Both the position numbers and the translations under genes were made by a program. Positions 1-64,000 of a stretch of DNA of 64,000 nucleotides are shown in pieces. Source of the DNA: Bdellovibrionales bacterium (GTDB lineage: Bacteria; Bdellovibrionota; UBA1018); contig JAEUWC010000030.1 of assembly GCA_016786465.1 (NCBI GenBank), positions 124,001-188,000 on the forward strand, given 5' to 3'. Every line of letters begins with the position of its first letter. Position 1 is the stretch's first letter. The notes beneath the pieces were generated by a model. It did not search any database, had not been told where the DNA came from, and was given only the letters and a program-made list of their open reading frames with translations.

Positions 1-2
1 CT

Positions 3-1631
3 GCGGCGGTTCGAATCGCGGTTGAAATGGTCCGTGAAAAGCTGATCACAAAGCCTGAAGCCGTCATGCGCCTAAAGCCCGAACAGATTGACCAGCTTCT
101 TCACCCCGGGTTGGATCCCAAGGCGAAGAAAGAAGTGATTGCCAAGGGCCTTCCGGCTTCGCCAGGTGCAGCTGGCGGACAAGCGGTCTTTGATCCGGAC
201 GTCGCTGAAAAGTGGTCCAAAGATGGCAAAAAAGTCATGTTGGTTCGGATCGAAACATCGCCGGAAGATATTCACGGGATGTCGGTTGCCGAAGGCATCA
301 TCACGGCCCGTGGTGGGATGACTTCGCACGCAGCCGTGGTCGCACGCGGAATGGGTAAGCCCTGCGTGTCGGGTTGCGGATCGATTAAAATTTCTTACGA
401 AAAGCGCGAATTCAGCGTGGGCGGATTGGTGCTGAAAGAAGGCGATTGGGTCACCATCAACGGTTCGACTGGCGAAGTGATCAAGGGCAAGGTCGCAACG
501 ATTGCGCCGGTTCTGAATCAGGATTTCCAAGAACTGATGAAATGGGTGGATGAAATTCGCCAGATCGGTGTTCGCACGAACGCTGATACCCCGACAGATT
601 CAAAAGTCGCTCGTAGCTTTGGCGCCGAAGGCATTGGCCTTTGCCGAACTGAACACATGTTCTTTGATCCAGAACGCATCGACGCCGTTCGGGAAATGAT
701 TCTGGCGGATTCGACCCAAGGCCGTGAACGTGCGCTGGAAAAGATTTTGCCGATGCAAAAGGCCGATTTTAAGGCCATTTTTCGCGAAATGAGGGGGCTT
801 CCGGTCACGATTCGGTTACTGGATCCGCCGCTTCATGAATTCATCCCTCACACGGACAAAGAGATTCAGGAACTGGCCAAGAAGATCGACGTGTCTTTCG
901 ATCGCCTGAAGCGCAAGGCGGAATCCTTGCACGAATTCAACCCGATGCTGGGACATCGCGGGTGTCGCCTGGGGGTCAGTTTTCCGGAAATTTATCGAAC
1001 ACAGGTTCGCGCCATCATGGAAGCGGCCTGCGAATTGGTTCGTGACGAAGGCTTTACCATCGAACCTGAAATCATGATTCCGCTAGTGGGGGATTTCCGC
1101 GAACTGAAGTTCGTCCGCGAATACTGCGAAATTGAAATCAAGCGTGTTTTGGAAAAGTGCGGTGTAAAGGGCAAGGTTCCGTACAAGATCGGAACCATGA
1201 TCGAACTTCCTCGCGCTGCTTTGACGGCTGACGAAATTGCGAAGGATGCAGAATTTTTCAGCTTCGGAACGAACGATCTGACCCAGACGACGTATGGATT
1301 GTCCCGGGACGATTCGGGGATGTTTTTAAAGGATTACATCGACGCCAAGATTTATGAAAAAGATCCGTTCGCGTCGCTGGACCAAGTGGGCGTGGGTCGG
1401 TTGATGAAACTAGCCATCGATGAAGGCCGCAAAAGCCGGCGCACCCTAAAAGTGGGAATTTGCGGAGAACACGGAGGCGATCCCGCTTCCGTGGAATTCT
1501 GCCACCGGGCAAACTTGGATTACGTCAGCTGTTCGCCTTATCGCGTTCCGATTGCACGGCTAGCGGCGGCGCAGGCAGCGATCGTTAGCCCGCGCAAGGG
1601 CGTATCGGCAAAAGCGATTTCTAAGCGCTAA
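3..1631 (+). CDS. ppdK: Pyruvate, phosphate dikinase, C-terminal part (5' end outside window)
   Basis: Interconverts pyruvate + ATP + Pi and PEP + AMP + PPi in the cytoplasm. The first in-window ATG is at 27, but codons 3-26 (AAVRIAVE) continue family sequence, so the gene begins upstream and only the swivelling phosphohistidine domain and the PEP/pyruvate-binding TIM barrel are seen. Counting from the Met at 27, GGMTSHAAVV carries the phospho-His at residue 101. Barrel motifs follow: GAEGIGLCRTEHMF, LGHRGCRL, FGTNDLTQTTYG, and CGEHGGDP with the catalytic Cys. These motifs fit PPDK better than PEP synthase. The N-terminal ATP-grasp domain is not visible. It converges on the next gene with 2 bp between the stop codons. 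Confidence 0.95.
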   Translation, partial: AAVRIAVEMVREKLITKPEAVMRLKPEQIDQLLHPGLDPKAKKEVIAKGLPASPGAAGGQAVFDPDVAEKWSKDGKKVMLVRIETSPEDIHGMSVAEGIITARGGMTSHAAVVARGMGKPCVSGCGSIKISYEKREFSVGGLVLKEGDWVTINGSTGEVIKGKVATIAPVLNQDFQELMKWVDEIRQIGVRTNADTPTDSKVARSFGAEGIGLCRTEHMFFDPERIDAVREMILADSTQGRERALEKILPMQKADFKAIFREMRGLPVTIRLLDPPLHEFIPHTDKEIQELAKKIDVSFDRLKRKAESLHEFNPMLGHRGCRLGVSFPEIYRTQVRAIMEAACELVRDEGFTIEPEIMIPLVGDFRELKFVREYCEIEIKRVLEKCGVKGKVPYKIGTMIELPRAALTADEIAKDAEFFSFGTNDLTQTTYGLSRDDSGMFLKDYIDAKIYEKDPFASLDQVGVGRLMKLAIDEGRKSRRTLKVGICGEHGGDPASVEFCHRANLDYVSCSPYRVPIARLAAAQAAIVSPRKGVSAKAISKR

Positions 1632-1633
1632 GC

Positions 1634-2593
1634 TTATCGTTTGGAACAAGCGTCGAATTCAGCCTGGGTTTCCGGGTAGTTTTCCACAGGCTTACGATTC
1701 TTGAAAACCGTGCCGATGAAGCAAAGGTCGACGCCGTTTTGCGATTTCGTGAAAATCTGCGACCAATTATTGGGCGTTGAATACCAAGTGCCCATGTACT
1801 TGAAGAAAGCGGAAAACCAGTTCTGAGGCATGGGGATAAAGACTTCATCCCAATCCTGTTGGATGACTTGCGAAAGCATGCGGGTTTCGCGGGTCTTTGA
1901 AGGATTGCTTTGGTCAGACCAGCGATTTCGTAAAGATTGGGTGGGCGTTTTCAAAACGTACCGAGGAATCACGCGAACCGAAGAAAAAGGCCCGCGAATC
2001 CCGGTGACGGGTTCGACGGTCAGGGGTTGGAATTCGCGGTGGAACTGGTTCCCCTTCTGATCTTCCGTTTGATAGCTAAAGGAATGAAGAACCTGCGCTT
2101 TTCCGCTTTGAACTTCGTAATTGATGATGGCGACTAAGCGATCGTAATCATCCAGGTAGAACCGACGGATGTTATCGTAAACGAAGCCGGCTTCACGATA
2201 AGTGATGATCTTGGTGTAGGTCTGATCCAGTCCGATCCACCCGTACGAATATTCGATGAAATTTGGGGATTTTCCGGTTGGGCCACCGCAGGTGGGAATT
2301 CGCGCGGCACCGCCAGTGAACTGAAAAGAAAACGGATCGTAGGTGTACCAGTTGGCGGATTTTTGAAGCAGGATCTGGCAGTCGCGCTGGCGAATCGAAG
2401 TCCCCAATGAAGTGGGAAGCGGAGGAGGTTCCAGCTGTTCCGCTAAATCAAATTCCGTTTCAAGCTGGTTGCGAATTTTCGAAAAGCTGGACTGGAACTT
2501 TTGAGCGTCGGCGTGAGCGAAATTGGACCACCCGAAAATCGGGAATCCCGCCAGAATCGCGATGCTTTTCAAAGTTGAAGAAATGGCTTTCAC
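1634..2593 (-). CDS. Exported protein of unknown function
   Basis: 319 residues. The N-terminus (MKAISSTLKSIAILAGFPIF then SNFAHADA) is a signal peptide with a likely signal peptidase I site after AHA, so the protein should be periplasmic or outer. The mature part is rich in Tyr, Trp and Phe, has no transmembrane segment and shows no motif I recognise. Cysteines are sparse (CQILL, PTCGG, LCFIG, FDACSKR). It is convergent with ppdK and monocistronic as far as can be seen. The function is unknown; that it is a real gene rests on the signal peptide, coding-like composition and length. Confidence 0.75.
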   Translation of the reverse strand: MKAISSTLKSIAILAGFPIFGWSNFAHADAQKFQSSFSKIRNQLETEFDLAEQLEPPPLPTSLGTSIRQRDCQILLQKSANWYTYDPFSFQFTGGAARIPTCGGPTGKSPNFIEYSYGWIGLDQTYTKIITYREAGFVYDNIRRFYLDDYDRLVAIINYEVQSGKAQVLHSFSYQTEDQKGNQFHREFQPLTVEPVTGIRGPFSSVRVIPRYVLKTPTQSLRNRWSDQSNPSKTRETRMLSQVIQQDWDEVFIPMPQNWFSAFFKYMGTWYSTPNNWSQIFTKSQNGVDLCFIGTVFKNRKPVENYPETQAEFDACSKR

Positions 2594-2722
2594 GTAAGCC
2601 CGACGGGTATCATTTGTTGAGAAATAGGCAATCGCCCAAAGCCAAATACAGTAGGAATAAGGTTTTATAAGGCGCTGAATCTTAGGCCTTATTTACATTG
2701 ATAAAGATTCTTCATTAATCGG

Positions 2723-2751
2723 TTGAAAAGGCCGCAAGGAACGCGTAGTGT
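2723..2751 (+). promoter_or_regulatory. Sigma70-like promoter
   Basis: TTGAAA at 2723-2728, a 17-bp spacer, and TAGTGT at 2746-2751. A start would fall near 2758, just before the hairpin-rich stretch. The -10 is only a moderate match. Confidence 0.35.
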
Positions 2752-2756
2752 CAGAA

Positions 2757-2980
2757 TCATTGGAGGACAGTCGAATGAGATTTCGGCTTTCTGCATCAGA
2801 GAGTGCACCGTACTGGTCCCGAGCAGAGCATCAATGCCCTGAAACAGGACCTCCACGTCACCTCTAGCGTGGGCAAAACCGAACCGGAGTGATGACGAAT
2901 TCGCCGGTGCCCACGGGCTGTCGGACCTGACCTTGATCGGGTGGGGTTGCGATGGACGAACCTGAATGACTTAGGTTTTT
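2757..2980 (+). ncRNA. Candidate structured small RNA
   Basis: Defined at the 5' side by a promoter-like site and at the 3' side by a weak hairpin (AACCT/AGGTT) running into TTTTT. Internal pairings seen by eye: TGGAGG 2761-2766 with CCTCCA 2850-2855; CCTG AAA CAGG near 2838-2848; CCACG/CGTGG competing with CGTGGGCA/TGCCCACG; ACCGG/CCGGT. The first pairing would hide the Shine-Dalgarno of the small ORF at 2775. It does not contain the hallmark sequences of 6S RNA, tmRNA, RNase P or the GEMM riboswitch that I checked for. Identity unknown. Confidence 0.3.
2775..2867 (+). CDS. Possible 30-residue ORF (doubtful)
   Basis: ATG at 2775 follows GGAGG at 2762-2766 with suitable spacing, and the frame closes with TAG at 2865. 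The peptide is polar, begins MRFRLSASES, and resembles nothing I know. It may be a leader peptide or a chance ORF inside a structured RNA; the stems overlapping it make the RNA explanation at least as likely. Confidence 0.2.
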   Translation: MRFRLSASESAPYWSRAEHQCPETGPPRHL

Positions 2981-3106
2981 GGTTTAATTCAGCTCGGCCT
3001 GGAAGTTCACGATGTGAATCGACCTTTACCGGGAAGAGCGAAAAAATAAGCGGCCCTTTTTAGGGCAGCGATACGATTCTCGGGCTTAGTCCCGCGATAA
3101 TTGGGG

Positions 3107-3135
3107 GGGCTCGGAAAGTGAATACTTCCGAGCCC
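3107..3135 (+). terminator. Strong hairpin upstream of the response regulator
   Basis: Perfect 10-bp stem GGGCTCGGAA / TTCCGAGCCC with a 9-nt loop, 35 bp before the next start codon. The tract after it (acttt) is not a good U-run, so it may be a leader or attenuator hairpin rather than an intrinsic terminator. Confidence 0.4.
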
Positions 3136-3170
3136 ACTTTAACGCACACCCGATCAATGAAAAGAATTGC

Positions 3171-3587
3171 ATGGCAAACGGGGAAGATAAAAAAGTGAAA
3201 AAGATTTTGATGGTCGAAGACGAATCGGCCTTGAAGGAATGGTTTGAAGTCACTTTCAAATCCATTGGACGGCAAATCGTCTGGGCCAGTTCCATTGACG
3301 AAGCAAAAAAGTTTTTGTCGGATCCCCATGAAGAATGGGAATTGGTCGTTTCGGATTTTAATTTTCAAGATTCAGAAAACGGTTTGGACGTCTGGGCGAT
3401 GGCCAAGAAGCAGCACCCAAGGACGCCGTTTCTTTTGATTTCAGGAGTACCCGATCAGCTTTTTCAGGACCTTCTGGATTCCGGGGTTCAGTGCCCTCCG
3501 TTTCTTTTGAAACCCTTTACTGCACACGAATTCCGGCTGATCTTGCGGGATCTTTTGGCCCTTCGGTCGGAAAAGCAGGCAGCCTAG
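3171..3587 (+). CDS. Stand-alone response regulator receiver protein
   Basis: 138 residues forming one CheY-like receiver domain and nothing else. Acidic pocket E16-D17, phospho-acceptor D62 (VVSDFNF), S91 (LLISG) and the invariant K114 (LLKPF) are all present, so phosphorylation should be possible. No output domain or adjacent histidine kinase is visible, so the partner is unknown; it presumably acts through protein-protein contacts. ATG at 3171 lacks a strong Shine-Dalgarno; a later start at VKKILMV (no Met) is not available, so this start is kept. A hairpin with a T-rich loop follows the stop. Confidence 0.88.
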   Translation: MANGEDKKVKKILMVEDESALKEWFEVTFKSIGRQIVWASSIDEAKKFLSDPHEEWELVVSDFNFQDSENGLDVWAMAKKQHPRTPFLLISGVPDQLFQDLLDSGVQCPPFLLKPFTAHEFRLILRDLLALRSEKQAA

Positions 3588-3610
3588 TTCGTCGTTTTTT
3601 TGACGAATTT
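3588..3610 (+). terminator. Probable terminator after the response regulator
   Basis: TTCGTC at 3588-3593 pairs with GACGAA at 3602-3607 around a T-rich loop, followed by TTT. It lies directly after the stop codon. Confidence 0.5.
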
Positions 3611-3740
3611 CTGAATGCGTCAACCTTAATAATTGAACAGTTTTAGGGGGTTAGGCCCCGTTTCCAGCCTTGCCAGGTACCGTGAATTCCGAGACAATAT
3701 CAGATGGGAATATCGGGAATCCACAGGGGGGTTCCAGCTT

Positions 3741-5693
3741 ATGAAGCACTGGAAACAATTCGCGAACAATTTAAGAAATTATAAGAAATGGAATTCACTT
3801 CCCGAGTGGGCAAGGACGCTAACTGTAGTTCTTTCAGTTGCGAGCATGACCGCTTGCGGAGCTAAGGCGCTTCAACTGGCCAACGACGGAAGTCTGGGTG
3901 GCGGCACGAGCGGCGGTTCTGGCGGAACCAGTTTTTCCGGTGGTAACAGCGGTACGGTTTACCCGGTTACGATTCTTGCTAATGCCATCGACATTGCGGG
4001 CGGCTACGACAACGTTGGGCTGGCCAATCCGTTTTCGTCCACTTCGTATTCATTCCACGCTTACAGCGATATTCCTGCCACCGATCAGAATACTCCGGCC
4101 TCGTTCAGTTACACGTATCCGTCCTACAATTTTAGTTTCAACCAGGCACGTTTGGCTTTGGAATCCAACCGCGACACAAGCGGCACAGAAGCAATCTTCG
4201 TCGCCGGAACGGGACTGGGGATCCTCAGCGGAATCAATCCGCAGTTCTTGAAGGGAACTGCTGACGGGATTCGGTATCGAATCGATAGCGCTTCGACGAA
4301 CGCTCAGACCAACGGCTTTCCTTACAGCTACGGTTCAGGCGGAGCACCATTTCCGAATCGGAACCCTCGCTACATGTCGGTTCCCGCACGCTACTATCGG
4401 GTCAACACGATCAATTTTCAGGACTACAATCTAGCTGACCTGATTCAGTTTCCAGTCCCTGCTGCTAGCCCAAGCGTTCAGCCCGGAGATTATCCGTCGG
4501 CGCGAGATCTGGTTAAGGATGGTTTCTTTCGTCTGATTTCGACCGACGATACTCCGCTGTATTCTGGACGGCTTTTCATCAACGGGTTCACTTGGTCGAT
4601 GAACAGTCTAAGCTGCGCAAACAGTTCGACTTACAGTTTTCGAAACATCTATGTGCATAACGACTGGAACAGCACGGGTCGGTATCCTACGACTTTGCCT
4701 AGCGAGCGTCCTTTTGACGGAGCGACGCCATCAGGCGTAGCGCACAGTACGGACTTCTTTTTCGAAGCCGGCCTTCCACAAGTGGACATTGCAAACGTCA
4801 CCATTACAGAAGCGCGGCTAGTCGGGCACGGTCAGACTGTGACCGGTGCAACGACAGCGACTTTTGCGGCTGGGACCAATTATCGGGCTGAAACTTTGAA
4901 CGCCACCGGTCAGATTTTTCGCCGAAACACAGCAGTGAGCCCAAAGGCCGCGCTGGTTGTGAACGGCGTGGCCGTTTTTGAATCAGGTTTTGATACCAAT
5001 CTTTTCGTGGGATCCGAAGTGACCGAATACATTTCGGGCGCCGGACAAACCTACTTTGAGAACTGGGTGACCACCAATGTTCCTGACACGAACTCGAACA
5101 CTCTGGTCCCCTACGCGAACAGCCTGGATCTAATTCAGATCTTTGGTGCTTCGAAAGTAAAGAACCTGATTTCGCAGGGGTCTTTGAATTTCAGTTTTAT
5201 TGGGAGCATTGTTGCAGTTCCAGCAAGTGGAACTACTCACGCGGTTCAGCCCCCCAATCACCTGACAGGGGCAATCACTCGGACACCGACGACTTTCGTC
5301 TATGGTCCTGAACTGAAGCTAGCGGGAACTTATTATACTCCGCTTTGCACAATCACGAATGAATCCGGATCACCATTGACCGACGGCACACCACCGCCGG
5401 TACTTCCTGGGGACCTAAACAGCCCGGTGATCATTTCGCTTTCGGCAATCAACATCACGAACACGACGGCCACGATTCAGTGGGCGACGGACGAAGGTGC
5501 GGATAGCCAGGTGGCCTACGGAATTGGAACTCCAAGTTCGACGACGACCTTGGATCCAACCTTGGTTACTTTACACCAAGTCAACTTGACGGGTCTGACG
5601 CCGTACACGACGTACACCATTCAGGCCATCACTAAGGATGGGAACGCAAATCCCACCACGTCGAACTATTATTTGTTTACGACCAAGCGCTAA
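3741..5693 (+). CDS. Large surface lipoprotein with C-terminal fibronectin type III-like domain
   Basis: Start chosen at ATG 3741 behind a G-rich Shine-Dalgarno (ggggg at 3726-3731) because it gives a proper lipoprotein signal: a hydrophobic stretch and lipobox SMTAC with acylated Cys39. Upstream in-frame codons would bury this signal. The 650-residue product continues with a Gly/Ser-rich linker, a long Asn/Thr/Tyr/Ser-rich region without known motifs, and from about residue 560 a fibronectin-III-like domain (TATIQWATDEGADSQVAYG, LTGLTPYTTYTIQA) of the type also found in purple acid phosphatase N-termini. It heads a run of four exported proteins, 31 bp upstream of the next. Likely an outer-membrane-anchored, surface or periplasmic protein; its function is unknown. 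Confidence 0.8.
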   Translation: MKHWKQFANNLRNYKKWNSLPEWARTLTVVLSVASMTACGAKALQLANDGSLGGGTSGGSGGTSFSGGNSGTVYPVTILANAIDIAGGYDNVGLANPFSSTSYSFHAYSDIPATDQNTPASFSYTYPSYNFSFNQARLALESNRDTSGTEAIFVAGTGLGILSGINPQFLKGTADGIRYRIDSASTNAQTNGFPYSYGSGGAPFPNRNPRYMSVPARYYRVNTINFQDYNLADLIQFPVPAASPSVQPGDYPSARDLVKDGFFRLISTDDTPLYSGRLFINGFTWSMNSLSCANSSTYSFRNIYVHNDWNSTGRYPTTLPSERPFDGATPSGVAHSTDFFFEAGLPQVDIANVTITEARLVGHGQTVTGATTATFAAGTNYRAETLNATGQIFRRNTAVSPKAALVVNGVAVFESGFDTNLFVGSEVTEYISGAGQTYFENWVTTNVPDTNSNTLVPYANSLDLIQIFGASKVKNLISQGSLNFSFIGSIVAVPASGTTHAVQPPNHLTGAITRTPTTFVYGPELKLAGTYYTPLCTITNESGSPLTDGTPPPVLPGDLNSPVIISLSAINITNTTATIQWATDEGADSQVAYGIGTPSSTTTLDPTLVTLHQVNLTGLTPYTTYTIQAITKDGNANPTTSNYYLFTTKR

Positions 5694-5724
5694 GGCTTGA
5701 CGTATTTTGCGAAAGGAATCGCGT

Positions 5725-6291
5725 ATGAAGATGAAATTGGTTTTGCTGGTTTGTAGTATCGTGTCGGCAACGCCTGCATTTGCAAGGCAAGTCGTCTATC
5801 ACGTTTCCGGCGGTGTGATGGCGCTGACCAATTCCACCATGAAGTCGGGTCAGGGTCCGGAAGGATCCACGATTCTTTCGCAGGCCGATGCGTTTGTTTC
5901 GCATAAGTTCTATGGCGGAGGACTTTTCGTTCAGTACGACAGACAGGGATCGACGCAAACGGACTTCGCATTCGGTCCCAAGATCGAATTGTACTGGAAG
6001 GTTTTCTTTTTAGAAGGCGGGTACGCCTTCATCATGAACCGTAACTTCACGGACCGCACGGTCGCAACCCAAAAGGGAAGTGGCTATTACTATGGTTTTG
6101 GCGTTCACGTCCCGATCCATGGATCGATCGGTGCTTCGGCTTCGGGCCGCGCGAAGGGGATGTTTCTTCAAGCGACCTATCGATTCAGAACCCAGAAAAT
6201 CACGGAACAAGACGGTGTGGCATTAACGGGCGGAAACATCATTACACAACAGGACGGCTACCCGCTATTTGGCTTAGGTTACGCATTTTAA
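5725..6291 (+). CDS. Small outer-membrane beta-barrel-like protein
   Basis: Start at ATG 5725 after aaagga gives a clean signal peptide (MKMKLVLLVCSIVSATPAFA) cut before RQ. The 188-residue product alternates Gly/aromatic strands (GGGLFVQYDRQGS, FFLEGGYAFIMNRNF, GSGYYYGFGVHVP) and ends in the aromatic residue Phe (FGLGYAF), as outer-membrane barrel proteins do. Size suggests 6-8 strands. It lies between two lipoproteins with short gaps (31 and 15 bp), so it is probably co-transcribed and may share a surface assembly with them. No specific family is assigned. Confidence 0.7.
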   Translation: MKMKLVLLVCSIVSATPAFARQVVYHVSGGVMALTNSTMKSGQGPEGSTILSQADAFVSHKFYGGGLFVQYDRQGSTQTDFAFGPKIELYWKVFFLEGGYAFIMNRNFTDRTVATQKGSGYYYGFGVHVPIHGSIGASASGRAKGMFLQATYRFRTQKITEQDGVALTGGNIITQQDGYPLFGLGYAF

Positions 6292-6306
6292 CGGAAGGAT
6301 TTGATC

Positions 6307-7167
6307 ATGAAGATGAAAACCCCGTTGATCGCAATCAGTTTAGTACTTGCGGCTTCCGCATGCGGAAGATCGCCTTCACGTCTGTTGCGTCAGGGTCAGC
6401 TGGCCTTGAACGATTTCCCACTTTTTTTGACCGATGGAAACACCGGTGGGACGACCGGACGACTGATCCGCTTCGAACGTGACAAAACGCAAACGGACGT
6501 CGCTACGGGATTGGATACTCCGCAAGGGGTGGCCACAGATAAGTTTGGAAACGTTTACGTCGTGGAAGCAGGTTCTGCGAATCGCGTTCGAAAGTTTCCA
6601 GTCAGCGGTGGGGCAGGCACCACTTTGATCACGGGGCTTTCCAGCCCAAGCAATATTGCAGTGGATAGCTTTGGCGAAGTTTACATCACGGAAGACGGAA
6701 CGAAATCCATCAAGCGGGTCAGTGACGGCAAAGTCATGGTCACGCTTTCGCAAATTCCAACCGCGCTGACCATCGGCGTGGACGACACTGTGATTTACGG
6801 CGCGTATTATATGAACCAGATGTTCTGGGGTTTAAGTGCCGCAGCCGAATCGGTGACTTCGAACCAGCCCGTGAACGCAGCCGTGGATAATTATGGATTG
6901 GTTTACGTCGCAGAAGATTACGGCGGATCGAACAGCAAGATCGTTCGCTTTGATCAAAAGTCGCCCACCAATCGAACCGATGTCGCGAGCGGTATTTCTA
7001 GCCCGCAGGGAATTGCGGTCGATCCAGTGGGGAACGTCTACATCGTCCAATCGGCCGGGTCGGCAGGGATCCTGATTGCCGCCGCAGATGGCAGCGCCTA
7101 TCTGTTTCGCGCAATCGGTCCGACGACCTTTCTGACGCCGAAATTCATTGCGTTTACGCAGTATTAA
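6307..7167 (+). CDS. NHL-repeat beta-propeller lipoprotein
   Basis: ATG 6307 follows ggaagga. The signal (MKMKTPLIAISLVLAASACG) ends in lipobox ASAC with Cys19. The 286-residue product carries NHL/six-bladed-propeller repeats typified by LDTPQGVATDKFGNVYVVEA, SSPSNIAVDSFGEVYITEDG and ISSPQGIAVDPVGNVYIVQS, about 45 residues apart. Such propellers serve as binding platforms or lactonase-like enzymes; no catalytic signature is evident. Third gene of the exported run, 15 bp after the barrel-like protein. A hairpin follows its stop. Confidence 0.8.
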   Translation: MKMKTPLIAISLVLAASACGRSPSRLLRQGQLALNDFPLFLTDGNTGGTTGRLIRFERDKTQTDVATGLDTPQGVATDKFGNVYVVEAGSANRVRKFPVSGGAGTTLITGLSSPSNIAVDSFGEVYITEDGTKSIKRVSDGKVMVTLSQIPTALTIGVDDTVIYGAYYMNQMFWGLSAAAESVTSNQPVNAAVDNYGLVYVAEDYGGSNSKIVRFDQKSPTNRTDVASGISSPQGIAVDPVGNVYIVQSAGSAGILIAAADGSAYLFRAIGPTTFLTPKFIAFTQY

Positions 7168-7170
7168 CTT

Positions 7171-7197
7171 AATCCGACTAAAAAAGTCAGATTTTAA
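7171..7197 (+). terminator. Probable terminator after the NHL lipoprotein
   Basis: AATC-GACT, A-rich loop, AGTC-GATT with one internal mismatch, followed by TTTAAT. It separates the three-gene exported run from the next secreted protein. Confidence 0.5.
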
Positions 7198-7236
7198 TAG
7201 TCAGGGCTCGGGTCGCCATGGTATTTCTACCCGGCT

Positions 7237-8106
7237 ATGAAAAAGATCCCCGTTTTTACCGCTGTAGCGTTTGCCCTGGCCCTTTCCTTAGGAGCGACCG
7301 CCCCAGCCCACGCCAAGAAACCCAAGGTCAAAAAGCTGAAGGTCACCGGCCCAGTTCGTAAGAATCTGGCTTGCCTTCGTGACCTGGGAAAGCAGGTTCG
7401 ATCCGCGGTCGAAAACAACGATCCGGCCGAAACCCGACTTCGTACACAGTTAGAACGACTGACTTGGGTTTTGGCCGAAAAGATCGAAACATCGGGCGTG
7501 GCTGCGATCACTCGTCATGAAGTCGCCCATTGTCGTGAAACCCTAGCAAAAGTAACCGTCGATGCCCCAGTTCCGGCCTTTGATCTTCCATCCCATTTAC
7601 AGTCGCCTGATGCGACTGTTCAAGCGCGTGCAAAACGCGTCGAACAAATGGCTACAAATCTTTCCTACACAGGAATTCGCGGAAAATGCGGTGTTCTGAG
7701 CGGTGACGTTTCCATTGGTCTGGGACTTGAGCTGGGCCTGGGCGCGCATGCGGGCGGCTGCCGAATGGACCATTATGGCCGCTTTGCGGTGGTTGGGCTT
7801 CAGGGAATCGCCGGCTTGGGTGTGGGCGTAGCCGCTTTGGTCAGCGTCGCTGAAATCGACTATTTTGATGAATCAGACCTGACAGGAAAAACCAGCTGGG
7901 ACGACCACTGGAAAGGCATCGTTTTGGCCTACACCAAGCAGGTCGAAAAGAATTCGAAGCGCACCACCGCGATCGGTGGCGGCATCGGCATTGGCGAAGG
8001 CATTCGCGAACACGGCGGCGTCGACGCAAAGATCCTGCCTTTGGGCATCGCCTATCGACGAATGCTGAATGACCTGGTCGGCATCACGTCTTTTCAGAAC
8101 GATTAA
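7237..8106 (+). CDS. Secreted protein of unknown function
   Basis: 289 residues with a textbook signal peptide (MKKIPVFTAVAFALALSLG, cut near AHA-KK). The first mature part is basic (KKPKVKKLKV) and helical. The second half is strongly Gly-rich and contains two amphipathic or hydrophobic Gly stretches (SIGLGLELGLGAHAGG; GIAGLGVGVAALVSVAEI), a pattern seen in some barrel or pore-forming proteins. Four Cys in the body (ACLRD, AHCRE, GKCGV, GGCRM) could form two disulfides. No family recognised. It is separated from smc by a 151-bp gap and from the NHL lipoprotein by a hairpin. Confidence 0.75.
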   Translation: MKKIPVFTAVAFALALSLGATAPAHAKKPKVKKLKVTGPVRKNLACLRDLGKQVRSAVENNDPAETRLRTQLERLTWVLAEKIETSGVAAITRHEVAHCRETLAKVTVDAPVPAFDLPSHLQSPDATVQARAKRVEQMATNLSYTGIRGKCGVLSGDVSIGLGLELGLGAHAGGCRMDHYGRFAVVGLQGIAGLGVGVAALVSVAEIDYFDESDLTGKTSWDDHWKGIVLAYTKQVEKNSKRTTAIGGGIGIGEGIREHGGVDAKILPLGIAYRRMLNDLVGITSFQND

Positions 8107-8257
8107 GCTGCGACTTGGCATCCGGTCTCGCGCCCCTGGCGCGGCGTTTCAGCCGTTGAAGATTATCTTACCCTGCGCTTGCCTTTTCCGACTCTCTTGA
8201 TACGTTCTTTTCGCCGAGGGGAACGGCAAGGGCCTGTTAGGCCTACAGGGGGTTTCA

Positions 8258-11200
8258 TTGCGGGTAAAACGCCTAGAAGTTCAAGGATTTAAGTCATTCA
8301 AAGATAAAACCGTCATTCACTTCGATCACTCGATTACAGGGATCGTGGGTCCCAATGGGTGCGGTAAATCGAACATCGTCGATGCCTTTTTCTGGGTCAT
8401 GGGCGAACAATCCTACAAACACATGCGGGGAACAGGTTCCGAAGACCTGATCTTCAACGGAAGTTCCAAGTACAGCCCCTTGGGACTGGCCGAAGCGACG
8501 TTGGTCATGGAAACCGACGTACCTGATTCTGAAAATTCTGCGGCCGGAGCATCCGTCGCCGACATCCCACTGAAACTGAAAACCAAAGAAATTTCCGTCA
8601 CCCGCCGCGTGTACCGCACCGGCGAAGGCGAATACCTGATCAACGGCCTGCCTGCGCGTTTGAAAGACATCCAGGAACTGTTCATGGATACCGGTGTAGG
8701 CGCCAAAGGCTATTCGGTCATCGAACAAGGACAGATCGGTAAGATCGTCAACGCAAAGCCCGAAGATCGCCGACTTCTGATCGAAGAAGCCGCAGGGATC
8801 GCCAAGTACAAAGCCCGTAAGAAAGAATCGCTTCGTAAGATGGAAGCGACCCACGCGAACCTTTCGCGCTTGAACGACGTCATTCAGGAAATCGAAAGAA
8901 ATCTTTCATCGCTTGAACGTCAGGCACAGAAGGCGCGTTCGTACAAAAAGATTAAAGAAGAACTTCTGGATAAAGAACTGACCTGGGGGCGCAGAAAATC
9001 CCAGGTTTTCCGCCAGAAATTGGATTCTTTGAAAGCGCGTCGCGACGGCTTGGAACAAGAACTGGTCGGTCTACGCGCCGAACTTCAAGTTGCGGAAAAT
9101 TCCATCGAATCCGAACGCGTGGATCAAGTCACTGATTCCAAGCGCGGTGAAGAACTTCAGCTGAAAATTCAGGAAATGTCGTCTGAACTTTCACGTTCCA
9201 AGGCGGCCTTGGATTTGTCACGCCGCCGTCAAGGTGATCTGACTTCGCAGCTAGAAAGCCTGGAACAAGAAAAGGCCGAACTGGAAGAAACGCTGGTCGA
9301 TGAACGTGAAAAGGTTTCAGTTCTTTCTGAAGCAGTTTCCGTCGCATCCGTTGCAGTCGAAGAAGCCAACGGCCGGGTTTCCGAAAAAGACGCGGAAGTT
9401 CGCGCATCGCGCGCAAGCGTCGATTCGGTTCGCCGCGAACTGGAAGCTTCCAAGCGGGAATTGATGACGGGAATCGCGGAAGCGTCTTCGCTTCTGTCGC
9501 GTGCAGCTGCTTTGGAAAGCCGTTCGCAGTCGGCCGCACAGTCGGTCGAACGCCTGATGTCGCAGGCCGAAGCCCTGCGTTCAAGGGTTTCTTCGGCTGA
9601 AGAAGAATTCGAACGCGCAAGCCAGGAAGTTTCGTCACTTCGTACGGCACGTGAAGAATTGGCATCGCAGAAATCGGATCTTTCCGCGCAGATTCAGCAA
9701 TCGGAATCCGCGCTTCGCGATCAAGATCGCCAAAAGCAAGATGCACTGAAGAAAGTCATGCAGCTTCGTTCCAAGCTTCAAAGCCTGGAAGAACTGGTTG
9801 CTGCTCGCGAAGGAATGGCCGACGGCCCAAAGGCCGCTTTGGACTGGGCCGAATCGCAGGGCATGAAGGATTCCATTCGCGCGCTGTCGGATCTATTCGA
9901 CGTCGACGCGGGTTTTGAAACCGCCGTTGAAGGTTGGCTAGAAGGACGCCTGGAAATGCTGGTCACCGATCAGCCGCAGGCAGCGCTTTCGGCGCTTTCC
10001 AGCCTTTCGGAAAGCAAGAAGGGACGTGCGTCGTTCTTTTTGCAAAATTTCGGAGCATCCGCTGCCGCTTCATCGGGGGCAAAACCCGAACAGGTTCTGG
10101 CCGCTTTGAAGATCAACGGCTTTGACGTCGTTGACACCCTGGGCGCGCACGTTCGCGTGAAGGATTCAGGCGCTGGAACGGGCCTTTCGGCATTGGTTTC
10201 GGAAGTCGCTGTGGTTGAATCGTTGGCACCGATTGCGGCCCTTTCACGAAAGGGCGCAGAAGCTGTTACGGACCTGATGGAATCACTATCAGGTTGGTCA
10301 GTCGTGTCGCGCGACGGCTGGGTTTGGGATCGAATGGGATCCGTTCAAGCCATCCGCGGTGGGGCTGGATCTTCTGCCGAATCTGCGGCCGCTTCGATCT
10401 TGGGTCGGAAGCGTTCGATCGCGGAACTTTCAGATCAAGTTCATGAAAGCCAAGTGGCGTTGGACGCCCTGGAAGTTTCGGTTGAAACTGAACGCAACCG
10501 AATCGAAGGCCTTCGCGGTGAACTTTCTGAACTGAATTCCAAGATCCAGGAAACCGATGTTCGGATTTCTGCCGTGGACCGTGACGCGCACCAAGCTGAC
10601 CGGACTTTGAAAGATGTTCGTTCGCAGCTGGAACTATCCGAAATGGAAGTCCAACAGCTTCGCGAAGAAGCTTCCAAGGCTCAGTCCGAAATGGCGGAAT
10701 CCCGCGAACGCGAACAGGCGATTTCGTCGGGTCGCCAGGATTTGGAAGAAAAGATCGCTTCGCTTGAAATTCAGTTTTCTGAAAAAGAAACCGTTCTTCG
10801 CGGCTTTGAAGCTGAGTTTCAGGACCTGAAAATCCAGGAAGCATCGATCAAGGAACGCGCGCAAAGTCAGACGCGTGAATTTGAATCCGCAAGTCGAATG
10901 CTTTCGGATCGCGAAAAGCGCTTGTCCGAAGTCTTGAAAGTCCTGGAACGCGCTTCGCGTGAACGCATGGATCACAGCGGCGGCGACGATGGGTTGGTCG
11001 AAACGATCGAAACCTTGATTCGCCAGCTTGCCGAAGCTCAGGACGAATTGTCCATGGTGAAGGATCGTTTGGAACAGGGAAGCGCAAAACTGAATGGCGC
11101 CCTGGCCAAGATCAAAGAATTGCATTCGACGGGTGATTCAAAAACGTCGGAAAGTAATTCGATGTCACTGGAAATCGAAAAACTATCGGCCGAACTTTCT

Positions 11201-11974
11201 TTCCTGATTCAAAACCTAGAAGAAAAGTACGGCCAAGGTTGCCTGGAAAAGCCAGTGACCAGCCCGATCCAGGAAGAAATGACCGATCCAGTGGTCACGC
11301 ATGAAATGACCGCCGAAGAAGAGCAGCTTTTGGGTGAAGAAGTCGAAAGGCTTCGCGAACGCATCCGCCGCCTGGGTGAAGTCAACGTCATGGCCATCGA
11401 GGAATTCGAGGAAGCCCAGAAGCGCCACGAATACCTGCACAAGGAAAAGCTGGATCTGGAAACTTCGATCGAAAATCTGAAAGAAGCGATCGAGCACATC
11501 AACAAGACGTCTGAAGAACGGTTTGCACGCGCCTTCGAAGCCATTGCGACGCGTTTCGAAAAGCTTTTCCCGATCATTTTCGGGGGCGGCCAGGCGAAGC
11601 TTTCTTTGGTTTATCCCGAAGGTTCGACCGACATCCTGGAAGCGGGCGTGGATATTTTGGCCCAACCTCCGGGCAAGAAGGTCGTCAACATCGGCCTTTT
11701 GTCAGGCGGCGAAAAGGCGCTGACTGCGGTATCGCTGATTTTCGCGATCTTTATGGTCAAGCCTTCTCCGTTCTGCGTTCTGGACGAAGTCGATGCGCCT
11801 TTGGACGACGCCAACATCGGCAAGTTCAACGCCTTGTTGCGCGAAATGTCGGCAAAATCCCAGTTCATCGTGATCACTCACAACAAGAAAACGATGGAAT
11901 TGAATGACACGCTTTACGGCGTGACGATGGAAGAACCTGGCGTTTCGAAGATGGTTTCCATCGAGATCCATTGA
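8258..11974 (+). CDS. smc: Chromosome segregation/condensation protein SMC
   Basis: 1238 residues, close to the usual 1170-1200 with a slightly longer coiled coil. N-terminal ATPase half: FKSFKD and Walker A GPNGCGKSN at 31-39. A long coiled coil follows to about 520, a hinge domain at about 525-690 (GPKAALDWAES to SGWSVVSRDGW), a second coiled coil, and the C-terminal half with signature LLSGGEKAL near 1148-1156 and Walker B/D-loop VLDEVDAPLDD near 1172-1182. It folds into an ATP-gated dimer that, with ScpA/ScpB (not in the window), compacts and segregates DNA. The start is TTG 8258 (RVKRLEVQGFKSF) behind agggggt; no ATG fits. Its TGA overlaps the next ATG (ATGA at 11971-11976 region), implying translational coupling. 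Confidence 0.97.
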   Translation: MRVKRLEVQGFKSFKDKTVIHFDHSITGIVGPNGCGKSNIVDAFFWVMGEQSYKHMRGTGSEDLIFNGSSKYSPLGLAEATLVMETDVPDSENSAAGASVADIPLKLKTKEISVTRRVYRTGEGEYLINGLPARLKDIQELFMDTGVGAKGYSVIEQGQIGKIVNAKPEDRRLLIEEAAGIAKYKARKKESLRKMEATHANLSRLNDVIQEIERNLSSLERQAQKARSYKKIKEELLDKELTWGRRKSQVFRQKLDSLKARRDGLEQELVGLRAELQVAENSIESERVDQVTDSKRGEELQLKIQEMSSELSRSKAALDLSRRRQGDLTSQLESLEQEKAELEETLVDEREKVSVLSEAVSVASVAVEEANGRVSEKDAEVRASRASVDSVRRELEASKRELMTGIAEASSLLSRAAALESRSQSAAQSVERLMSQAEALRSRVSSAEEEFERASQEVSSLRTAREELASQKSDLSAQIQQSESALRDQDRQKQDALKKVMQLRSKLQSLEELVAAREGMADGPKAALDWAESQGMKDSIRALSDLFDVDAGFETAVEGWLEGRLEMLVTDQPQAALSALSSLSESKKGRASFFLQNFGASAAASSGAKPEQVLAALKINGFDVVDTLGAHVRVKDSGAGTGLSALVSEVAVVESLAPIAALSRKGAEAVTDLMESLSGWSVVSRDGWVWDRMGSVQAIRGGAGSSAESAAASILGRKRSIAELSDQVHESQVALDALEVSVETERNRIEGLRGELSELNSKIQETDVRISAVDRDAHQADRTLKDVRSQLELSEMEVQQLREEASKAQSEMAESREREQAISSGRQDLEEKIASLEIQFSEKETVLRGFEAEFQDLKIQEASIKERAQSQTREFESASRMLSDREKRLSEVLKVLERASRERMDHSGGDDGLVETIETLIRQLAEAQDELSMVKDRLEQGSAKLNGALAKIKELHSTGDSKTSESNSMSLEIEKLSAELSFLIQNLEEKYGQGCLEKPVTSPIQEEMTDPVVTHEMTAEEEQLLGEEVERLRERIRRLGEVNVMAIEEFEEAQKRHEYLHKEKLDLETSIENLKEAIEHINKTSEERFARAFEAIATRFEKLFPIIFGGGQAKLSLVYPEGSTDILEAGVDILAQPPGKKVVNIGLLSGGEKALTAVSLIFAIFMVKPSPFCVLDEVDAPLDDANIGKFNALLREMSAKSQFIVITHNKKTMELNDTLYGVTMEEPGVSKMVSIEIH

Positions 11975-12825
11975 TGATTCGTGTCCCTAAGATTTTGAGG
12001 ATCCCCGGCTGGATTTCCATCGCGGCGACGGCAGGACTTCTTTCGTCCTGTGCGACAACGTCCGCGAAGTCCGTAGAAAAGGTTCAGGCAACGCCTGAAG
12101 CGAGACCTGAAGCGAAAGCGGAAGTCGAATCTGAAACGAAGGCCGTCGATAAATCCGCCGCGAAACCGTCAAAATTGCCTAAGAAAGTCGGCGCAAATCA
12201 GCCTGCGCCCGCGAAGAACGTAGCGAAAACCAAAGAAGGAGCAGGCACCTTTTTGCCGCCGCTTTTGCAAGAAGTGGAAGCCAAGTACACGGCGGCGCAG
12301 ACGATTGAAGCAAAGTTCACGCAGACGACTTTTCAAAAGGCGCTTGGGAAGTCCAAGGAATCCAATGGAACGCTTAAGATCAAGCGTCCCAATAAAGTTC
12401 GTTGGGAAACCGAAGCGCCCGATAAGAATCTTTTGGTCAGCGACGGGCAGACTTTTTGGTTCTATACCCCGCCTTTTGAAGAAGGCGATTCCGGTCAGCT
12501 GATGACGAAGAAAACTGCAGAAGTTCAGTCGCGCATGGCGAACGCCCTTTTGTCGGGATCTTTTTCGATGGCAAAAGACATGAAGATTGAACCCATAGAA
12601 GGTTCGCGCTTCGTTCTGATTCCAAAAAAGGGAACTGCCGGCACTGTGATTCGTGCTGAAATCGCGATTGATCCCAAGACCAAAATCATTCAAAGCGTGT
12701 TCTTGACCCACGCAGGTGGGAATGAAGCGCGAATCCGCTTAAGCCAGATTCAATTGGGCAAAGCTGAAGCGGATGCGACTTTTCAGTTCAAGGCCCCGCC
12801 CGGGACCGAAGTCCTGAAGCAGTAG
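11974..12825 (+). CDS. LolA-like lipoprotein-carrier-fold protein with its own lipobox
   Basis: The start overlaps the smc stop (TGATG). 283 residues: signal with lipobox LLSSC (Cys26), an Ala/Lys/Glu/Pro-rich linker to about residue 88, then a LolA domain. LolA motifs seen: LLQEVEAKYTAAQTIEAKFTQ, NGTLKIKRPNKVRWET, KNLLVSDGQTFWFYTP, and the final strand IRLSQIQLGKAEADATFQF. LolA normally ferries lipoproteins through the periplasm as a soluble protein. A lipid anchor and flexible linker would tether this one, so it may be a specialised paralogue rather than the housekeeping carrier. Coupling to smc is likely a shared-transcript arrangement and not evidence of shared function. Confidence 0.8.
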   Translation: MIRVPKILRIPGWISIAATAGLLSSCATTSAKSVEKVQATPEARPEAKAEVESETKAVDKSAAKPSKLPKKVGANQPAPAKNVAKTKEGAGTFLPPLLQEVEAKYTAAQTIEAKFTQTTFQKALGKSKESNGTLKIKRPNKVRWETEAPDKNLLVSDGQTFWFYTPPFEEGDSGQLMTKKTAEVQSRMANALLSGSFSMAKDMKIEPIEGSRFVLIPKKGTAGTVIRAEIAIDPKTKIIQSVFLTHAGGNEARIRLSQIQLGKAEADATFQFKAPPGTEVLKQ

Positions 12826-12843
12826 TGGGTCGGACCGATTCGT

Positions 12844-15069
12844 TTATTTGCCCTGCGCAGGGGCCAATCCACAAGTCGGTACGCCGCCTGTGGATTCGTC
12901 GGTGCGACGGCATCGAATTTCATAAACCGCTTCGCGTTCGATGACTTCAGCTTCTGCCATCAAAGGCGTATAGGATTTGAACTTGTCCTTGATCATTTGC
13001 GACGAAAGCGGCTTGCCTGGGTTGTAGCGGCGGGCCTTGCGAATCACTTCGAAGTATTCACCCATCGGCATCAACGGAATGCTTTCGATGAATTCTTTTT
13101 CGAAGTCTTCCATTTTCACATCTTGGAAGTACTTGGCGTCGGCACCTTTTTGCTGCGCCAGAATCACGCTTTTCAGGGCGTAAGTCTTTTCAGCCAAGGT
13201 TGCAGGAGCCTTGGTCAAAACCTTCAGTTCCAAACGGCGCCAAAGGTCCAAAGACTTCATCATGTTTTCGATTCGGGAACTGGCCAACATGAAAAGAAGC
13301 TTGCCGCTGTTTCGCTTGTCGCCCATTTCCAAAAGAAACATGGCTAGAATTCGCTGCGAAACTTCGTTCACGTTGTTGGAATCCAGGCCAAAGAACTTGT
13401 CGGCTTCGTCAATCCAGAATCCGACGTTACCCATGGACTTGGCGGTATCGAAGATATCTTGAAGAACGCGTTCCGATTCCCCGATGTACTTGTCCAAAAG
13501 ATTGTTGAATTCAAAGACGGTGAATCCGCTGCTGGTGGCCATCCCTTCGGCCAAGTAAGTCTTACCGGTGTTTTGAAGACCGCCGATGTAAATCCCAGTC
13601 GGAACGGTTGAAAGGTCATTGACCTTGATGGCTTCAAACATGACTTCAATTTCTTCGCGGTCTTGGGCACGCATCGCCAGCTTAGCGTCATCAAAGGTGT
13701 GGGTCGGGGCCCGCATCGCCAGCTTTCCATTGAAGAACTGAAGAATGAAATCTTGCTTGAACTTCGTAATCGTTGGCAGCGTGACCACTTGGCCTTCTTT
13801 TGAAATCCGGGCCAAGAAAAGATCGATGACGTTGTTATTCAGGCCCTTGAACGCGCGGGCAAGGTCGGCTTCCGAAACGTTCGGGTCCAGGTTCAAGCGA
13901 ATGAACTTGTCGCCGTACATACGCAGGCGAATCAATCTTAGGATTTCGTCATATTCGGGCAGGTCGACCGCGATTTTTGAAACGTATGGGCTGGTGAAGC
14001 GAACAGAACCCTTGATGGGTGAACTAAGAACAATCAAAGAATTGCTCATGGTCCTGTTGGTGGCCCAGTCCTGAATTCGACTTAGGGCTCGAACTGCATC
14101 TGATGTTTTTCCCTGAAGCATTTGGTCTGCAGACATCAGGAAGTGCGAATTGTAAATCAAGACGCCGACCTTTTTATCCGAATGCTGTTGTACAAATTTT
14201 TCGATTACGTACAGGGCGTCTTCGGGATCTTCGACTTGGCCCTTGGAATTGATCTTTACGTCTTTGAAAGTACTTTCATTCTTCTTGTACCAGCTTTGAA
14301 AGTTCTTGGTTTCGTCGCCGGTCAGCATGATGAATTCTTTTTTCTTGGCGTCGAAGCGAACAAAAAGGTCAGTCCCTCGCATTTGGGTTCCGGAAAAAAA
14401 TTCGTCAAAGCGCGCCGTTTGGTCTACGTACTGCCCGGGCTTTCCTGTTACGGCGGTCTTGAAAGTGGTTAACGAATCGCCCACGTGGCCTTCGAAAGAA
14501 AACACACGGTTTCCTGATCCCACCGCAAGGTGAAAGTCTTGTGTGAAGCGCGGCCCGACGACCGAATTGCGGCTGGTCACACTTGAAAAGTCAGGGATTG
14601 AATCAATCAAACGAATCGCCTTGGATTCGTCCAGACGCCGCGTATAGGCTTCCAACGATTCCTTCAAAGCTTCAGAAGATTTTGGCGACATTTTCTTGAT
14701 CGCTTCCGAACCGGAAATCTTCTTGATGATCAGTAACAGTTCTTCACGGGATTTTTCTTTACTGGCGTAGGCTTTGACGACGTCGTCCCATTCCTTGAAA
14801 GTCGTTTGTTCGATCTTTCCCAGTTCATCCATCAAAAGTGATCGGATTTCTTTTCGAAGAAGGACTTCTTCACCCTCGCGGATTCCCTTGTAGATCACGC
14901 GTTTTAGGAACTGTTCTTCTAGTTCCAGAAGCACTGAACTGGGAATGACGGATGCGATTCCCCGAAACGCGAATCGCTTTGGCCCCGACCCGGTGGAATT
15001 GTATGCCACGATACCGACAGCCGTCAGAACTGCCATTGATGCAACGATTCGAATTTGAAGCTTTTTCAT
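12844..15069 (-). CDS. Membrane-anchored AAA ATPase, Ycf46-like
   Basis: Start taken at ATG 15069 (MKKLQIRIVASMAVLTAVGI), giving 741 residues and an N-terminal signal anchor. The extra in-frame upstream sequence crosses into the divergent promoter. A charged helical region follows. Residues of roughly 240-450 resemble the degenerate N-terminal NTPase part of Ycf46 proteins (IYNSHFLM, SLIVLSSPIKGSV, VDLPEYDEILRLI). The AAA core has Walker A GGLQNTGKTYLAEG near 490-503, KYIGESERVLQDIF, and Walker B GFWIDEADKFF near 547-557. The AAA core is intact (Lys, Thr, DE all present), so ATP hydrolysis is expected. The substrate is unknown. It is divergent from a 1310-residue membrane protein gene across a palindromic intergenic region, which suggests a pair. 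Confidence 0.85.
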   Translation of the reverse strand: MKKLQIRIVASMAVLTAVGIVAYNSTGSGPKRFAFRGIASVIPSSVLLELEEQFLKRVIYKGIREGEEVLLRKEIRSLLMDELGKIEQTTFKEWDDVVKAYASKEKSREELLLIIKKISGSEAIKKMSPKSSEALKESLEAYTRRLDESKAIRLIDSIPDFSSVTSRNSVVGPRFTQDFHLAVGSGNRVFSFEGHVGDSLTTFKTAVTGKPGQYVDQTARFDEFFSGTQMRGTDLFVRFDAKKKEFIMLTGDETKNFQSWYKKNESTFKDVKINSKGQVEDPEDALYVIEKFVQQHSDKKVGVLIYNSHFLMSADQMLQGKTSDAVRALSRIQDWATNRTMSNSLIVLSSPIKGSVRFTSPYVSKIAVDLPEYDEILRLIRLRMYGDKFIRLNLDPNVSEADLARAFKGLNNNVIDLFLARISKEGQVVTLPTITKFKQDFILQFFNGKLAMRAPTHTFDDAKLAMRAQDREEIEVMFEAIKVNDLSTVPTGIYIGGLQNTGKTYLAEGMATSSGFTVFEFNNLLDKYIGESERVLQDIFDTAKSMGNVGFWIDEADKFFGLDSNNVNEVSQRILAMFLLEMGDKRNSGKLLFMLASSRIENMMKSLDLWRRLELKVLTKAPATLAEKTYALKSVILAQQKGADAKYFQDVKMEDFEKEFIESIPLMPMGEYFEVIRKARRYNPGKPLSSQMIKDKFKSYTPLMAEAEVIEREAVYEIRCRRTDESTGGVPTCGLAPAQGK

Positions 15070-15171
15070 CCTAAAGACCTTTTCGGCAGAAATGACCAAA
15101 GATTTTACAGGCGATTGTGGGTTTGGCAGCCGGGAACCCCCAAGGGTTGCCCCAGGAAGGTTATGATCCAT

Positions 15172-15208
15172 AAGTTATTGATATTACGGCATAATATATT
15201 GATAACTT
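15172..15208. promoter_or_regulatory. 37-bp imperfect palindrome between divergent genes
   Basis: Arms AAGTTAT (15172-15178) and ATAACTT (15202-15208) are perfect, as are the inner arms ATATTA and TAATAT around CGGCA. It is very AT-rich compared with its surroundings and contains TTGATA and TATATT-like promoter elements on both strands. It sits between the start codons of the AAA ATPase (15069) and the large protein (15259), so it is a good candidate operator controlling both. Confidence 0.5.
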
Positions 15209-15258
15209 CTTGTTTTTACCCCTGTTTTTGGTCCAAGCCCTGCAATTCCCAAAGAAAG

Positions 15259-18200
15259 ATGAACTTCGTCCGCTTGCGCCGGTACGCCGTGCGCGCACTT
15301 CTTTTTGTCGCAGTCGTATCGGTCGCCAAGGACCGACCGGACCCTATTCGCGACGCATTGATGCAGGCCCAGACCTACATTCAGGCGAAGAATCTGATGC
15401 AGGCCAGTGATTCCCTAAGAAAAGCTTCGGTCGAAATCCTGGCGCAGTCGCTGATGATTTCAACGAAATCTTCTGAAGCGCAGAACCTGTACCTGGCCTT
15501 TCAAAGTTCGATTTGGTTGACCCTGCAGGGCCAAGCCCGCGTTTTGGAATGGCGTCATCGTCACAGTCCGAATCAAGCGGTGATTCGAGCGGCCGGAAGT
15601 CCGCTGCCTGATGAACTGGAAAGACGTGATCGGCTTTTTGTGTCCCCGGGCGTCGGACAAGCACTGATCGGTGAAATCCCGTACAACCTTCGCACGTCCA
15701 ACGCCGCTGAAGCGCAGAAGCTGAATCCGGCACTATCAGAAACCTTTGCGAAGCAGAAAACTTCAAGTGACGAAACCTTGATTGAAATTCGCCCGACGAT
15801 GCAGGACCAGTCGATTCAGGAATACATGGCCCTTTTCCAGATGGGCATGGAAAAGGCGGAATGGGTCTTTCCAAGATTGCTGCAGTGGTCTGCCATCAAT
15901 AATCAGTCGACCAATCGCTGGGCGCTTTCACGACTGGGTCAAGCGGCAGAACTGAACACAACGCGCGGATGCGCGGCCAATCTTTACAGTTTTTCGCACC
16001 ACCAAGTTTATAAAGAACTGGTCGTTCTGGATCGTTACGAAGAATGGGCGCTGGATGCCATTCAAAAGCCGATTCGCGCCGGTCTTGCCGGATTTTTTCC
16101 TTTCACGGCCGCTGAATTGTCCCAGGCTTTTCAAGCGGCGGTTCGTGATGAACCCGAGAATCGAATCTTTCTTCACAACCTCAAAACTCAGCAACAAAAG
16201 GAATTCAACGCCTTTGTCGGAATGGCGTTGGACGCACAGATTCGAGAACTGGCCACCACGGATCCCGATCCCTATTCGCTTGAAATCTATGGTGCTGTTT
16301 TGCCCGGAGACGCGATTCGACCGTCCGAAACGGCAGACTTGATTCTTAAGCGTGTGGCTCGCCGACAGGTGGAATTGGCTTTCCCGATGGTGTCGGCATT
16401 GGCCGGAGCCGGTCAGAAAAACTTCGACGGAGTCGGAATTCCAGAAGCTCGACTTCCTAACGTTAAGGCCCGATTCCTGGCCAACCTAGAGAAGCTTACC
16501 AAGGGAAAGAACCTTTCGTCGACGGATCATGCGAACAAAGTCCGTTTGGCTTTGGCCCTGCTTGATTCCAAAGCCTATGTCGAAAAAAGAAAGAAAGAAC
16601 GGTTTGCCCAGAAGGTAGAAGAAACCGTGTCTTCGGTACAAAAATTTGAAAAAGAATTGGCAGCATGGCAGCTGATGCGAGCCGATTCTGACGGCGATAT
16701 TTCGTGGAAGAATTCTTTGGTCGTTGATTCCGTCCGCAATCTGGTCGAGATCAGGAATCCAGCCGAACTTCGCGAAGTTTGGTCTGCGGTGTTGGTCGAC
16801 CCCGATCAAGATCCTATTTCGGACATGATCACCCAAGACAAGAAGGTGGTTGAAGCTTTTACGGAATTCTATCAATCGGTTGCCGAAAAGTGGTCTGAAC
16901 TTTCGCAGGCCCAGGCGACGCCACAACGTTTAGAACGCATCGCAAGCGAAACTGCTCAGGCCTTGATCAGCGAAGCGGACGCAGAAGTTAAGAAAACCGA
17001 AGATGAATTTGAAGCCAAGAAACAGCCGTTTCAAACGCAGTACGTGGCCGTGCAAGATGCGACCTACCGACCTAAACCTGTTTTCTTGAATCATGCGCAG
17101 AAATTGAAGGCCGTCTTTCGTCGAATGAATTTACCCGTGCCTGCGCAGACTTCAAAGTACCGCATCCCAAGGATGATTGAAACGCGCGGCCAGGCATGGA
17201 CCGTTGTCCAAACCCGAATGGGTCGGTTGATGGCTGAAAGTCCGATCTTGAACAACCAGGTTATTTCAAAACTGGCCCAGTTCGCGGTGGTTCGTGCGAC
17301 CGGAAAATTGAATCTGTCCCGGGTTCGGGAATTCGTGTTGGCGCGCTTTCACGAAGCGTCGACCGGAGACCTGGGGAAACTTGAAGATTTCTGCAATACG
17401 AACTTGCGCGAAACTGGTTCGGACGCCTTTAGAAAATTGTATCAATCGACCGCCGGGACAAGACAAGTCCTGATGCAAACCATTCCTGGTTTTAAGGAAT
17501 GGGATCAGCGCATGCAACAAGCGACCAAGACGGCGCTGGAAAGAAATGTCGATCGGCTGACCACGGGGTTCCTGATTGTCGGAGCAATCGCAGCGACGCT
17601 GGCGTTGGTCGTGTTTACGGCAGGCGCGGCTTCGGTCGCAGTTCCTGGAATTATTGCAACTGCACTTGCACTGACCACCCAGGTGGCTTTGCCGGTGATG
17701 ACGGTCGCTAACCTGTACGCCACCGTGACCCTGAACGTGGTCGAAAAGCCGATTCAGATCGCCTACCAAGAAGGTGTCGCGAAAAGTCGGATTTATGGGG
17801 ATATGCCGCAGGCTCAAGGCTACCTGGCGCAGAAGTCCCTGGATGCGGCTGACCCTGTCGCGCGTGCAATGGTGGGTCGATTGATCGATCGAAGCCATGT
17901 TCGCGCGGCACGCACAAAGTTGGGAATCGATCAGGGTTTAACCCTGGTTTTCGCACTTTTAGATCTGACTTGGATGGGTGCACAGGTCAAAGGTGCAATC
18001 GGAAAGACCGTTCGTGCCTCGATCGAAAGAATGGGTGCGATGGCTGTGAAAATGGAAACACAGCGCGCGGTCAAAACAGTTGCGAAACACAGTTCGAAGT
18101 CGGTCGAAGCCCTTCAAGGGCTGCAGCGGCTTCAGCAGGAAGTAAAGGCCGCCTTCAATTCAAAGATCACGGCGAAAGAAACGGGCCAAGTTTTGAAGGG

Positions 18201-19191
18201 CATCATGGATGACATGATGAGCGGCAAAGCCTTGAAGTGGTTTAGGCCTTTGGTCGATTCAGGAGAATTGACCGTTCGATTCGCGTTACGCGCCGGAGAA
18301 GCAATCGGTGATGATCTGGTGAAGTTTGGTGCTGGCCTGGAAGACTTCATCAAAATGCAGCGCGCTCGTTTGGACACCAATGGACGCCTGTTGGGCGGTT
18401 TGAATAGCGCAGAAATTTCAAAGAACCCGGATGCAACCTGGTTTGGAATTGCGATTCGCACGATGACTGGAAGCTTGGATAAGCCCCTTCAAAGCGGTTT
18501 GCATTGGACGGGTTTGACTTCGCTTTCTGAATTGCGCGCGCTTCGCAGCGGAAAAGCGGTGACCTGGTTTGATCGATTTGGTGCCGCACGAAATGATCTG
18601 CTTCGCCTTCGTGGACGTGCGGTGACGGACAACGTGATTGCTCCGGCAGAATCCCTTTTGACGAAAGTGAAAGCGCTTGAAAACGTCGGCGTCGACGAAT
18701 ACGTCGCGATCATGAAAAAACAGGCCAGTGCGGCCGAAGCCCAGGTCTTGGATCAGGTCAAGACCAAGGGCCAAGTTTTGATGGCTTCCTTAAGTCACGA
18801 AGAACGCGATGTGCTTCGGCGTATGGTCGCAGGCGAATCATTTTTGGCGCGTACCCTTGGGATTTACAAGATTCAACGTTCATTGGGTCTTCGCGAAATC
18901 GGAAAGCTTGGACCGATTTTGAAGGACTATGAAATGATCCAGCCCTACGCACGTCAGTTGTCCAACGCGGCCGCGGAAGCCTACGAACCAGCGAACTATA
19001 TTCGCGAAGTCGAAGAAGGTTTAGCGCATGGCCGCGCAGGCGCAGAACCGATGGATGTCGCAGCAACTTATCGTGATCTTCAAAGCCAACTGGAAGTGAT
19101 TCAGCAGTTTGATATCGGCGACATTCGTCTAAGCCCAGAAGCGGAAACGATCTTGAACCGCCTGTCACAAGAACTAGGCGGCGCTCACTAA
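15259..19191 (+). CDS. Very large (1310-residue) membrane or envelope protein, unknown function
   Basis: Start chosen at ATG 15259 (MNFVRLRRYAVRALLFVAVV) behind aaagaaag, which yields an N-terminal hydrophobic segment; longer in-frame starts would overlap the divergent ATPase gene. Mostly alpha-helical and charged, with a central hydrophobic region near residues 770-825 (FLIVGAIAATLALVVFTAG, IIATALALTTQVALPVMTV) long enough for two membrane passes. The C-terminal 480 residues are again helical and soluble (GQVLKGIMDDMMSGKALKWF and others). I recognise no domain. Position opposite a membrane-anchored AAA ATPase suggests a common machine; this is inference only. Confidence 0.75.
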   Translation: MNFVRLRRYAVRALLFVAVVSVAKDRPDPIRDALMQAQTYIQAKNLMQASDSLRKASVEILAQSLMISTKSSEAQNLYLAFQSSIWLTLQGQARVLEWRHRHSPNQAVIRAAGSPLPDELERRDRLFVSPGVGQALIGEIPYNLRTSNAAEAQKLNPALSETFAKQKTSSDETLIEIRPTMQDQSIQEYMALFQMGMEKAEWVFPRLLQWSAINNQSTNRWALSRLGQAAELNTTRGCAANLYSFSHHQVYKELVVLDRYEEWALDAIQKPIRAGLAGFFPFTAAELSQAFQAAVRDEPENRIFLHNLKTQQQKEFNAFVGMALDAQIRELATTDPDPYSLEIYGAVLPGDAIRPSETADLILKRVARRQVELAFPMVSALAGAGQKNFDGVGIPEARLPNVKARFLANLEKLTKGKNLSSTDHANKVRLALALLDSKAYVEKRKKERFAQKVEETVSSVQKFEKELAAWQLMRADSDGDISWKNSLVVDSVRNLVEIRNPAELREVWSAVLVDPDQDPISDMITQDKKVVEAFTEFYQSVAEKWSELSQAQATPQRLERIASETAQALISEADAEVKKTEDEFEAKKQPFQTQYVAVQDATYRPKPVFLNHAQKLKAVFRRMNLPVPAQTSKYRIPRMIETRGQAWTVVQTRMGRLMAESPILNNQVISKLAQFAVVRATGKLNLSRVREFVLARFHEASTGDLGKLEDFCNTNLRETGSDAFRKLYQSTAGTRQVLMQTIPGFKEWDQRMQQATKTALERNVDRLTTGFLIVGAIAATLALVVFTAGAASVAVPGIIATALALTTQVALPVMTVANLYATVTLNVVEKPIQIAYQEGVAKSRIYGDMPQAQGYLAQKSLDAADPVARAMVGRLIDRSHVRAARTKLGIDQGLTLVFALLDLTWMGAQVKGAIGKTVRASIERMGAMAVKMETQRAVKTVAKHSSKSVEALQGLQRLQQEVKAAFNSKITAKETGQVLKGIMDDMMSGKALKWFRPLVDSGELTVRFALRAGEAIGDDLVKFGAGLEDFIKMQRARLDTNGRLLGGLNSAEISKNPDATWFGIAIRTMTGSLDKPLQSGLHWTGLTSLSELRALRSGKAVTWFDRFGAARNDLLRLRGRAVTDNVIAPAESLLTKVKALENVGVDEYVAIMKKQASAAEAQVLDQVKTKGQVLMASLSHEERDVLRRMVAGESFLARTLGIYKIQRSLGLREIGKLGPILKDYEMIQPYARQLSNAAAEAYEPANYIREVEEGLAHGRAGAEPMDVAATYRDLQSQLEVIQQFDIGDIRLSPEAETILNRLSQELGGAH

Positions 19192-19199
19192 ATTTTGGG

Positions 19200-19721
19200 C
19201 TATTCTTCCATCGCGTCTGCTGCGTCCAGCATCTGGGTCACCTGCCCAGGAGCATTGGAACGAAGCGAACGGTAGCGTTCCATCATTTCAGGATGGATTT
19301 CTGCCAGTTCTTCGGCCGTGGACAGGCAAAGGGCCTGGATCGGCGAAGCGTTGGTCTTTGAATCTGAAACGCAGCCTTCCAATTCCGTGAAGAACTCGCG
19401 GGCCTTGTCCAGGTTCGCTTCCGCTTCTTCCATCTTCGGGCTTAGCTTTTCGGCAAAGGAAACTAGCGACTGGGTCATTTCCGGGGTCTGAAGTTCATTC
19501 CAAGGGTTGGAATGTTGAGGGGTCGGTTGATTGCCTTGGGTGGGTGGGTTCTGGGTCGTGGGCATCTCATTGGCCTTCGCCTGAATCTCGGAAACCGAGT
19601 TCTGGGGCGCGTCTCCGGTCATTCCTTCGGTCACCTGGTACTGAACCGGCTTCCGGGTAACAAAAAGTGCTATGATTCCAAGAGCTAAGACAGCAATCAG
19701 CAAAACCCAGGTTTTCTTCAT
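19200..19721 (-). CDS. Membrane-anchored protein of unknown function
   Basis: 173 residues. One N-terminal transmembrane anchor ([16 protein letters not shown]) followed by a Gln/Pro/Thr-rich linker ([19 protein letters not shown]) and an acidic helical C-terminal part, with two cysteines (EGCVSD, ALCLST). Topology suggests a periplasmic domain on an inner-membrane anchor. It is convergent with the 1310-residue gene, 8 bp apart, and divergent from yajQ. No family assigned. Confidence 0.7.
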
Positions 19722-19760
19722 GATTCAATAAACTTACACCTGTCTTGGCCTAGTCGGGAG

Positions 19761-19789
19761 TTGTTTTTACCCAAGTATTTTTATATAGA
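19761..19789 (+). promoter_or_regulatory. Promoter of yajQ, compatible with a leaderless mRNA
   Basis: TTGTTT (19761-19766), an exact 17-bp spacer, TATAGA (19784-19789). The ATG of yajQ is at 19797, only seven bases after the -10, so transcription would begin at or within a base of the start codon. No Shine-Dalgarno is visible. Confidence 0.5.
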
Positions 19790-19796
19790 ATTGCGC

Positions 19797-20294
19797 ATGC
19801 CGTCATTTGATGTGTCTTCGGACGTAAACTGGCAAGAAGTCGACAACGCGATCAATCAGGCCAATAAGGAACTGACCACGCGCTACGATTTCAAGGCCAT
19901 CAAGATCGAAATCAAGCTGGATATTAAAGCCAAAACCATCACTTTGTGGTGCAGCGAAGAGGCCAAGCTAGACGCTTTGAACGACACCTTGCAGACAAAA
20001 TTCGTGAAGCGCGGCATTTCGCTGCTTTCGCTGGATTATAAAGATAAAGAACCCGCCTTCGGTGGAAGCGTGCGCCAGGTCGTTGTTGTTCAAGCCGGTG
20101 TTTCAAAAGAAAAGGGCAAAGAAATTATCGCCGCCTTGAAAGACAGCAAACTAAAAGTTCAGGCCCAAATTCAAGACGAACAAGTTCGGGTGACAGGCAA
20201 AAGCCGCGACGATCTTCAATCTGCGATTTCGCTACTGCGCAGCCAACAAGACAAATTGAAAGTTCCGATGCAGTTCGGAAACTTCAGAGATTAA
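19797..20294 (+). CDS. yajQ: YajQ family nucleotide-binding protein
   Basis: 165 residues, the full family length, starting with the family N-terminus [20 protein letters not shown]. Also seen: [29 protein letters not shown] and the C-terminal [20 protein letters not shown]. The protein has two ferredoxin-like RNA-binding-type domains; members in Xanthomonas and Pseudomonas bind cyclic di-GMP. Cytoplasmic. The start was chosen from homology; an in-frame TTG 36 bp upstream has no support. Followed 18 bp later by rimO. Confidence 0.95.
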
Positions 20295-20312
20295 CGAAGG
20301 GATCGGGCAAAC

Positions 20313-21842
20313 ATGTCAACGAAAGCACCGGTTTACTTTGTCAGCTTGGGCTGCCCCAAGAATTTGGTCGATTCGCAAGTCATGCTCGGCATGCTTGAGA
20401 AAGACAAATACACGGTCACGGACGAAGCATCCAAGGCAGAAGTCATCATCGTGAACACTTGTTCCTTTATCCAAGCTTCCAAAGAAGAATCGATCGAGAC
20501 GATTTTGGACATGGCGCAACTGAAAGAAGAAGGAAACTGCAAGGTCCTGGTCGCGTCAGGCTGTCTGCCGCAGCGCTATTCCAAGCAATTGGAAAACGAA
20601 ATGCCGGAAGTCGATCTTTTCATTGGCACCGGTCAATACCACCGCATCACCGAACTTTTGAACGAACACGGCAAGGCCGTTGAAATGGGCGGGAAGCTGC
20701 CACAACGCAGTTACATCGATCAGCCTGCGTTTATTCACACCGAAAATGATCCTAGGGTTCATACCGGCCCGGCATTCAGCGCGTATTTGAAACTGAGCGA
20801 AGGTTGCAATCGCCGCTGCGCTTTTTGCATTATTCCAAAACTTCGCGGCAATGTTCGGTCGCGCACGATCGCGTCGCTTGTTGAAGAAGCCAAGCAAATG
20901 GCTTCTCGAGGCGTTCGCGAATTGAACCTGGTTGCACAGGATCTGACCGAATACGGGATGGAATGGAAGTACCGCGAAAACCTTGAAAAGCTTCTTCCTG
21001 AACTTTGCAAGATCGATGGAATCGATTGGATTCGATTGCACTATGTTTATCCAGACCAATTCAGCGACGAACTGGTCGAGATTGTCGCGCGTGAACCCAA
21101 GATCGTAAAATATCTAGATATGCCGATTCAGCACACGAACGATCGCGTGCTGAAATCGATGAATCGCCGTTTGACCAAGGCCAAACTTTTTGACCTAGTC
21201 GGTAAGCTTCGCGCGCGGATTCCCGGTCTGGTTTTCCGCACGTCGATCATCGTGGGATTTCCTGGTGAAACCGAAGAAGAATTCCAAGAACTTCACGACG
21301 ATTTGGCGAAATTGAATCTGGATCACGTCGGTGTTTTCCGTTTTTCGAAAGAAGAAGGTACGAAGGCCGCTGAAATGGATGGACAGATTCATCCTGCTAC
21401 CAAGCGCCGTCGCGCAAAGACGTTGACCACGATGTTAGGTCAGCAGCGTCAGTCGCTTCATGATCAGTTCCTGGGCAAAAAGGTGGTTTGCTTGGTTGAA
21501 GGCGTCAGTGAAGAAACGAATCTTTTGGTTTCGGCGCGTATGCCAACCCAAGCGCAGGAAATTGATGGGCACGTCTTGATCAACGATCTTTCGGATCTGA
21601 CGGATTCGGGTGTCACTTCGCTTCGCGCCGGCGATTTTGTCGAAGTTGAAATCACAGACGCAAACCCACAAGATTTAGTGGGCCGCGCGGTTCGTTTGGT
21701 TTCGGCTGGACGGATGAAATCGGCGCCGAATCTTTTGGCGTTCCAGCTTTCTGGCGGCGCAGCCGCAGCGATGCCTGGACTTTCGGAAACGATTTCAAAG
21801 GCTCCGGCTTTGGAACGTCCTGCCGAAGGCAGCTATGCCTGA
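20313..21842 (+). CDS. rimO: Ribosomal protein S12 (Asp) methylthiotransferase RimO
   Basis: Adds a methylthio group to the conserved Asp of ribosomal protein S12 using two 4Fe-4S clusters and SAM. The UPF0004 domain carries the three cluster cysteines C14 (VSLGCPKNLVDS), C50 (NTCSF) and C84 (SGCLPQ). The radical SAM motif CNRRCAFC gives C165, C169 and C172, and a TRAM domain follows near 375-450. The VSLGCPKN signature separates RimO from MiaB. At 509 residues it is about 60 longer than E. coli RimO because of an Ala/Ser/Pro-rich C-terminal tail after residue 465, of unknown role. The stop overlaps the queG start by 8 bp. Confidence 0.97.
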   Translation: MSTKAPVYFVSLGCPKNLVDSQVMLGMLEKDKYTVTDEASKAEVIIVNTCSFIQASKEESIETILDMAQLKEEGNCKVLVASGCLPQRYSKQLENEMPEVDLFIGTGQYHRITELLNEHGKAVEMGGKLPQRSYIDQPAFIHTENDPRVHTGPAFSAYLKLSEGCNRRCAFCIIPKLRGNVRSRTIASLVEEAKQMASRGVRELNLVAQDLTEYGMEWKYRENLEKLLPELCKIDGIDWIRLHYVYPDQFSDELVEIVAREPKIVKYLDMPIQHTNDRVLKSMNRRLTKAKLFDLVGKLRARIPGLVFRTSIIVGFPGETEEEFQELHDDLAKLNLDHVGVFRFSKEEGTKAAEMDGQIHPATKRRRAKTLTTMLGQQRQSLHDQFLGKKVVCLVEGVSEETNLLVSARMPTQAQEIDGHVLINDLSDLTDSGVTSLRAGDFVEVEITDANPQDLVGRAVRLVSAGRMKSAPNLLAFQLSGGAAAAMPGLSETISKAPALERPAEGSYA

Positions 21843-22833
21843 ACCACTTAGCCTGAATGCGATCCTGGAATCGGCGGCGGCCGATGCTGGGTTTCCTGCT
21901 TTTGGCGGCGTGGACATTGCGCGTGCGCAGGCGGACTTTTTAAAACACGCGGATCGATATGACGCTTGGATTTCCCGCGGGATGGAAGGAGCGATGTCGT
22001 ACCTTCAGCGCGGACGCGATCGGCGTCGTGACCCTGCTATGGTTCTGCCGGGCGCGCGAAGTGTTTTTTCAGTTCTGATGCCGTATCGAAAGGGGCCCTT
22101 GGGTCGTGCTGATAGCCGCGAAGGGCCCAGGTACGCGCGCTACCTGGATGGTCCTGATTATCACGACGTGCTGTCGGAAAAACTGGAAGCGATGATGAAG
22201 GATGTTTGCGCGCGATGGGCCGATCAGGTTCGCGCGGATTTGATGCCTTTTTCGCTTCGCTACAAAGTCTGTGTCGACACCAGCGCCGTGCTGGAAAGAT
22301 CTTGGGCTGCGCTTTCGGGCTTGGGTTGGATTGGTAAGAACACTTTGCTGATTCATCCGCGATTGGGAAGCTATGTCTTTATCGGTGAAGTTTTGTTGGA
22401 TCAGGAATTGGGACTGGGGCCTCGTCCGATTGCGGATTACTGTGGAAGCTGCACGCGCTGTTTGGATTCTTGCCCGACGAAGGCTTTTGTTGCGGCCCAC
22501 GATTTGGATTCGCGAAAGTGCATCAGCTATCTGACTTTGGAAAAGCGCGGAGAGTTCGAAGCGCCTGCGGAAGTCTTGGACCAGATGGGTCCGTGGGTCG
22601 CGGGTTGCGATGTGTGCCAGGAAGTTTGCCCGTTTAATCTTAGGGCGGTGAAGGCCGCTTCTGGTGAAGCGGCAGCACAGGGTGCCGTGGTCCAAGACCG
22701 CTGGGAAGATTTGATGAATGAATCGCTTGAAGCCTACGCCGCGCGAGTGAAAGGCTCGGCACTTTCGCGTGTGAAGCCCGAGCAGTTCAAACGTAATTTG
22801 GATCAAGCTTTGAAAAATTCAAATCTTTCATAA
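21835..22833 (+). CDS. queG: Epoxyqueuosine reductase
   Basis: Last step of queuosine synthesis: cobalamin-dependent reduction of epoxyqueuosine to queuosine in tRNA. 332 residues. D148 in VCVDTSAVLERSWA is the expected proton donor; GLGWIGKNTLLI follows. Two 4Fe-4S clusters are encoded by C203-x2-C206-x2-C209-x3-C213 and by C258-x2-C261-x3-C265, with C229 completing the set. Shorter than E. coli QueG, as in homologues lacking the C-terminal HEAT-like part. Translationally coupled to rimO (8-bp overlap). The palindromic repeat cluster starts 25 bp after the stop. Confidence 0.95.
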   Translation: MPEPLSLNAILESAAADAGFPAFGGVDIARAQADFLKHADRYDAWISRGMEGAMSYLQRGRDRRRDPAMVLPGARSVFSVLMPYRKGPLGRADSREGPRYARYLDGPDYHDVLSEKLEAMMKDVCARWADQVRADLMPFSLRYKVCVDTSAVLERSWAALSGLGWIGKNTLLIHPRLGSYVFIGEVLLDQELGLGPRPIADYCGSCTRCLDSCPTKAFVAAHDLDSRKCISYLTLEKRGEFEAPAEVLDQMGPWVAGCDVCQEVCPFNLRAVKAASGEAAAQGAVVQDRWEDLMNESLEAYAARVKGSALSRVKPEQFKRNLDQALKNSNLS

Positions 22834-22857
22834 GAATTGCGCGGTTGTGTGCAGTCG

Positions 22858-22941
22858 TGTGCAGTTGTCGGAACCGTGTCGGAAGTTGTCTTACGGGCTG
22901 GTCCGCGGCGTCTCTGTTCAGTTGTCGGAACTGTGTCGGAA
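22858..22941 (+). repeat. Two tandem plus-oriented repeat units
   Basis: Units at 22858-22885 and 22914-22941. Each has two TGTCGGAA boxes with an 11-bp period (22866-22873 and 22877-22884 in the first). Consensus core GTTGTCGGAAGTGTGTCGG, with C or CC variants between the boxes. Confidence 0.75.
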
Positions 22942-22950
22942 GATTAAACA

Positions 22951-23033
22951 TTCCGACATACTTCCGACAACTGAACAGGCAGCGCTCCGACGACAGCCGG
23001 ATCCAATTCCGACATACTTCCGACTAGTTCAGG
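22951..23033 (-). repeat. Two tandem minus-oriented repeat units
   Basis: Units at 22951-22978 and 23007-23033, 56 bp apart. The outer one is degenerate at one end (CTAGTTCAGG in place of AACTGAACAGG). Confidence 0.75.
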
Positions 23034-23195
23034 CCTCGGGTCACCATCGACACATCGGGCGCAAATGCTACATGCCCCGCCTTTTTAAGGTCGAATTTCT
23101 CAATCGTTTCAACCCGACACTGAACCAAAAAGGTTGCGATATCGTTCATGAATTGCGGCACGTCGGGTGCAATCGATATCACCCAGGAGCACGTC

Positions 23196-24035
23196 ATGAA
23201 TTCCAAATTCAAAAAGTTCTCAAGCCTGACCATCATCACGCTGGCCTTTTCATTCACCCTGATCACGAGCGGATGCGCGAATGGCGAACCCACGGCAACC
23301 ATCAAAGTTCCGTCGATTACTCAAGTGTCCATCATTGAAGCAACCCTACAAGCTTGCCCAAACGGCGGAATCCTGGTTCAGAGCTTCACCGACAGCAACG
23401 CAAACGGAAACTTGGACACCGGCGAAAAGATCGTCTCTGCACTTCCAGTCTGCAACGGAACGAATGGTACGAACGGCACCAATGGCACCCATGGGATCGA
23501 CGGCGTCGACGGGCAAAGTATCGGCATTTCAATGTCCGACGCTCCGATCGGAAGTTGCCCAGCTGGCGGATCAACGATCCACACCTTTTCCGACTTCAAT
23601 CGGAACATGATCCAGGACACCGACGAAATGATTTTGGCTTCAAGCACGATCTGCAACGGCGCCAATGGCCACAACGGAAAAGACGGAAAGAACGAAAAAG
23701 AAGGCAAAGTCATCGCCATGGGTGCGGTTGGTCCCGAAGTCCCAGGAAAGCCCTACAGCGCTTGCCACCACGATTATTTGTTCATCCCGGGTCAAGATCA
23801 AGCCGAAGGGTGGTTGATCTTTCGCCACCAGAAGAATGGTTCAGCCGACCAAGGCATTGGCAAGACGGGCTTCAACGTCTGGAACGTCGACATCACAGAC
23901 TTCCAGTTGGCTTCTGAAGTCGGCAGCATCATTTACTGCCAGATGACTTGGAACCCCGGAACTCAAACGCTAACCTACTCGGTCGTTGACAAGTCCGACG
24001 GCCTAGCCGGAAAATCGGGAACTATTCGTTTTTAG
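23196..24035 (+). CDS. Lipoprotein with two DUF7151-like repeats and collagen-like linkers
   Basis: ATG 23196 follows aggag at 23185-23189 and gives lipobox ITSGC (Cys27). 279 residues. Two copies of a Cys/Gly/Asp pattern typical of DUF7151 are visible: CPNGGILVQSFTDSNANGN with LDTGEKIVSALPVCNG, and CPAGGSTIHTFSDFNRN with IQDTDEMILASSTICNG. Each is followed by Gly-X-Asn/Asp triplets (GTNGTNGTNGTHGIDGVDG; GANGHNGKDGKN). The D-x-N-x-N/D runs could bind calcium. The C-terminal 90 residues form a separate domain (HHDYLFIPGQDQAEGW). Probably displayed on the outer membrane. 25 bp upstream of the interrupted lipoprotein gene. Confidence 0.82.
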   Translation: MNSKFKKFSSLTIITLAFSFTLITSGCANGEPTATIKVPSITQVSIIEATLQACPNGGILVQSFTDSNANGNLDTGEKIVSALPVCNGTNGTNGTNGTHGIDGVDGQSIGISMSDAPIGSCPAGGSTIHTFSDFNRNMIQDTDEMILASSTICNGANGHNGKDGKNEKEGKVIAMGAVGPEVPGKPYSACHHDYLFIPGQDQAEGWLIFRHQKNGSADQGIGKTGFNVWNVDITDFQLASEVGSIIYCQMTWNPGTQTLTYSVVDKSDGLAGKSGTIRF

Positions 24036-24060
24036 CTCAACGCCCCCGAAGGAGACCGTC

Positions 24061-24651
24061 ATGGAAAAGACTTCTTGTTTGCTGAGTGGATTGCTTGTTG
24101 CATTCAGTTGGGTTGCCGCTAGTGGGTGCGCCAAGAACTAATCCAGCGAAGTGCGCGCAATCACCAAGGCGCTGATGAAGAACGGAGTTGGTTGTCCGAG
24201 CTGTCCTACTCCTTCGGATACCAATGATCATTGCACCAACGACAGCTACTACAACTTCCACGCAGGAAGTTCTTCAGCCTCGGAAACCATTTCGTGCAGT
24301 GGCGGCGTGCGCAGAAACGATTACGCGATTTCGGGAAACCTTCAGATTCAATGCAAAGACCAAGTGTATCAGCTGAAGAACGGGACGGTTTCTGCATCGC
24401 TTCCCATACCCACGGCCGTATCGGGCGGAAACCAGTATTCGGTCAGCCTTAGTCTGAACACGAGCGTAACCGGCGGAACGGATTTACTTAAAGACGGTTA
24501 CAAAGACATTCGTTGCAGTTTCACAGCGGTCTATGTCGGCGGCACGGAAGCTGATTCCATCAGTTCGGGAGCCTTCAGCTGCAGAGTCGACGGTGAAGAA
24601 GTTTCACGGGAAGACCTTCAAGAAGCAGGGTACGAAAACACGGATTGTTGA
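24061..24651 (+). pseudogene. Lipoprotein gene interrupted by an in-frame TAA just after the lipobox
   Basis: ATG 24061 with a good Shine-Dalgarno (aaggag 24047-24052) encodes a 26-residue lipoprotein signal, ending ASGCAKN, then TAA at 24139-24141. The same frame continues without another stop to 24651 as a 169-codon secreted-type sequence rich in Cys pairs (GCPSCPTP, NDHCTND, ETISCSGG, IQCKDQ, RCSFTA, FSCRVD, NTDC). The continuity of frame, signal and Cys-rich body says one ancestral gene of about 196 codons. The body alone could start at GTG 24151 but would lack a signal and Shine-Dalgarno. Alternatives are stop-codon readthrough or a genuine tetrapeptide lipopeptide. Followed by the MuiA-type gene. 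Confidence 0.65.
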
Positions 24652-24687
24652 TGCGTGTTGCGCCGAGTTGCGGTTATTCTGTTTGAA

Positions 24688-26340
24688 ATGAAAACCAAAC
24701 GCATCGCATTTTTGGTGGCAGGCGCATTTCTTTCAATCCCATTCGCAGCGGCGACAACGACGCCCACCACAAAGGCCGTCACCCTTCCCAAGCAAGTCAC
24801 AATCTACCCCAACGGAGCCCGCGTCGTTCGCGAAGGAAAAGTCGAATTGAAAGAAGGAACCCATTCGGTCCTTTTTACCGACATCCCAGCTTCGATCGTT
24901 GAATCATCGCTTAGGCTTTCAGTCGAAGGACCAAAAGGAACTCGATTCTACGGTGTTGCGATGAAAAAAGAATTCACTCCAAAAATCGTTGATGCGCGAA
25001 CCCGCAAGCTTCGAGAAAAACTTCAAGTTCTGCAGGACGAAAAAACGGATCTTCACGACAAGATGGAAGCCCGCCGTGCCGAAATGAACATTCTTCGCAC
25101 CTATGGGCAGACCCCGAAGCCCGTTGGAAACAAAAAGACCAAAGAAGTCAGCGCGGTCGACTTCACACAATCGGCGGCTACGATCGCTAAGCGAATTGCT
25201 GCCTTGACGGCGGACAATCGAAAAGACGAAAGAAAAGTTCGCGAAATCGATTTGAAGATCAATGCCCTAAATGGCGAATTGGCGCAGGGAAGTTCAAGCG
25301 CCCGCGAAAAGCGGACCGCACAGGCGGATCTGGAATTAAAGACCGCAGGTACCGTGCAGTTCAAGCTGACGTATCAAGTGTCGGGCGCATCTTGGACACC
25401 CGTATACGATCTGAACTTGGATTCCCAAGGCGAAAAGCCAAAACTGGAACTTGGATTCAACGGCACGATTCGCCAAAGCACGGGCGAAGATTGGAAAGGC
25501 GTGACGCTTCTTCTTTCTACCGCGCGTCCCTCCGAAAACACTCAGGTACCTGACCCGACCAACTGGTGGCTAAGCTACTACACCGTGCAGACGCAACTTT
25601 ATCGTTCCCGATCCGGAATGCCTTCAGCAGCCCCGGAAGTGGCCGCACGGGACGTCGAAGTCGGAAAAAAATTCATGAAGGGCAAGGCAGAAGAACTGGA
25701 ACCTGCCGAATTAGAACTAGCAAAGACGGTTCAGGCTGCTTTCACCGTCACCTATTCAATCAATATCCCCAAAGACATTCCATCGGATGGATCTGACCAT
25801 CGGGTGGGAATTGTGCAATCACCCCACGACGTCGAACTTTCGCTGGTCGTGGTTCCCAAGCTATCGCTGGCCACCTTTATCGACGCAAAAGTGACTTATG
25901 GTGGGGACCAGATTCTTTTGCCTGGAAATGCGCAACTTTTTCGTGACGGAGAATTTGTCGGCACCGCCAGCCTGGCTGCTAAGGCACCGGGTGAAACGTT
26001 CAATCTAGGATTTGGGCAGGACGATTTGGTTCGGACGGAAAGAAAAAAGGGCGACACAAAGTCTAGCCCAGGCGATCGCCGTTACCAGTGGACGACGACC
26101 GTTTCGAACTTTCATCCATCCGCCCGCGCCATTGAAGTTCGCGAACAACTGCCACGCACCCAGCAAAAAGAAATTAAGATCGAAGCAATGGACATCAGCC
26201 CGGATCCGCTGCCTGAAAATCCGGAAAGGCCCGGCCTTTACAGTTGGAAGCTGAACCTAAAGCCGAAAGAAAAGGCTTCCATTGTCTTTTCGTATCGAGT
26301 CCGGCATCCCGAAAAAGTCGACGTTTCAGGATTGGAATAG
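24688..26340 (+). CDS. MuiA family protein (DUF4140/DUF4139), exported
   Basis: Start taken at ATG 24688, giving a signal peptide (MKTKRIAFLVAGAFLSIPFA) cut near AAA-TT. 550 residues. N-terminal DUF4140 at about 28-120 (VTIYPNGARVVREGKVEL, ESSLRLSVEG), a central coiled coil (RKLREKLQVLQDEKTDLHDK), and DUF4139 from about 205 onwards (LTYQVSGASWTPVYDLNL, GEDWKGVTLLLSTARP, IPSDGSDHRVGI, YSWKLNLKPKEKASI). The family is named for the mucoidy inhibitor MuiA; the biochemical role is unknown and it is thought to act in the envelope. The Shine-Dalgarno is weak and the start could lie at the alternative upstream TTG. Convergent with the next gene. Confidence 0.88.
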   Translation: MKTKRIAFLVAGAFLSIPFAAATTTPTTKAVTLPKQVTIYPNGARVVREGKVELKEGTHSVLFTDIPASIVESSLRLSVEGPKGTRFYGVAMKKEFTPKIVDARTRKLREKLQVLQDEKTDLHDKMEARRAEMNILRTYGQTPKPVGNKKTKEVSAVDFTQSAATIAKRIAALTADNRKDERKVREIDLKINALNGELAQGSSSAREKRTAQADLELKTAGTVQFKLTYQVSGASWTPVYDLNLDSQGEKPKLELGFNGTIRQSTGEDWKGVTLLLSTARPSENTQVPDPTNWWLSYYTVQTQLYRSRSGMPSAAPEVAARDVEVGKKFMKGKAEELEPAELELAKTVQAAFTVTYSINIPKDIPSDGSDHRVGIVQSPHDVELSLVVVPKLSLATFIDAKVTYGGDQILLPGNAQLFRDGEFVGTASLAAKAPGETFNLGFGQDDLVRTERKKGDTKSSPGDRRYQWTTTVSNFHPSARAIEVREQLPRTQQKEIKIEAMDISPDPLPENPERPGLYSWKLNLKPKEKASIVFSYRVRHPEKVDVSGLE

Positions 26341-26346
26341 GCCTGA

Positions 26347-27354
26347 CTAGGTTTTCTTTTCGGTCTTCCAGTAGCTGACGCCGTAAATTGCCGTTGCAGC
26401 GCGATCTGCGTTCGGAAACCTCAAGGTGACCTTTCGAAGATTTGCGGGAAGGTTTTGCAAAACCGAATACGGTCGGGGTTCTTCTAAACGAATTCGAAGA
26501 CCGCCGTCGTCGTCGGCCTGAAGGTCACGATCCGCGAATCCCACGGGCACGGGTGCTCCGTTCACTTCGACTTGCACGCGCGCGACGTTGGATGATCGGG
26601 CTAACGCGCGCGCCACCAAAGTGAAATGACTGGAAGGGCAGTTAAAACTTAAAGTCGCATGTGTGTCGCCCGTCACCAAGCGGTCACCTTCTTGGTACCA
26701 GATTCCAGCATATTCAAAGTGCAGTTCAGGTACGGGGTCGGCAGCGCCACGATAAAAATCCGTTCGATCGATTTCAACGCCCGGCAAAGTCGGGGGTTCA
26801 AAAATCGGAGGCAACGGAAGCCCCGGGTCCTTTGCGCGAAGGTACTGCTGAATCACTTTTTCCAATGGTTCTGACCAACCCGTGCCTTTGTGCGGGACGG
26901 TCTTCTGACCGGGAAAAATAATCACCGAATGGGTGGGCTTCTCACCTTTACTGGAAACGGTCAGACCAAAACACTGGGCCAACGCGCGATTGGTGTCGAT
27001 CACAATCGGGAAAGTCAGTCCATTCTTACGAATCAAGGGTTCCGTGAATTCTTTTTCACGAACCAAGGAATAGTGGGGGTCTAGAACCAAAAGAACACTG
27101 AATCCGTGATCGCCATAACGCCGCTGAAATTCGTGAAGAATCTTCCATTCATGGGGTGCTGAAGGATGGGTGGGATCCTTAAAGAAAATCAGCCACCCTT
27201 GTTTCTGAAAAATCGGATCCAAGGGAAAAAGCTGAAGTCTTCCCGCCGTACCGGGAAAAGCCGCCATTAAAGGGGTTGAATTCAGCCATTGATGGGAAAC
27301 TTCCTGCTTGGCCTTTTCTAATGCTTCTTCGCGGGTCAGTTCTTTGTTTGCCAT
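26347..27354 (-). CDS. Cysteine-less thioredoxin-fold protein with DipZ-type C-terminal domain
   Basis: Start at ATG 27354 (MANKELTREEALEKAK), 335 residues, cytoplasmic by sequence. Residues about 25-165 look like a thioredoxin/AhpC-like fold (GWLIFFKDPTHPSAPHEW, GFSVLLVLDPHYS, NGLTFPIVIDTNRALAQCFG, HSVIIFPG), but the active-site CxxC position holds no cysteines. Residues about 200-330 match the carbohydrate-module-like domain found at the C-terminus of DipZ-type thioredoxin proteins (ELHFEYAGIWYQEGDRLVTG, ATLSFNCPSSHFTLVARA). A redox role is unlikely without the cysteines; a binding or structural role is more plausible. It starts 5 bp after the MFS gene and is in the same operon. Confidence 0.75.
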   Translation of the reverse strand: MANKELTREEALEKAKQEVSHQWLNSTPLMAAFPGTAGRLQLFPLDPIFQKQGWLIFFKDPTHPSAPHEWKILHEFQRRYGDHGFSVLLVLDPHYSLVREKEFTEPLIRKNGLTFPIVIDTNRALAQCFGLTVSSKGEKPTHSVIIFPGQKTVPHKGTGWSEPLEKVIQQYLRAKDPGLPLPPIFEPPTLPGVEIDRTDFYRGAADPVPELHFEYAGIWYQEGDRLVTGDTHATLSFNCPSSHFTLVARALARSSNVARVQVEVNGAPVPVGFADRDLQADDDGGLRIRLEEPRPYSVLQNLPANLRKVTLRFPNADRAATAIYGVSYWKTEKKT

Positions 27355-27359
27355 GGCGG

Positions 27360-28760
27360 TTACGGCCTCCGCCCCTGTGCGATGGTTGCCACGGTTGCTA
27401 GAAGCGCAAAACACCCCGCAACCGCAAAGGTGAAACGAAGGGCCTGCTGGAAGTCGCCTGTGACATAGTGACGCCAGGTGAAGATCAGGGTGGAAATGCT
27501 GACCCCTGTCGCTAACCCCAGATTTCGAATCGTCGCCAAAAGTGCTGATGCAATTCCCAACTTATTCGGGGGAACCACGCCCATGATCAGATTGTTATTG
27601 GGGGATTGAAAAAATCCGGTTGCACCGCCAATCATCGCCAACGGAATCAGGATTGAAATCGCTGATGAATGCTGGGAAATCCCATTTCCAAAAATCCCGG
27701 CCAGGCTGAAAAGACCCAAGCTTCCCATCAGGGTTCCCAAAATTCCCAGTTCACGGGATCCGACATGATCTGACAAGCGCCCGCTGATCGGAGCAATCAC
27801 GAAAACGACCGCCGGCACCGCGGTCATGAAAAGTCCGGCTCGATCGGTGGTGAAATGAAAAACTTCTTCCAGAAAAAAAGGCATCAAAAGGCCGATTGAA
27901 GAAAAAGCGACGAAGACGAAGTAGGCCGCCAAGTTTGCGGTCCAAAAGCGACGGATCTTTAAAAGCGAAAAATCAAAAAGCGGGGCTTTGGACATCGATT
28001 CGACTTTGACGAAGATTGCTCCAAGCATGATCGTCAAAAGAAACATCAGAAGGCGCGAAATCGGGAAGGTCGCGTGGTCGTGAACCGGGGATGTGGGATG
28101 AAAGCTGATGGCCGGGGGTTCGACCAAGAACATCACTGAAAGAAGAAAGAAAGACTGAAGTAAAGTTCCGACCCAATCAAAGGGATGGCGGCTTTCGACA
28201 CGGATGTCAGCAGCCACGAATTTCTTGACCAAAAGCAGCCCCATCAAGCCTACCGGGATGTTGACCAAGAAGATGGAAGGCCATCCGAAATGCGTAATCA
28301 GAAATCCACCCACCGCTGGACCAGAAAGAAGCCCGATGCTGACGACCATCGCCAAAGTTCCCAAGGCCTTGCCGCGTTCGCCCGAAGGGAAACTGGATGT
28401 GATGATCGCGGGCCCATTCGACATCAGCATCGACGCGCCTAGGCCTTGAATGAACCGCGAAAAAAGAAGCCAACCGATTTGTCCGGACAAACCGCAAAGG
28501 CCCGACCCCACGATAAAAGTTGCGAAGCCCGCGACGAATACGCGCCTTCGACCATAAAGGTCAGATAAACGGCCAAAAGGTAAAAGAGTACAAGTGATGG
28601 CCGTCAGGTAAAGAACGACGACCCATTTCACGGAAGAAAGATCGGCCGACAAGGCCTTGGTCATGGAAGGAAGCGCGATGTTAACGATGCTGGAATCCAG
28701 CGTCGCCATGAAGGTTCCGCAGGCAACGGCGGCCAGTACCCACCATTTTTGGGTGATCAT
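27360..28760 (-). CDS. MFS transporter, DHA2 (EmrB/QacA-like) family
   Basis: Start at ATG 28760 (MITQKWWVLAAVACGTFMAT) behind aaggt; the longer open frame upstream runs through the divergent gene. 466 residues with about 14 transmembrane segments. DHA2 hallmarks: LDSSIVNIALPSM in TM1, LSDLYGRRRVF in loop 2-3, and motif C-like GLLSGPAVGGFLI in TM5. Proton-coupled efflux of hydrophobic compounds is the usual job; the substrate here is unknown. Divergent from the transketolase genes with only 45 bp between, and followed by the thioredoxin-fold gene. Confidence 0.92.
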   Translation of the reverse strand: MITQKWWVLAAVACGTFMATLDSSIVNIALPSMTKALSADLSSVKWVVVLYLTAITCTLLPFGRLSDLYGRRRVFVAGFATFIVGSGLCGLSGQIGWLLFSRFIQGLGASMLMSNGPAIITSSFPSGERGKALGTLAMVVSIGLLSGPAVGGFLITHFGWPSIFLVNIPVGLMGLLLVKKFVAADIRVESRHPFDWVGTLLQSFFLLSVMFLVEPPAISFHPTSPVHDHATFPISRLLMFLLTIMLGAIFVKVESMSKAPLFDFSLLKIRRFWTANLAAYFVFVAFSSIGLLMPFFLEEVFHFTTDRAGLFMTAVPAVVFVIAPISGRLSDHVGSRELGILGTLMGSLGLFSLAGIFGNGISQHSSAISILIPLAMIGGATGFFQSPNNNLIMGVVPPNKLGIASALLATIRNLGLATGVSISTLIFTWRHYVTGDFQQALRFTFAVAGCFALLATVATIAQGRRP

Positions 28761-28805
28761 CAAATTACCTTCAAATTTATCAGGACTCTTTGTTAGGGTC
28801 CACCT

Positions 28806-29654
28806 ATGCCAAATTCCAGTCCCCGATTCGATTTTGATCTGCTTACAAAACTTTGCACCCGTTTTCGTGTCGACATCATCGAAATGTTGACGGAAGCGAA
28901 GTCGGGTCACCCCGGCGGTAGCCTTTCGGCGATCGACCTTTTGACCGTACTTTGGTTCGCTAGAATGCGGGGAGTCACTTCGGCCAAGGCTCTGGAAGCC
29001 AGTCGCGACCGGTTCGTTCTGTCCAAGGGGCACGGGGTTCCCGCCCTTTACGCCATTTTGGCTGAAAAGGGATTTATTGAACGATCGGAATTGATGACGT
29101 TGCGGAAGATCGGAAGCCGACTTCAGGGGCACCCAGACCGGATGCGTATGCCCATTGTCGAAGCATCGACAGGATCGTTGGGGCAGGGACTTTCGGTGGC
29201 CCAAGGTCTTGCGCTAGGAATCCAAGCCGACAAAAGTCCGGCCCATGTTTACTGCATGTTGGGTGACGGAGAAATTCAAGAAGGCCAAGTTTGGGAAGCG
29301 GCCATGTCAGCCCCAAAGTTCAAGCTTTCGAATCTTTGCGCGATTTTGGACGCAAACAATGGACAGATCGACGGCCCAGTTAGCCAAGTGATGCCTTTGG
29401 ATCCTTTGAAGGAAAAATGGGAATCCTTTGGATGGAACGTCATTGAAATCGACGGTCATGATTTGAAAGCCATTGATAGCGCGTACACGAAGTTCGCCGA
29501 TCACGCTGCGAAAGGCCCGGGCAAGCCGACCTTCATTATCGCGCGCACGGTGAAGGGAAAAGGCGTTTCCTTTATGGAAAACAAAATTGAATGGCACGGC
29601 GTCGTCCCAAAGAAAGACGAAGCCGAAAAAGCGATCGCAGAAATTAGAAAGTAA
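28806..29654 (+). CDS. Transketolase, N-terminal subunit
   Basis: 282 residues equal to the thiamine-diphosphate-binding half of transketolase: AKSGHPGGSLSAIDLLTVLW, KGHGVPALYAILAEKGF, and the TPP motif MLGDGEIQEGQVWEAAMSA ending in NNGQ. Transfers two-carbon ketol units in the non-oxidative pentose phosphate pathway. It must pair with the downstream C-terminal subunit, 11 bp away; split transketolases are common in archaea and several bacterial lineages. ATG 28806 is the only sensible start. Confidence 0.94.
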   Translation: MPNSSPRFDFDLLTKLCTRFRVDIIEMLTEAKSGHPGGSLSAIDLLTVLWFARMRGVTSAKALEASRDRFVLSKGHGVPALYAILAEKGFIERSELMTLRKIGSRLQGHPDRMRMPIVEASTGSLGQGLSVAQGLALGIQADKSPAHVYCMLGDGEIQEGQVWEAAMSAPKFKLSNLCAILDANNGQIDGPVSQVMPLDPLKEKWESFGWNVIEIDGHDLKAIDSAYTKFADHAAKGPGKPTFIIARTVKGKGVSFMENKIEWHGVVPKKDEAEKAIAEIRK

Positions 29655-29665
29655 GGCAGGAAAAA

Positions 29666-30601
29666 ATGTCGAAATCCACACGTCAGGCCTTTGGTGAAAG
29701 TCTTGCAAAACTGGGCGAAGAAAAACGCGAAATCGTTGTTCTGGACGCCGATCTTTCAAAATCCACGAAGTCGGAAATTTTTGCGAAAAAATTCCCAGAC
29801 CGTTTCTACGAAATGGGAATTGCCGAAGCGAACATGATTGGAACCGCCGCCGGTCTGGCGTTTGCGGGAAAGTTACCATTTCTTTGCAGCTTTGGGTGCT
29901 TTTTGACCGGGCGTTACGACACGATTCGCCTAAGCGTCGCGTATTCGGGCGCAAACGTTCGCTTGATCGGGACTCATGCCGGCGTGGGCATCGGCGATGA
30001 CGGTCACAGCCAGATGGGCCTGGAAGATTTGACCTTGATGCGTGCACTTCCAACAATGGGTGTTTTCCAGCCGATGGACGCGCGTGAAACCGAAGAAGTG
30101 ATGAAGTACTTGGTTCATGAATGGAAAGGTCCTGCGTACCTGCGCCTAACCCGTCAGAATCTGCCTAACCTGTATCCGGAAGGCGCAAAGTTCCAGCCTT
30201 TGAAATTGATGGCGATTCGCGACCACGGTTCGAAGGCATCGATTTCCTGCATTGCTAGCGGTGCGACCACGGCTGAAGCGGTTGCGGCATCGGACGCACT
30301 TTCGAAAAAAGGAATTCTGATGAATGTGTGGAACGCCCATTCCGTGAAACCTTTTGACGACGCAAAGGCCGTTGAAATCGCCCGCGCTTCAAAACTTTTC
30401 TTCACCATCGAAGACCATTCCGTCATTGGCGGCTTGGGTTCGGCCGTGGCCGAAGCGATTTCGGGCGCAGGCGTCGCAACGAAGCTTCATCGCTTGGGCG
30501 TTCAAGATGTCTTTGGCGAAAGCGGTGACGGCCCCGATCTTTATGAAAAGCACGGATTGTCGGCCGCGAAGATTGCGGCATGGGTCCAGGAACACGCGTA
30601 G
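29666..30601 (+). CDS. Transketolase, C-terminal subunit
   Basis: 311 residues: pyrimidine-binding domain and C-terminal domain. Landmarks are YEMGIAEANMIGTAAGLAFAG with the catalytic Glu, SFGCFLTGRYDTIRLSVAYS, THAGVGIGDDGHSQMGLEDL and LPTMGVFQPMDARETEEVM. The C-terminal part has TIEDHSVIGGLGSAVAEA. Works with the product of the preceding gene as an alpha2beta2 enzyme. 'aggcaggaaaaa' precedes the start. A membrane protein gene follows 15 bp later. Confidence 0.94.
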   Translation: MSKSTRQAFGESLAKLGEEKREIVVLDADLSKSTKSEIFAKKFPDRFYEMGIAEANMIGTAAGLAFAGKLPFLCSFGCFLTGRYDTIRLSVAYSGANVRLIGTHAGVGIGDDGHSQMGLEDLTLMRALPTMGVFQPMDARETEEVMKYLVHEWKGPAYLRLTRQNLPNLYPEGAKFQPLKLMAIRDHGSKASISCIASGATTAEAVAASDALSKKGILMNVWNAHSVKPFDDAKAVEIARASKLFFTIEDHSVIGGLGSAVAEAISGAGVATKLHRLGVQDVFGESGDGPDLYEKHGLSAAKIAAWVQEHA

Positions 30602-30616
30602 CCGCACGCGTACCGA

Positions 30617-31213
30617 ATGTATCCACTAGGCCATATTGGGGTTGGAACTTTCATCGCTGAACCCATTTCAAGGCGTCTGCCTTGGAAGTGGATCGCGTTT
30701 GGAACCTTACTTCCCGATCTGATCGACAAACCGCTTTACTATGGGACGGCGTGGTTCAACGGGGTTCACGGTCCGGCGAATGGTTTGATTTCAGGAACCC
30801 GGACCTTTGGGCACAGCTTGCTTGTGCTTCTTCTGATCTTTCTAGCGGGGCGATTTGCCGCACCTGCGGCCCAAGCAAGAAAAATAGAACCCATCACAAC
30901 GGCGATCGCCGTGGGGATGCTGACCCATCTGCTTTTGGATTTTGCCATGGACCTGGTCTTGGATTTATTGCTTCAGACTTTTCAGGATGACAAAAGTCCA
31001 CCGCTGATGAACGCCATATTCTTTCCGGCCCTGGGTTTTGAATTTCCCTACTTTCGTTGGAAAGACATGGCTGGGCACTTGTCGGTCTTTGACCGATGGC
31101 CGGCAATTGTTGCGGAAGTTTTAGGCGCGGTCCTTATTTGGCGGAAATATAGCCAATCGTCTTTGAAAAAATCCAAAGCGGGCCCACAAAAACGTGGACC
31201 AGGTTCTGCATAA
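30617..31213 (+). CDS. Membrane protein of the YdjM/DUF457 metal-dependent hydrolase-like family
   Basis: 198 residues, several transmembrane helices (LLVLLLIFLAGRFAAPA, ITTAIAVGMLTHLLLDFA). Conserved residues typical of the family are present: HIGVGTF near the N-terminus, LLPDLIDKP, GTRTFGHSLL and THLLLDF, with His/Asp that could hold a metal. Family members sit in the inner membrane and have been linked to phospholipid or DNA-damage-related functions without firm biochemistry. Its last 80 bp overlap the 3' end of the opposite Mpo1-like gene. Confidence 0.75.
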   Translation: MYPLGHIGVGTFIAEPISRRLPWKWIAFGTLLPDLIDKPLYYGTAWFNGVHGPANGLISGTRTFGHSLLVLLLIFLAGRFAAPAAQARKIEPITTAIAVGMLTHLLLDFAMDLVLDLLLQTFQDDKSPPLMNAIFFPALGFEFPYFRWKDMAGHLSVFDRWPAIVAEVLGAVLIWRKYSQSSLKKSKAGPQKRGPGSA

Positions 31214-31619
31214 AGGAAGGGCGCTTCTTTTCGTACTTGATGTGACCCCAAAGCTGAATGACCCAGCCGACCACGAAAACGGCCGCTAACCAGCCAGTGG
31301 GAATCGAACGCCCGACGAAATAAAAGCTCAAGACGACGAAAGCAAACGGGATTGCGATCTTCCAGTCCAAATACATGTAAAGAAAAGTCGCTCCGAGAAA
31401 AAGAATCATCCCGCCATCTAAGCGAAGAAGATCGCCCAGCGAACCCGGCGTTGGGTTAGTCCAGATCACTAAAAGGGAAAGAAGCCCCAGAAGCGAAAGC
31501 ATGATCATTGGGATCCCGATGTAGTGGGTCACTTGATTTCCCTTCGTCTGGTGCGAAGAAGCGTATTCTTTGAAAAGTTTCTGCAATCTTGGCGTAACGC
31601 GGGGCTGAGGTGTTGTCAT
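31134..31619 (-). CDS. Mpo1-like (DUF962) membrane protein
   Basis: Start at ATG 31619 gives 161 residues; the upstream frame is not conserved-looking. The family motif YASSHQTKGNQVTHYIGIPM holds the expected His and Asn residues, and four hydrophobic segments follow (MIMLSLLGLLSLLVIW, AIPFAFVVLSFYFVG, and others). Yeast Mpo1 is an Fe-dependent dioxygenase in 2-hydroxy fatty acid alpha-oxidation; bacterial members are assumed to act on lipids. The 3' end overlaps the convergent YdjM-like gene by 80 bp, and both C-termini look genuine. Confidence 0.8.
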   Translation of the reverse strand: MTTPQPRVTPRLQKLFKEYASSHQTKGNQVTHYIGIPMIMLSLLGLLSLLVIWTNPTPGSLGDLLRLDGGMILFLGATFLYMYLDWKIAIPFAFVVLSFYFVGRSIPTGWLAAVFVVGWVIQLWGHIKYEKKRPSFMQNLVHVFVGPLWIFSKTIGYISAK

Positions 31620-31698
31620 ACCTGAATTTTGCCCCGGGAGGTCTTGGATTGCAAGTTGCGCTGGGATCGTGAAAGATGAAGTGAAGGGACATTTTTTC

Positions 31699-32118
31699 AT
31701 GCCGGCTACACCTAAAACCTTTAAACAAGGTCAGTTTCTGTTCAAAGACGGACAAGCGTCGAATTCTCTTTTCATCATCCGAAAAGGGACGGTTTCGGTC
31801 CGCAAAATGAAGGGCAGCAACTTTGTTGAAATTGGTCGGATCTATCCCAACCAAGTTCTTGGCGAACTGTCATTCTTTGATCGCCAACCACGCAGTGCGG
31901 CGGCGATGGCCGACGGCGACGTTGAAGCACTTGAAATCGATTTTGAAAGCCTGGAAAAAATCTGGAAAGAAACGCCTGACTATTTCAAGGCCATCATGAA
32001 GTCGGTCGCCGATCGCCTGCGCAAGGCCAATGAAACGATTCGTAAACTGAAGCCCAGTCAGGAATTGGACCCCGATGCTCAGACCGTCTTCGAGGCCGAA
32101 CGCGATGTCGAAGGCTAA
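31699..32118 (+). CDS. Cyclic nucleotide-binding (CAP_ED) domain protein
   Basis: ATG 31699 is preceded by gaaggga; an in-frame GTG at 31669 is possible. 139 residues consisting of one cNMP-binding domain: FKQGQFLFKDGQASNSLFII, RKGTVSVRK, and the phosphate-binding cassette GELSFFDRQPRSAAA with the Glu and Arg that contact a cyclic nucleotide. It has no DNA-binding domain, so it is likely a small sensor that contacts a partner protein. The stop overlaps the next start by 14 bp. Confidence 0.85.
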   Translation: MPATPKTFKQGQFLFKDGQASNSLFIIRKGTVSVRKMKGSNFVEIGRIYPNQVLGELSFFDRQPRSAAAMADGDVEALEIDFESLEKIWKETPDYFKAIMKSVADRLRKANETIRKLKPSQELDPDAQTVFEAERDVEG

Positions 32119-32446
32119 CGGCTATGTCGCGACACTTCTTGCGCTGGTCGCGTTTTTTTTCCAAGCGTGCGCGCATTCTACGCGTGTTCTGACCGTTCCC
32201 GAAGGCGCGCAGGTTTACGTGAATGGAAAAGCTTTGGGCGAATCACCTACGTTCTTTAACGAAAGATCGGGAATCTGGGGTCGAAAGCGCGTCTTTCAAG
32301 CCAAGTTTCCAGACGGAAAAGTCATTCGAAAAGATCTGACGGTGAAGTTCTGCACATCGCCGGGGAACATCCTTTTGGACCTAACCTTGGTTGGGCTTTT
32401 GGTCGGATTCTGCGTCGACGATGAAGTCTTGATTGAACAAAAGTGA
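32105..32446 (+). CDS. PEGA-domain lipoprotein
   Basis: Starts inside the preceding gene (ATG 32105), 113 residues. Lipoprotein signal FFFQAC (Cys22), then a PEGA domain (VPEGAQVYVNGKALGESPTF) at about 28-60 and a C-terminal hydrophobic stretch (ILLDLTLVGLLVGFCVDDE). PEGA domains are surface or periplasmic modules that often accompany signalling proteins. Overlap with the cNMP-binding gene indicates coupled translation, though one product is cytoplasmic and the other lipid-anchored. Confidence 0.8.
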   Translation: MSKANGYVATLLALVAFFFQACAHSTRVLTVPEGAQVYVNGKALGESPTFFNERSGIWGRKRVFQAKFPDGKVIRKDLTVKFCTSPGNILLDLTLVGLLVGFCVDDEVLIEQK

Positions 32447-32447
32447 C

Positions 32448-32933
32448 TTACCGCCCAGTCGAACCTTCGCGATTGAAGCGGTAGTCGCGATCCAGTCCCA
32501 GGTCGTTCAGCACTTCTTCACGCGCAGACGTTTTTCCCAGAATTTTGCGACCCTTTTCTAACGCTTCGTAAAACGCGTGAAGCTTCTGCGTGGTCAAGGT
32601 GTCCAGCCGGCTTTCGATCGACCGAACTTCTTTGGCGTCGTAGCGATCGGCGACGATGTTCTTCATCAAAGCACCTTTTAGCTTCAAAATTTCCAGCTGA
32701 AACGATTCCATTTTCTTGGATGTTTCCAGTTTCAGGTCAATCAGCTGGGTCTTTTGGTCTTCGCTGATTCCGGGATGAACCTTGACGGCCTCGGCGGCTT
32801 CTTTTCGAAGCGATTCATAATCCGTAAAGGCTGATTCTTGGGCCAATTTCGAATCAAGATTGGATTTCTGCGCACTATGGGCGCAGGAAAAAAACACCAA
32901 ACCCAGCAAGACAGCAAAATTCTTCGTTTTCAT
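32448..32933 (-). CDS. Lipoprotein of unknown function, coiled-coil
   Basis: Start at ATG 32933 gives lipobox VFFSC (Cys17); 161 residues. The mature part is almost entirely charged helix (ESLRKEAAEAVKVHPGISED, LKLETSKKMESFQLEILKLK), likely a coiled coil or helical bundle. Convergent with the PEGA lipoprotein, stops 1 bp apart. No family recognised. Resembles small periplasmic helical stress proteins only in general character. Confidence 0.7.
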   Translation of the reverse strand: MKTKNFAVLLGLVFFSCAHSAQKSNLDSKLAQESAFTDYESLRKEAAEAVKVHPGISEDQKTQLIDLKLETSKKMESFQLEILKLKGALMKNIVADRYDAKEVRSIESRLDTLTTQKLHAFYEALEKGRKILGKTSAREEVLNDLGLDRDYRFNREGSTGR

Positions 32934-33024
32934 GATGATTCCCGTCGTTTCTGTGCTCAGTCTAGCTTCGTTTCGGAAGAATCGCATTACCTACCTAGAA
33001 GTGTTGCATCTTTTCTGACGGAAC

Positions 33025-33057
33025 TACGAAGTCCGGTTTGCTCGACCGGACTTCGTA
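33025..33057. terminator. Perfect 13-bp hairpin between csbD-like gene and lipoprotein gene
   Basis: Arms 33025-33037 and 33045-33057 (core ACGAAGTCCGGT / ACCGGACTTCGT), 7-nt loop. It lies 18 bp after the stop of the csbD-like gene on the minus strand. No U-run follows on either strand, so it may stabilise the 3' end or act with Rho rather than terminate alone. Confidence 0.55.
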
Positions 33058-33075
33058 TGGCCAATAAGTCAGGTG

Positions 33076-33342
33076 TTAACTTTTGACGGCAGGTTTGATG
33101 GTCCCGGAAGCTGCTGCCTGTGCAGCCACAGGCGACACCAGCGCTTGCACCGCCTTTCGGAACTCGTCTAACTGTAAATCTGCCTGTTCCTTCGCTAAGC
33201 CATATGTCTTTTGCAAGCTAGTCCCTAGGCTACTCAGGTCTGCCTTTGCACTTTCTATTTCGGCTTCATTGAACTTTGACCACTTTTCTTTGATCTTTCC
33301 TTTGAGTTCAGCCCAGTTTTTTTCACTGATTTGTGTATCCAT
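33076..33342 (-). CDS. CsbD-like stress protein
   Basis: 88 residues. The family region ISEKNWAELKGKIKEKWSKF is followed by a helical stretch (QTYGLAKEQADLQLDEF-like) and an Ala-rich tail. CsbD is a small hydrophilic general-stress protein of unknown mechanism, induced by sigmaB in Bacillus. The start ATG 33342 is preceded by gagat/agcggag on the minus strand. A long non-coding stretch lies upstream. Confidence 0.75.
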   Translation of the reverse strand: MDTQISEKNWAELKGKIKEKWSKFNEAEIESAKADLSSLGTSLQKTYGLAKEQADLQLDEFRKAVQALVSPVAAQAAASGTIKPAVKS

Positions 33343-33762
33343 AATTTAAATCTCCGCTAATTCCATGAGTCCAAGTTAGGACGGATTTCGAACGCTCATG
33401 TTAGTCCGAGGCCGTCTGCAATTTTATTTCAGCTTTCAAGGTGGTGCATGACAAGAATCATCAATGCCATTGCGATCAAGAAAAGGTACTTCATTGAAAT
33501 CTTCCAAAACTTCCTAGGAGTCGTCTGCAATAATAGGGGCGGACTGATCGGCGATGTGGCGCTTAGCCAAAAAAGTGGCGAAATATCGCCGGAATCTATG
33601 GTGTTGCTATCCAATGGAGATGAATTGTGAGTCGAGGAACGACTGGCTGATCGGACCCAAGCACTTCGAGCTATTTTGAACGATTTACTCATAAGACAAG
33701 GATCGTACTTTTTGGAACATAAGTTAAATACATAAATTCAAGTAATCAGATAGGATTTGGTT
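33343..33762. other. 420-bp gap between csbD-like and LysR genes
   Basis: More AT-rich than its surroundings. Apart from a possible 21-codon ORF (33429-33494, minus) I see no convincing gene. Both strands contain longer open frames of 60-87 codons without family features; the longer minus-strand one merely extends the 21-codon peptide upstream with Ser/Thr-rich noise. The right end would hold the LysR promoter. Confidence 0.5.
33429..33494 (-). CDS. Possible 21-residue hydrophobic membrane peptide
   Basis: ATG 33494 preceded by GGAAGA at 5-6 nt. The peptide has one hydrophobic helix (YLFLIAMALMILVM) and ends HHLES. Size and profile resemble KdpF-type or type I toxin-type peptides, but sequence similarity cannot be claimed. 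Could be a chance ORF. Confidence 0.3.
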   Translation of the reverse strand: MKYLFLIAMALMILVMHHLES

Positions 33763-34698
33763 ATGTATAATTTTAATCATCTTTACTACTTCTATGTGAC
33801 CGCTAAAGCGGGGGGAGTGATTCAGGCCGCAAAGCACTTGCGAATCAGTCAACCGTCTTTGAGCAGTCAATTGAAGGTCCTCGAGAACTCGTTATCCGTG
33901 AAGCTTTTTAAGCGAGTTGGAAGAAACAATCACCTGACGGAAGAAGGGTCTACTATCTTTGGTTACTGTAGAAGGATGTTCGAGATTTCAGAAGAAATGA
34001 CGGACTCGATATCCAATCGATTGCCTTCGGCCGCAAGACGATTGCACGTAGGAGTATCAGAGGAAGTCGACAGACCCTTTGTTGTAGAGGTGGTGAGCCG
34101 TTTTCTGAAAGAGCATGGCCTGGAAAAGAGACCGAAGATCAGTGTGGTTTCCGGGCATCATGAGCAATTACTGGAAAGATTACGCTTTCGCGAGTTGGAC
34201 GTAATTGTGACGGCGGCGCCAACGAGCGACCCCGACCTAGAAAGCCTTGCAAGGGCCGAAGTGCCAGTCGTTCTAGCATGTTCGACAAAATGGAAACTAA
34301 ACACTTATCCTAGGAACCCCAAGCTCAGTTTCGCCCTGTCCGCAATTCGCGGAGGGGACACGGCGCAATGGTTGGTCCCGTCCTCACGATATCGGTTTCG
34401 ATCCGAGATCGACCGATTTCTGGAAAAGAACGGAATCAAAACTCGCATCACCTTTGAAAGTGACGTCATGGCATCGTTGGTGCGTTCGGTGGCGGATGGC
34501 GTTGGCTTAGCCTTTCTTCCGGTCCTTTATTTGGCCCGAGAGATTCGAGAAAAATCGATTCGCGCCATAGGTCCAAAGGATGGCTACTGGCGATATGGTG
34601 TTTGGTTGGTCGGCCATTCACAGAGTCACGGCGATCATTTGATACAGTCATTTTCTAAGGCATTTCAAACGATCTGCAGGACTCAGTCCGATATGTAG
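33763..34698 (+). CDS. LysR-family transcriptional regulator, NhaR-like
   Basis: ATG 33763 after tagga; 311 residues. N-terminal winged HTH (FNHLYYFYVTAKAGGVIQAA, LRISQPSLSSQLKVLENSL, KLFKR) has the tyrosine-rich start typical of NhaR. The effector domain follows from about residue 90. NhaR activates the Na+/H+ antiporter gene nhaA in E. coli, but no antiporter is nearby and the true target is unknown. The gene uses AT-richer codons than its neighbours, which may indicate recent acquisition; this is a visual impression only. Confidence 0.88.
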   Translation: MYNFNHLYYFYVTAKAGGVIQAAKHLRISQPSLSSQLKVLENSLSVKLFKRVGRNNHLTEEGSTIFGYCRRMFEISEEMTDSISNRLPSAARRLHVGVSEEVDRPFVVEVVSRFLKEHGLEKRPKISVVSGHHEQLLERLRFRELDVIVTAAPTSDPDLESLARAEVPVVLACSTKWKLNTYPRNPKLSFALSAIRGGDTAQWLVPSSRYRFRSEIDRFLEKNGIKTRITFESDVMASLVRSVADGVGLAFLPVLYLAREIREKSIRAIGPKDGYWRYGVWLVGHSQSHGDHLIQSFSKAFQTICRTQSDM

Positions 34699-34718
34699 GG
34701 GCGACCTAAGGCAGCCAT

Positions 34719-35429
34719 TTAGCTGACGTCAAAGTCCACTTGGGTCACGACACGAACCTTTTTCTTGATGGTATTGTTTCGTTCGCCATAACCGCCGTAG
34801 CGGTTTTCACCGTCTGCCATGGGGCTTTCAATTGTGAACACGCCCTGTGTCGCCGACTTCAGCGCGCCGACTTTGACATTCATGGACTTTGCAAAGCCAT
34901 GGGCTGCTTCGCTAGCGTTCTGGGTTGCTTCGTCCAGCATCTGGGGCTTGATCTTGTTCAGTTGCGTGAAATAGTAGTTCTTCTGACTTCCTGTCAGGAC
35001 GATCCCCTTCTTCAAAAGGCGATCCACCTTTTGTTCGATCTTTTCCACCTGGGTTACTTTTCCCGTCGTTACGATGTGATAACCAGACGCGACGAAACGC
35101 GCGCCTTTTCCGGTGGCGTAACTTTCGGTCATTCGATCCTGCAAATTAGAAGTCTTTGAAATTTCATCGTCGGAAAACCCATTTTCCTTCAGGAAGTCTT
35201 CGACTTCTCTCTGGGCATTCAAAAACGAAGTCTGGATGGCTTCCATTCGTTCACCGGAAGCGGTGTACGAAATTCTCCAGACGGCGACGTCTGAATCGAC
35301 GACCTTTTCTGCTAAACCGCGGACGGAAATTTTTCTTTCAGTACGATTAAAGTCCTTCAGGCCCAGCATCATCAAGAATCCAAAGCCAAGCAAAGTTGTA
35401 CAGATCAAAGACAAGTTTTTTACGTTCAT
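34719..35429 (-). CDS. SIMPL (DUF541) domain protein, membrane-anchored
   Basis: Start at ATG 35429 (MNVKNLSLICTTLLGFGFLMM) gives 236 residues with an N-terminal signal anchor. The SIMPL domain follows (ISVRGLAEKVVDSDVAVWRI, SKTSNLQDRMTE, ASEAAHGFAKSMNVKVGALK, KKKVRVVTQVDFDV). Family members, including Brucella BP26 and E. coli YggE, are periplasmic and form ring-like oligomers linked to oxidative stress. Convergent with the LysR gene. Confidence 0.85.
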   Translation of the reverse strand: MNVKNLSLICTTLLGFGFLMMLGLKDFNRTERKISVRGLAEKVVDSDVAVWRISYTASGERMEAIQTSFLNAQREVEDFLKENGFSDDEISKTSNLQDRMTESYATGKGARFVASGYHIVTTGKVTQVEKIEQKVDRLLKKGIVLTGSQKNYYFTQLNKIKPQMLDEATQNASEAAHGFAKSMNVKVGALKSATQGVFTIESPMADGENRYGGYGERNNTIKKKVRVVTQVDFDVS

Positions 35430-35563
35430 AGGGTTTCCTTTCTGGAAACCGTATCGGACTTTGGAAAAACAGGCGAAACCCGAAACACGGTGCTCACAAA
35501 ACAAGAAGGATCACTTTTTATTGAGAAGAGAAGAAAAGCGATTCGTCGAAGCCAACCCCAATG

Positions 35564-36022
35564 TCATTTAAACCGAATCTGCCGAATCGCTTCATAAGCC
35601 GTGATGCTGACGGCGTTGGACAGATTCAGGGACCGAATCCGTGCGTCGAACATCGGGATGCGTAGCGTGTCCTGCGCAAATCGGTTCATGATCCAATCGG
35701 GAAGGCCCGAAGTTTCTCGGCCAAAAATCAGATAGGCGCCGTCTTGAAACTGGTGTTCGAAAATCGTGTTTCCGGCTTTTTCTTCGATAAAGCATTTTTG
35801 GGCGTTGGGCGGCACGCTGTCCAAAAATGCTTCAAGGCTTTTGTGGATCGTCAGGTTCACGTGTTCCCAATAATCCAGCCCCGCGCGTTTTAGGCGTGAA
35901 TGCGAAATTTCAAAACCCAGCGGTTCAACCAGGTGAAGCGCGCAACCCGTTGCTACGCAAAGACGTCCGATCGAACCGGTATTTTGCGGAATTTCAGGTT
36001 CGACCAAAACAATGTTCAGCAC
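35564..36022 (-). CDS. trmL: tRNA (cytidine/uridine-2'-O-)-methyltransferase TrmL
   Basis: 152 residues, the full family size. SPOUT knot motifs: LVEPEIPQNTGSIGRLCVAT, the SAM-binding loop YLIFGRETSGLPDWIM, and IRSLNLSNAVSITAYEAIRQ at the C-terminus. Methylates the wobble 2'-OH of tRNA-Leu. Last gene of the pepA-asnS-trmL minus-strand run, 21 bp after asnS. Confidence 0.95.
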   Translation of the reverse strand: MLNIVLVEPEIPQNTGSIGRLCVATGCALHLVEPLGFEISHSRLKRAGLDYWEHVNLTIHKSLEAFLDSVPPNAQKCFIEEKAGNTIFEHQFQDGAYLIFGRETSGLPDWIMNRFAQDTLRIPMFDARIRSLNLSNAVSITAYEAIRQIRFK

Positions 36023-36043
36023 GCGGGTTAAGCCTTCCGGAAG

Positions 36044-37366
36044 CTAAGGACGAATCGTGTTCAGCATTCGTGGAAACGGAATCGTTTCGCGAACGTGTTC
36101 AACGCCCGTGATCCAGGCGACCGTACGTTCCAAGCCCAATCCGAATCCTGAATGAGGAACCGAGCCAAAACGGCGAAGGTCCAGGTACCAGGAATAATCT
36201 GCTTCGGCCAAGCCGTGCTCGGCGATTCGGCGTTTCAACACGTCGATGTTTTCTTCACGCTGACCGCCGCCAATTACTTCGCCGTAACCATCCGGAGCAA
36301 TCAAATCGCAACCCAAGGCGTACTTGCCGTTTCCGGTAACGCCCGGGCCACCGACCGTGTCGGATTGCTTGAAGTAAAACGCTTTGATCTGCGCTGGCAT
36401 GTGGTGCACGAAAACCGGCTTGTCGAATTCCTGGCCAAGCGCTGTTTCATGGGGTGCGCCGAAGTCTTCCCCCCAGGGGATTGCGCATCCGCGCTTTTCC
36501 AAAACTTTCAGCGCGTCGTCGTAGGAAATTCTTGGGAAAGGGCCTTTCATTTTTTCCAGCTTCTTGATGTCGCGTTCCAGTATTTCTAGTTCCTTCGCGC
36601 GCTTGGAGATCACGTTTTGAAAAACGTATTCGACGAATTCTTCGCCCAAGGTCATGTTGTCGTTCAAGTCGTTGAAAGCGACTTCGGGTTCAACCATCCA
36701 AAATTCAGTCAGGTGCTTTCGGGTCTTGGATTTTTCAGCGCGGAAAGTCGGGCCGAAAACATAGATCTTTCCAAAGGCCATTGCGCCGACTTCGCCATAA
36801 AGCTGACCGCTTTGGGTTAAGTACGCTTTTTCATCAAAGTACGGGGTCGAAAAAAGTGTCGACGTTCCTTCGCAGGAAGAAGGCGTCAGGATCGGAGCAT
36901 CAAAGCGAACGAATCCCTTTTCGTCGTAAAACTGTTGAATCGTGCGAATGATTTCGGCGCGAACGCGAAGCGCCGCCCACTGCTTTTGGCTTCGGATCCA
37001 CAGATGGCGATTTTCCATCAGGAATTCGACGCCGTGGTCTTTGGGTGAAATCGGATAAACGTCAGCAATCTGAACGGCTTTGAAAGACTGAACACCCATT
37101 TCGAATTTTCCAGGGGTGCGTGGATCTTTTCGAATCGTGCCGGTGACTTCGATGGAACTTTCCTGAGTTAGTTTTTCGAATTCTTCAAAGGCTTGGTCGG
37201 AACATTCACCCTTAAAAAGGATTCCCTGCATCAGGCCGGTTCCATCGCGCATCATCAAGAATTTGATCTTGCCCGAACTTCTTTTGTTATAAACCCAGCC
37301 CTTCAATGTGACGGTTTGACCGTCAAACTGCGAAGCGTTTTCAATGTAGAAACGTTTTTCTGACAT
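36044..37366 (-). CDS. asnS: Asparaginyl-tRNA synthetase
   Basis: 440 residues. N-terminal OB-fold anticodon-binding domain ([20 protein letters not shown]) and class II catalytic core: motif 2 [36 protein letters not shown], and motif 3 [15 protein letters not shown]. The length and the absence of the GAD/insertion region separate it from AspRS. Charges tRNA-Asn in the cytoplasm, so this organism does not rely only on transamidation. 17 bp downstream of pepA. Confidence 0.96.
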
Positions 37367-37383
37367 AAACTAGGGTTCCCTTT

Positions 37384-38934
37384 TTACGAATAATTCTGGA
37401 CGAAATGCGCCAGCGTGCGCACGAACTGACCGTTGGAACCCTTCTTCGGAAAGTAAGGAAGATGGGTCGTGTGGTACGCGGTCCCGGCAATATCCATGTG
37501 CGCCCAAGGCGTTCCTTTTTTAATGAACTGCTTCAAGAACATCGCACCGCGGATGGTTCCACCTGAAGCATCGTTGCAGGAATTCTTGATTTCAGCGACG
37601 TCGCTTTTGATGTCTTCCAGGTATTCATCAAAAAGCGGCAATTGCCAAAGGCGTTCGCCCTGAAGGTCTCCGGCTTTGATCAAAGACTGAACCAGTGAAT
37701 CGTCATTGCCCAAGATTCCGCAGCAAATTTTTCCAAGCGCGACGCTGACAGCGCCAGTCAGTGTGGCCACGTCGACGATCACGTCGGGTTTGTAGTCTTG
37801 CGCCAGATCCAAGGCATCGCCCAAAAGCAATCGGCCTTCGGCGTCGGTGTTGATGATTTCAACGGCTTTTCCGCTGCGGCCAATGATCACGTTGCCCGGT
37901 TGCTGAGCCTTGCCTGACGGCATGTTTTCAGTGAATCCCATGACCGCGACGATTCGGTTTGAAACTTTCATCTTTGCGGCCAACCAGACTGCGCCCATCA
38001 CGGTCGCGGCGCCAGTCATGTCGTGCTTCATGTCTTCCATTCGAAGAGCGGGCTTGATCGAAATCCCTCCGCTATCAAAAGTGACACCCTTTCCGACCAA
38101 AGCAATATTCTTGCCCTTGGATCCCGCTGGTGGTGTGTATTCCAAAACGACCATTGCAGGTGGACGATCGCTGCCCACGCCCACACCCAGGAACAAGTTC
38201 ATTCCTTGCTTCTTGCATTCAGCTTGATTCAAAACTTTGGCTTTCAGGCCGGCGGCCTTGGCCAGCTTCACGGCTTCTTCTGCATAAAAAAGCGGGGTGC
38301 CGTAATTGGACGGGAAATTCGACCAGTTTCTGGTGATTGTCAGCGCTTCGCCGACGGCGATCAGTTTTTCGATTTCTTTTTCAAAGTTCTGGCCGCAAGT
38401 CTTGTCAGCCGTCAGCACCACGACTTCCGGGGCCATAGGCTTTACGCCTTCTTTGGGCTTTGGGCCTTCGTATTTGTAAGCGGAAAGAATCATTCCTTCC
38501 AAGAAAGCGACGACGTGTTTGAAATCGACGCGTGATGGAAGCGATTCAAACTGAATTTCTAGACGGGCCAGTTTTTCGGCCTGTGCTTTGGCCAAGGCCG
38601 CTGCACCGGCAACCCGCATTTTTTCGACCGTCAGATCGTCTGCGTCAGTACCCGCGCCGACCAAAAGAAGATTCTGCGCACCGCCTTTGCCCATGAAGCG
38701 AAGGAAGCTGATCGTTCCCGCCTTGGCTGAAAAGCCGTCCTGCTCGCGTACGTCTTCAAGGACAGTTTGGTAAACCCCTTTTGGGGCTAAAAGCTTCTTC
38801 TTGGCATCCTGCGCGACCCAGAAAATGTCGGTTCGGGGGGCCTTCGATTTTTTGGACGGATGCGCGACCGTTAAGGTAGGGATCCAAGCGTTCTTATGAT
38901 GTGAAATCGGATTTTTGTGGGTTGGCTTCGGCAT
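37384..38934 (-). CDS. pepA: Leucyl aminopeptidase (M17)
   Basis: 516 residues, including an N-terminal regulatory domain and a C-terminal di-zinc peptidase domain. Metal and catalytic motifs: GKGVTFDSGGISIKP, the M17 signature NTDAEGRLLLGDAL, MTGAATVMGA and VDVATLTGA. Removes N-terminal amino acids from peptides in the cytoplasm; in enteric bacteria PepA also binds DNA at Xer sites and carAB. First gene of the pepA-asnS-trmL run and divergent from the sugar transferase gene (27 bp apart). Confidence 0.95.
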   Translation of the reverse strand: MPKPTHKNPISHHKNAWIPTLTVAHPSKKSKAPRTDIFWVAQDAKKKLLAPKGVYQTVLEDVREQDGFSAKAGTISFLRFMGKGGAQNLLLVGAGTDADDLTVEKMRVAGAAALAKAQAEKLARLEIQFESLPSRVDFKHVVAFLEGMILSAYKYEGPKPKEGVKPMAPEVVVLTADKTCGQNFEKEIEKLIAVGEALTITRNWSNFPSNYGTPLFYAEEAVKLAKAAGLKAKVLNQAECKKQGMNLFLGVGVGSDRPPAMVVLEYTPPAGSKGKNIALVGKGVTFDSGGISIKPALRMEDMKHDMTGAATVMGAVWLAAKMKVSNRIVAVMGFTENMPSGKAQQPGNVIIGRSGKAVEIINTDAEGRLLLGDALDLAQDYKPDVIVDVATLTGAVSVALGKICCGILGNDDSLVQSLIKAGDLQGERLWQLPLFDEYLEDIKSDVAEIKNSCNDASGGTIRGAMFLKQFIKKGTPWAHMDIAGTAYHTTHLPYFPKKGSNGQFVRTLAHFVQNYS

Positions 38935-38961
38935 AGAGCGCCATTAACATAGGGTCTCGGT

Positions 38962-40335
38962 ATGTTGAAGAGGTATCACCAGATCGTCGGCGGGGTTTTC
39001 CGCTTAGTGGACTGCATCGTCATTGGCGCTGCGTGGCTTGCGTCCTATTGGCTGCGTTTTGATTTGGGCTTAATCGCCGTCACCAAAGGATTCCCCAGTT
39101 TTGAAACCTATGCGTCTTTGACTCCGCTTGTCATTTTGATCTGGGCGATCGTTCTTTCTCAGTTCAAAGTTTACCAGTCCGGCAGGATGCTTCGAAGGAC
39201 GGACGAAGCCTTCACCATGCTTCGCGCACATGCGGTCGCGGTTTTGGTCTTTATCAGCCTGACCTATCTTTTTAGTGAATACCGTTATTCGCGAATCGTG
39301 ATCGCAAGCTTCGCGGTTTTGGGCGGACTTTTTTTAATTCTTTTTCGTCTGACATTACGAAATCTGCTTCGTGCGATCCGTCGGCGCGGTCACAACCTTC
39401 GTCATGTATTGATCGTCGGCCACGGCGAAGCGGTGGATCACCTGATCCATCGCTTGAATCGTTTTCCAGAACTGGGACTTCGGGTTTTGGGCACGGTAGG
39501 GCACGGCAAGGGCGCGATGGGAACCTATGCAGATCTTCCGCGTCTGATTCGCGAAACGCGCGCTGATCAAGTGATGATCGCGTTGCCACGAAATGAATCC
39601 GCCGAACTGGATTCCATCTTGGCATCGTTAAAGGACGAAACGATGGATCTGCTTTTGATCCCCGATGTTCATGAATACGTGACGCTGGGCTGTCGCGTGG
39701 AAGACTTCGATGGGCTTCCGATTGTGAATCTAAACGAATCGCCTTTGGATGGCTGGGGTTCGACGGGAAAGCGCATCACCGATTTCATTCTTTCGACGTT
39801 TGCGCTTTTGGTTTTGTCGCCGATTTTCTTGATCATCGGCTTGGCTGTGAAACTGACGTCGCGCGGGCCTATTTTCTACGGACAGGAACGTCTGGGTTTG
39901 GATGGTCGAAAATTCAAGATGTATAAATTTCGATCCATGAAGGTCGACGCCGAAAAAGAAACCGGCGCGGTTTGGGCCGTGAAGGGCGACGATCGCAGAA
40001 CGCCGATTGGGGCCTTTTTACGTTCGACCAGTCTGGATGAACTTCCCCAGTTTTGGAACGTGTGGCTGGGTGAAATGTCCTTGGTTGGGCCGCGTCCTGA
40101 ACGCCCGGTGTTTGTGGATCAGTTTCGTCACGAAATTCCTCATTACATGCTTCGCCACAAAGTGAAGGCCGGAATCACCGGCTGGGCGCAAGTCAATGGT
40201 TGGCGCGGCGACACCAGCCTAGAAAGACGCATCGAATGCGATCTTTTCTACATTCGCAATTGGTCTTACTGGCTGGATATCAAGATCCTGTTTTTGACGG
40301 TCTTCAAAGGGTTTGTGAACAAGAATGCGTATTAG
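38962..40335 (+). CDS. Polyprenyl glycosylphosphotransferase (undecaprenyl-phosphate glucose-1-phosphate transferase type)
   Basis: 457 residues. Four N-terminal transmembrane helices, a CoA-binding-like middle domain (LIVGHGEAVDHLIHRLNRFP), a fifth helix (TLFALLVLSPIFLIIGLAVK-like) and the C-terminal catalytic domain (SRGPIFYGQERLGLDGRKFK, FRSMK, STSLDELPQFWNV, GEMSLVGPRPERP). This WcaJ/WbaP-type enzyme transfers the first sugar phosphate to undecaprenyl phosphate for exopolysaccharide or O-antigen. The remaining pathway genes are not adjacent. The stop overlaps the next start by 11 bp. Confidence 0.93.
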   Translation: MLKRYHQIVGGVFRLVDCIVIGAAWLASYWLRFDLGLIAVTKGFPSFETYASLTPLVILIWAIVLSQFKVYQSGRMLRRTDEAFTMLRAHAVAVLVFISLTYLFSEYRYSRIVIASFAVLGGLFLILFRLTLRNLLRAIRRRGHNLRHVLIVGHGEAVDHLIHRLNRFPELGLRVLGTVGHGKGAMGTYADLPRLIRETRADQVMIALPRNESAELDSILASLKDETMDLLLIPDVHEYVTLGCRVEDFDGLPIVNLNESPLDGWGSTGKRITDFILSTFALLVLSPIFLIIGLAVKLTSRGPIFYGQERLGLDGRKFKMYKFRSMKVDAEKETGAVWAVKGDDRRTPIGAFLRSTSLDELPQFWNVWLGEMSLVGPRPERPVFVDQFRHEIPHYMLRHKVKAGITGWAQVNGWRGDTSLERRIECDLFYIRNWSYWLDIKILFLTVFKGFVNKNAY

Positions 40336-41473
40336 GGATCGGCTTCGCATCAGCCCGCTTCGCCATCTGATTCCCTTGCGAATTGATGGCTATTTGATTC
40401 GCGAAGTCGGCGTGCCTTTCTTGGGCGGCCTAATTTTTTTAAGCTTCGTTTTTTTGATGTTCCAGCTTTTGCGCCTAGCCGAATACTTCATCGTTCATAG
40501 CGTTCCGGTACCGACGCTTTTGGAAATCATTGGGCTGATGATTCTTTCGTTCCTACCATTTTCGTTGCCGGTGGCCTTCTTGATCGCCATCTTGACTTCG
40601 TTTGGGCGCCTTTCAACAGACAGTGAACTGGTCGCTTTGAAAGCCAATGGCGTCAGCGTGACGCGAATGTCGCTTCCGGTTTTGGTTCTAGCGATGGGGG
40701 TTGGGATCTTTTCTTTGGTACTGTCCTTTGATTGGGTTCCTTGGGGCGAACTTCGTTACCGCGATCTGATCATCAAGGTGGGAAACACGAAAGCCACCAG
40801 TTCCATCAAGGAAGGAACATTCACCACGGGGTTCTTTGATCTTTTGGTTTACACCGACGAAATCGACGGCAAAACCAACCGCATGAAGCACGTCTTTATC
40901 TTCGATGAACGCGAACCCAAGAACCCTTTGACCATCATCGCAAAAGACGGCGAAGTTCTTCCCGTTCGCCCCAATCCCGGTCAGGCCGCCGCGATTGTTC
41001 TGCGCCTAAGCGAAGGCAATATTCATCGAAACGACATCAAGGAAAACACCTATCAGCGCATCGATTTTGACGAATACCGTCTTTATCTTTCAGTTGCGGA
41101 AGGATCGGGCGGAGTTTCTCGTCGTCCGCGAATCATCCGGCAGCATGATTTGGTGAAGACCATGGAAGATCCTGCGACTGAAGAGCGCTGGCGGATGGAA
41201 CTTCAGATCGAATACTGGCGGCGTTATGCAGTCTTGGTGACCCCGCTGCTTTTTGTTTTTCTGGGAATCGGCTTTGGAACATTTCGCACGCGCGCCGTTC
41301 GCGCGGGTGCGGCGATCGTCGGTTTAGCGACCGTGCTGGTGCTCTGGGGGCTGCAGGCCGTGATGACCACGGCCGCGCACAAGGGCTGGGTTTCGCCCTT
41401 TGTCGCGTCTTGGCTGCCGAACGCCGTTTTGGGGGCAGCCGCTTACTTCGGATTTAGAACCGCGACTTGGTAG
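40325..41473 (+). CDS. LptF/LptG-family lipopolysaccharide export permease
   Basis: 382 residues. Six transmembrane helices in the 3 + periplasmic domain + 3 layout: LIREVGVPFLGGLIFLSFVF, LPFSLPVAFLIAILTSFGRL with coupling-helix region DSELVALKANGVS, a beta-jellyroll periplasmic domain (about 130-280), and the C-terminal helices (TPLLFVFLGIGFGTF, IVGLATVLVLWGLQAVM). Partners would be LptB (ATPase) and LptC. The single gene here resembles LptF slightly more than LptG. Coupled to the sugar-phosphate transferase, consistent with LPS assembly. Confidence 0.88.
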   Translation: MRIRDRLRISPLRHLIPLRIDGYLIREVGVPFLGGLIFLSFVFLMFQLLRLAEYFIVHSVPVPTLLEIIGLMILSFLPFSLPVAFLIAILTSFGRLSTDSELVALKANGVSVTRMSLPVLVLAMGVGIFSLVLSFDWVPWGELRYRDLIIKVGNTKATSSIKEGTFTTGFFDLLVYTDEIDGKTNRMKHVFIFDEREPKNPLTIIAKDGEVLPVRPNPGQAAAIVLRLSEGNIHRNDIKENTYQRIDFDEYRLYLSVAEGSGGVSRRPRIIRQHDLVKTMEDPATEERWRMELQIEYWRRYAVLVTPLLFVFLGIGFGTFRTRAVRAGAAIVGLATVLVLWGLQAVMTTAAHKGWVSPFVASWLPNAVLGAAAYFGFRTATW

Positions 41474-41494
41474 GCAACCCCAGCATCAAGCCGG

Positions 41495-42145
41495 CTATTT
41501 CACCGCTTTGTTGCAGTAGGTCTTCGACCACTTGTTTAAAGCTTGGTACTGCTTTTCGACGCGATTCACTTCGTCGTAAGCCGACTTTGGATTTAGATTC
41601 GGATTCGCCTTTTGCTTGGCCTTAATTTCTGCGCGGCGCTTTTTGATGTTGGCCGGGCTAGCTAGGCTCATGAATTTTTTTAGTTCGTCGGCCTTTTCAA
41701 AGGTGCAGACCAGTTTCTTTGAAGACACGGCTTTCAAGACTTCTTTCGCCTTCAGTTCTTTTGGCTTCTTGGCGTTCATGTTTTTTTGGCAGTAATTCAG
41801 AAACACGCTGGATGCCGCGGCCATGCGCTTGTTGGCTTCCGTCGCGGCAAATGCAGGATCGCTTTGGCAAGTGCGGATCGCGCTTCCTTCTTGCTGAAAA
41901 CTTGGCGCGACAACCGGGGTTCCATAGGTCTGCTGAAAGTGGCCATGAAGTTCGCCGAAACTGGCGGCGACGTATCCGCTGACTTCGTGCGCGTAAGAAC
42001 ATTCCTTTTGGACACGGTCTTGGACGTCCTTTAAGAACTTCGTTTTCTGGGCTTCCTGACAAGCAGGCAGGGTCATTTGTCCAAAAGCTGCACTTGAAAG
42101 CCCCAAAGTGGATAACGCCACGCACGAAATAAGAAGTGTTTTCAT
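41495..42145 (-). CDS. Secreted protein of unknown function
   Basis: Start at ATG 42145 (MKTLLISCVALSTLGLSSAA, cut at AFG-Q) leads to 216 residues; the much longer open frame upstream is AT-rich leader sequence. The mature part is basic and helical (KKRRAEIKAKQKANPNLNPK) with cysteines ACQEA, KECSYAH, RTCQSD, NYCQKN, LVCTFE and TYCNKA, so up to three disulfides. Convergent with the LptF/G gene. No family recognised. Confidence 0.72.
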   Translation of the reverse strand: MKTLLISCVALSTLGLSSAAFGQMTLPACQEAQKTKFLKDVQDRVQKECSYAHEVSGYVAASFGELHGHFQQTYGTPVVAPSFQQEGSAIRTCQSDPAFAATEANKRMAAASSVFLNYCQKNMNAKKPKELKAKEVLKAVSSKKLVCTFEKADELKKFMSLASPANIKKRRAEIKAKQKANPNLNPKSAYDEVNRVEKQYQALNKWSKTYCNKAVK

Positions 42146-42428
42146 AGACTTCCAGTCTGAAGTGGAATTGAAATCCGTACAAGATTTATTAAATAAGTCG
42201 AAAACTGCTATTTTTAGGCTTTTTTTGCGATGGTTGCCGAAAAAACGCGGGCTTTTCCGACAATTCTCTGACGATTGCTTTGACTCGACCCGCGAAAACC
42301 CGCTTCTAAGGCCCATAATGGGGATAATCTTCAGCAACAGTAGTTGAAAAACAGGGATATAAGGAAAAATAGCTAATCAAAACATCAAGTTAACAAGTGT
42401 TGATAACTCGCGGTTTGGATGTGGATAA

Positions 42429-43484
42429 CTACTGGTCTTCGTTCGTGTCGGGCTCGCTGGGTTCGGTTTCGACTTTAGGAACCTGGGGAAGTGCACGCAA
42501 TCCCTTGAAGGGATTTTCTTTAATTTCCATTACTTGCTGCGGAGCGCCAATCGTTGTGATGCCATCAAAAACCTTCACTCCGGGGACATCCACCAAAGTT
42601 TGATCGGCCTTTCCGTTGATGCTGACGGTGGCAGCTGCCGGATCGGATAGCTGTAGAAAAATTCTTTCAGCCGCTTTCAGCGACATCATCTTCCCGCCCT
42701 TCAAAACAAAACGGTGAGGATCTTTCTGGTCGACGATGTAACGAATGAAAACGTCTTCATTCGCTTTGATCAAAATCTTTTGTTTGATTTCAGAAGGCAG
42801 TAAATCTGCGCCCGCCTTCATCGGATCGGGTTTTCGGCTGACACCGGGGCTAGGTGAAGCCTTGGGTGATGTCGAAGGTGACGGCGACGCAGATGGCTTT
42901 ACCGACGGCGATGGCGATGGCGATGGCTTTACCGACGCCAAAGGGGATGGTTGCGCGACAGCGCTGGGTGACGCCGATGGTGATGTCACGGCCGCGGCTT
43001 CAGCAGGCGAACTCGACGTCGAAGGCGAAACCGAAGCGGTGGCCTGGGGGCCTTTCAGTTTTTCCACCTGGCGGTGGTGACGTGAATGCTTGGGTTTCAT
43101 CAAAAAGAAAAGTGCGACGACCACCGCGCCCGCGCCCATGACGGCCGCAAGCCAAGTTCGGCTTTGTTCGCCTTCTCGCTTTTCAAAAACGTAAGGTCCC
43201 ACCGACGCGCGCTTGGGGGATCGCTGTTCCGTTCGAATGTCGATGAAGGATCCAAACTGGGTCAGAACTTCTTTCGGATCGATCCCAATGAAACGCGCGT
43301 ATGCGATTACGTATCCACGGATGAACGGTTTAGCTGGAAGATCATCATACTGATCGCTTTCAAGCGCGTGCAGAAGCTTGATATTGATCTTCGTCGCCGA
43401 CGCGACCTGTTCCAAAGTCAAACCGACCCGTTCGCGCTCCTGGCGTAAAAAATCGCCTAATGTATTGGAAGACTCCTGGCTCAT
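42429..43484 (-). CDS. rodZ: RodZ-like cytoskeletal/cell-shape protein
   Basis: 351 residues. N-terminal Cro/RodZ helix-turn-helix (LGDFLRQERERVGLTLEQVA, ATKINIKLLHALESDQYDDL, KPFIRGYVIAYARFIGID), a transmembrane helix near 109-127 (WLAAVMGAGAVVVALFFLM), and a long Ser/Pro/Ala linker with repeated SPSPS (about 150-215). A periplasmic DUF4115-like domain follows (ILIKANEDVFIRYIVDQ). RodZ links MreB filaments to the elongation machinery. The periplasmic Ser-Pro linker is unusually long. 9 bp downstream of pilF, the order seen in many proteobacteria. Confidence 0.9.
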   Translation of the reverse strand: MSQESSNTLGDFLRQERERVGLTLEQVASATKINIKLLHALESDQYDDLPAKPFIRGYVIAYARFIGIDPKEVLTQFGSFIDIRTEQRSPKRASVGPYVFEKREGEQSRTWLAAVMGAGAVVVALFFLMKPKHSRHHRQVEKLKGPQATASVSPSTSSSPAEAAAVTSPSASPSAVAQPSPLASVKPSPSPSPSVKPSASPSPSTSPKASPSPGVSRKPDPMKAGADLLPSEIKQKILIKANEDVFIRYIVDQKDPHRFVLKGGKMMSLKAAERIFLQLSDPAAATVSINGKADQTLVDVPGVKVFDGITTIGAPQQVMEIKENPFKGLRALPQVPKVETEPSEPDTNEDQ

Positions 43485-43493
43485 GAACGTCCT

Positions 43494-44282
43494 TTATTGA
43501 AGCTCGCGAAGGTGATCCAGTGAACGTTCTGCTGCAGCTGTGCGTGGGAACTGTTGTTGGACGGATAGAAATTTTTTGCGCGCATCTTCGATTTTGCGCG
43601 AACGCTGGTAGGCGACACCCAGGGCATAGTGCCCGTCCGCAAAACCGCCGCAGATTGAACGCGTCGAGCGATCATAAGATCGAATGGCTTCGTCGAACTT
43701 TCCTGCCTTCAACGCAATATGTCCCAGATAGTAGTGGGCCATGCAGGACATCAACGGATTCTCGGTCACGGCCCTTTTCATGTGCTTGGCGGCTAGATCC
43801 AATTCTCCGCGGCGATAGTGAAGAATTCCTAGGTTCGTTCGGGCGCGATAGGCTTCACGGTAAAGCGGGTCGTTTGCCGCTTGGGTCAGTGGGCGAACGG
43901 CGTCAGCTGGGTGTCCTTGTTCCAGCATCAGTTTTCCTAGCTGCGCGTTGACGGCCGAAGATTTCGGGTTCAGGGTCAAAGCCTTTTTGATTTCAATTGT
44001 CGCGCGGCTCAAATCGTTCTTTTGTTCAAACGCCAGCGATTTCAAGAACGGAATTTCGGGCAGTGAAGGATCCAGGCTTTCTGCGAATTGAATTTTTTCC
44101 AACGCGTCGGTCGGATCTTTTTCGTTAATGGCTCCGGCGGCGATGTCCAAAATCATTCGCGCGCTTTCGGTTTTGGTCAGTTCTTTGGATTTTTTGCCGG
44201 CACATCCCGCAAAGGAAAAAGCCAAGGGAAGAACCAAGGGAAAAGCAAAGACCAGCGCCAACCTTTGAGCCTGATTTTTCAT
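43494..44282 (-). CDS. PilF/PilW-type TPR lipoprotein (type IV pilus assembly)
   Basis: 262 residues. Lipoprotein signal ending FAGC (Cys27), then about six TPR motifs (IPFLKSLAFEQKNDLSRATI, AVNAQLGKLMLEQGHPADAV, RTNLGILHYRRGELDLAAKH, CMAHYYLGHIALKAGKFDEA). PilF/PilW is the pilotin that helps the secretin PilQ assemble in the outer membrane. The TPR lipoprotein upstream of rodZ matches the conserved pilF-rodZ neighbourhood, which is the main reason for the name. No other pilus genes are in the window. Confidence 0.8.
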   Translation of the reverse strand: MKNQAQRLALVFAFPLVLPLAFSFAGCAGKKSKELTKTESARMILDIAAGAINEKDPTDALEKIQFAESLDPSLPEIPFLKSLAFEQKNDLSRATIEIKKALTLNPKSSAVNAQLGKLMLEQGHPADAVRPLTQAANDPLYREAYRARTNLGILHYRRGELDLAAKHMKRAVTENPLMSCMAHYYLGHIALKAGKFDEAIRSYDRSTRSICGGFADGHYALGVAYQRSRKIEDARKKFLSVQQQFPRTAAAERSLDHLRELQ

Positions 44283-44313
44283 AGACTTAGAGTATGCGCT
44301 TCACGCGCCCGGG

Positions 44314-45453
44314 TCAATTCCGTCGAACCAATCGTGCCAGCGATTCGACATGGGGGGTCTGAGGGAAAAGATCCAGGACCGCCCAGCGGTCGATGGTCCA
44401 TCCCCGCTTGGTCATCTTGGCTAGGTCATGGGCCCACGCATTGGGATCGCAACCCACCGCGACGATTTCGCGAACCCCTAACTTTTCTAAGCGATCCAGA
44501 ATTTCGTGGGCGTGCACGCTTAGGCCGTCGCGCGGAGGATCCAAGATCGCTGAAATCGATTTCGCGTCTTCGAAGGACTTCCGCGCCTTGAGCCAAGGCA
44601 AAACGGAAAGGGGATGAAAGTGGAAGCCAGCTGGGTCTTGGGCGCTGGGTTCTGGCGCCCCGCTGTCGACGCAATGAATTTCTTTCGCCTTTCCCACAAG
44701 CCCCAGGCTTAGGTTTCCGGACCCTCCGAAAAGATCCAAAACCACACCGCCTTCGGTCACCGCGGATCCGACCCAGTTTTTCAAGACTTCGTTCTGTGCG
44801 TCGTGAACCTGCCGAAAGCCTTGCGACGCATGCCGGGCGTTCCAGGTCTTTACCATGCGCCCATCGGGGAAAACTTCGGCTTCGACCTTGTTTTCACCCT
44901 GGCGCTTGGCCGCTTCTGCCTGAAGTTCCGGCCAAAGCTGATTCAATTCATCCCGGGCAATTTCGCAGCGATCAGTGGCAACTAGGTCATGGCTAGCGCG
45001 ACCATAGAATCCGATCTGGGCGCCTTGCGTCCGAAGCTGGATTCGGTTTCGGTAGCCCCAAATCTGGGTCGCACGCAGTTCTTCAGGGGCACCGGGGGCG
45101 GTGACACCGACGCGGGACAGGGCGTGGGCAACCCCACTGGCCTTGGTCTTCCACTGGGTTTCATAGTCCAGGTGCTGCCATTGGCAGCCCCCGCAGCGAC
45201 CGAAAACGGCGCATTTGGGTTGAATTCTTTGAGGGCTTTTTTCGATGACCCGGATCAAATCCGCCCAAAGGTAACGCTTATCTTCTTTGAAAATCCGGAC
45301 TTCCACCCGGTCGCCAGGCGCCGTCAAAGGCACGAAAACGATCCGACCGTCAGGGCCCGTACCCACGCCGGCCCCCGCCCGCGAAAGGTCGCGGATCTGG
45401 ACTTCGAAAGTCGGCCGGTCGGCCGCCGGGATGAAGCGTGATTTTGGGGGCAT
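44314..45453 (-). CDS. RNA m5U methyltransferase, RlmD/TrmA-like
   Basis: 379 residues. N-terminal TRAM domain (about 14-68), a 4Fe-4S site C81-x5-C87-x2-C90 (CAVFGRCGGCQW) with another Cys in ATDRCEIARDEL, and a Rossmann SAM domain (VVLDLFGGSGNLSLGLVGKA, ISAILDPPRDGLS). The catalytic Cys lies in IVAVGCDPNAWAHDL. Methylates U in 23S rRNA or tRNA; which U cannot be decided. Shorter than E. coli RlmD (433), mostly between the cluster and SAM domains. Upstream of pilF, divergent from lepA. Confidence 0.9.
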   Translation of the reverse strand: MPPKSRFIPAADRPTFEVQIRDLSRAGAGVGTGPDGRIVFVPLTAPGDRVEVRIFKEDKRYLWADLIRVIEKSPQRIQPKCAVFGRCGGCQWQHLDYETQWKTKASGVAHALSRVGVTAPGAPEELRATQIWGYRNRIQLRTQGAQIGFYGRASHDLVATDRCEIARDELNQLWPELQAEAAKRQGENKVEAEVFPDGRMVKTWNARHASQGFRQVHDAQNEVLKNWVGSAVTEGGVVLDLFGGSGNLSLGLVGKAKEIHCVDSGAPEPSAQDPAGFHFHPLSVLPWLKARKSFEDAKSISAILDPPRDGLSVHAHEILDRLEKLGVREIVAVGCDPNAWAHDLAKMTKRGWTIDRWAVLDLFPQTPHVESLARLVRRN

Positions 45454-45527
45454 AATTCATGGGTTAAGACAAACAACGCTGAGTGTCAACCTTCCGCATC
45501 TGCTAGCTTGGCCGCAACCGGCCAACC

Positions 45528-47324
45528 ATGTCCAAAAATATTCGAAATTTCTGCATTATCGCGCACATCGACCACGGCAAGTCCACGTTGGCGGATCGGA
45601 TTTTACAAAGGACCGGAACCGTCAGTGACCGCGAAATGGAAGCGCAGTTTTTGGACAATATGGACATCGAACGCGAACGTGGAATCACGATCAAGGCTCA
45701 GTCCGTTCGTCTGAAGTACAAATCCAAAGCCGGCAAAGACTACATTTTGAATTTGATCGATACTCCGGGGCACGTCGACTTCACTTACGAAGTATCGCGA
45801 TCACTGGCTGCTTGCGAAGGCGCGATCTTGGTCGTCGATGCTTCACAAGGCGTTGAAGCGCAAACGTTAGCCAACGTCTTCATGGCCCTGGACGGAAACT
45901 TGGAAGTTTTTCCAGCCGTAAACAAAATCGATCTTCCTTCCGCCGATCCTGATCGAGTCTTGAAAGAAGTCGACGAAATGATCGGGCTGGTCGACACCAC
46001 CCGCGCCGTGATGTGCAGCGCGAAGACCGGAATCGGAATTGATGAAATTTTGGAAGCAGTGGTGAACTACTTCCCTCCGCCAAAAGATGCGGACAACGAA
46101 CCGCTACGCGCGATGATTTACGACAGCTGGTACGATCCGTATCAGGGCGTGGTGGCGCTTTGCCGCATTGTAGAAGGCAAAGTTCGCAAGGGAATGAAGA
46201 TCAAACTTTTCCACGTCGGAAAAGAATTCGACGTTCAGCGCGTCGGGGTTTTTTCACCCAAGTTCACCGATGTTGACGTTCTGGCTAGCGGCGAAGTCGG
46301 TGCGATCGTCACCGGAATCAAAGACGTTCGCGACATGAAAGTTGGCGACACGGTCATGGAAGGTGGCCAAACCGGGCTTGAACCGCTTGCGGGCTTTAAA
46401 GAAGTGAAGCCGATGGTTTTCTGCGGCGTCTACCCGGTCGATGCCGACGATTACAATGACCTGAAAGAATCGTTGGAAAAGTTACGGCTGAACGACGCGG
46501 CGATCAGCTTTGAACCAGAAACTTCAAATGCGCTGGGGTTTGGCTTTCGCTGCGGCTTCTTGGGTCTTTTGCACATGGATGTTGTGCAAGAACGCCTGGA
46601 ACGCGAATACAATCTGAACCTGATCACCACCGCCCCGTCCGTGATTTACAAAGTCAAGAAAACGGATGGCGAAGAATTGTGGGTCGATAATCCGGCAAAA
46701 CTTCCCGATCAGACCCGAATCGAATCGATTCAAGAACCTTACATCAAGTTGACCGTACACATGCCAGCCGAATACGTCGGATCCGTCATGGCGCTTTTGA
46801 ACGACCGCCGCGGATTTCAAGTGAAGCTGGATTACGTCACCAGCGATCGCGTGACCTTGGTTTACGAAATGCCTTTGAACGAAATGGTTTTCGATTTCTT
46901 CGACCGCTTGAAATCCATCACCAAGGGCTATGCTTCGATGGATTACGAATTGGTCGATTACCGCGAATCGACCCTGGTTCGAATGGACATTTTGGTCAAC
47001 GGCGACGCCGTCGACGCTTTGTCGCTGATCATTCACAAAGACAAGGCTGCGTACCGCGGACGCGAACTGGTCAAAAAAATGAAGGAACTGATCGAGCGCC
47101 AGCAGTACGAAGTCGCCATTCAAGCTGCGATCGGCTCGAAGATCATTGCGCGTGAAAGCCTTTCCGCGCTTCGCAAAAACGTCACCGCCAAGTGTTACGG
47201 CGGCGATATTTCACGTAAGCGCAAACTTCTGGAAAAACAGAAGGAAGGCAAAAAGCGCATGAAACAAATTGGAACGGTGGAAATCCCACAGGAGGCTTTC
47301 TTAGCCGTTTTGAAGGTGGACTAG
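45528..47324 (+). CDS. lepA: Translation elongation factor 4 (LepA)
   Basis: 598 residues, full length. GTPase motifs AHIDHGKST (G1), [12 protein letters not shown] (G2), DTPGHVDF (G3), NKIDLPSA (G4) and CSAKTG (G5). Then come domain II, an EF-G-like domain III ([20 protein letters not shown]), and the LepA-specific C-terminal domain ([20 protein letters not shown]). Binds ribosomes and promotes back-translocation or late assembly. First gene of a run with lepB, pyrB, pyrC and carA; the lepB start follows 7 bp after its stop. Confidence 0.98.
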
Positions 47325-47331
47325 ACGAACT

Positions 47332-48036
47332 ATGGCTTTAGCGCAGGAAACCAAAGAATCGATTCAGAAGTTGTTTCGAGACTACGGGGGCGCTATTTTT
47401 TTGGCCGTTCTGGTTTCCTGGGTCATCCGGTCTTTTGGGATCGAAGCTTATCGAATTCCGTCGTCATCCATGCGCCCGACGCTGGAACCGGGCGACACCG
47501 TCTTTGTCGCAAAATACCCTTTTGGATTTAGAAATCCTTGGAACGGAAATCGCGTTTCCAAGGGCAGGGCTCCGGACTTAGGTGAAGTCGTGGTTTTTTC
47601 GGCCCCCAGCGATCCCGATCGTGACACCTTGAAACGGGTGGTGGGGATTGCTGGCGACAGAATCAAGGTTCAGGGCGGGCGCGTTTTCAGAAACGGGGTC
47701 GACCAATCCGTCCAAGCGCAGGTTGCTGCAGGCGCCTGTGGAAAAGAAAAGGCGGGCACGGTGACTTTTGAAGTTTGCCACGAACCCCCGCTTCTTGAAG
47801 TCAGCGAAGAAGTCGTTGTTCCCGAAGGACAGGTTTTTGTTTTGGGCGATCTTCGGTCCCGGCCCAGCGATCCTTTGACTTTTCATTCGTCGGGACTGGT
47901 TCCGGTTGCGAACATGAAGGGCCGTGCCATGTGGATTTGGATTTCAATTGAACCATCGACCCAAGGTGGATCAGGAACCGGTTTTTCCAGAATTCGATTC
48001 GATCGAATGCTTAGAAAATTAGAGGCAAGAGGATGA
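47332..48036 (+). CDS. lepB: Signal peptidase I
   Basis: 234 residues. One N-terminal membrane anchor (AIFLAVLVSWVIRSFGI), then the Ser/Lys catalytic dyad: S46 in PSSSMRPTLEPGD and K101 in TLKRVVGIAGDR. Box E motif VLGDLRSRPSDPLTFHSSGL follows (GDNRxxSxDSR normally; here GDLRSRPSDPL, so the usual Asn is Leu). Cleaves signal peptides on the outer face of the inner membrane. A Cys pair (ACGKEKA, EVCHE) lies in the non-conserved insert. 4-bp overlap with pyrB. Confidence 0.93.
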   Translation: MALAQETKESIQKLFRDYGGAIFLAVLVSWVIRSFGIEAYRIPSSSMRPTLEPGDTVFVAKYPFGFRNPWNGNRVSKGRAPDLGEVVVFSAPSDPDRDTLKRVVGIAGDRIKVQGGRVFRNGVDQSVQAQVAAGACGKEKAGTVTFEVCHEPPLLEVSEEVVVPEGQVFVLGDLRSRPSDPLTFHSSGLVPVANMKGRAMWIWISIEPSTQGGSGTGFSRIRFDRMLRKLEARG

Positions 48037-49025
48037 CCACAAAAGCAGCTTTCAAAGTCGGAGAAAAATTTTTTGGCAGCCCGGCGAAAAGACTAAAGCC
48101 CGGATTCATTTCAGCGGCTGAACTTTCGGCTGAAGAAATTCGATACCTTCTGGATGCGGCCAAGGCCTTCGCCGGTCCCGTCGCAAAAGGTGAAACGATC
48201 CCGCTTCTTTCTGGGAAAACGATCGTCAATCTTTTCTTCGAAAATTCAACCCGCACCCGGTCCAGTTTTGAAATGGCGACGCGGCGACTGGGTGGGGCCG
48301 CGATGAACTTCGCCGCATCCACCAGCAGTGTGGCCAAGGGTGAAACCTTGATCGACACGGCAAAAAACTTAGAAGCGATGAAGCCTCACTGCTTGATCGT
48401 TCGGCACGCTTCTGCCGGAAGCCCTTATTTCCTGGCATCGCAAGTGGATATCCCAGTGGTCAATGCCGGCGACGGGTTTCACGAACACCCCACGCAGGCG
48501 ATGCTGGATGTTTTCACGATGGAAGAAAAGCTGGGAACCGTGAAGGGTAAGCGGGTCGTGATTCTAGGCGACATCGCCCATTCTCGAGTGGCTCGATCCA
48601 ATATTTATCTTCTGAAAAAGATGGGCGCGTCGGTTGCCGTTTGCGCTCCGCCCACTCTTTTGCCGCCGCACCCTGAAACTTTTGGCGTCGATTTCGCGTA
48701 CCGGCCCGAAGAACTTTTGCCCGAAGCCGATGTCGTGATGGCGCTTCGGGTCCAGCTGGAACGGCAGAACCGGATGCAGCTTCCGTCGATTGCGGAATAT
48801 TCGCGCTTCTGGGGATTGAATTTGGAACGCGCGAAAAAATTAAAGAAGGGTGCGATCATCCTTCATCCAGGCCCCGTGAATCGTGGTGTGGAACTGGACA
48901 CCGAAGTCGCCGACGGCCCTGATTCCGTGATTTTGGATCAAGTTTATTTCGGAGTCATTGTTCGAATGGCGATTTTGGCCCATGTCGTGAATCCGCAAGG
49001 ATTGAAAGATTGGTTGAAAAAATGA
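48033..49025 (+). CDS. pyrB: Aspartate carbamoyltransferase catalytic subunit
   Basis: 330 residues. Carbamoyl-phosphate binding ENSTRTRSSFE (residues 70-80), HPTQAMLDVF, and the aspartate-binding HPGPVNRGVEL. Second step of pyrimidine synthesis, cytoplasmic. No pyrI regulatory subunit is adjacent. The start overlaps the lepB stop and the stop overlaps the pyrC start (ATGA), so this is a tightly coupled operon. Confidence 0.97.
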   Translation: MTTKAAFKVGEKFFGSPAKRLKPGFISAAELSAEEIRYLLDAAKAFAGPVAKGETIPLLSGKTIVNLFFENSTRTRSSFEMATRRLGGAAMNFAASTSSVAKGETLIDTAKNLEAMKPHCLIVRHASAGSPYFLASQVDIPVVNAGDGFHEHPTQAMLDVFTMEEKLGTVKGKRVVILGDIAHSRVARSNIYLLKKMGASVAVCAPPTLLPPHPETFGVDFAYRPEELLPEADVVMALRVQLERQNRMQLPSIAEYSRFWGLNLERAKKLKKGAIILHPGPVNRGVELDTEVADGPDSVILDQVYFGVIVRMAILAHVVNPQGLKDWLKK

Positions 49026-50320
49026 GCTTAGAAAAAACACCCAGACAGAACATCTTGATTCAAGGCGGTCGGGTCATCGATCCGTCTTCCAAAATCGATC
49101 GCCCGGCCGACGTCCTGATCTTGGATGGAAAGATCGCGGCCGTGGATGATCCCGGAAAAATTCCGGCTTCCAAGGCACAAAAAGTGATCGACGCAAAAGG
49201 CTGCTGGGTTTTACCGGGGCTGATCGACGTTCACGTTCACCTTCGCGAACCCGGTCTTGAATATAAAGAAACCATTGAAACCGGAACCCGCGCGGCCGCG
49301 GCCGGTGGATTTACTTCAGTAGCCTGTATGGCGAACACACAGCCAGTGAACGACAGCCCGTACATCACGGCCTTCATTCGTGAAAAAGCAAAAGCGACGG
49401 CGTCTTGCCGCGTTTTTCCGATTGGTGCGGTGACCAAGGGGCTGAAGGGTGAAGAATTGGCAGAAATCGGCGGGATGATCGCCGAAGGTGCCTTTGCGCT
49501 TTCAGACGACGGAATGCCGGTGATGAATTCGTATCTGATGCGAAAAGCGATGGATTACGCAAAAGCCTTTGGCGTTCCGATCATCAGCCATGCCGAAGAC
49601 TTGAACCTGGTGGGTCAAGGCGTGATGAACGAAGGCGCGCTTTCGAACGAACTGGGGCTTCGCGGAATTCCTGCCGCGGCTGAAGAAATCCTTGTCGCGC
49701 GTGAAGTGGCGCTTTCGCGCCTGACCAAATGCCCGGTTCATATTGCTCATATTTCGACCCGCGAAGGGTTGGAACATGTTCGTCGCGCACGCGAAGACGG
49801 GCTTCCGGTAACCGCCGAAGCCAGCCCGCATCATCTGGAACTGACCGAAGAAGCCGTGCGGGGGTACAACACCAACTTCAAGATGGCGCCCGCCTTACGA
49901 TCGGAAAAGGATGTCGAAGCTTTGCGCAAAGCACTTTCGGAAGGCTTGATCGATGTGATCGCAACCGACCATGCTCCGCATGCGCTAGTCGATAAGGCGG
50001 TTGAATTCGACCACGCCATGAACGGAATCATCGGGCTTCAAACCGCTGTGCCGGTCACTTTAAGCCTGGTGCATCAGGGGATCGTCAGCCCGGCGCGCTG
50101 GGTAGAATCGCTTTCGCGTTCACCGGCTAAGCTTTTAAACCTGGATCTGGGAACGCTGAAGGTGGGGCGTCCGGGTGATGTCACGGTTCTGGACCCCGAT
50201 GCGAAATGGGTTTTGACCGACGATCAGATTTTGTCTAAAAGCCACAACAGTCCATTTTTGAATTGGGAAATGCGCGGAAAAATCAAAGCGACCATCGTGG
50301 ATGGCCGCCAGGTTTTTTAA
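49022..50320 (+). CDS. pyrC: Dihydroorotase (class I)
   Basis: Start at ATG 49022 overlapping the pyrB stop; 432 residues. Metal-binding HxH at H71/H73 (IDVHVHLREPG), FALSDDGMPV with the bridging Asp of class I enzymes, HAEDLNL, and HISTREGLEHVR. The catalytic Asp lies in VIATDHAPHA. Cyclises carbamoyl aspartate to dihydroorotate. Class I members often complex with PyrB, consistent with the adjacent gene. carA follows after 12 bp. Confidence 0.97.
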   Translation: MSLEKTPRQNILIQGGRVIDPSSKIDRPADVLILDGKIAAVDDPGKIPASKAQKVIDAKGCWVLPGLIDVHVHLREPGLEYKETIETGTRAAAAGGFTSVACMANTQPVNDSPYITAFIREKAKATASCRVFPIGAVTKGLKGEELAEIGGMIAEGAFALSDDGMPVMNSYLMRKAMDYAKAFGVPIISHAEDLNLVGQGVMNEGALSNELGLRGIPAAAEEILVAREVALSRLTKCPVHIAHISTREGLEHVRRAREDGLPVTAEASPHHLELTEEAVRGYNTNFKMAPALRSEKDVEALRKALSEGLIDVIATDHAPHALVDKAVEFDHAMNGIIGLQTAVPVTLSLVHQGIVSPARWVESLSRSPAKLLNLDLGTLKVGRPGDVTVLDPDAKWVLTDDQILSKSHNSPFLNWEMRGKIKATIVDGRQVF

Positions 50321-50332
50321 GGGGGAATCGAA

Positions 50333-51538
50333 ATGTCTAAGGCGTCACCGGGATACTTGGTCCTAGAAGATCCGTCGAATCCAGACGGACTTGAATTTCC
50401 AGGCTTCTTGTTCGGAGCACCTTTGGGCGGCCCCAATGCAAAGAACGGCGGCGGCATGGCCAGCAAGGATCGTGGTTACGGCGAAGTCGTCTTCAACACG
50501 TCGATGACCGGCTACCAAGAAATCCTGACCGACCCTTCATACTATGGACAAATGATCTGCATGACGGTCCCGCACGTGGGCAACACGGGCGTGAACCTGG
50601 AAGATCCAGAAAGCATCAAGCCTTGGTGCGGTGGCTTTATCGTTCATCAGGCCGCCGACCATCCGTCCAACTGGCGGTCGAAGGGATCGCTTCACGAATA
50701 CCTAGAAAAAGCCGGAATCCCTGGAATTTGGGGTGTCGATACGCGCCTTTTGACCCGGCACTTGCGTTCTCGCGGTGTGGTTCGCGGGGTTTTGGTTTCG
50801 GCGGCTGATCGTTCCAAGTCGCGCCAACTTTTGGCGGAACTTCCTGCGTTTGAAGGCCGCGACTTGATCGGTGAAGTGACCACACGCGAACCCTATGCTT
50901 GGAAAGAAAAATCCAATGAAGGGTTTCTGACCACGACGCCATTTAAGCTAAAAAATAAGCCTTCGAAACCTTACAAGGTCGTCGCCGTCGATTACGGCGT
51001 GAAGCGAAATCTGCTTCGCAGCCTGACTTACTTTGGCTGCGACGTCGAAGTCGTTCCTGCGAAAATGAAGGCCGACGAAATCTTGGCCAGAAAGCCCGAT
51101 GGCGTTTTTCTTTCAAACGGTCCGGGCGACCCATCGGCAGCGCCTTATGCGGTTGAAACGGTGAAGGGGATTTTAGGCCGCGTGCCCATCTTTGGGGTTT
51201 GCATGGGTCACCAGATCTTGTCATTGGCCCTGGGCGGCAAAACCTTCAAATTGAAATTTGGTCACCGCGGCGGAAACCAGCCCGTGATCGATCGAACAAC
51301 GCAACGGGTCGAAATCAGTTCCCAGAACCATGGCTACGCGGTGGATGCGGTTTCTTTGCCTAGCGGCGTCGAAATCACGCATCTGAACCTGAACGATCGG
51401 ACGGTTGAAGGAATCCGGATTCAGGAAAAGGATGCCTTTTCCGTTCAATACCACCCCGAATCTTGCCCGGGGCCCCATGATTCCATGGAACTTTTTCAAC
51501 GATTCGTTGAGACCATGGAAAAGAAAAGGCATCATTAA
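50333..51538 (+). CDS. carA: Carbamoyl-phosphate synthase small subunit
   Basis: 401 residues. N-terminal CPSase domain (YGEVVFNTSMTGYQEILTDP, TVPHVGNTGVNLED, WGVDTRLLTRHLRSRGVVRG) and C-terminal class I glutamine amidotransferase domain with nucleophile Cys in GVCMGHQILSLALGG. The His/Glu partners lie in VQYHPESCPGPHDS. Supplies ammonia to CarB for carbamoyl phosphate. The large subunit gene carB is not in the window. A slightly long N-terminus contains a Gly-rich insert (GAPLGGPNAKNGGGMA). Confidence 0.96.
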   Translation: MSKASPGYLVLEDPSNPDGLEFPGFLFGAPLGGPNAKNGGGMASKDRGYGEVVFNTSMTGYQEILTDPSYYGQMICMTVPHVGNTGVNLEDPESIKPWCGGFIVHQAADHPSNWRSKGSLHEYLEKAGIPGIWGVDTRLLTRHLRSRGVVRGVLVSAADRSKSRQLLAELPAFEGRDLIGEVTTREPYAWKEKSNEGFLTTTPFKLKNKPSKPYKVVAVDYGVKRNLLRSLTYFGCDVEVVPAKMKADEILARKPDGVFLSNGPGDPSAAPYAVETVKGILGRVPIFGVCMGHQILSLALGGKTFKLKFGHRGGNQPVIDRTTQRVEISSQNHGYAVDAVSLPSGVEITHLNLNDRTVEGIRIQEKDAFSVQYHPESCPGPHDSMELFQRFVETMEKKRHH

Positions 51539-51546
51539 AAGCCTGA

Positions 51547-52194
51547 ATGGGCATGTATCAAAAATACCTGGAACCGGTGATCGAGGAATTCACGACCGCC
51601 GAATATTACCGGGAAGTTTACCAAGCTAAGGAAGAATACTTCGGCAAGGCCGGCGTCGTTTATGAAGACGACCCCGAGTTCGAGCAGCGGATGCACATCT
51701 TCATGGATTGGTACCTTTTTGATCGCGATCTTCCCGGTGTGGACCTTCCGCCGATGAAGTACTTTTTCCGCAAGAACAAGGACAAGTTCAGTAACGAAGA
51801 CCTGGGTATTTACCGGGATTTCTGTTCAACGACGCATTCGATTTTTCGGCTGAAACGAATCACTTGGGATCAGAAAAGTTTGATCATTTCTGACCTTTTC
51901 ACCCACAAGAATCACTTGGTCAGCGACGCTGAAATCAATCAGGGGTTTTCGCGGGGGGACATTTTCGAAGCGCGAATCATCCCATTCAAAGGCGGATACG
52001 AATTTTCCCGCGGCTTTTGTTTCCACCCGGTCGAAATGAGAAGTTTCATTCTGGGTGAAATTAAGAAGGTGCGCTTTCAAGACAAGACGCGGCAAACAAA
52101 ACTGATCCTTCAACTTTCATCCATGAAATTGAAGCACTTGCGTTTCAACCACATCGACATCAAGCACATCTACACTTTTGCGTCGCGTTTTTGA
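51547..52194 (+). CDS. Conserved-looking protein of unknown function
   Basis: 215 residues, 8 bp after carA, soluble and cytoplasmic by sequence. Aromatic and charged with no transmembrane or signal segment. The central region contains FSNEDLGIYRDFCSTTHSIF and RGDIFEARIIPFKGGYEFSR, with a C-terminal basic strand-helix (MKLKHLRFNHIDIKHIYTF). No catalytic motif found. Its place at the end of the pyr run suggests co-transcription only. Confidence 0.75.
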   Translation: MGMYQKYLEPVIEEFTTAEYYREVYQAKEEYFGKAGVVYEDDPEFEQRMHIFMDWYLFDRDLPGVDLPPMKYFFRKNKDKFSNEDLGIYRDFCSTTHSIFRLKRITWDQKSLIISDLFTHKNHLVSDAEINQGFSRGDIFEARIIPFKGGYEFSRGFCFHPVEMRSFILGEIKKVRFQDKTRQTKLILQLSSMKLKHLRFNHIDIKHIYTFASRF

Positions 52195-52314
52195 TGTTTC
52201 GAAATGCGACACTGTCGCGATTTTTCCTACTGAATTTGCGACAGCCTGAAATTCAGTTTTCCACTGATTTTCCCGATAAAAATGCGTAAAATGGATGCTT
52301 AATCCAAATAACCC

Positions 52315-52333
52315 GAACGATTTTTTATCGTTC
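52315..52333 (+). promoter_or_regulatory. 5'-leader hairpin of the small secreted protein gene
   Basis: Perfect 7-bp stem GAACGAT / ATCGTTC with a T5 loop, followed by TTTTG, ending 7 bp before the Shine-Dalgarno aaagga (52340-52345). Could be a terminator of the upstream run or an RNA-stability or attenuator hairpin of the leader. Confidence 0.45.
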
Positions 52334-52352
52334 TTTTGTAAAGGAAATCACA

Positions 52353-52562
52353 ATGAAAAAGATCTCTTTGATCGCTATTGCTGCATTGGCTATGTCTTCG
52401 GTTGCTTTCGCTGACGAACACGGCGGTGCTGCTGCTCCCGCTGCAGAAGGTGCAAAGACCGAAGCTGCTGCTCCTGCAAAGACCGAAACGAAAAAAGGCA
52501 AGAAGAAGACCGCTGAAAAGAAGGTCGAAGAAAAGAAAACTGAAGAAAAAGCAGCTCACTAA
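52353..52562 (+). CDS. Small secreted Ala/Lys/Glu-rich protein
   Basis: 69 residues. Strong Shine-Dalgarno (aaagga, ideal spacing) and a classical signal peptide MKKISLIAIAALAMSSVAFA cut before DEHGG. The 49-residue mature peptide is low-complexity: Ala/Pro/Glu then Lys/Glu (KKGKKKTAEKKVEEKKTEEK) ending in His. Codons are uniform (GCT/GCA, AAG, GAA), suggesting high expression. A leader hairpin and a very strong terminator flank it, so it is its own transcription unit. Function unknown; highly charged peptides of this type may bind nucleic acid or peptidoglycan. Confidence 0.8.
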   Translation: MKKISLIAIAALAMSSVAFADEHGGAAAPAAEGAKTEAAAPAKTETKKGKKKTAEKKVEEKKTEEKAAH

Positions 52563-52590
52563 TTCGAGCTTTTTTTCAAAGTCTTTCAAG

Positions 52591-52633
52591 AACCCCCAAA
52601 ACGCCTGGTTTCGACCGGTTTTGGGGGTTTTCT
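52591..52633 (+). terminator. Strong intrinsic terminator
   Basis: 12-bp perfect stem AACCCCCAAAAC / GTTTTGGGGGTT (52591-52602 and 52618-52629) enclosing a GGT-TTCG-ACC mini-hairpin, followed by TTCTTTT. Ends the small secreted protein transcript. Confidence 0.9.
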
Positions 52634-52666
52634 TTTGCCCACAAAATCGATAGCTTAAGGGCTTCC

Positions 52667-53791
52667 ATGGTTTTCAGAAGTCCCCGCAAAATCCTAGCGA
52701 TCAAGCTTCGCGCGATGGGCGATACCATCTTGATGACGGCCCCGTTGGCCGAACTTCGCGCCGCTTACCCGGAAGCCGAAATTCATGTCATGGCTCAGAC
52801 CGCTTGGGCGCCCTTGTTGGAAGGTCACCCCGCAGTCGATCGCTTGATTCCTTTTGACCGAAAGCCTTCTGCCGCGGCGCGAACCAAAGCGGTGGCCAGA
52901 ATGGCTTTGGATCTTCGCAAGGCAAAGTACGACGCCGTCGTGAATTTTCACGCAAGCCCATCCAGCGCAACCCTGTCATTTGCTACCGGCGCGCGGATCC
53001 GTTCCATCCATTTTCACGGGCACCGCGATAAGAATCGCTACAGCACGGTCGAAGTTCCTGGAAAAGGCGTCTTGAAACCCATCATCGAACGCGACATGGA
53101 CACCGTTCGCGCGCTGGGTCTTCACGTGGACGAAGGCAAGCTTCCTGAAATTCAGGTCACGGCCGATGCAAGAACGCGTGCGCGCGAAAGAATCGACAAG
53201 CTCGTGCCGGCCGGTCCGCTACTGATCTTGGGCTTGGGTTCAAGCCGCCCCAGCAAAAACTGGGGACTGGATCGATTCGCTGGGTTAGCGATTCAATGGG
53301 TTAAGGCCACGGGCGGCGCAGCGCTGGCGCTGGCGGGTCCCGGCGAAGATCTATTGGTCAAAACCTTTCTAAACGAAATCGATCAGCAGCTTTTGCACAT
53401 CGAATCGGATCGGGATCGCGCGTCTTTGAAGGCACGCATCGGCTGCGACAGCGGCGTGCCGATTCAAATTCTTCCGGCCTACATCCGTGAAGCTGCAGTC
53501 TTTGCCGGAAACGATTCGGGCCCAAAGCACTTGGCCGTCGCGGTGGGGACACCGACTGCGACCGTGTTTGGCCCAGAACATCCGTTTGAATGGCACCCTT
53601 ACCCTCAGGATCGACATCCGTATTTCTTTATCGAAGGGTTGGATTGCCGTCGTGATGCCGATCCGGGAATGAAGCCTTGGTGCGCGATCAATGTCTGCAT
53701 TGAACAGCAGCACCGCTGCATGCGGGGGATTGGAATCAGTTCCGTATTGGACGCTTGCTTGGGACTTTTGAAAAAAGGAGCAAGCCGATGA
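52667..53791 (+). CDS. Glycosyltransferase family 9 (heptosyltransferase-like)
   Basis: 374 residues. ADP-heptose:LPS heptosyltransferase features: ILAIKLRAMGDTILMTAPLA at the N-terminus, VVNFHASPSSATLSFATGAR, LILGLGSSRPSKNWGLDRFA, and the donor-site region VFAGNDSGPKHLAVAVGTPT with GPEHPFEWHPY. Adds heptose or a related sugar to the LPS inner core at the inner face of the inner membrane. First of a six-gene coupled operon; its TGA overlaps the next ATG. Confidence 0.9.
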   Translation: MVFRSPRKILAIKLRAMGDTILMTAPLAELRAAYPEAEIHVMAQTAWAPLLEGHPAVDRLIPFDRKPSAAARTKAVARMALDLRKAKYDAVVNFHASPSSATLSFATGARIRSIHFHGHRDKNRYSTVEVPGKGVLKPIIERDMDTVRALGLHVDEGKLPEIQVTADARTRARERIDKLVPAGPLLILGLGSSRPSKNWGLDRFAGLAIQWVKATGGAALALAGPGEDLLVKTFLNEIDQQLLHIESDRDRASLKARIGCDSGVPIQILPAYIREAAVFAGNDSGPKHLAVAVGTPTATVFGPEHPFEWHPYPQDRHPYFFIEGLDCRRDADPGMKPWCAINVCIEQQHRCMRGIGISSVLDACLGLLKKGASR

Positions 53792-54576
53792 CGCCTCCGG
53801 TTTCAGCGGTTCTGATTTGTCGAAACGAAGAAAAAGTCATCGGACGATGCTTGAATTCGTTGACCTGGGCACAAGAAATCCTGGTGGTTGACGGATGCAG
53901 CACGGACCGGACCGCCGAAATCTGCTTGGATAAAAGTGCCAAGTGGGCCGATCGAATCAAGTTTTTGGAAAGACGTTGGACGGGTTTTCGCGATCAAAGA
54001 AATTACTGTCTGGATCAAGCCAAGAACGACTGGATTTTCGTGATCGATGCCGACGAAGAATGCACACCTGAACTTCAGTCAAAAATTCTGGGATTTTTCA
54101 AAGACGGCGGCCAGCCCCCCAGCCGCTATTACAAGGTCAAAAGGGTTGAATATTTTTTGGGAAAACCGATTCGGCATGGAATCTGGAATCCCAGCTATCA
54201 AGATCGCTTCTTTCACCGTGCGGGCGTTCGATACGTGAACGACATTCACGAATATCCCAAGTTCCCTTCGCCCGCGCAGGATCTTCACGAACCGATTCTT
54301 CACTGGCCCGATTTCAACGCCGAAAAATTTCTGGATAAAATGAATCGCTACACTTCCATTGAAGCGCGCGATCGTTTGAAGCAGGGGCAAAAGACCAACC
54401 TGATTCACATTCTTTTTGCAGGCCCTGCGATGGTCTACAAAAATTATGTCTATTACGGTGCCTATAAGGATGGAATTCACGGGCTGATCATTTCGGTTCT
54501 TGAAGGAATTTCTCGTGCCGTTCGCCACATCAAGATGTGGCAGTATTCTCGCGAAAAGGATTCGTCTAGGGCATGA
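53788..54576 (+). CDS. Glycosyltransferase family 2 (WaaE/KdtX-like)
   Basis: Start at ATG 53788 overlapping the previous stop (ATGA); 262 residues. GT-A motifs: VSAVLICRNEEKVIGRCLNS, ILVVDGCSTDRTAEI, RNYCLDQAKNDWIFVIDADE with the DxD-like DADE. The C-terminal region is WaaE-like (RYYKVKRVEYFLGKPIRHGI; DIHEYPKFPS). Such enzymes add glucose or other sugars to LPS core. No transmembrane segment is strong. Coupled to the next gene by ATGA. Confidence 0.9.
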   Translation: MTPPVSAVLICRNEEKVIGRCLNSLTWAQEILVVDGCSTDRTAEICLDKSAKWADRIKFLERRWTGFRDQRNYCLDQAKNDWIFVIDADEECTPELQSKILGFFKDGGQPPSRYYKVKRVEYFLGKPIRHGIWNPSYQDRFFHRAGVRYVNDIHEYPKFPSPAQDLHEPILHWPDFNAEKFLDKMNRYTSIEARDRLKQGQKTNLIHILFAGPAMVYKNYVYYGAYKDGIHGLIISVLEGISRAVRHIKMWQYSREKDSSRA

Positions 54577-55487
54577 AGATTTCGGGATTCACCTTGGTCA
54601 GAAACGGGATTCAATTCGATTACCCTTTTCGGGAATCGATTCTTTCGCTTTTGCCCCTGGTCGATGAACTGATCGTGAACGTGGGCGTTTCCGATGACGA
54701 AACCTTGAAAGCCGTCCAAGAACTTCAGCGGTCTGCGCCCGGCGGTTCCAAGATTCAGATTTTTGAAAGCCACTGGCCCATGAATGACCCAGAAAAGAAA
54801 AAGGGCGGGTTGATTCTTTCAGAACAGACCAATCTTTCTTTGGATCGTTGCACGGGCGATTGGTGCGTTTACCTTCAAGCCGATGAAGTCTTTCATGAAT
54901 CGGACCTGCCTGGTTTACGGCAAGCACTTGAAGAAGCGGACGCCAAACCCGGCGTGGACGGCATCTTGTTTCGCTACCTGCATTTTTACGGTTCGTTTGA
55001 TGTGGTCCAAGAAACCCGTTCGGCGTATCGCCGCGAAGTTCGGGCAATTCGCCGCGCAAGCCGCGCCCGAAGCGTGGGTGATGCGCAAAGTTTCAGGCTT
55101 CCTGACGGCAGCAAGCTGGGTGCGCTTTTGTCTAAGGCCCGGGTCTTTCATTACGGATGGGTTCGGACCCCCGAAGCGATGAAGGAAAAGACTTATTTCA
55201 TGGATCGCCTTTACCACGGCGATTATTCTGAAAAAGACGGCGTCCCGCATACGGGAACCAATTACGTTTACAAGAAGTTTTGGGGGCTTCGTCCGTACCG
55301 GGGCGATCATCCTGACGTGATGAAGTCACGGATTTCGTCCAAGGGGTGGAAGTGGGATCTGCAGGCATCCCCGATGACTTTCCATTGGAAGGACATCAAG
55401 AAAGTCATCTTGGATGGAATTGAACGTTTGACGGGTTATCGTCTATTTGAATACCGAAGCTACCGTTTGCTAGGGCGGGTGAAATAG
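54573..55487 (+). CDS. Glycosyltransferase family 2-like protein
   Basis: 304 residues, start overlapping the previous stop. The N-terminus ISGFTLVRNGIQFDYPFRES and ELIVNVGVSDDETLKAV resemble a divergent GT-A fold; LDRCTGDWCVYLQADEVFHE provides the DxD-like acidic site (QADE, first Asp replaced). The C-terminal part is basic and aromatic. Acceptor and donor are unknown. Its TAG overlaps the GTG start of the next gene by one base. Confidence 0.82.
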   Translation: MKISGFTLVRNGIQFDYPFRESILSLLPLVDELIVNVGVSDDETLKAVQELQRSAPGGSKIQIFESHWPMNDPEKKKGGLILSEQTNLSLDRCTGDWCVYLQADEVFHESDLPGLRQALEEADAKPGVDGILFRYLHFYGSFDVVQETRSAYRREVRAIRRASRARSVGDAQSFRLPDGSKLGALLSKARVFHYGWVRTPEAMKEKTYFMDRLYHGDYSEKDGVPHTGTNYVYKKFWGLRPYRGDHPDVMKSRISSKGWKWDLQASPMTFHWKDIKKVILDGIERLTGYRLFEYRSYRLLGRVK

Positions 55488-56260
55488 TGTCGAAGGCCAA
55501 GATTTCAATCACCATCATCACCTTGAATGAAGAAGACAATATTGCGCGTTGTCTGGACAGTGTGGCTTGGGCGGATGACGTGGTCGTGGTCGATTCGGGT
55601 TCCAAAGACCGGACCCTGGAAATTTCACGCGAAAAAGGTGCGCGCGTTTTCACGAACCCTTGGAAGGGGTACGGCCAGCAGAAAAATTTTGCGCAAGACC
55701 AGACGAAAAACGATTGGGTCTTGAATATCGATGCCGATGAAGTCGTCAGCGAAGATTTGAAGAATGAAATCCTGGCGATTTTGAAGCTGGATGCCGCCGG
55801 TCAGTTGGAAGCGCGGGGGTTTGCAGTCCCTAGACGAACTTTCTACCTGGGTAAATGGATTCTGAATGGGGGCTGGTACCCCAATTACTTGGTGCGCCTG
55901 GCGAATAAAAAATCCGCACGCTGGAGCGAACCGGAAATTCATGAAGCTCTAGAAGTTCAGGGTCTGGTTCAAAGGCTTCAGTCGGATCTGGAACACTTTA
56001 CGTTTGAAGGAATCGAAGACCAAGTTTTGGCGAACTTGAAGTACGCAAAGCTCGGTGCGCGGGAACTGAATCGCAAGCATCGGCGCCCCAGTTTGCTGAA
56101 GCAAATCTTGAAGCCGGGTTGGAAGTTCTTTGAAACCTATATTCTGAAATCGGGCTGGAAAGACGGTTGGGCGGGATTCGTGATTTCCGTCAATGCCGCC
56201 TACAGTATTTTTCTGAAGTTTTCGTTTCAGCTGGAAGAATCGTTTAAGGAAGAAAAATGA
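55487..56260 (+). CDS. Glycosyltransferase family 2
   Basis: 257 residues, starting at GTG 55487 (TAGTG overlap; no nearer ATG). Motifs ISITIITLNEEDNIARCLDS, VVVVDSGSKDRTLEI, QDQTKNDWVLNIDADEVVSE (DxD as DADE), and a WaaE-like RRTFYLGKWILNGGWYPNYL. Paralogous to the enzyme at 53788. Probably adds a further LPS-core sugar. Stop overlaps the next ATG (ATGA). Confidence 0.9.
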   Translation: MSKAKISITIITLNEEDNIARCLDSVAWADDVVVVDSGSKDRTLEISREKGARVFTNPWKGYGQQKNFAQDQTKNDWVLNIDADEVVSEDLKNEILAILKLDAAGQLEARGFAVPRRTFYLGKWILNGGWYPNYLVRLANKKSARWSEPEIHEALEVQGLVQRLQSDLEHFTFEGIEDQVLANLKYAKLGARELNRKHRRPSLLKQILKPGWKFFETYILKSGWKDGWAGFVISVNAAYSIFLKFSFQLEESFKEEK

Positions 56261-56940
56261 AGATCTTGGTCGTTGACAACAATGTGATGAACGAAAGCTG
56301 GGGAGCCCGGGACTTGGTTCGAAGTCTGACGGTGGATCCATCCATCACAGTGGTTGTCAGGCGCGCTCCTGCTTTGGATTTGCCGGCTGACCCGCGTGGA
56401 TTTGATAAAATCGTATTTTCCGGTTCGCTAACGGCAGCAAACGATCGAGCGCCCTGGATCGAGAAACACGATCAATTTTTGAAGCAATCGATTGCTTTGA
56501 AGAAACCCACACTTTGCATTTGTTATGGTCATCAAGCACTGGGGCGCGTTTTGGGAGGGTGGGAAAACGTCGCCAAAACCAAGACCCCTGAATATGGATG
56601 GACGCAGATCGATCAAAAGCCAAATAATCGGCTTTTCAAAGGCTTGCCCGATCGTTTCTATTCGTTTTCATCGCATTTCGATGAAGTCTTGCACGTTCCC
56701 AAGGGCACGCGTTTGACTGCGACCAGCCCCGACTGTGGGATTCAGGGGATCGAAATGGAAGATGCTCCGGTGTTTGGGATTCAGTTTCACCCGGAAAAAT
56801 CGCTGGACGAAGGCAATCAAGCGATTGCCCGCCGGAAAAAGTCAGGCGTCCCCAAGGTTCTTTTGAATGCGGACAGGGGTTCCGAACTTTTTAGTGAACA
56901 GGTCGCTCAGGTGATCTTTTCAAACTTTTTGAAGGAATAA
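56257..56940 (+). CDS. Class I glutamine amidotransferase-like protein
   Basis: 227 residues: a single GATase1 domain. Nucleophile C89 in LCICYGHQALGRVLGG, partners H178/E180 in GIQFHPEKSLDEG. A complete triad implies glutamine hydrolysis or a peptidase-like use. In a sugar-transferase operon it could supply ammonia for an amidated or amino sugar, but no synthase partner is adjacent. Coupled to the preceding glycosyltransferase by ATGA; 7 bp before the next gene. Confidence 0.88.
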   Translation: MKILVVDNNVMNESWGARDLVRSLTVDPSITVVVRRAPALDLPADPRGFDKIVFSGSLTAANDRAPWIEKHDQFLKQSIALKKPTLCICYGHQALGRVLGGWENVAKTKTPEYGWTQIDQKPNNRLFKGLPDRFYSFSSHFDEVLHVPKGTRLTATSPDCGIQGIEMEDAPVFGIQFHPEKSLDEGNQAIARRKKSGVPKVLLNADRGSELFSEQVAQVIFSNFLKE

Positions 56941-56947
56941 ATTTCCG

Positions 56948-57970
56948 ATGGCAGCTGGCGCAAAAAGATCGAAAAGAAAAGACTCTCGACTGAAAAAATG
57001 GGCCATCCAGATTTTCAAGTTCGGATTGGTCGCGGTTCTTCTTCTTATTTTGGCCCGTAAAGGGTTCTTGGATCTGGAAAGAACCGCGCATTCGCTTTCG
57101 CGTTTGGAATTCATGGGGCCGGCCTTTCTGCTTTTGACGATTGCCGCTGTTTTGGGAATCGTTCGCTGGAAGTGGCTTTTGGGTTCCCAGGGGATTGAAA
57201 TGGGGTTTGGCCGGATCTTTCAGTTGGCCATGGTGGGGAACTTTTTTAACATCGCGCTTCCGGGTGCAGTCAGCGGCGATTTTGTGAAAGCAATTTACAT
57301 TGCCCGCGAAGTTCCCGGCAGCCGCGCCAAGGCCTTTGGCAGCATTCTTTTTGACCGCCTGGTGGGATTGTCGGCGTTGGTTTTTTTATCAGCCGGGATG
57401 ACCTTGGCGGATCGGTCTGAAATTGCGGGCACGGGGCTTTTTCCCGCGGTTCGGCTTTTTATTCTGGTTCCCGCCCTGATTTTCTTGATTTCGTATGGCT
57501 ACCTTTTCTTCATCACTGAAAAGCGGGACCCAGTTTTAAAGATCTTAGTGGCGACTGAAGACCGATGGGAACGTTTCGGAAGTGTGACTCGGATTTATCA
57601 AGGGCTTCGCGAGTACCACCACCACCGCGGCGTGGTCTTACTTTCGGTAGCGTCGTCGATTTTGATTCACGCGCTGGTCGCTGGGGCGAATACTTTTTTC
57701 CTGAAAGCGCTAGGGGTTTCAGTCACAGCCGTGATGGCGATTTGGATCATTGTTCCGATCGGTCTTTTGTTCACGGCCATCCCGCTTGGGCCTGCCGGCG
57801 TTGGAACGGGTCACATGGCCTTTTCGTGGTTGTTTCAGTTTTTAGGAACGGATCGTGGCGCAGATTGCTTTAGCCTGTTTGCGCTTTTTCAGATTCTTTT
57901 TGGGCTATTGGGTGGGTTGGTTTACTTGCAGTTTCGTTCTGGCGGGGTTTTTGAAGAAGCGGTCGAGTGA
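56948..57970 (+). CDS. Flippase-like membrane protein (LPG synthase TM / UPF0104 family)
   Basis: 340 residues, about eight transmembrane helices. Family landmarks: FKFGLVAVLLLILARKGFLD at the N-terminus, NFFNIALPGAVSGDFVKAIY, AFGSILFDRLVGLSALVFLS, and near the end PLGPAGVGTGHMAFSWLF. Homologues include the membrane part of MprF and AglD-type proteins that move or act on polyprenyl-linked glycans or lipids. In this operon a lipid or glycan translocation role is plausible. Its TGA overlaps the GTG start of the helicase. Confidence 0.85.
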   Translation: MAAGAKRSKRKDSRLKKWAIQIFKFGLVAVLLLILARKGFLDLERTAHSLSRLEFMGPAFLLLTIAAVLGIVRWKWLLGSQGIEMGFGRIFQLAMVGNFFNIALPGAVSGDFVKAIYIAREVPGSRAKAFGSILFDRLVGLSALVFLSAGMTLADRSEIAGTGLFPAVRLFILVPALIFLISYGYLFFITEKRDPVLKILVATEDRWERFGSVTRIYQGLREYHHHRGVVLLSVASSILIHALVAGANTFFLKALGVSVTAVMAIWIIVPIGLLFTAIPLGPAGVGTGHMAFSWLFQFLGTDRGADCFSLFALFQILFGLLGGLVYLQFRSGGVFEEAVE

Positions 57971-59121
57971 CTTTTGCTTTTTCCGCCCCGGCGCTACGCC
58001 CCTTTCAAGAACGGGCCATTCAGACACTTCTTTCTTCTGATTGTGACCACTTGATCGTGCAATCGCCAACGGGGTCGGGCAAAAGTCGGATCTTTCAGGA
58101 TCTGGCCCGCGTTCACGGGCTTCGAATTCTTTTGATCAGTCCGTTGGTCGCACTTTCGCGGCAGCATCAGGAAAAGCTTTTGGCTCTGGGCGTTCGAACG
58201 GCCGTCTACACTGGCGGCACACGCGAACATCCGGACTTGCACACCCAGGTTTGGATCCTTAGCCCGGAATCAGCCGACTACCTTCGCGCGGGTTCGTGGC
58301 GCCCGGATTTATTGGTCGTGGATGAATGCCACACGCTTTGGGAATGGGGCCGAAGCTTTCGCCCTGCGATTGCCGCAATTCCTGGGTTTCTTGAAAAGTT
58401 CTCGATCCCGCGAAGTCTTTGGTTAAGCGCGACGATTCCGCCGCCGGCGATGGATCAGCTTCTTTCGGTTCTGCCTAAAGGTCCCCGAACGCAGGTTCAG
58501 GGAAGCTTTGGTCTTCCGCCGCGCTTGGATCTTCGCGCTTTGAAAATTTCGTGGGCTGAAAGAATGGAATTCATTTCCGAATGGGCGCAAACGTTGGCGC
58601 GACGTCAGCGAACCGGTGTTTTGTTCGCGCCCACGCGTTCGCTTTGCGAAAGACTTTCACGAAGCCTTCGGGCAGCCGGGGTCCGTTCGGCGTATTATCA
58701 TGCCGGATTGTCTCGTGAAGAAAGGCGCGTGATCGAATGGGCGTTTCGCGATGGGGAAGAATACGAAGTCCTTTGCGCAACGTCGGCGTTTGGAATGGGA
58801 ATGGACTTTGATCATTTAGATGAAGCGGTGATCTTCACGCCGCCTTCAAATCTTCTGGCTTTGGCGCAGGCGATGGGAAGGGTGGCGCGGGCGGATCGCC
58901 CGGGCCGGATTTGGATTCTTTGGGATCCCAGCGACCTGGGTTTTGCGCTTCAAAAGGATGCTGAACTGGATGCAGTTTTTGCCTACCTCGATGGGCCATC
59001 GGACCCCTTTTCTTTGAAGAACCGCCTCCAGGGCTGCTTCACGCCAAAACCGGGCCATGCTTGTGAAGACCAGTCGGGTACCGTGACTTCAAAAAAACTT
59101 CTAGATAAAAAAACTATTTAA
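57967..59121 (+). CDS. RecQ-like superfamily 2 helicase, core only
   Basis: 384 residues, start GTG 57967 overlapping the previous stop. Walker A QSPTGSGKS (32-40), motif II DECH (119-122) in LLVVDECHTLWEWGRSFRPA, which mirrors RecQ DEAHCVSQWGHDFRP with DECH in place of DEAH. Motif III LSATIPP, and motifs IV-VI in VLFAPTRSLCERL, CATSAFGMGMDFDHLDEAV and QAMGRVARADRPG. No zinc-binding RQC or HRDC domain is present; the C-terminus ends soon after motif VI. A DNA/RNA helicase at the end of a glycosyltransferase operon is odd. Confidence 0.88.
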   Translation: MTFAFSAPALRPFQERAIQTLLSSDCDHLIVQSPTGSGKSRIFQDLARVHGLRILLISPLVALSRQHQEKLLALGVRTAVYTGGTREHPDLHTQVWILSPESADYLRAGSWRPDLLVVDECHTLWEWGRSFRPAIAAIPGFLEKFSIPRSLWLSATIPPPAMDQLLSVLPKGPRTQVQGSFGLPPRLDLRALKISWAERMEFISEWAQTLARRQRTGVLFAPTRSLCERLSRSLRAAGVRSAYYHAGLSREERRVIEWAFRDGEEYEVLCATSAFGMGMDFDHLDEAVIFTPPSNLLALAQAMGRVARADRPGRIWILWDPSDLGFALQKDAELDAVFAYLDGPSDPFSLKNRLQGCFTPKPGHACEDQSGTVTSKKLLDKKTI

Positions 59122-59269
59122 TTTCAGGCACTTAAATCCATACAAAAATCCGTTGATCGGCTTTACTTGAATAGTTAAAAAATATATATAATATAAATAA
59201 TTATAAATAATTGAGGGTCATTTGCCTATTTTTCCTTATGTTCTCAAGGCTTAGACCGATAGGAGTTTC
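59122..59269. promoter_or_regulatory. AT-rich promoter region of the tandem lipoprotein genes
   Basis: 59180-59215 is almost pure A/T. TTGAAT at 59167-59172 and an exact TATAAT at 59187-59192 are 14 bp apart; TAATAT two bases later gives a 16-bp spacer. A Shine-Dalgarno aggag lies at 59261-59265. The composition contrast with both neighbours is sharp. Confidence 0.5.
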
Positions 59270-59896
59270 GTGCCTACTTTATTGCGGTTTTTGAAGACAG
59301 GAACGCCTCTGTTTTTGGTTCTGGGCTTGGCTTCGGCCTCTCTGACCTTTCAGGGTTGCGGTCGTGGGAAGGGAAAGATTCCAGGCTTGGACCGGATTTC
59401 GGTGCAGGTTTTGGAAGGACGCCTTTACGCCAGCTTCGTCGCAAAAAAACTTCAATGGGATGTGGGCATCACCTTTCCGATCCCGGGACTTCCGGACAGC
59501 AGCTTTGCGGTTGCGCCCGATTTTGCGTCCAACGGAACCCTGTTTCAGATCCAAGTTCCCTTGGCGTCGCTGGCGCGTGCGGCGGCTCCGGGCGTTCTTC
59601 CTTGGCTAGGACTTCCAGATGGACGTGCGCTTCCGGATGTTTCTTATGGTGTTCTTCCGCGCTGGGATTTCCACGTCGGTGCGCTTCGAATCTCCGCTTA
59701 TCTTTCACCCGAAGTTTTCGGGATCTACATTCCTCTGCCGTTGAATCTTCCGGTGGGAACGTCTTTACCTTTCTATCTTTCATTTCCAGTGACGGATGAA
59801 AAAGGAAATCGCTTGGGCAAGGGCTATGCTGTGCCACCCGGCCCCTCAGGCGAAGCAGGAGTCCTTCTTCTGCTAACAGTGGGTGGCGGAAAGTGA
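59270..59896 (+). CDS. Lipoprotein, first of a tandem paralogous pair
   Basis: Start GTG 59270, fixed by aggag 5 bp upstream. 208 residues with lipobox TFQGC (Cys30), then basic GRGKGKIPG. The mature domain alternates hydrophobic strands with repeated Pro/Leu: LQWDVGITFPIPGLPDSSFA, VAPDFASNGTLFQI, LPDGRALPDVSYGVLP, VFGIYIPLPLNLPVG. It shares this plan with the next gene (about 35% by eye). Unknown family, probably an outer-membrane-anchored beta domain. Confidence 0.78.
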   Translation: MPTLLRFLKTGTPLFLVLGLASASLTFQGCGRGKGKIPGLDRISVQVLEGRLYASFVAKKLQWDVGITFPIPGLPDSSFAVAPDFASNGTLFQIQVPLASLARAAAPGVLPWLGLPDGRALPDVSYGVLPRWDFHVGALRISAYLSPEVFGIYIPLPLNLPVGTSLPFYLSFPVTDEKGNRLGKGYAVPPGPSGEAGVLLLLTVGGGK

Positions 59897-59900
59897 ACGT

Positions 59901-60536
59901 ATGAATACTCAATTGAAGAGGACTTCCGGTTGGATCGTCGCCCTAACCGCTGCGCTGATGGTGAGCGGTTGCGGACGAGGCTCCAACAAGAACGTTAAAA
60001 TCGATGGCGTTGACGGCCCTCGCGTGAACTTCGTCGATAACAAGTTCACGATGGCGTTGACCTTGACCCAAGTGCAGTTTGATGTGGGAACACGAATTCC
60101 GATTCCGAAACTTCCGAACAGTTATGTGGAAGTCGGTCCGGATTTCGCGACCAACGGGCTTCTGATCAGCATCGGAATTGATGCTCGGGACCTGGTGGCG
60201 ATGGCCGGCGGACAAGCCGCGCTTTTGGATCCTACGACACTTCCTGGCGGCAGACCGCTTCCAGGTGTGGCGGCTGGAGAACTTCCAGGCTTGGCCGTTC
60301 AGGTTCCTAAGTGGAACGACATCGTTTTCTATCTGGGGACGGCTTTGTTCGGCGTCTTCGTGCCGGTCAACCTTCCTTGGAAGGACTACATGGGAACGTT
60401 CCGTTTCTATGACGGCGCGGGCGATCGCATCGGAAATCTTTCGATCGTTGGCCAAGACTCGAACGGCCGCAACAGCGGCGTGCTTCTGCTGATCAACCTT
60501 GCTGGCAAGGTCGGTAAGCTCGCGGGTCTGCAGTAA
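59901..60536 (+). CDS. Lipoprotein, second of a tandem paralogous pair
   Basis: Start ATG 59901 behind ggcggaaag; 211 residues with lipobox MVSGC (Cys24). Same order of motifs as the preceding gene: VQFDVGTRIPIPKLPNSYVE, VGPDFATNGLLISI, LPGGRPLPGVAAGELP, LFGVFVPVNLP and SGVLLLINLAG. Spacing of 4 bp and shared motifs indicate an old tandem duplication. Two hairpins follow, the second a good intrinsic terminator. Confidence 0.78.
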   Translation: MNTQLKRTSGWIVALTAALMVSGCGRGSNKNVKIDGVDGPRVNFVDNKFTMALTLTQVQFDVGTRIPIPKLPNSYVEVGPDFATNGLLISIGIDARDLVAMAGGQAALLDPTTLPGGRPLPGVAAGELPGLAVQVPKWNDIVFYLGTALFGVFVPVNLPWKDYMGTFRFYDGAGDRIGNLSIVGQDSNGRNSGVLLLINLAGKVGKLAGLQ

Positions 60537-60543
60537 ATCTACG

Positions 60544-60585
60544 GGATCGGGCGGGCACATTTCTGCGCGCCCGATCCTCCAATTT
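60544..60585 (+). terminator. GC-rich hairpin after the lipoprotein pair
   Basis: GGATCGGGCG (60544-60553) pairs perfectly with CGCCCGATCC (60568-60577), followed by AATTTT. Confidence 0.6.
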
Positions 60586-60592
60586 TAAGAAT

Positions 60593-60625
60593 GGCCTCGC
60601 CGAAGCTTTCGGCGGGGCCATTTTT
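60593..60625 (+). terminator. Intrinsic terminator
   Basis: 12-bp stem GGCCTCGCCGAA / TTCGGCGGGGCC (one G-T pair) with a 3-nt loop, followed by ATTTTTG. Second of two consecutive terminators. Confidence 0.85.
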
Positions 60626-60634
60626 GTTTCGGGG

Positions 60635-61234
60635 TCATCCTGTTCCGTTGTCGGAAGTGTGTCGGGTTTCGTTTGGCCCCAGGCCCTTGGGTCCTCCTGT
60701 GCAGTTGTCGGAAGTGTGTCGGGTTTCGCCGCGATTCGGCCCATTCGGAGCCATTTGCGCCCCCTGCTTACTCAGTTCAACCAGTTCTTTTTCGTGCATT
60801 TTCATGACGCCATAAAGTCGGTCCCAAACGCCGGGGTGGGGAAGATGCTTTCCCCGTTCCAGATCGCTGATATGCCCGCGATTGATCTGGGTCATTTGCG
60901 ACAAAGTTTTTTGAGACCATCCCAGCTTTTGCCGAAGAATCCGCAGCCGATATCCCCAGATTTTCCGATCGTGGTCCTCGCCAAGGTCGATCGCGTCCGG
61001 ATGCGAAGTCCGGACATGAAGGTGGCTACGAAGCTGAAACGGCCGTTCCAGATGGCAGATGTCGATTTGTTCCAGGCTGTACAAAGTTTTCCGTTCAAGT
61101 GCCTTGAAAAAGGTCAGAAGAATCGTTTTTCGGACTTCGGGTGTGACTGAAGCAAAGGTTGTGAGCTTAACATCCAGACGAAATCCCCGCCACGAACTGA
61201 CTTGGCCAACCGTATACGTTTCCCTTGGGCTCAT
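60635..61234 (-). CDS. XRE-type helix-turn-helix protein with repeat-encoded C-terminus
   Basis: 199 residues. A TGA lies directly before ATG 61234, fixing the earliest start; Shine-Dalgarno is poor. Residues 1-95 are of unknown type (TILLTFFKALERKTLYSLEQ, HLHVRTSHPD). Residues about 96-150 are an HTH_3/Cro-type DNA-binding domain: LRILRQKLGWSQKTLSQMTQ, INRGHISDLERGKHLPHPGV. Residues 169-199 are encoded by the two left-end repeat units and contain RHTSDN twice (172-177 and 191-196), the stop lying one base beyond the outer unit. It is the only gene inside the element and may bind the repeats. No nuclease or transposase motif is seen; the N-terminal part could be a remnant. Confidence 0.7.
   Translation of the reverse strand: MSPRETYTVGQVSSWRGFRLDVKLTTFASVTPEVRKTILLTFFKALERKTLYSLEQIDICHLERPFQLRSHLHVRTSHPDAIDLGEDHDRKIWGYRLRILRQKLGWSQKTLSQMTQINRGHISDLERGKHLPHPGVWDRLYGVMKMHEKELVELSKQGAQMAPNGPNRGETRHTSDNCTGGPKGLGPNETRHTSDNGTG
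60639..60723 (+). repeat. Two tandem plus-oriented repeat units, 57-bp period
   Basis: Both contain GTTGTCGGAAGTGTGTCGG preceded by CCTGTTCC or CCTGTGCA. The period is 19 codons, so on the minus strand they encode two in-frame copies of RHTSDN in the C-terminus of the HTH protein. Confidence 0.8.
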
Positions 61235-61303
61235 TCAGGAAGAGCGTCAGCAGCAAACGTTCCAATGGTTGTGGGTCTTTCGACAACCTACGATCGCACT
61301 TAC

Positions 61304-61400
61304 TTCCGACACACTTCCGACAACTGAACAGAGTGCCCAGGACCCCCGCGCCCGCCAAAGTCCGACACACTTCCGACAACTGAACAGAGTGCCCAGAACC
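61304..61400 (-). repeat. Two tandem minus-oriented repeat units, 57-bp period
   Basis: Units 61304-61331 and 61361-61387 read CCGACACACTTCCGACAACT on the plus strand. Similarity extends beyond the core through GAACAGAGTGCCCAG to about 61345 and 61400. They lie between the HTH gene and the 3' end of the protoporphyrinogen oxidase gene. Confidence 0.8.
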
Positions 61401-61407
61401 TCCGTAC

Positions 61408-62832
61408 CTAGAATCGCGTTTCGATCATTCCGCGTAACGAAATCTGACCGGTGGAATTCGAAAACCAAACCCGTCCGGGCTTGGCGAAGAACCCCTGGCT
61501 TGCCGCATCCCAAGCAGCGCGCAGGTCATCACCATAAACTGGCAGCGCGCGCGGCCACGACGTCGGATGGGTTTCCCAGCCATCGTTCGCAGGGCCGTCG
61601 TCCGAAAGCCGACAGCCCCAGCTTTGCAAAACCGCCTGAAATTCACGGCGGACCAGGTCGTCCGGTAAAGGCGCGGACGAAGAAAACATCATCGTGTAAG
61701 ACGATCGCGCATCTGGTGTCGCCGACGAAATCGCATCCTTCGCCGGCGATCGAGTATCCTTCGCCGGCGCCGACGATTCGCCGACGCGGCCTTCCCACGA
61801 ACTGGAATTAAAAAGAATTCCAAGACATTGGCGGCCTTTTTCAGCTTCGGGAATCAGGATTCCCACACCCTTGGGCGCGCCCCGACGAAAAACCGAATCC
61901 TTTACAAAAACAGTGATCGTCGTCAGCGGCACTTGCTTCACGCGGCGAAGTGACGCAGAAAAAGTGGGTTCGATCCCTTCTAAAGTTTCTATCCGCGCCA
62001 CGATTTCACAAAGGGCGGGTGCCGGTAATGCAAAGACCCAGTTCGCATCGCTAGAATTTGGGCCTAACCGCGTATTCAAAACCCCAGGATCCAATTCCTG
62101 ACCCAGAAAAATTTCACAGCGTCCGGACGCGCGAAGTTTCGCTTCCAGCGCTCGCACCAAAGATTCCATCCCCAGCCTTGGGGCAACCATCTTGGATCGA
62201 GCACGTCGATCCAACGCAGCAGGCACTTTCACGCGCCGAGTGATCTTTTCCCCAATCCAGCGACTGGCCAAGGAATGCCCCGGCAGGCCCACCAGGCGGG
62301 GAAAAGTCATTTCTACGTTCAGGTCATCGGGTCGGGCTCCGTAAATTCCCCGCAAAAACGGCACTAAAAGCAAATCCGTCGCCCGCCGACCCAAATGCCG
62401 ATCGCCCCAAGCGCGAAGATTCCCGGGCGCACGAAATCGCGCCAGCAAAACTCGAAACAAAAGACCCAAGAACCCAATCGGCCCAAGCAGACCAAAAATC
62501 CCACCGGGCAGCGAACGCGCGCGCCCACGCCAAAGTACAAAACGCCCCTTGCATCCCGGACGGACTTGCACGCAGTCCACTGCCAGTTCTTCGCAAAACT
62601 TCAAAACGTCGGGGCTTGCCAAAAATGAATGGGCCGCTGTTTCGGCCAGACGCATGGATGGAAGGCCAGCGTCCAAAACGCGCGTCTGAATCAGTCCACC
62701 CAGGCGGTTCGATTTTTCATAGATCTGGACTGTTTGACCGGCCTGAACCAAACGATAGGCCGCGATCAAACCCGCGATTCCTCCGCCAATCACGATGGAC
62801 TTCTTTCGGGTCGGATCCAGTTTGCCGATCAT
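61408..62832 (-). CDS. hemY: Protoporphyrinogen oxidase (FAD-dependent)
   Basis: 474 residues. N-terminal FAD dinucleotide fold (SIVIGGGIAGLIAAYRLVQA, YEKSNRLGGLIQT), membrane-binding and substrate regions typical of the HemY/PPO family (FLRGIYGARPDDLNVEMTFP, GMESLVRALEAKLR), and a C-terminal FAD motif-like region (ALPVYGDDLRAAWDAASQGF). An internal Ser/Ala/Asp repeat (PAKDTRSPAKDAISSATPDA) is an unusual low-complexity insert near 375-395. Converts protoporphyrinogen IX to protoporphyrin IX with oxygen. Lies 21 bp after hemN on the same strand; its 3' end abuts the repeat element. Confidence 0.88.
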   Translation of the reverse strand: MIGKLDPTRKKSIVIGGGIAGLIAAYRLVQAGQTVQIYEKSNRLGGLIQTRVLDAGLPSMRLAETAAHSFLASPDVLKFCEELAVDCVQVRPGCKGRFVLWRGRARSLPGGIFGLLGPIGFLGLLFRVLLARFRAPGNLRAWGDRHLGRRATDLLLVPFLRGIYGARPDDLNVEMTFPRLVGLPGHSLASRWIGEKITRRVKVPAALDRRARSKMVAPRLGMESLVRALEAKLRASGRCEIFLGQELDPGVLNTRLGPNSSDANWVFALPAPALCEIVARIETLEGIEPTFSASLRRVKQVPLTTITVFVKDSVFRRGAPKGVGILIPEAEKGRQCLGILFNSSSWEGRVGESSAPAKDTRSPAKDAISSATPDARSSYTMMFSSSAPLPDDLVRREFQAVLQSWGCRLSDDGPANDGWETHPTSWPRALPVYGDDLRAAWDAASQGFFAKPGRVWFSNSTGQISLRGMIETRF

Positions 62833-62853
62833 CGGATTGAACCTATCGTTGCC

Positions 62854-63999
62854 CTAAATCGTTTGGCTAAATAGCTGAGTCGCCGGAGCCTGACGGGTTA
62901 AACGCGCATCAAACGCCATGCAGACATTGCGCAAAAACGGCCGGCCTTTTTCGGTGACCTGACAATCGGATTCCCGAAATTCAATCAACCCGTCTTTGAC
63001 CAATTCCTGAAGACGCCCCGGAACCTGATCCAAGTACTGGTCCCAAGTGCCGCCGTCACGTGCCCAGGACGTTTTCATCTGGGTCATCAGATTCAAAATA
63101 TGCCGACGAAGAACCAAATCTTCAGCCGACAAGACGTGTCCGCGCAACAAAGGCAGTTCGCCCTTTTCGACTCGCGATTGATAGGTTTCCAGAAGTTTCT
63201 CGTTTTGGGCGAACGCTCTCCAAGAATCCCCAATGGACGAAACGCCCAGGCCGATCAAGGGCGCAACGTTTCGCGCCGTATAGCCCATGAAGTTGCGATG
63301 AAGCTGACCCTGTTTGGAAGATTTCCAAAGGCTATCGGTTTCCAGTGCAAAATGGTCCATCCCGATTTCGCGGTAACCCACGTCTTCCAGCATCTTGCGA
63401 CCCAGTTCGTAAAGTGCGCGCTTGTCATCGCCGCCCGGAAGATCGGCTTCGGTAAAGCGCCGCTGCGATGGCTTGATCCAGGGCACGTGCGCGTAAGCGT
63501 AAAAAGCGATGCGATCGGGGCGAAGACGGCGAACGGCATCGATCGTGTTTTCGATGCTTTTTTGCGTCTGAAACGGAAGCCCGTAGATCAGGTCAAAGTT
63601 GATGCTGGTATACCCCAGTTCGCGCGCTTGTTCGGTGGTCGCACGCGTCTGTTCTTCGCTTTGCACGCGGTGGACGACGTCCTGGACTTTGGGATCGAAA
63701 TCTTGAACCCCCAAGCTTAAGCGCTTGAAACCCAGTTTGGCCAAAACAGCCAAGTGGTCGCGCGTGGTGACCCGCGGGTCGGCTTCGGTTGAAAATTCGT
63801 GATCGCGCTGAACGTCTACGGTTTCTAAAACACGTGACAAAAGCGAATCCAATTCGTCAGGACTTAAAAAGGTCGGCGTCCCTCCGCCCAAGTGAAGTTC
63901 CGTCAGCGGCAAGCGTTTTCCCGATGCCGTGTGACCCAAGCGTTCTTGATAAAGCTTCCATTCTTTCAAAAGCGTTTGAATGTAAGGGCCACCGACTTC
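62854..63999 (-). CDS. hemN: Oxygen-independent coproporphyrinogen III oxidase, N-terminus outside window
   Basis: About 382 codons seen, open to the window edge; residues upstream of the first TTG (63969) read EVGGPYIQTL, which is normal family sequence, so the radical SAM CxxxCxxC lies outside. Visible motifs: LHLGGGTPTFLSPDEL, RLSLGVQDFDPKVQDVVHRV, INFDLIYGLPFQT, and HemN-specific RIAFYAYAHVPWIKPSQRRF, GMDHFALETDSL, RNFMGYTARNVAPLIGLGVS. Oxidatively decarboxylates coproporphyrinogen III without oxygen in heme synthesis. HemW is excluded by the FMGYT and HVPW features. Paired with hemY, an oxygen-using next step. Confidence 0.94.
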   Translation of the reverse strand, partial: EVGGPYIQTLLKEWKLYQERLGHTASGKRLPLTELHLGGGTPTFLSPDELDSLLSRVLETVDVQRDHEFSTEADPRVTTRDHLAVLAKLGFKRLSLGVQDFDPKVQDVVHRVQSEEQTRATTEQARELGYTSINFDLIYGLPFQTQKSIENTIDAVRRLRPDRIAFYAYAHVPWIKPSQRRFTEADLPGGDDKRALYELGRKMLEDVGYREIGMDHFALETDSLWKSSKQGQLHRNFMGYTARNVAPLIGLGVSSIGDSWRAFAQNEKLLETYQSRVEKGELPLLRGHVLSAEDLVLRRHILNLMTQMKTSWARDGGTWDQYLDQVPGRLQELVKDGLIEFRESDCQVTEKGRPFLRNVCMAFDARLTRQAPATQLFSQTI

Positions 64000-64000
64000 G

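Follow-up and report, generated by a model that had tools for sequence, protein, structure and literature searches.

The question raised by this locus is what has become of a lipoprotein gene whose reading frame is closed directly behind its signal and then continues, in the same frame, as a cysteine-containing domain. The gene may have been silenced, the stop codon may be an error or may be read or bypassed, or the short product itself may be used. The window, that is the whole stretch of DNA analysed here, is 64 kb long. The first-pass annotation had described a stop right after a lipobox with a body continuing in the same frame, and we verified the start codon, the TAA and all 169 sense codons up to the TGA (Table 1). 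The leader (24061-24138) translates as MEKTSCLLSGLLVAFSWVAASGCAKN, with the lipobox ending in SGC and followed by AKN, and satisfies the type II signal criteria of our own rule (charged N-terminus, hydrophobic core, lipobox Cys). The TAA thus lies four residues into the mature protein. The body frame has neither a second stop nor a frameshift and ends at the C-terminal Cys of its family, and no hydrophobic signal was seen by eye at its start.

Table 1. Features of the interrupted gene, its neighbours and its relatives in other genomes
Feature	Position	Strand	Remarks
Upstream neighbour	23196..24035	+	Intact lipoprotein, DUF7151 (Pfam); ends 25 nt before ATG 24061
Shine-Dalgarno-like AAGGAG	24049..24054	+	6 nt 5' of ATG 24061
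Leader ORF	24061..24141	+	26 codons: lipoprotein signal, lipobox ASGC, then AKN, TAA
In-frame TAA stop	24139..24141	+	Next base T
Body of interrupted lipoprotein	24142..24651	+	169 codons, 8 Cys, TGA 24649-24651; homologous to lipoproteins elsewhere
First in-frame start-like codon after stop, GTG	24151..24153	+	No Shine-Dalgarno
In-frame ATG after stop	24175..24177	+	Weak AAGG 5 nt upstream; product without signal peptide
Downstream neighbour	24688..26340	+	Intact DUF4140/DUF4139 protein, signal-like N-terminus
Relative in G036	L002/L012/L022		Single frame: signal, lipobox Cys, body
Relative in G018	L013		Single frame: signal, lipobox Cys, body
Relative in G002	L014		Single frame: signal, lipobox Cys, body
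Relative in G367	L021		Most distant relative; single frame: signal, lipobox Cys, body
Relative in G029	L015		5' side cut by contig end

Using a detector for a lipobox ORF of 16-60 amino acids that is followed, beyond its stop, by 120 or more open codons in frame, we found the present case as the single match in 64 kb, while 30 mononucleotide shuffles and the reversed window gave none. The thresholds of this detector were chosen after the case had been seen, and it is not exhaustive, missing a likely lipoprotein at 59270. Five intact lipoproteins were found in the window by the same lipobox rule.

Judged from sequence, the body is real coding sequence, and the strong evidence for this is its homologs and not its codon use. 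We consider it coding because it has relatives in five other genomes and because its synonymous codons are gene-like. Its synonymous codon score was 0.085, a value that none of 2000 randomized synonymous versions reached (-0.283 +/- 0.082); the mean for 37 chosen ORFs of the window was 0.21. The whole-codon score was weak: its 0.089 per codon was the highest of the six frames, with one antisense frame reaching 0.049, and it fell to 0.06 when only 24 ORFs served as reference. Among the 37 reference ORFs, 36 had whole-codon scores of about 0.27-0.55 and one scored -0.06.

Searching with the body alone gave matches at E up to 1 in 9 of 58 genomes, own genome included, where the only clear match beside the own genome was the protein of G036 (E 1.5e-6). 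A two-row profile extended this to 5 of 55 genomes of the order and 5 of 58 of the class (E up to 0.01, own genome included). With a five-row profile, 6 of 368 genomes of the phylum were found at E up to 0.001, the own genome being one of them (5 of 367 others); all other genomes of this comparison set come from different genera. In public contigs, none of the 63 pattern matches obtained with the body alone was confirmed as a relative, and the two-row alignment A2 gave 39 pattern matches with one confirmed. This was JADZFF010000189.1 from the MAG Bdellovibrionales bacterium isolate SJ854, which by eye carries the same protein as G036 and was counted once with it. No second copy of the gene was found in the own genome. 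In the relative from G018 (L013:1105-2187, minus strand), the family domain is followed by a Pro/Thr-rich linker and another Cys-containing region, so a longer lipoprotein has this domain as well.

All four relatives whose 5' end is present are uninterrupted where the window has its stop, and the fifth, in G029, is uninformative. For the proteins of G036 and G367 an internal Met was taken as the start, since the signal begins there. An alternative raised by the first-pass annotation, namely that in relatives the downstream part has a signal and a start of its own, was not borne out, the relatives being single-frame lipoproteins. The one uninterrupted frame of these four makes it most likely that the window gene descends from an intact lipoprotein gene. 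When five proteins were aligned, the lipobox Cys of the leader fell in the same column as those of the four relatives. No homology of the leader itself was measurable with a profile of the four relatives: the read-through protein scored 36.9 bits, compared with 40.2 for the body alone, and shuffling the leader gave a score equal to or above that of the real one in 198 of 200 copies. What ties the leader to the body is frame, distance and architecture only. As signal peptides tend to be poorly conserved, the lack of detectable homology is no argument for a separate origin of the leader.

Taken together, our preferred reading is that one nonsense codon has silenced a lipoprotein gene, and we assign this a probability of roughly 70%. 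The ancestral gene would have encoded one lipoprotein, lipidated at the Cys behind its type II signal and holding its cysteine-containing domain on the envelope side. Here, the TAA would stop translation four residues into the mature protein, leaving a lipo-tetrapeptide at most, and the body would not be made. That the organism truly carries the stop and makes no functional body is an inference, as is the cell location of the intact protein. Three options had been put forward for the locus before, and only the nonsense mutation gained support, from the four single-frame relatives, while recoding and a real tetrapeptide gained none. The further suggestion that the loss is recent is consistent with the lack of further stops or frameshifts, but its age cannot be dated from distant relatives. 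A body that is still fully open and has gene-like synonymous codons would also fit continued use, and the absence of a second lesion would fit a very recent loss, a consensus error or continued use alike.

The main rival to a silenced gene is that the stop is not fixed, either because the consensus or the sequencing is in error or because the assembly caught a minority allele, so that the gene would code for an intact lipoprotein. We consider such an error or polymorphism unlikely, albeit the most serious of the alternatives. It would agree with the fully open body and with the intact frames of the four 5'-complete relatives, and the assembly, in 30 contigs with 97.11% completeness and 0.59% contamination, is compatible with it. 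However, no other split gene was recognized by eye among 51 same-frame pairs in the window that are separated by a stop, and most of these pairs resemble neighbouring genes or antisense shadows. As a control the scan is weak, since its codon-score filter kept 22 of the 51 pairs and dropped the present case too.

Another possibility is that ribosomes pass the stop often enough to be useful, yielding a small amount of full-length lipoprotein. The intact body would agree with this, and one survey reports that conserved in-frame stops are widespread in bacteria, with many in bacterial genes under purifying selection (PMC7918605). As in those genes, the open frame here goes on past the stop inside the gene; however, the cases of that survey were accepted only when at least two genomes shared them, whereas the present stop is seen in one genome only and in none of the four 5'-complete relatives. 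According to a study in E. coli, TAA showed the lowest read-through among the stops in reporters, and a T after the stop raised termination accuracy in the proteome (PMC11126739). In the window, TAA terminates 13 of the 37 chosen ORFs. No suppressor tRNA, that is no stop-reading anticodon, was found among 39 tRNAs of the own genome (150 of 253 candidates scored), a set that lacks tRNA-Ile(GAT) and may be incomplete. RF2 gave one match above the cut-off in the own genome. In E. coli, accurate termination is favoured at a TAA with a T behind it; since, in addition, TAA ends 13 of 37 ORFs and no stop-reading tRNA was seen among the 39, recoding of the stop is unlikely, and read-through at a useful rate is extremely so.

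A re-start behind the stop, at the GTG or the ATG given in Table 1, would yield the body without a signal. Both codons are in frame and at most 36 nt past the stop, and the ATG has a weak AAGG 5 nt upstream. The GTG, however, has no ribosome-binding site of this kind, and the product would lack the signal peptide that all four 5'-complete relatives have, which makes a re-start very unlikely. The lipo-tetrapeptide (lipidated Cys-Ala-Lys-Asn) might itself be the product, given the well-formed start, ribosome site and lipobox of the leader. Yet a recently silenced gene would keep an equally well-formed leader, and none of the four 5'-complete relatives has a stop at that place; we hold this reading to be hardly probable. 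Even jointly, read-through, re-start and a real lipo-tetrapeptide are quite improbable. It is just as doubtful, at the very low level of the single readings, that this lineage uses a strong stop directly after the lipid-anchor residue to ration the export of a lipoprotein. In such a scheme the four-residue lipopeptide would be the main product, and low-level read-through or re-start would provide the body. The locus is most likely a silenced gene of the ordinary kind, or else an assembly error, and not a new reading of the genetic code.

The interrupted gene resembles bacterial single-nonsense pseudogenes in its intact start and leader, its one in-frame stop, its open remainder and its unbroken relatives. 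It differs from them in that the age and the reality of the stop are unproven, the stop being known from one assembly. A literature search found no paper on this gene among the titles listed. In itself the case matters little, adding one more nonsense-bearing gene in one genome. It is, however, a clean example of a stop after a signal peptide that should be judged by its relatives before recoding is proposed.

The lipobox and the cysteines suggest that the intact protein is likely to be a small envelope lipoprotein with disulfides. The window copy agrees with the other members of its family (rows of the alignments A4 and A7) in the body, the conserved cysteines and the C-terminal Cys. It differs in the stop after the lipobox, where the four 5'-complete members carry signal and lipobox in front of the body with no stop. 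At two positions where all four other rows of A4 keep a cysteine, the window copy has Ser and Arg. The protein of G367 also lacks Cys at both positions, and the loss in the window copy therefore need not be a sign of decay. The two residues may form a disulfide pair that was lost together more than once.

Searches of Pfam and NCBIfam with the window body gave nothing at E up to 1. For six family members, no NCBIfam match was above the cut-off; three of them gave five matches with E between 0.0024 and 0.58, all in the N-terminal part. Pfam matches of the relatives had E values of 0.085, where the model's own cut-off was not given, and 0.088, the latter in the protein of G036 and below the cut-off; the protein of G367 had none. 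Against PDB sequences, two matches at chance level were obtained (E 0.51 and 0.95). A structure predicted for the body with one relative had a mean pLDDT of 42.6, and the strands and C-terminal helix that it shows are a hint at most. The lipoprotein family, having no convincing Pfam or NCBIfam model, might merit a family model of its own.

From the spacing, the interrupted gene is probably the middle one of a three-gene run. The upstream neighbour contains a weak collagen-like stretch that stays below the cut-off. The start of the downstream neighbour was set at its ATG, giving a gap of 36 nt to the interrupted gene, and an in-frame GTG is also present at 24655. Three promoter-like sites were found, compared with 1.3 +/- 0.9, one of them 5' of the gene (23986-24015), and one terminator-like site compared with 2.8 +/- 1.9. 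These scans have little bearing on the question of the stop.

A mobile origin of the gene is unsupported. The window had no match to phage records at the DNA level, the body protein had none in plasmids, and the relative from G036 had none in viral contigs. A repeat-driven switch was also considered and rejected, there being no tandem repeat in 23900 to 24700.

Elsewhere in the window, at 22858-23024 and 60632-61404, we observed a dispersed repeat with the core GTTGTCGGAANNGTGTCGG, whose copies stand in direct orientation at a spacing of 56-57 nt and also form inverted pairs. We counted the core 15 times on six contigs of the genome and the reversed control not once. A helix-turn-helix gene (60635-61234, minus strand; Pfam HTH_31 and HTH_3) lies between inverted copies and overlaps them, its C-terminal end being coded by the repeat itself. 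Together, the gene and these copies might form a small mobile or regulatory unit. At 59270-60536, two adjacent, slightly overlapping genes encode related lipoprotein-like proteins with 35% identity over 192 aligned positions (E 9e-26), and this pair is probably an old tandem duplication.

Follow-up and report, generated by a model that had tools for sequence, protein, structure and literature searches.

Where dispersed bacterial repeats have previously been known to have a dedicated protein, that protein has been an HUH transposase. REPtrons consist of a gene, encoding a RAYT (TnpA-REP), flanked by repeats that recur elsewhere as inverted doublets at the 3' ends of genes, and each such gene is paired with its own repeat family (PMC3116915, PMC3733652). 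In TIRtrons, one gene lies between terminal inverted repeats that are unrelated in sequence across species and sometimes overlap the gene end; their dimeric families are moderately abundant, and the TIRYT genes encode HUH tyrosine transposases (PMC3733652). BIME/REP sequences, some of them in tandem arrays, are likewise intergenic 3'-end repeats, but they are bound by general host proteins (IHF or gyrase) and have no dedicated, co-varying gene inside a copy. The locus described here has much of this anatomy around a gene for an XRE-type helix-turn-helix (HTH) protein. Its HTH domain is, by sequence, that of the XRE/Cro-CI repressors (434 and P22 repressors, SinR and restriction control proteins); unlike theirs, the protein carries an unannotated N-terminal domain, and its candidate sites lie on both sides of the gene and, as dispersed pairs, away from promoters.

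The element occupies positions 60632–61404 of a 64,000-nucleotide stretch of contig JAEUWC010000030.1 from a Bdellovibrionales bacterium, referred to throughout as the window. It is probably the copy that carries the gene in a dispersed repeat family which is specific to this genome and has its own XRE protein, predicted to bind the repeats. The features of this element, its neighbours and a second element in the same window are as follows:

22864–22882, plus strand: gene-less second element, left arm, core 1
22921–22939, plus strand: gene-less second element, left arm, core 2 (57-bp period)
22953–22971, minus strand: gene-less second element, right arm, core 1
23009–23027, minus strand: gene-less second element, right arm, core 2 (56-bp period)
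59883–60536, plus strand: lipoprotein-like left neighbour, syntenic in genome G001
60632–60671, plus strand: left arm, outer unit (core 60647–60665)
60635–61234, minus strand: XRE-family protein gene, 199 aa (N-terminal domain of ~80 residues followed by the XRE HTH)
60689–60728, plus strand: left arm, inner unit (core 60704–60722)
60812–60952, minus strand: HTH_31/HTH_3 domain, aa 95–141 (recognition helix INRGHISD, with Asp at the position of 434 Gln33)
61305–61348, minus strand: right arm, inner unit (core 61306–61324), upstream of the XRE gene start
61361–61404, minus strand: right arm, outer unit (core 61362–61380), ending 3 bp from the hemG stop
61408–62832, minus strand: HemG-like oxidase, right neighbour, syntenic in G001

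The four cores of the gene-bearing element are exact copies of GTTGTCGGAAGTGTGTCGG, which is made of two TGTCGG hexamers at 11-bp spacing; 100 shuffles of the sequence gave no copy. Each core sits in a longer unit, the units being 40 nt long and 93% alike in the left arm and 44 nt long and 95% alike in the right. This confirms a preliminary description of this DNA, which had reported two cores facing two others around one minus-strand gene; the period is 57 bp in the left arm and 56 bp in the right. The last ~35 codons of the XRE gene are read from the left-arm repeats. Just outside the left arm, positions 60594–60630 resemble an intrinsic terminator by eye (a GC-rich hairpin, then a T-run), although a simple terminator scan listed none; this hairpin and the hemG stop bound the cassette.

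The enclosed protein matches HTH_31 and HTH_3 (E = 1e-9 and 7e-8; 38.9 and 32.8 bits, above the curated cut-offs of 27 and 23), in agreement with its earlier assignment as XRE-type. It falls below every curated NCBIfam cut-off, and comparisons with PHROGs, PADLOC and the PDB found similarity in the HTH only; an AlphaFold prediction from the single sequence had a pLDDT of 36.5. Judged by sequence, it belongs to an XRE protein family without a name, defined by the N-terminal domain of about 80 residues and the XRE HTH. Neither the window protein nor nine relatives had a Pfam match to Y1_Tnp, and no conserved His-x-His or Tyr columns were found across 25 aligned family members; the element contains no transposase, as had been observed before. 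Of the functions suggested earlier for the locus, an immunity or addiction-like cassette found no support, as the element is a single gene with no toxin partner, HipB/MqsA-type NCBIfam models score the window protein at 18–26 bits against cut-offs of 62–79, and both these and the PADLOC matches are confined to the HTH. A self-regulated locus would fit, given the position of the right arm upstream of the XRE start.

A search of the window genome (3.63 Mb) revealed 11 clusters of the repeat, comprising ten two-armed convergent clusters (a plus arm, then a minus arm) and one half element, L015. The gene-less 2+2 cluster at 22864–23027 and nine more genome clusters were absent from the preliminary description, and the 2+2 layout of the repeat-bounded unit recurs outside the locus where it was noticed. 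Only one of the 11 clusters, that at 60632–61404, has the XRE gene inside it. The core follows the pattern TGTCGG-N5-TGTCGG, and the full unit, CTGTKCAGYTGTCGGAASTNTGTCGGR (27 bp), repeats at 56–58-bp steps. Spacers inside one arm are near copies of one another. Between arms, the cores are 87–90% identical whereas the spacers are only 38% identical, which suggests that the core is constrained or homogenised and that the remainder drifts. At nine two-armed loci, one arm carries an A-type core (the fifth base of N5 is G, mostly AACTG) and the other a B-type core (mostly AAGTC), and only the gene-bearing window copy has identical cores in both arms. With their spacers, its left arm is 82% alike over 96 bp to the right (B) arm of element L010 and its right arm 88% alike over 93 bp to the left (A) arm of L016. 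The systematic A/B difference in the window genome, set against the near-identical arms found in relatives, counts against the explanation that we prefer. Within one arm of L010 (L010:3846–4265, G000 contig 1), 11-bp units TGTCGGATCCG/TGTCGGACTTG are expanded up to 10 tandem copies; the expansion occurs three times, and the 57-bp step to the following unit is preserved.

Several other identities for the repeats were considered and rejected. An RNA element was set aside, as the window has no Rfam match and no supported consensus fold was found within the repeat unit, and the spacer hairpins seen on initial folding were discarded for lack of conservation. The near-identical spacers within an arm and the absence of cas genes in view do not fit a CRISPR-like array. 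A phage or plasmid origin was also rejected, as the gene-less element had no matches and the IMG/VR tandem-pattern matches are unrelated repeats. Related viral contigs in IMG/VR (L075, L077–L083) have a common block that holds repeated TGTCGGACAGG units at one conserved place. No such clusters were found in 368 other genomes of the phylum, where the sole weak match, L140, looks like a chance match within coding DNA. In other phyla (Dehalococcoidia, Alicyclobacillus and others), the matches are to minisatellites of 11 bp that lack the 57-bp layout. Eight sites in the Dehalococcoidia sequence OY282365.1 (L061, L064–L067, L070, L072 and L073) carry 10/11-bp TGTCGGATAAG-like minisatellites and have flanking motifs in common (CCTGAAGCGA ... 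CTCAGCTACGA), forming a separate dispersed family.

The window protein has weak homologues in other genera, and these were found enclosed by inverted repeats of their own. With a profile built from 11 members, the family comprised 24 full-length members beyond that of the window, in 20 other genomes whose assemblies are drafts, some fragmentary. All lie within the same order; the distribution is patchy, and some genomes have two or three members. When flank was scored against flank, enclosing inverted repeats were significant at 18 of the 24 testable family loci, the window locus being counted among these. The 37 controls comprised HTH-only XRE genes, hemG loci and others; three of them scored positive, including a Y1_Tnp gene. 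The enclosing repeats are 480–733 bp apart. They were undetected at the other six testable loci, among which L180 and L188 have a convergent repeat pair on the upstream side of the gene in place of an enclosing one. The doubled ends of the window element recur in relatives, with two units facing three at 53–55-bp periods in L058 and three 54-bp units facing one in L050/L177. In most relatives an arm is one unit of 20–40 bp, whereas in the window genome it is a short tandem of 27-bp units; palindromic arms are present only in some relatives (L046, L050). Elsewhere in the phylum, a 40–42-nt inverted repeat (L200:1254–1293 / 1806–1847) encloses an XRE gene with a different N-terminus, and the association of repeats with XRE genes may extend past this order.

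Dispersal was assessed by concatenating all repeats and running them against 14 relatives. Nearly all matches in a genome were to the repeat type belonging to that genome, and they lay at between several and a dozen further places; G042 and G044, which belong to the same genus, have one repeat type in common. Where a genome has two or three genes (G025, G044, G028), the number of repeat types matches the number of genes, and G044 has three protein-repeat pairs. Among the gene-less loci read in relatives, 38 of 40 are inward-facing pairs; those of G036 have unrelated interiors and flanks. In G036 (p = 0.0002) and G037 (p = 0.002), the two arms of a locus have private variants in common, a pattern expected from palindrome correction or hairpin constraint; G042 shows no such sharing (p = 0.43).

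An orthologous site lacking the element exists in G001, a genome of the same family but a different genus. The gene order DEAD-box gene, lipo1, lipo2, hemG, hemW is retained there, yet hemG and lipo2 are 40 bp apart, where the window has 871 bp, and the site contains neither the XRE gene nor the repeats. The L017 element of the window genome (173 bp) lies between divergent genes in a gap of ~236 bp, which is ~66 bp in G001. Insertion was seen only in comparisons across genera, and relatives do not uniformly carry the repeats at this position. The earlier suggestion of a non-autonomous mobile element stands insofar as the unit is repeat-bounded, recurs and has an empty orthologous site; mobility itself found no support, with no target-site duplications visible at the inspected elements of the window genome or of relatives.

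The 434 repressor contacts DNA through Gln28, Gln29 and Gln33. When the LERG motif of the family is aligned to 434 LENG, position 33 is taken by the residue that precedes [LIV]E, and at this position a correspondence with the repeats, spotted by eye ahead of the statistics, was found. Asp33 goes with GTCGG repeats in four of four members and nowhere else (Fisher p = 0.0002), and six of the eight members with His, Arg or Lys33 have TGTG[GC], a motif present in no other member (p = 0.0007); the exceptions are L187 (Arg with ATGTCGC) and L182 (Lys without TGTG). Of the 103 protein columns scanned, that of residue 33 was the best correlate of repeat similarity (Mantel p = 0.005; partial Mantel, corrected for overall protein identity, p = 0.007), with a weak correlation (r about 0.2). 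In the congeneric genomes G049 and G053 (L180, L188), the gene is at an orthologous site, yet the repeats are unrelated and residue 33 differs. On these sequence comparisons, the XRE protein appears tuned to the repeat of its own genome.

Each copy of such a family consists of two inward-facing arms, one copy per repeat family enclosing the XRE gene and the others being gene-less, intergenic and mostly at gene 3' ends. We propose that the XRE protein most likely binds these arms in dimeric form by means of its recognition helix, with the TGTCGG half-sites of the window elements one helical turn apart. It may repress its own gene via the arm upstream of the gene start, and may occupy or bridge the dispersed pairs. 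Repeat and protein change jointly, both between species and between paralogues of one genome. Since nothing in the protein looks catalytic, spread would depend on an enzyme of the host or one acting in trans, or on copying of hairpins.

Alternatively, the locus could be a known REPtron or TIRtron, in which REPs or terminal inverted repeats are mobilised in trans by a RAYT (an HUH transposase) and the XRE gene is a passenger; we regard this as unlikely. The layout does match that of RAYT and TIRYT genes and their dispersed dimers, including a gene flanked by its own repeats, intergenic inverted doublets that lie mostly between convergent or co-directional genes, and the pairing of each gene with its own repeat family (PMC3733652, PMC3116915). 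The window genome also has five Y1_Tnp genes, and half element L015:4072–4144 lies 517 bp upstream of one of them, a RAYT-like gene (L015:4662–5318). However, these repeats were not found at the remaining four Y1_Tnp loci, none of 65 loci, family or gene-less, had a Y1_Tnp gene nearby, and across the order the repeats enclose an XRE gene and not a RAYT. An HUH motif and a catalytic Tyr are both missing from the protein, and no enzyme of the kind found in TIRtrons is recognisable. Nor is each repeat a tagged palindrome: there is no general GTAG/CGTC tag (among relatives, GTAG occurs in G036 alone), and the arms are mostly direct half-sites with no palindrome of their own in most genomes. Copies number roughly 5–12 rather than hundreds. 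Covariation of residue and repeat would, moreover, be unexpected of a passenger gene. Other Y1_Tnp genes have repeats of different kinds, namely a TIRtron-like 42-nt inverted repeat (79%) around one (L135:1151–1192 / 1910–1951), and 19-bp (CAGCCCCGCGCCTTCGAAY) and 33-bp tandem repeats adjoining two more RAYT-like genes (L136:2018–2131 and L138:2123–2188).

An ordinary transcription factor that controls a small regulon through the pairs as operators, and itself through the arms around its gene, would agree with the HTH match to classic repressors, with the arm upstream of the gene start and with the co-evolution expected of a factor and its operators. It is nevertheless quite improbable, as the gene-less pairs lie at gene 3' ends, and the neighbours at 19 unambiguous loci in relatives are convergent in 10 cases, co-directional in nine and divergent in none. 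The clusters of the window genome are flanked by unrelated housekeeping genes, the other genera examined showed no pair at the orthologous positions, and operators do not usually enclose the 3' end of the regulator gene. A miniature inverted-repeat transposon (IS- or Tn7-like) that has multi-site ends and has captured a gene, which the inward-facing ends with several sites each and the distinct A and B arms of the window genome might suggest, is very improbable, given that the target-site duplication of insertion sequences and MITEs is missing from the inspected elements, that G036 copies have unrelated interiors, that the only rve gene of the window genome is an IS3 without these repeats, and that the gene family stays constant while the repeat sequence varies between genera. 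In the two transposase families searched in that genome, rve and Y1_Tnp, no ends matching the repeats were found.

No description of an XRE-REP link or of the core sequences was found in the open-access literature, and earlier accounts outside it are possible. More tentatively, and as somewhat less likely than not, we would suggest a new class of repeat system: selfish or domesticated inward-facing pairs that co-evolve with a non-enzymatic XRE protein through a residue-to-base code and spread without a transposase of their own. REP-like anatomy is found here across many genera of a single order in combination with a plain repressor-like protein. Either a repeat family can be maintained by a protein without catalytic activity, or the repeats are of use to the cell and the protein reads them. 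The roughly two dozen protein-repeat pairs, with three in G044 and two at one orthologous site, offer naturally occurring material for studying XRE recognition, and the presumed reader makes testable the question of why REP-like pairs lie between convergent genes.
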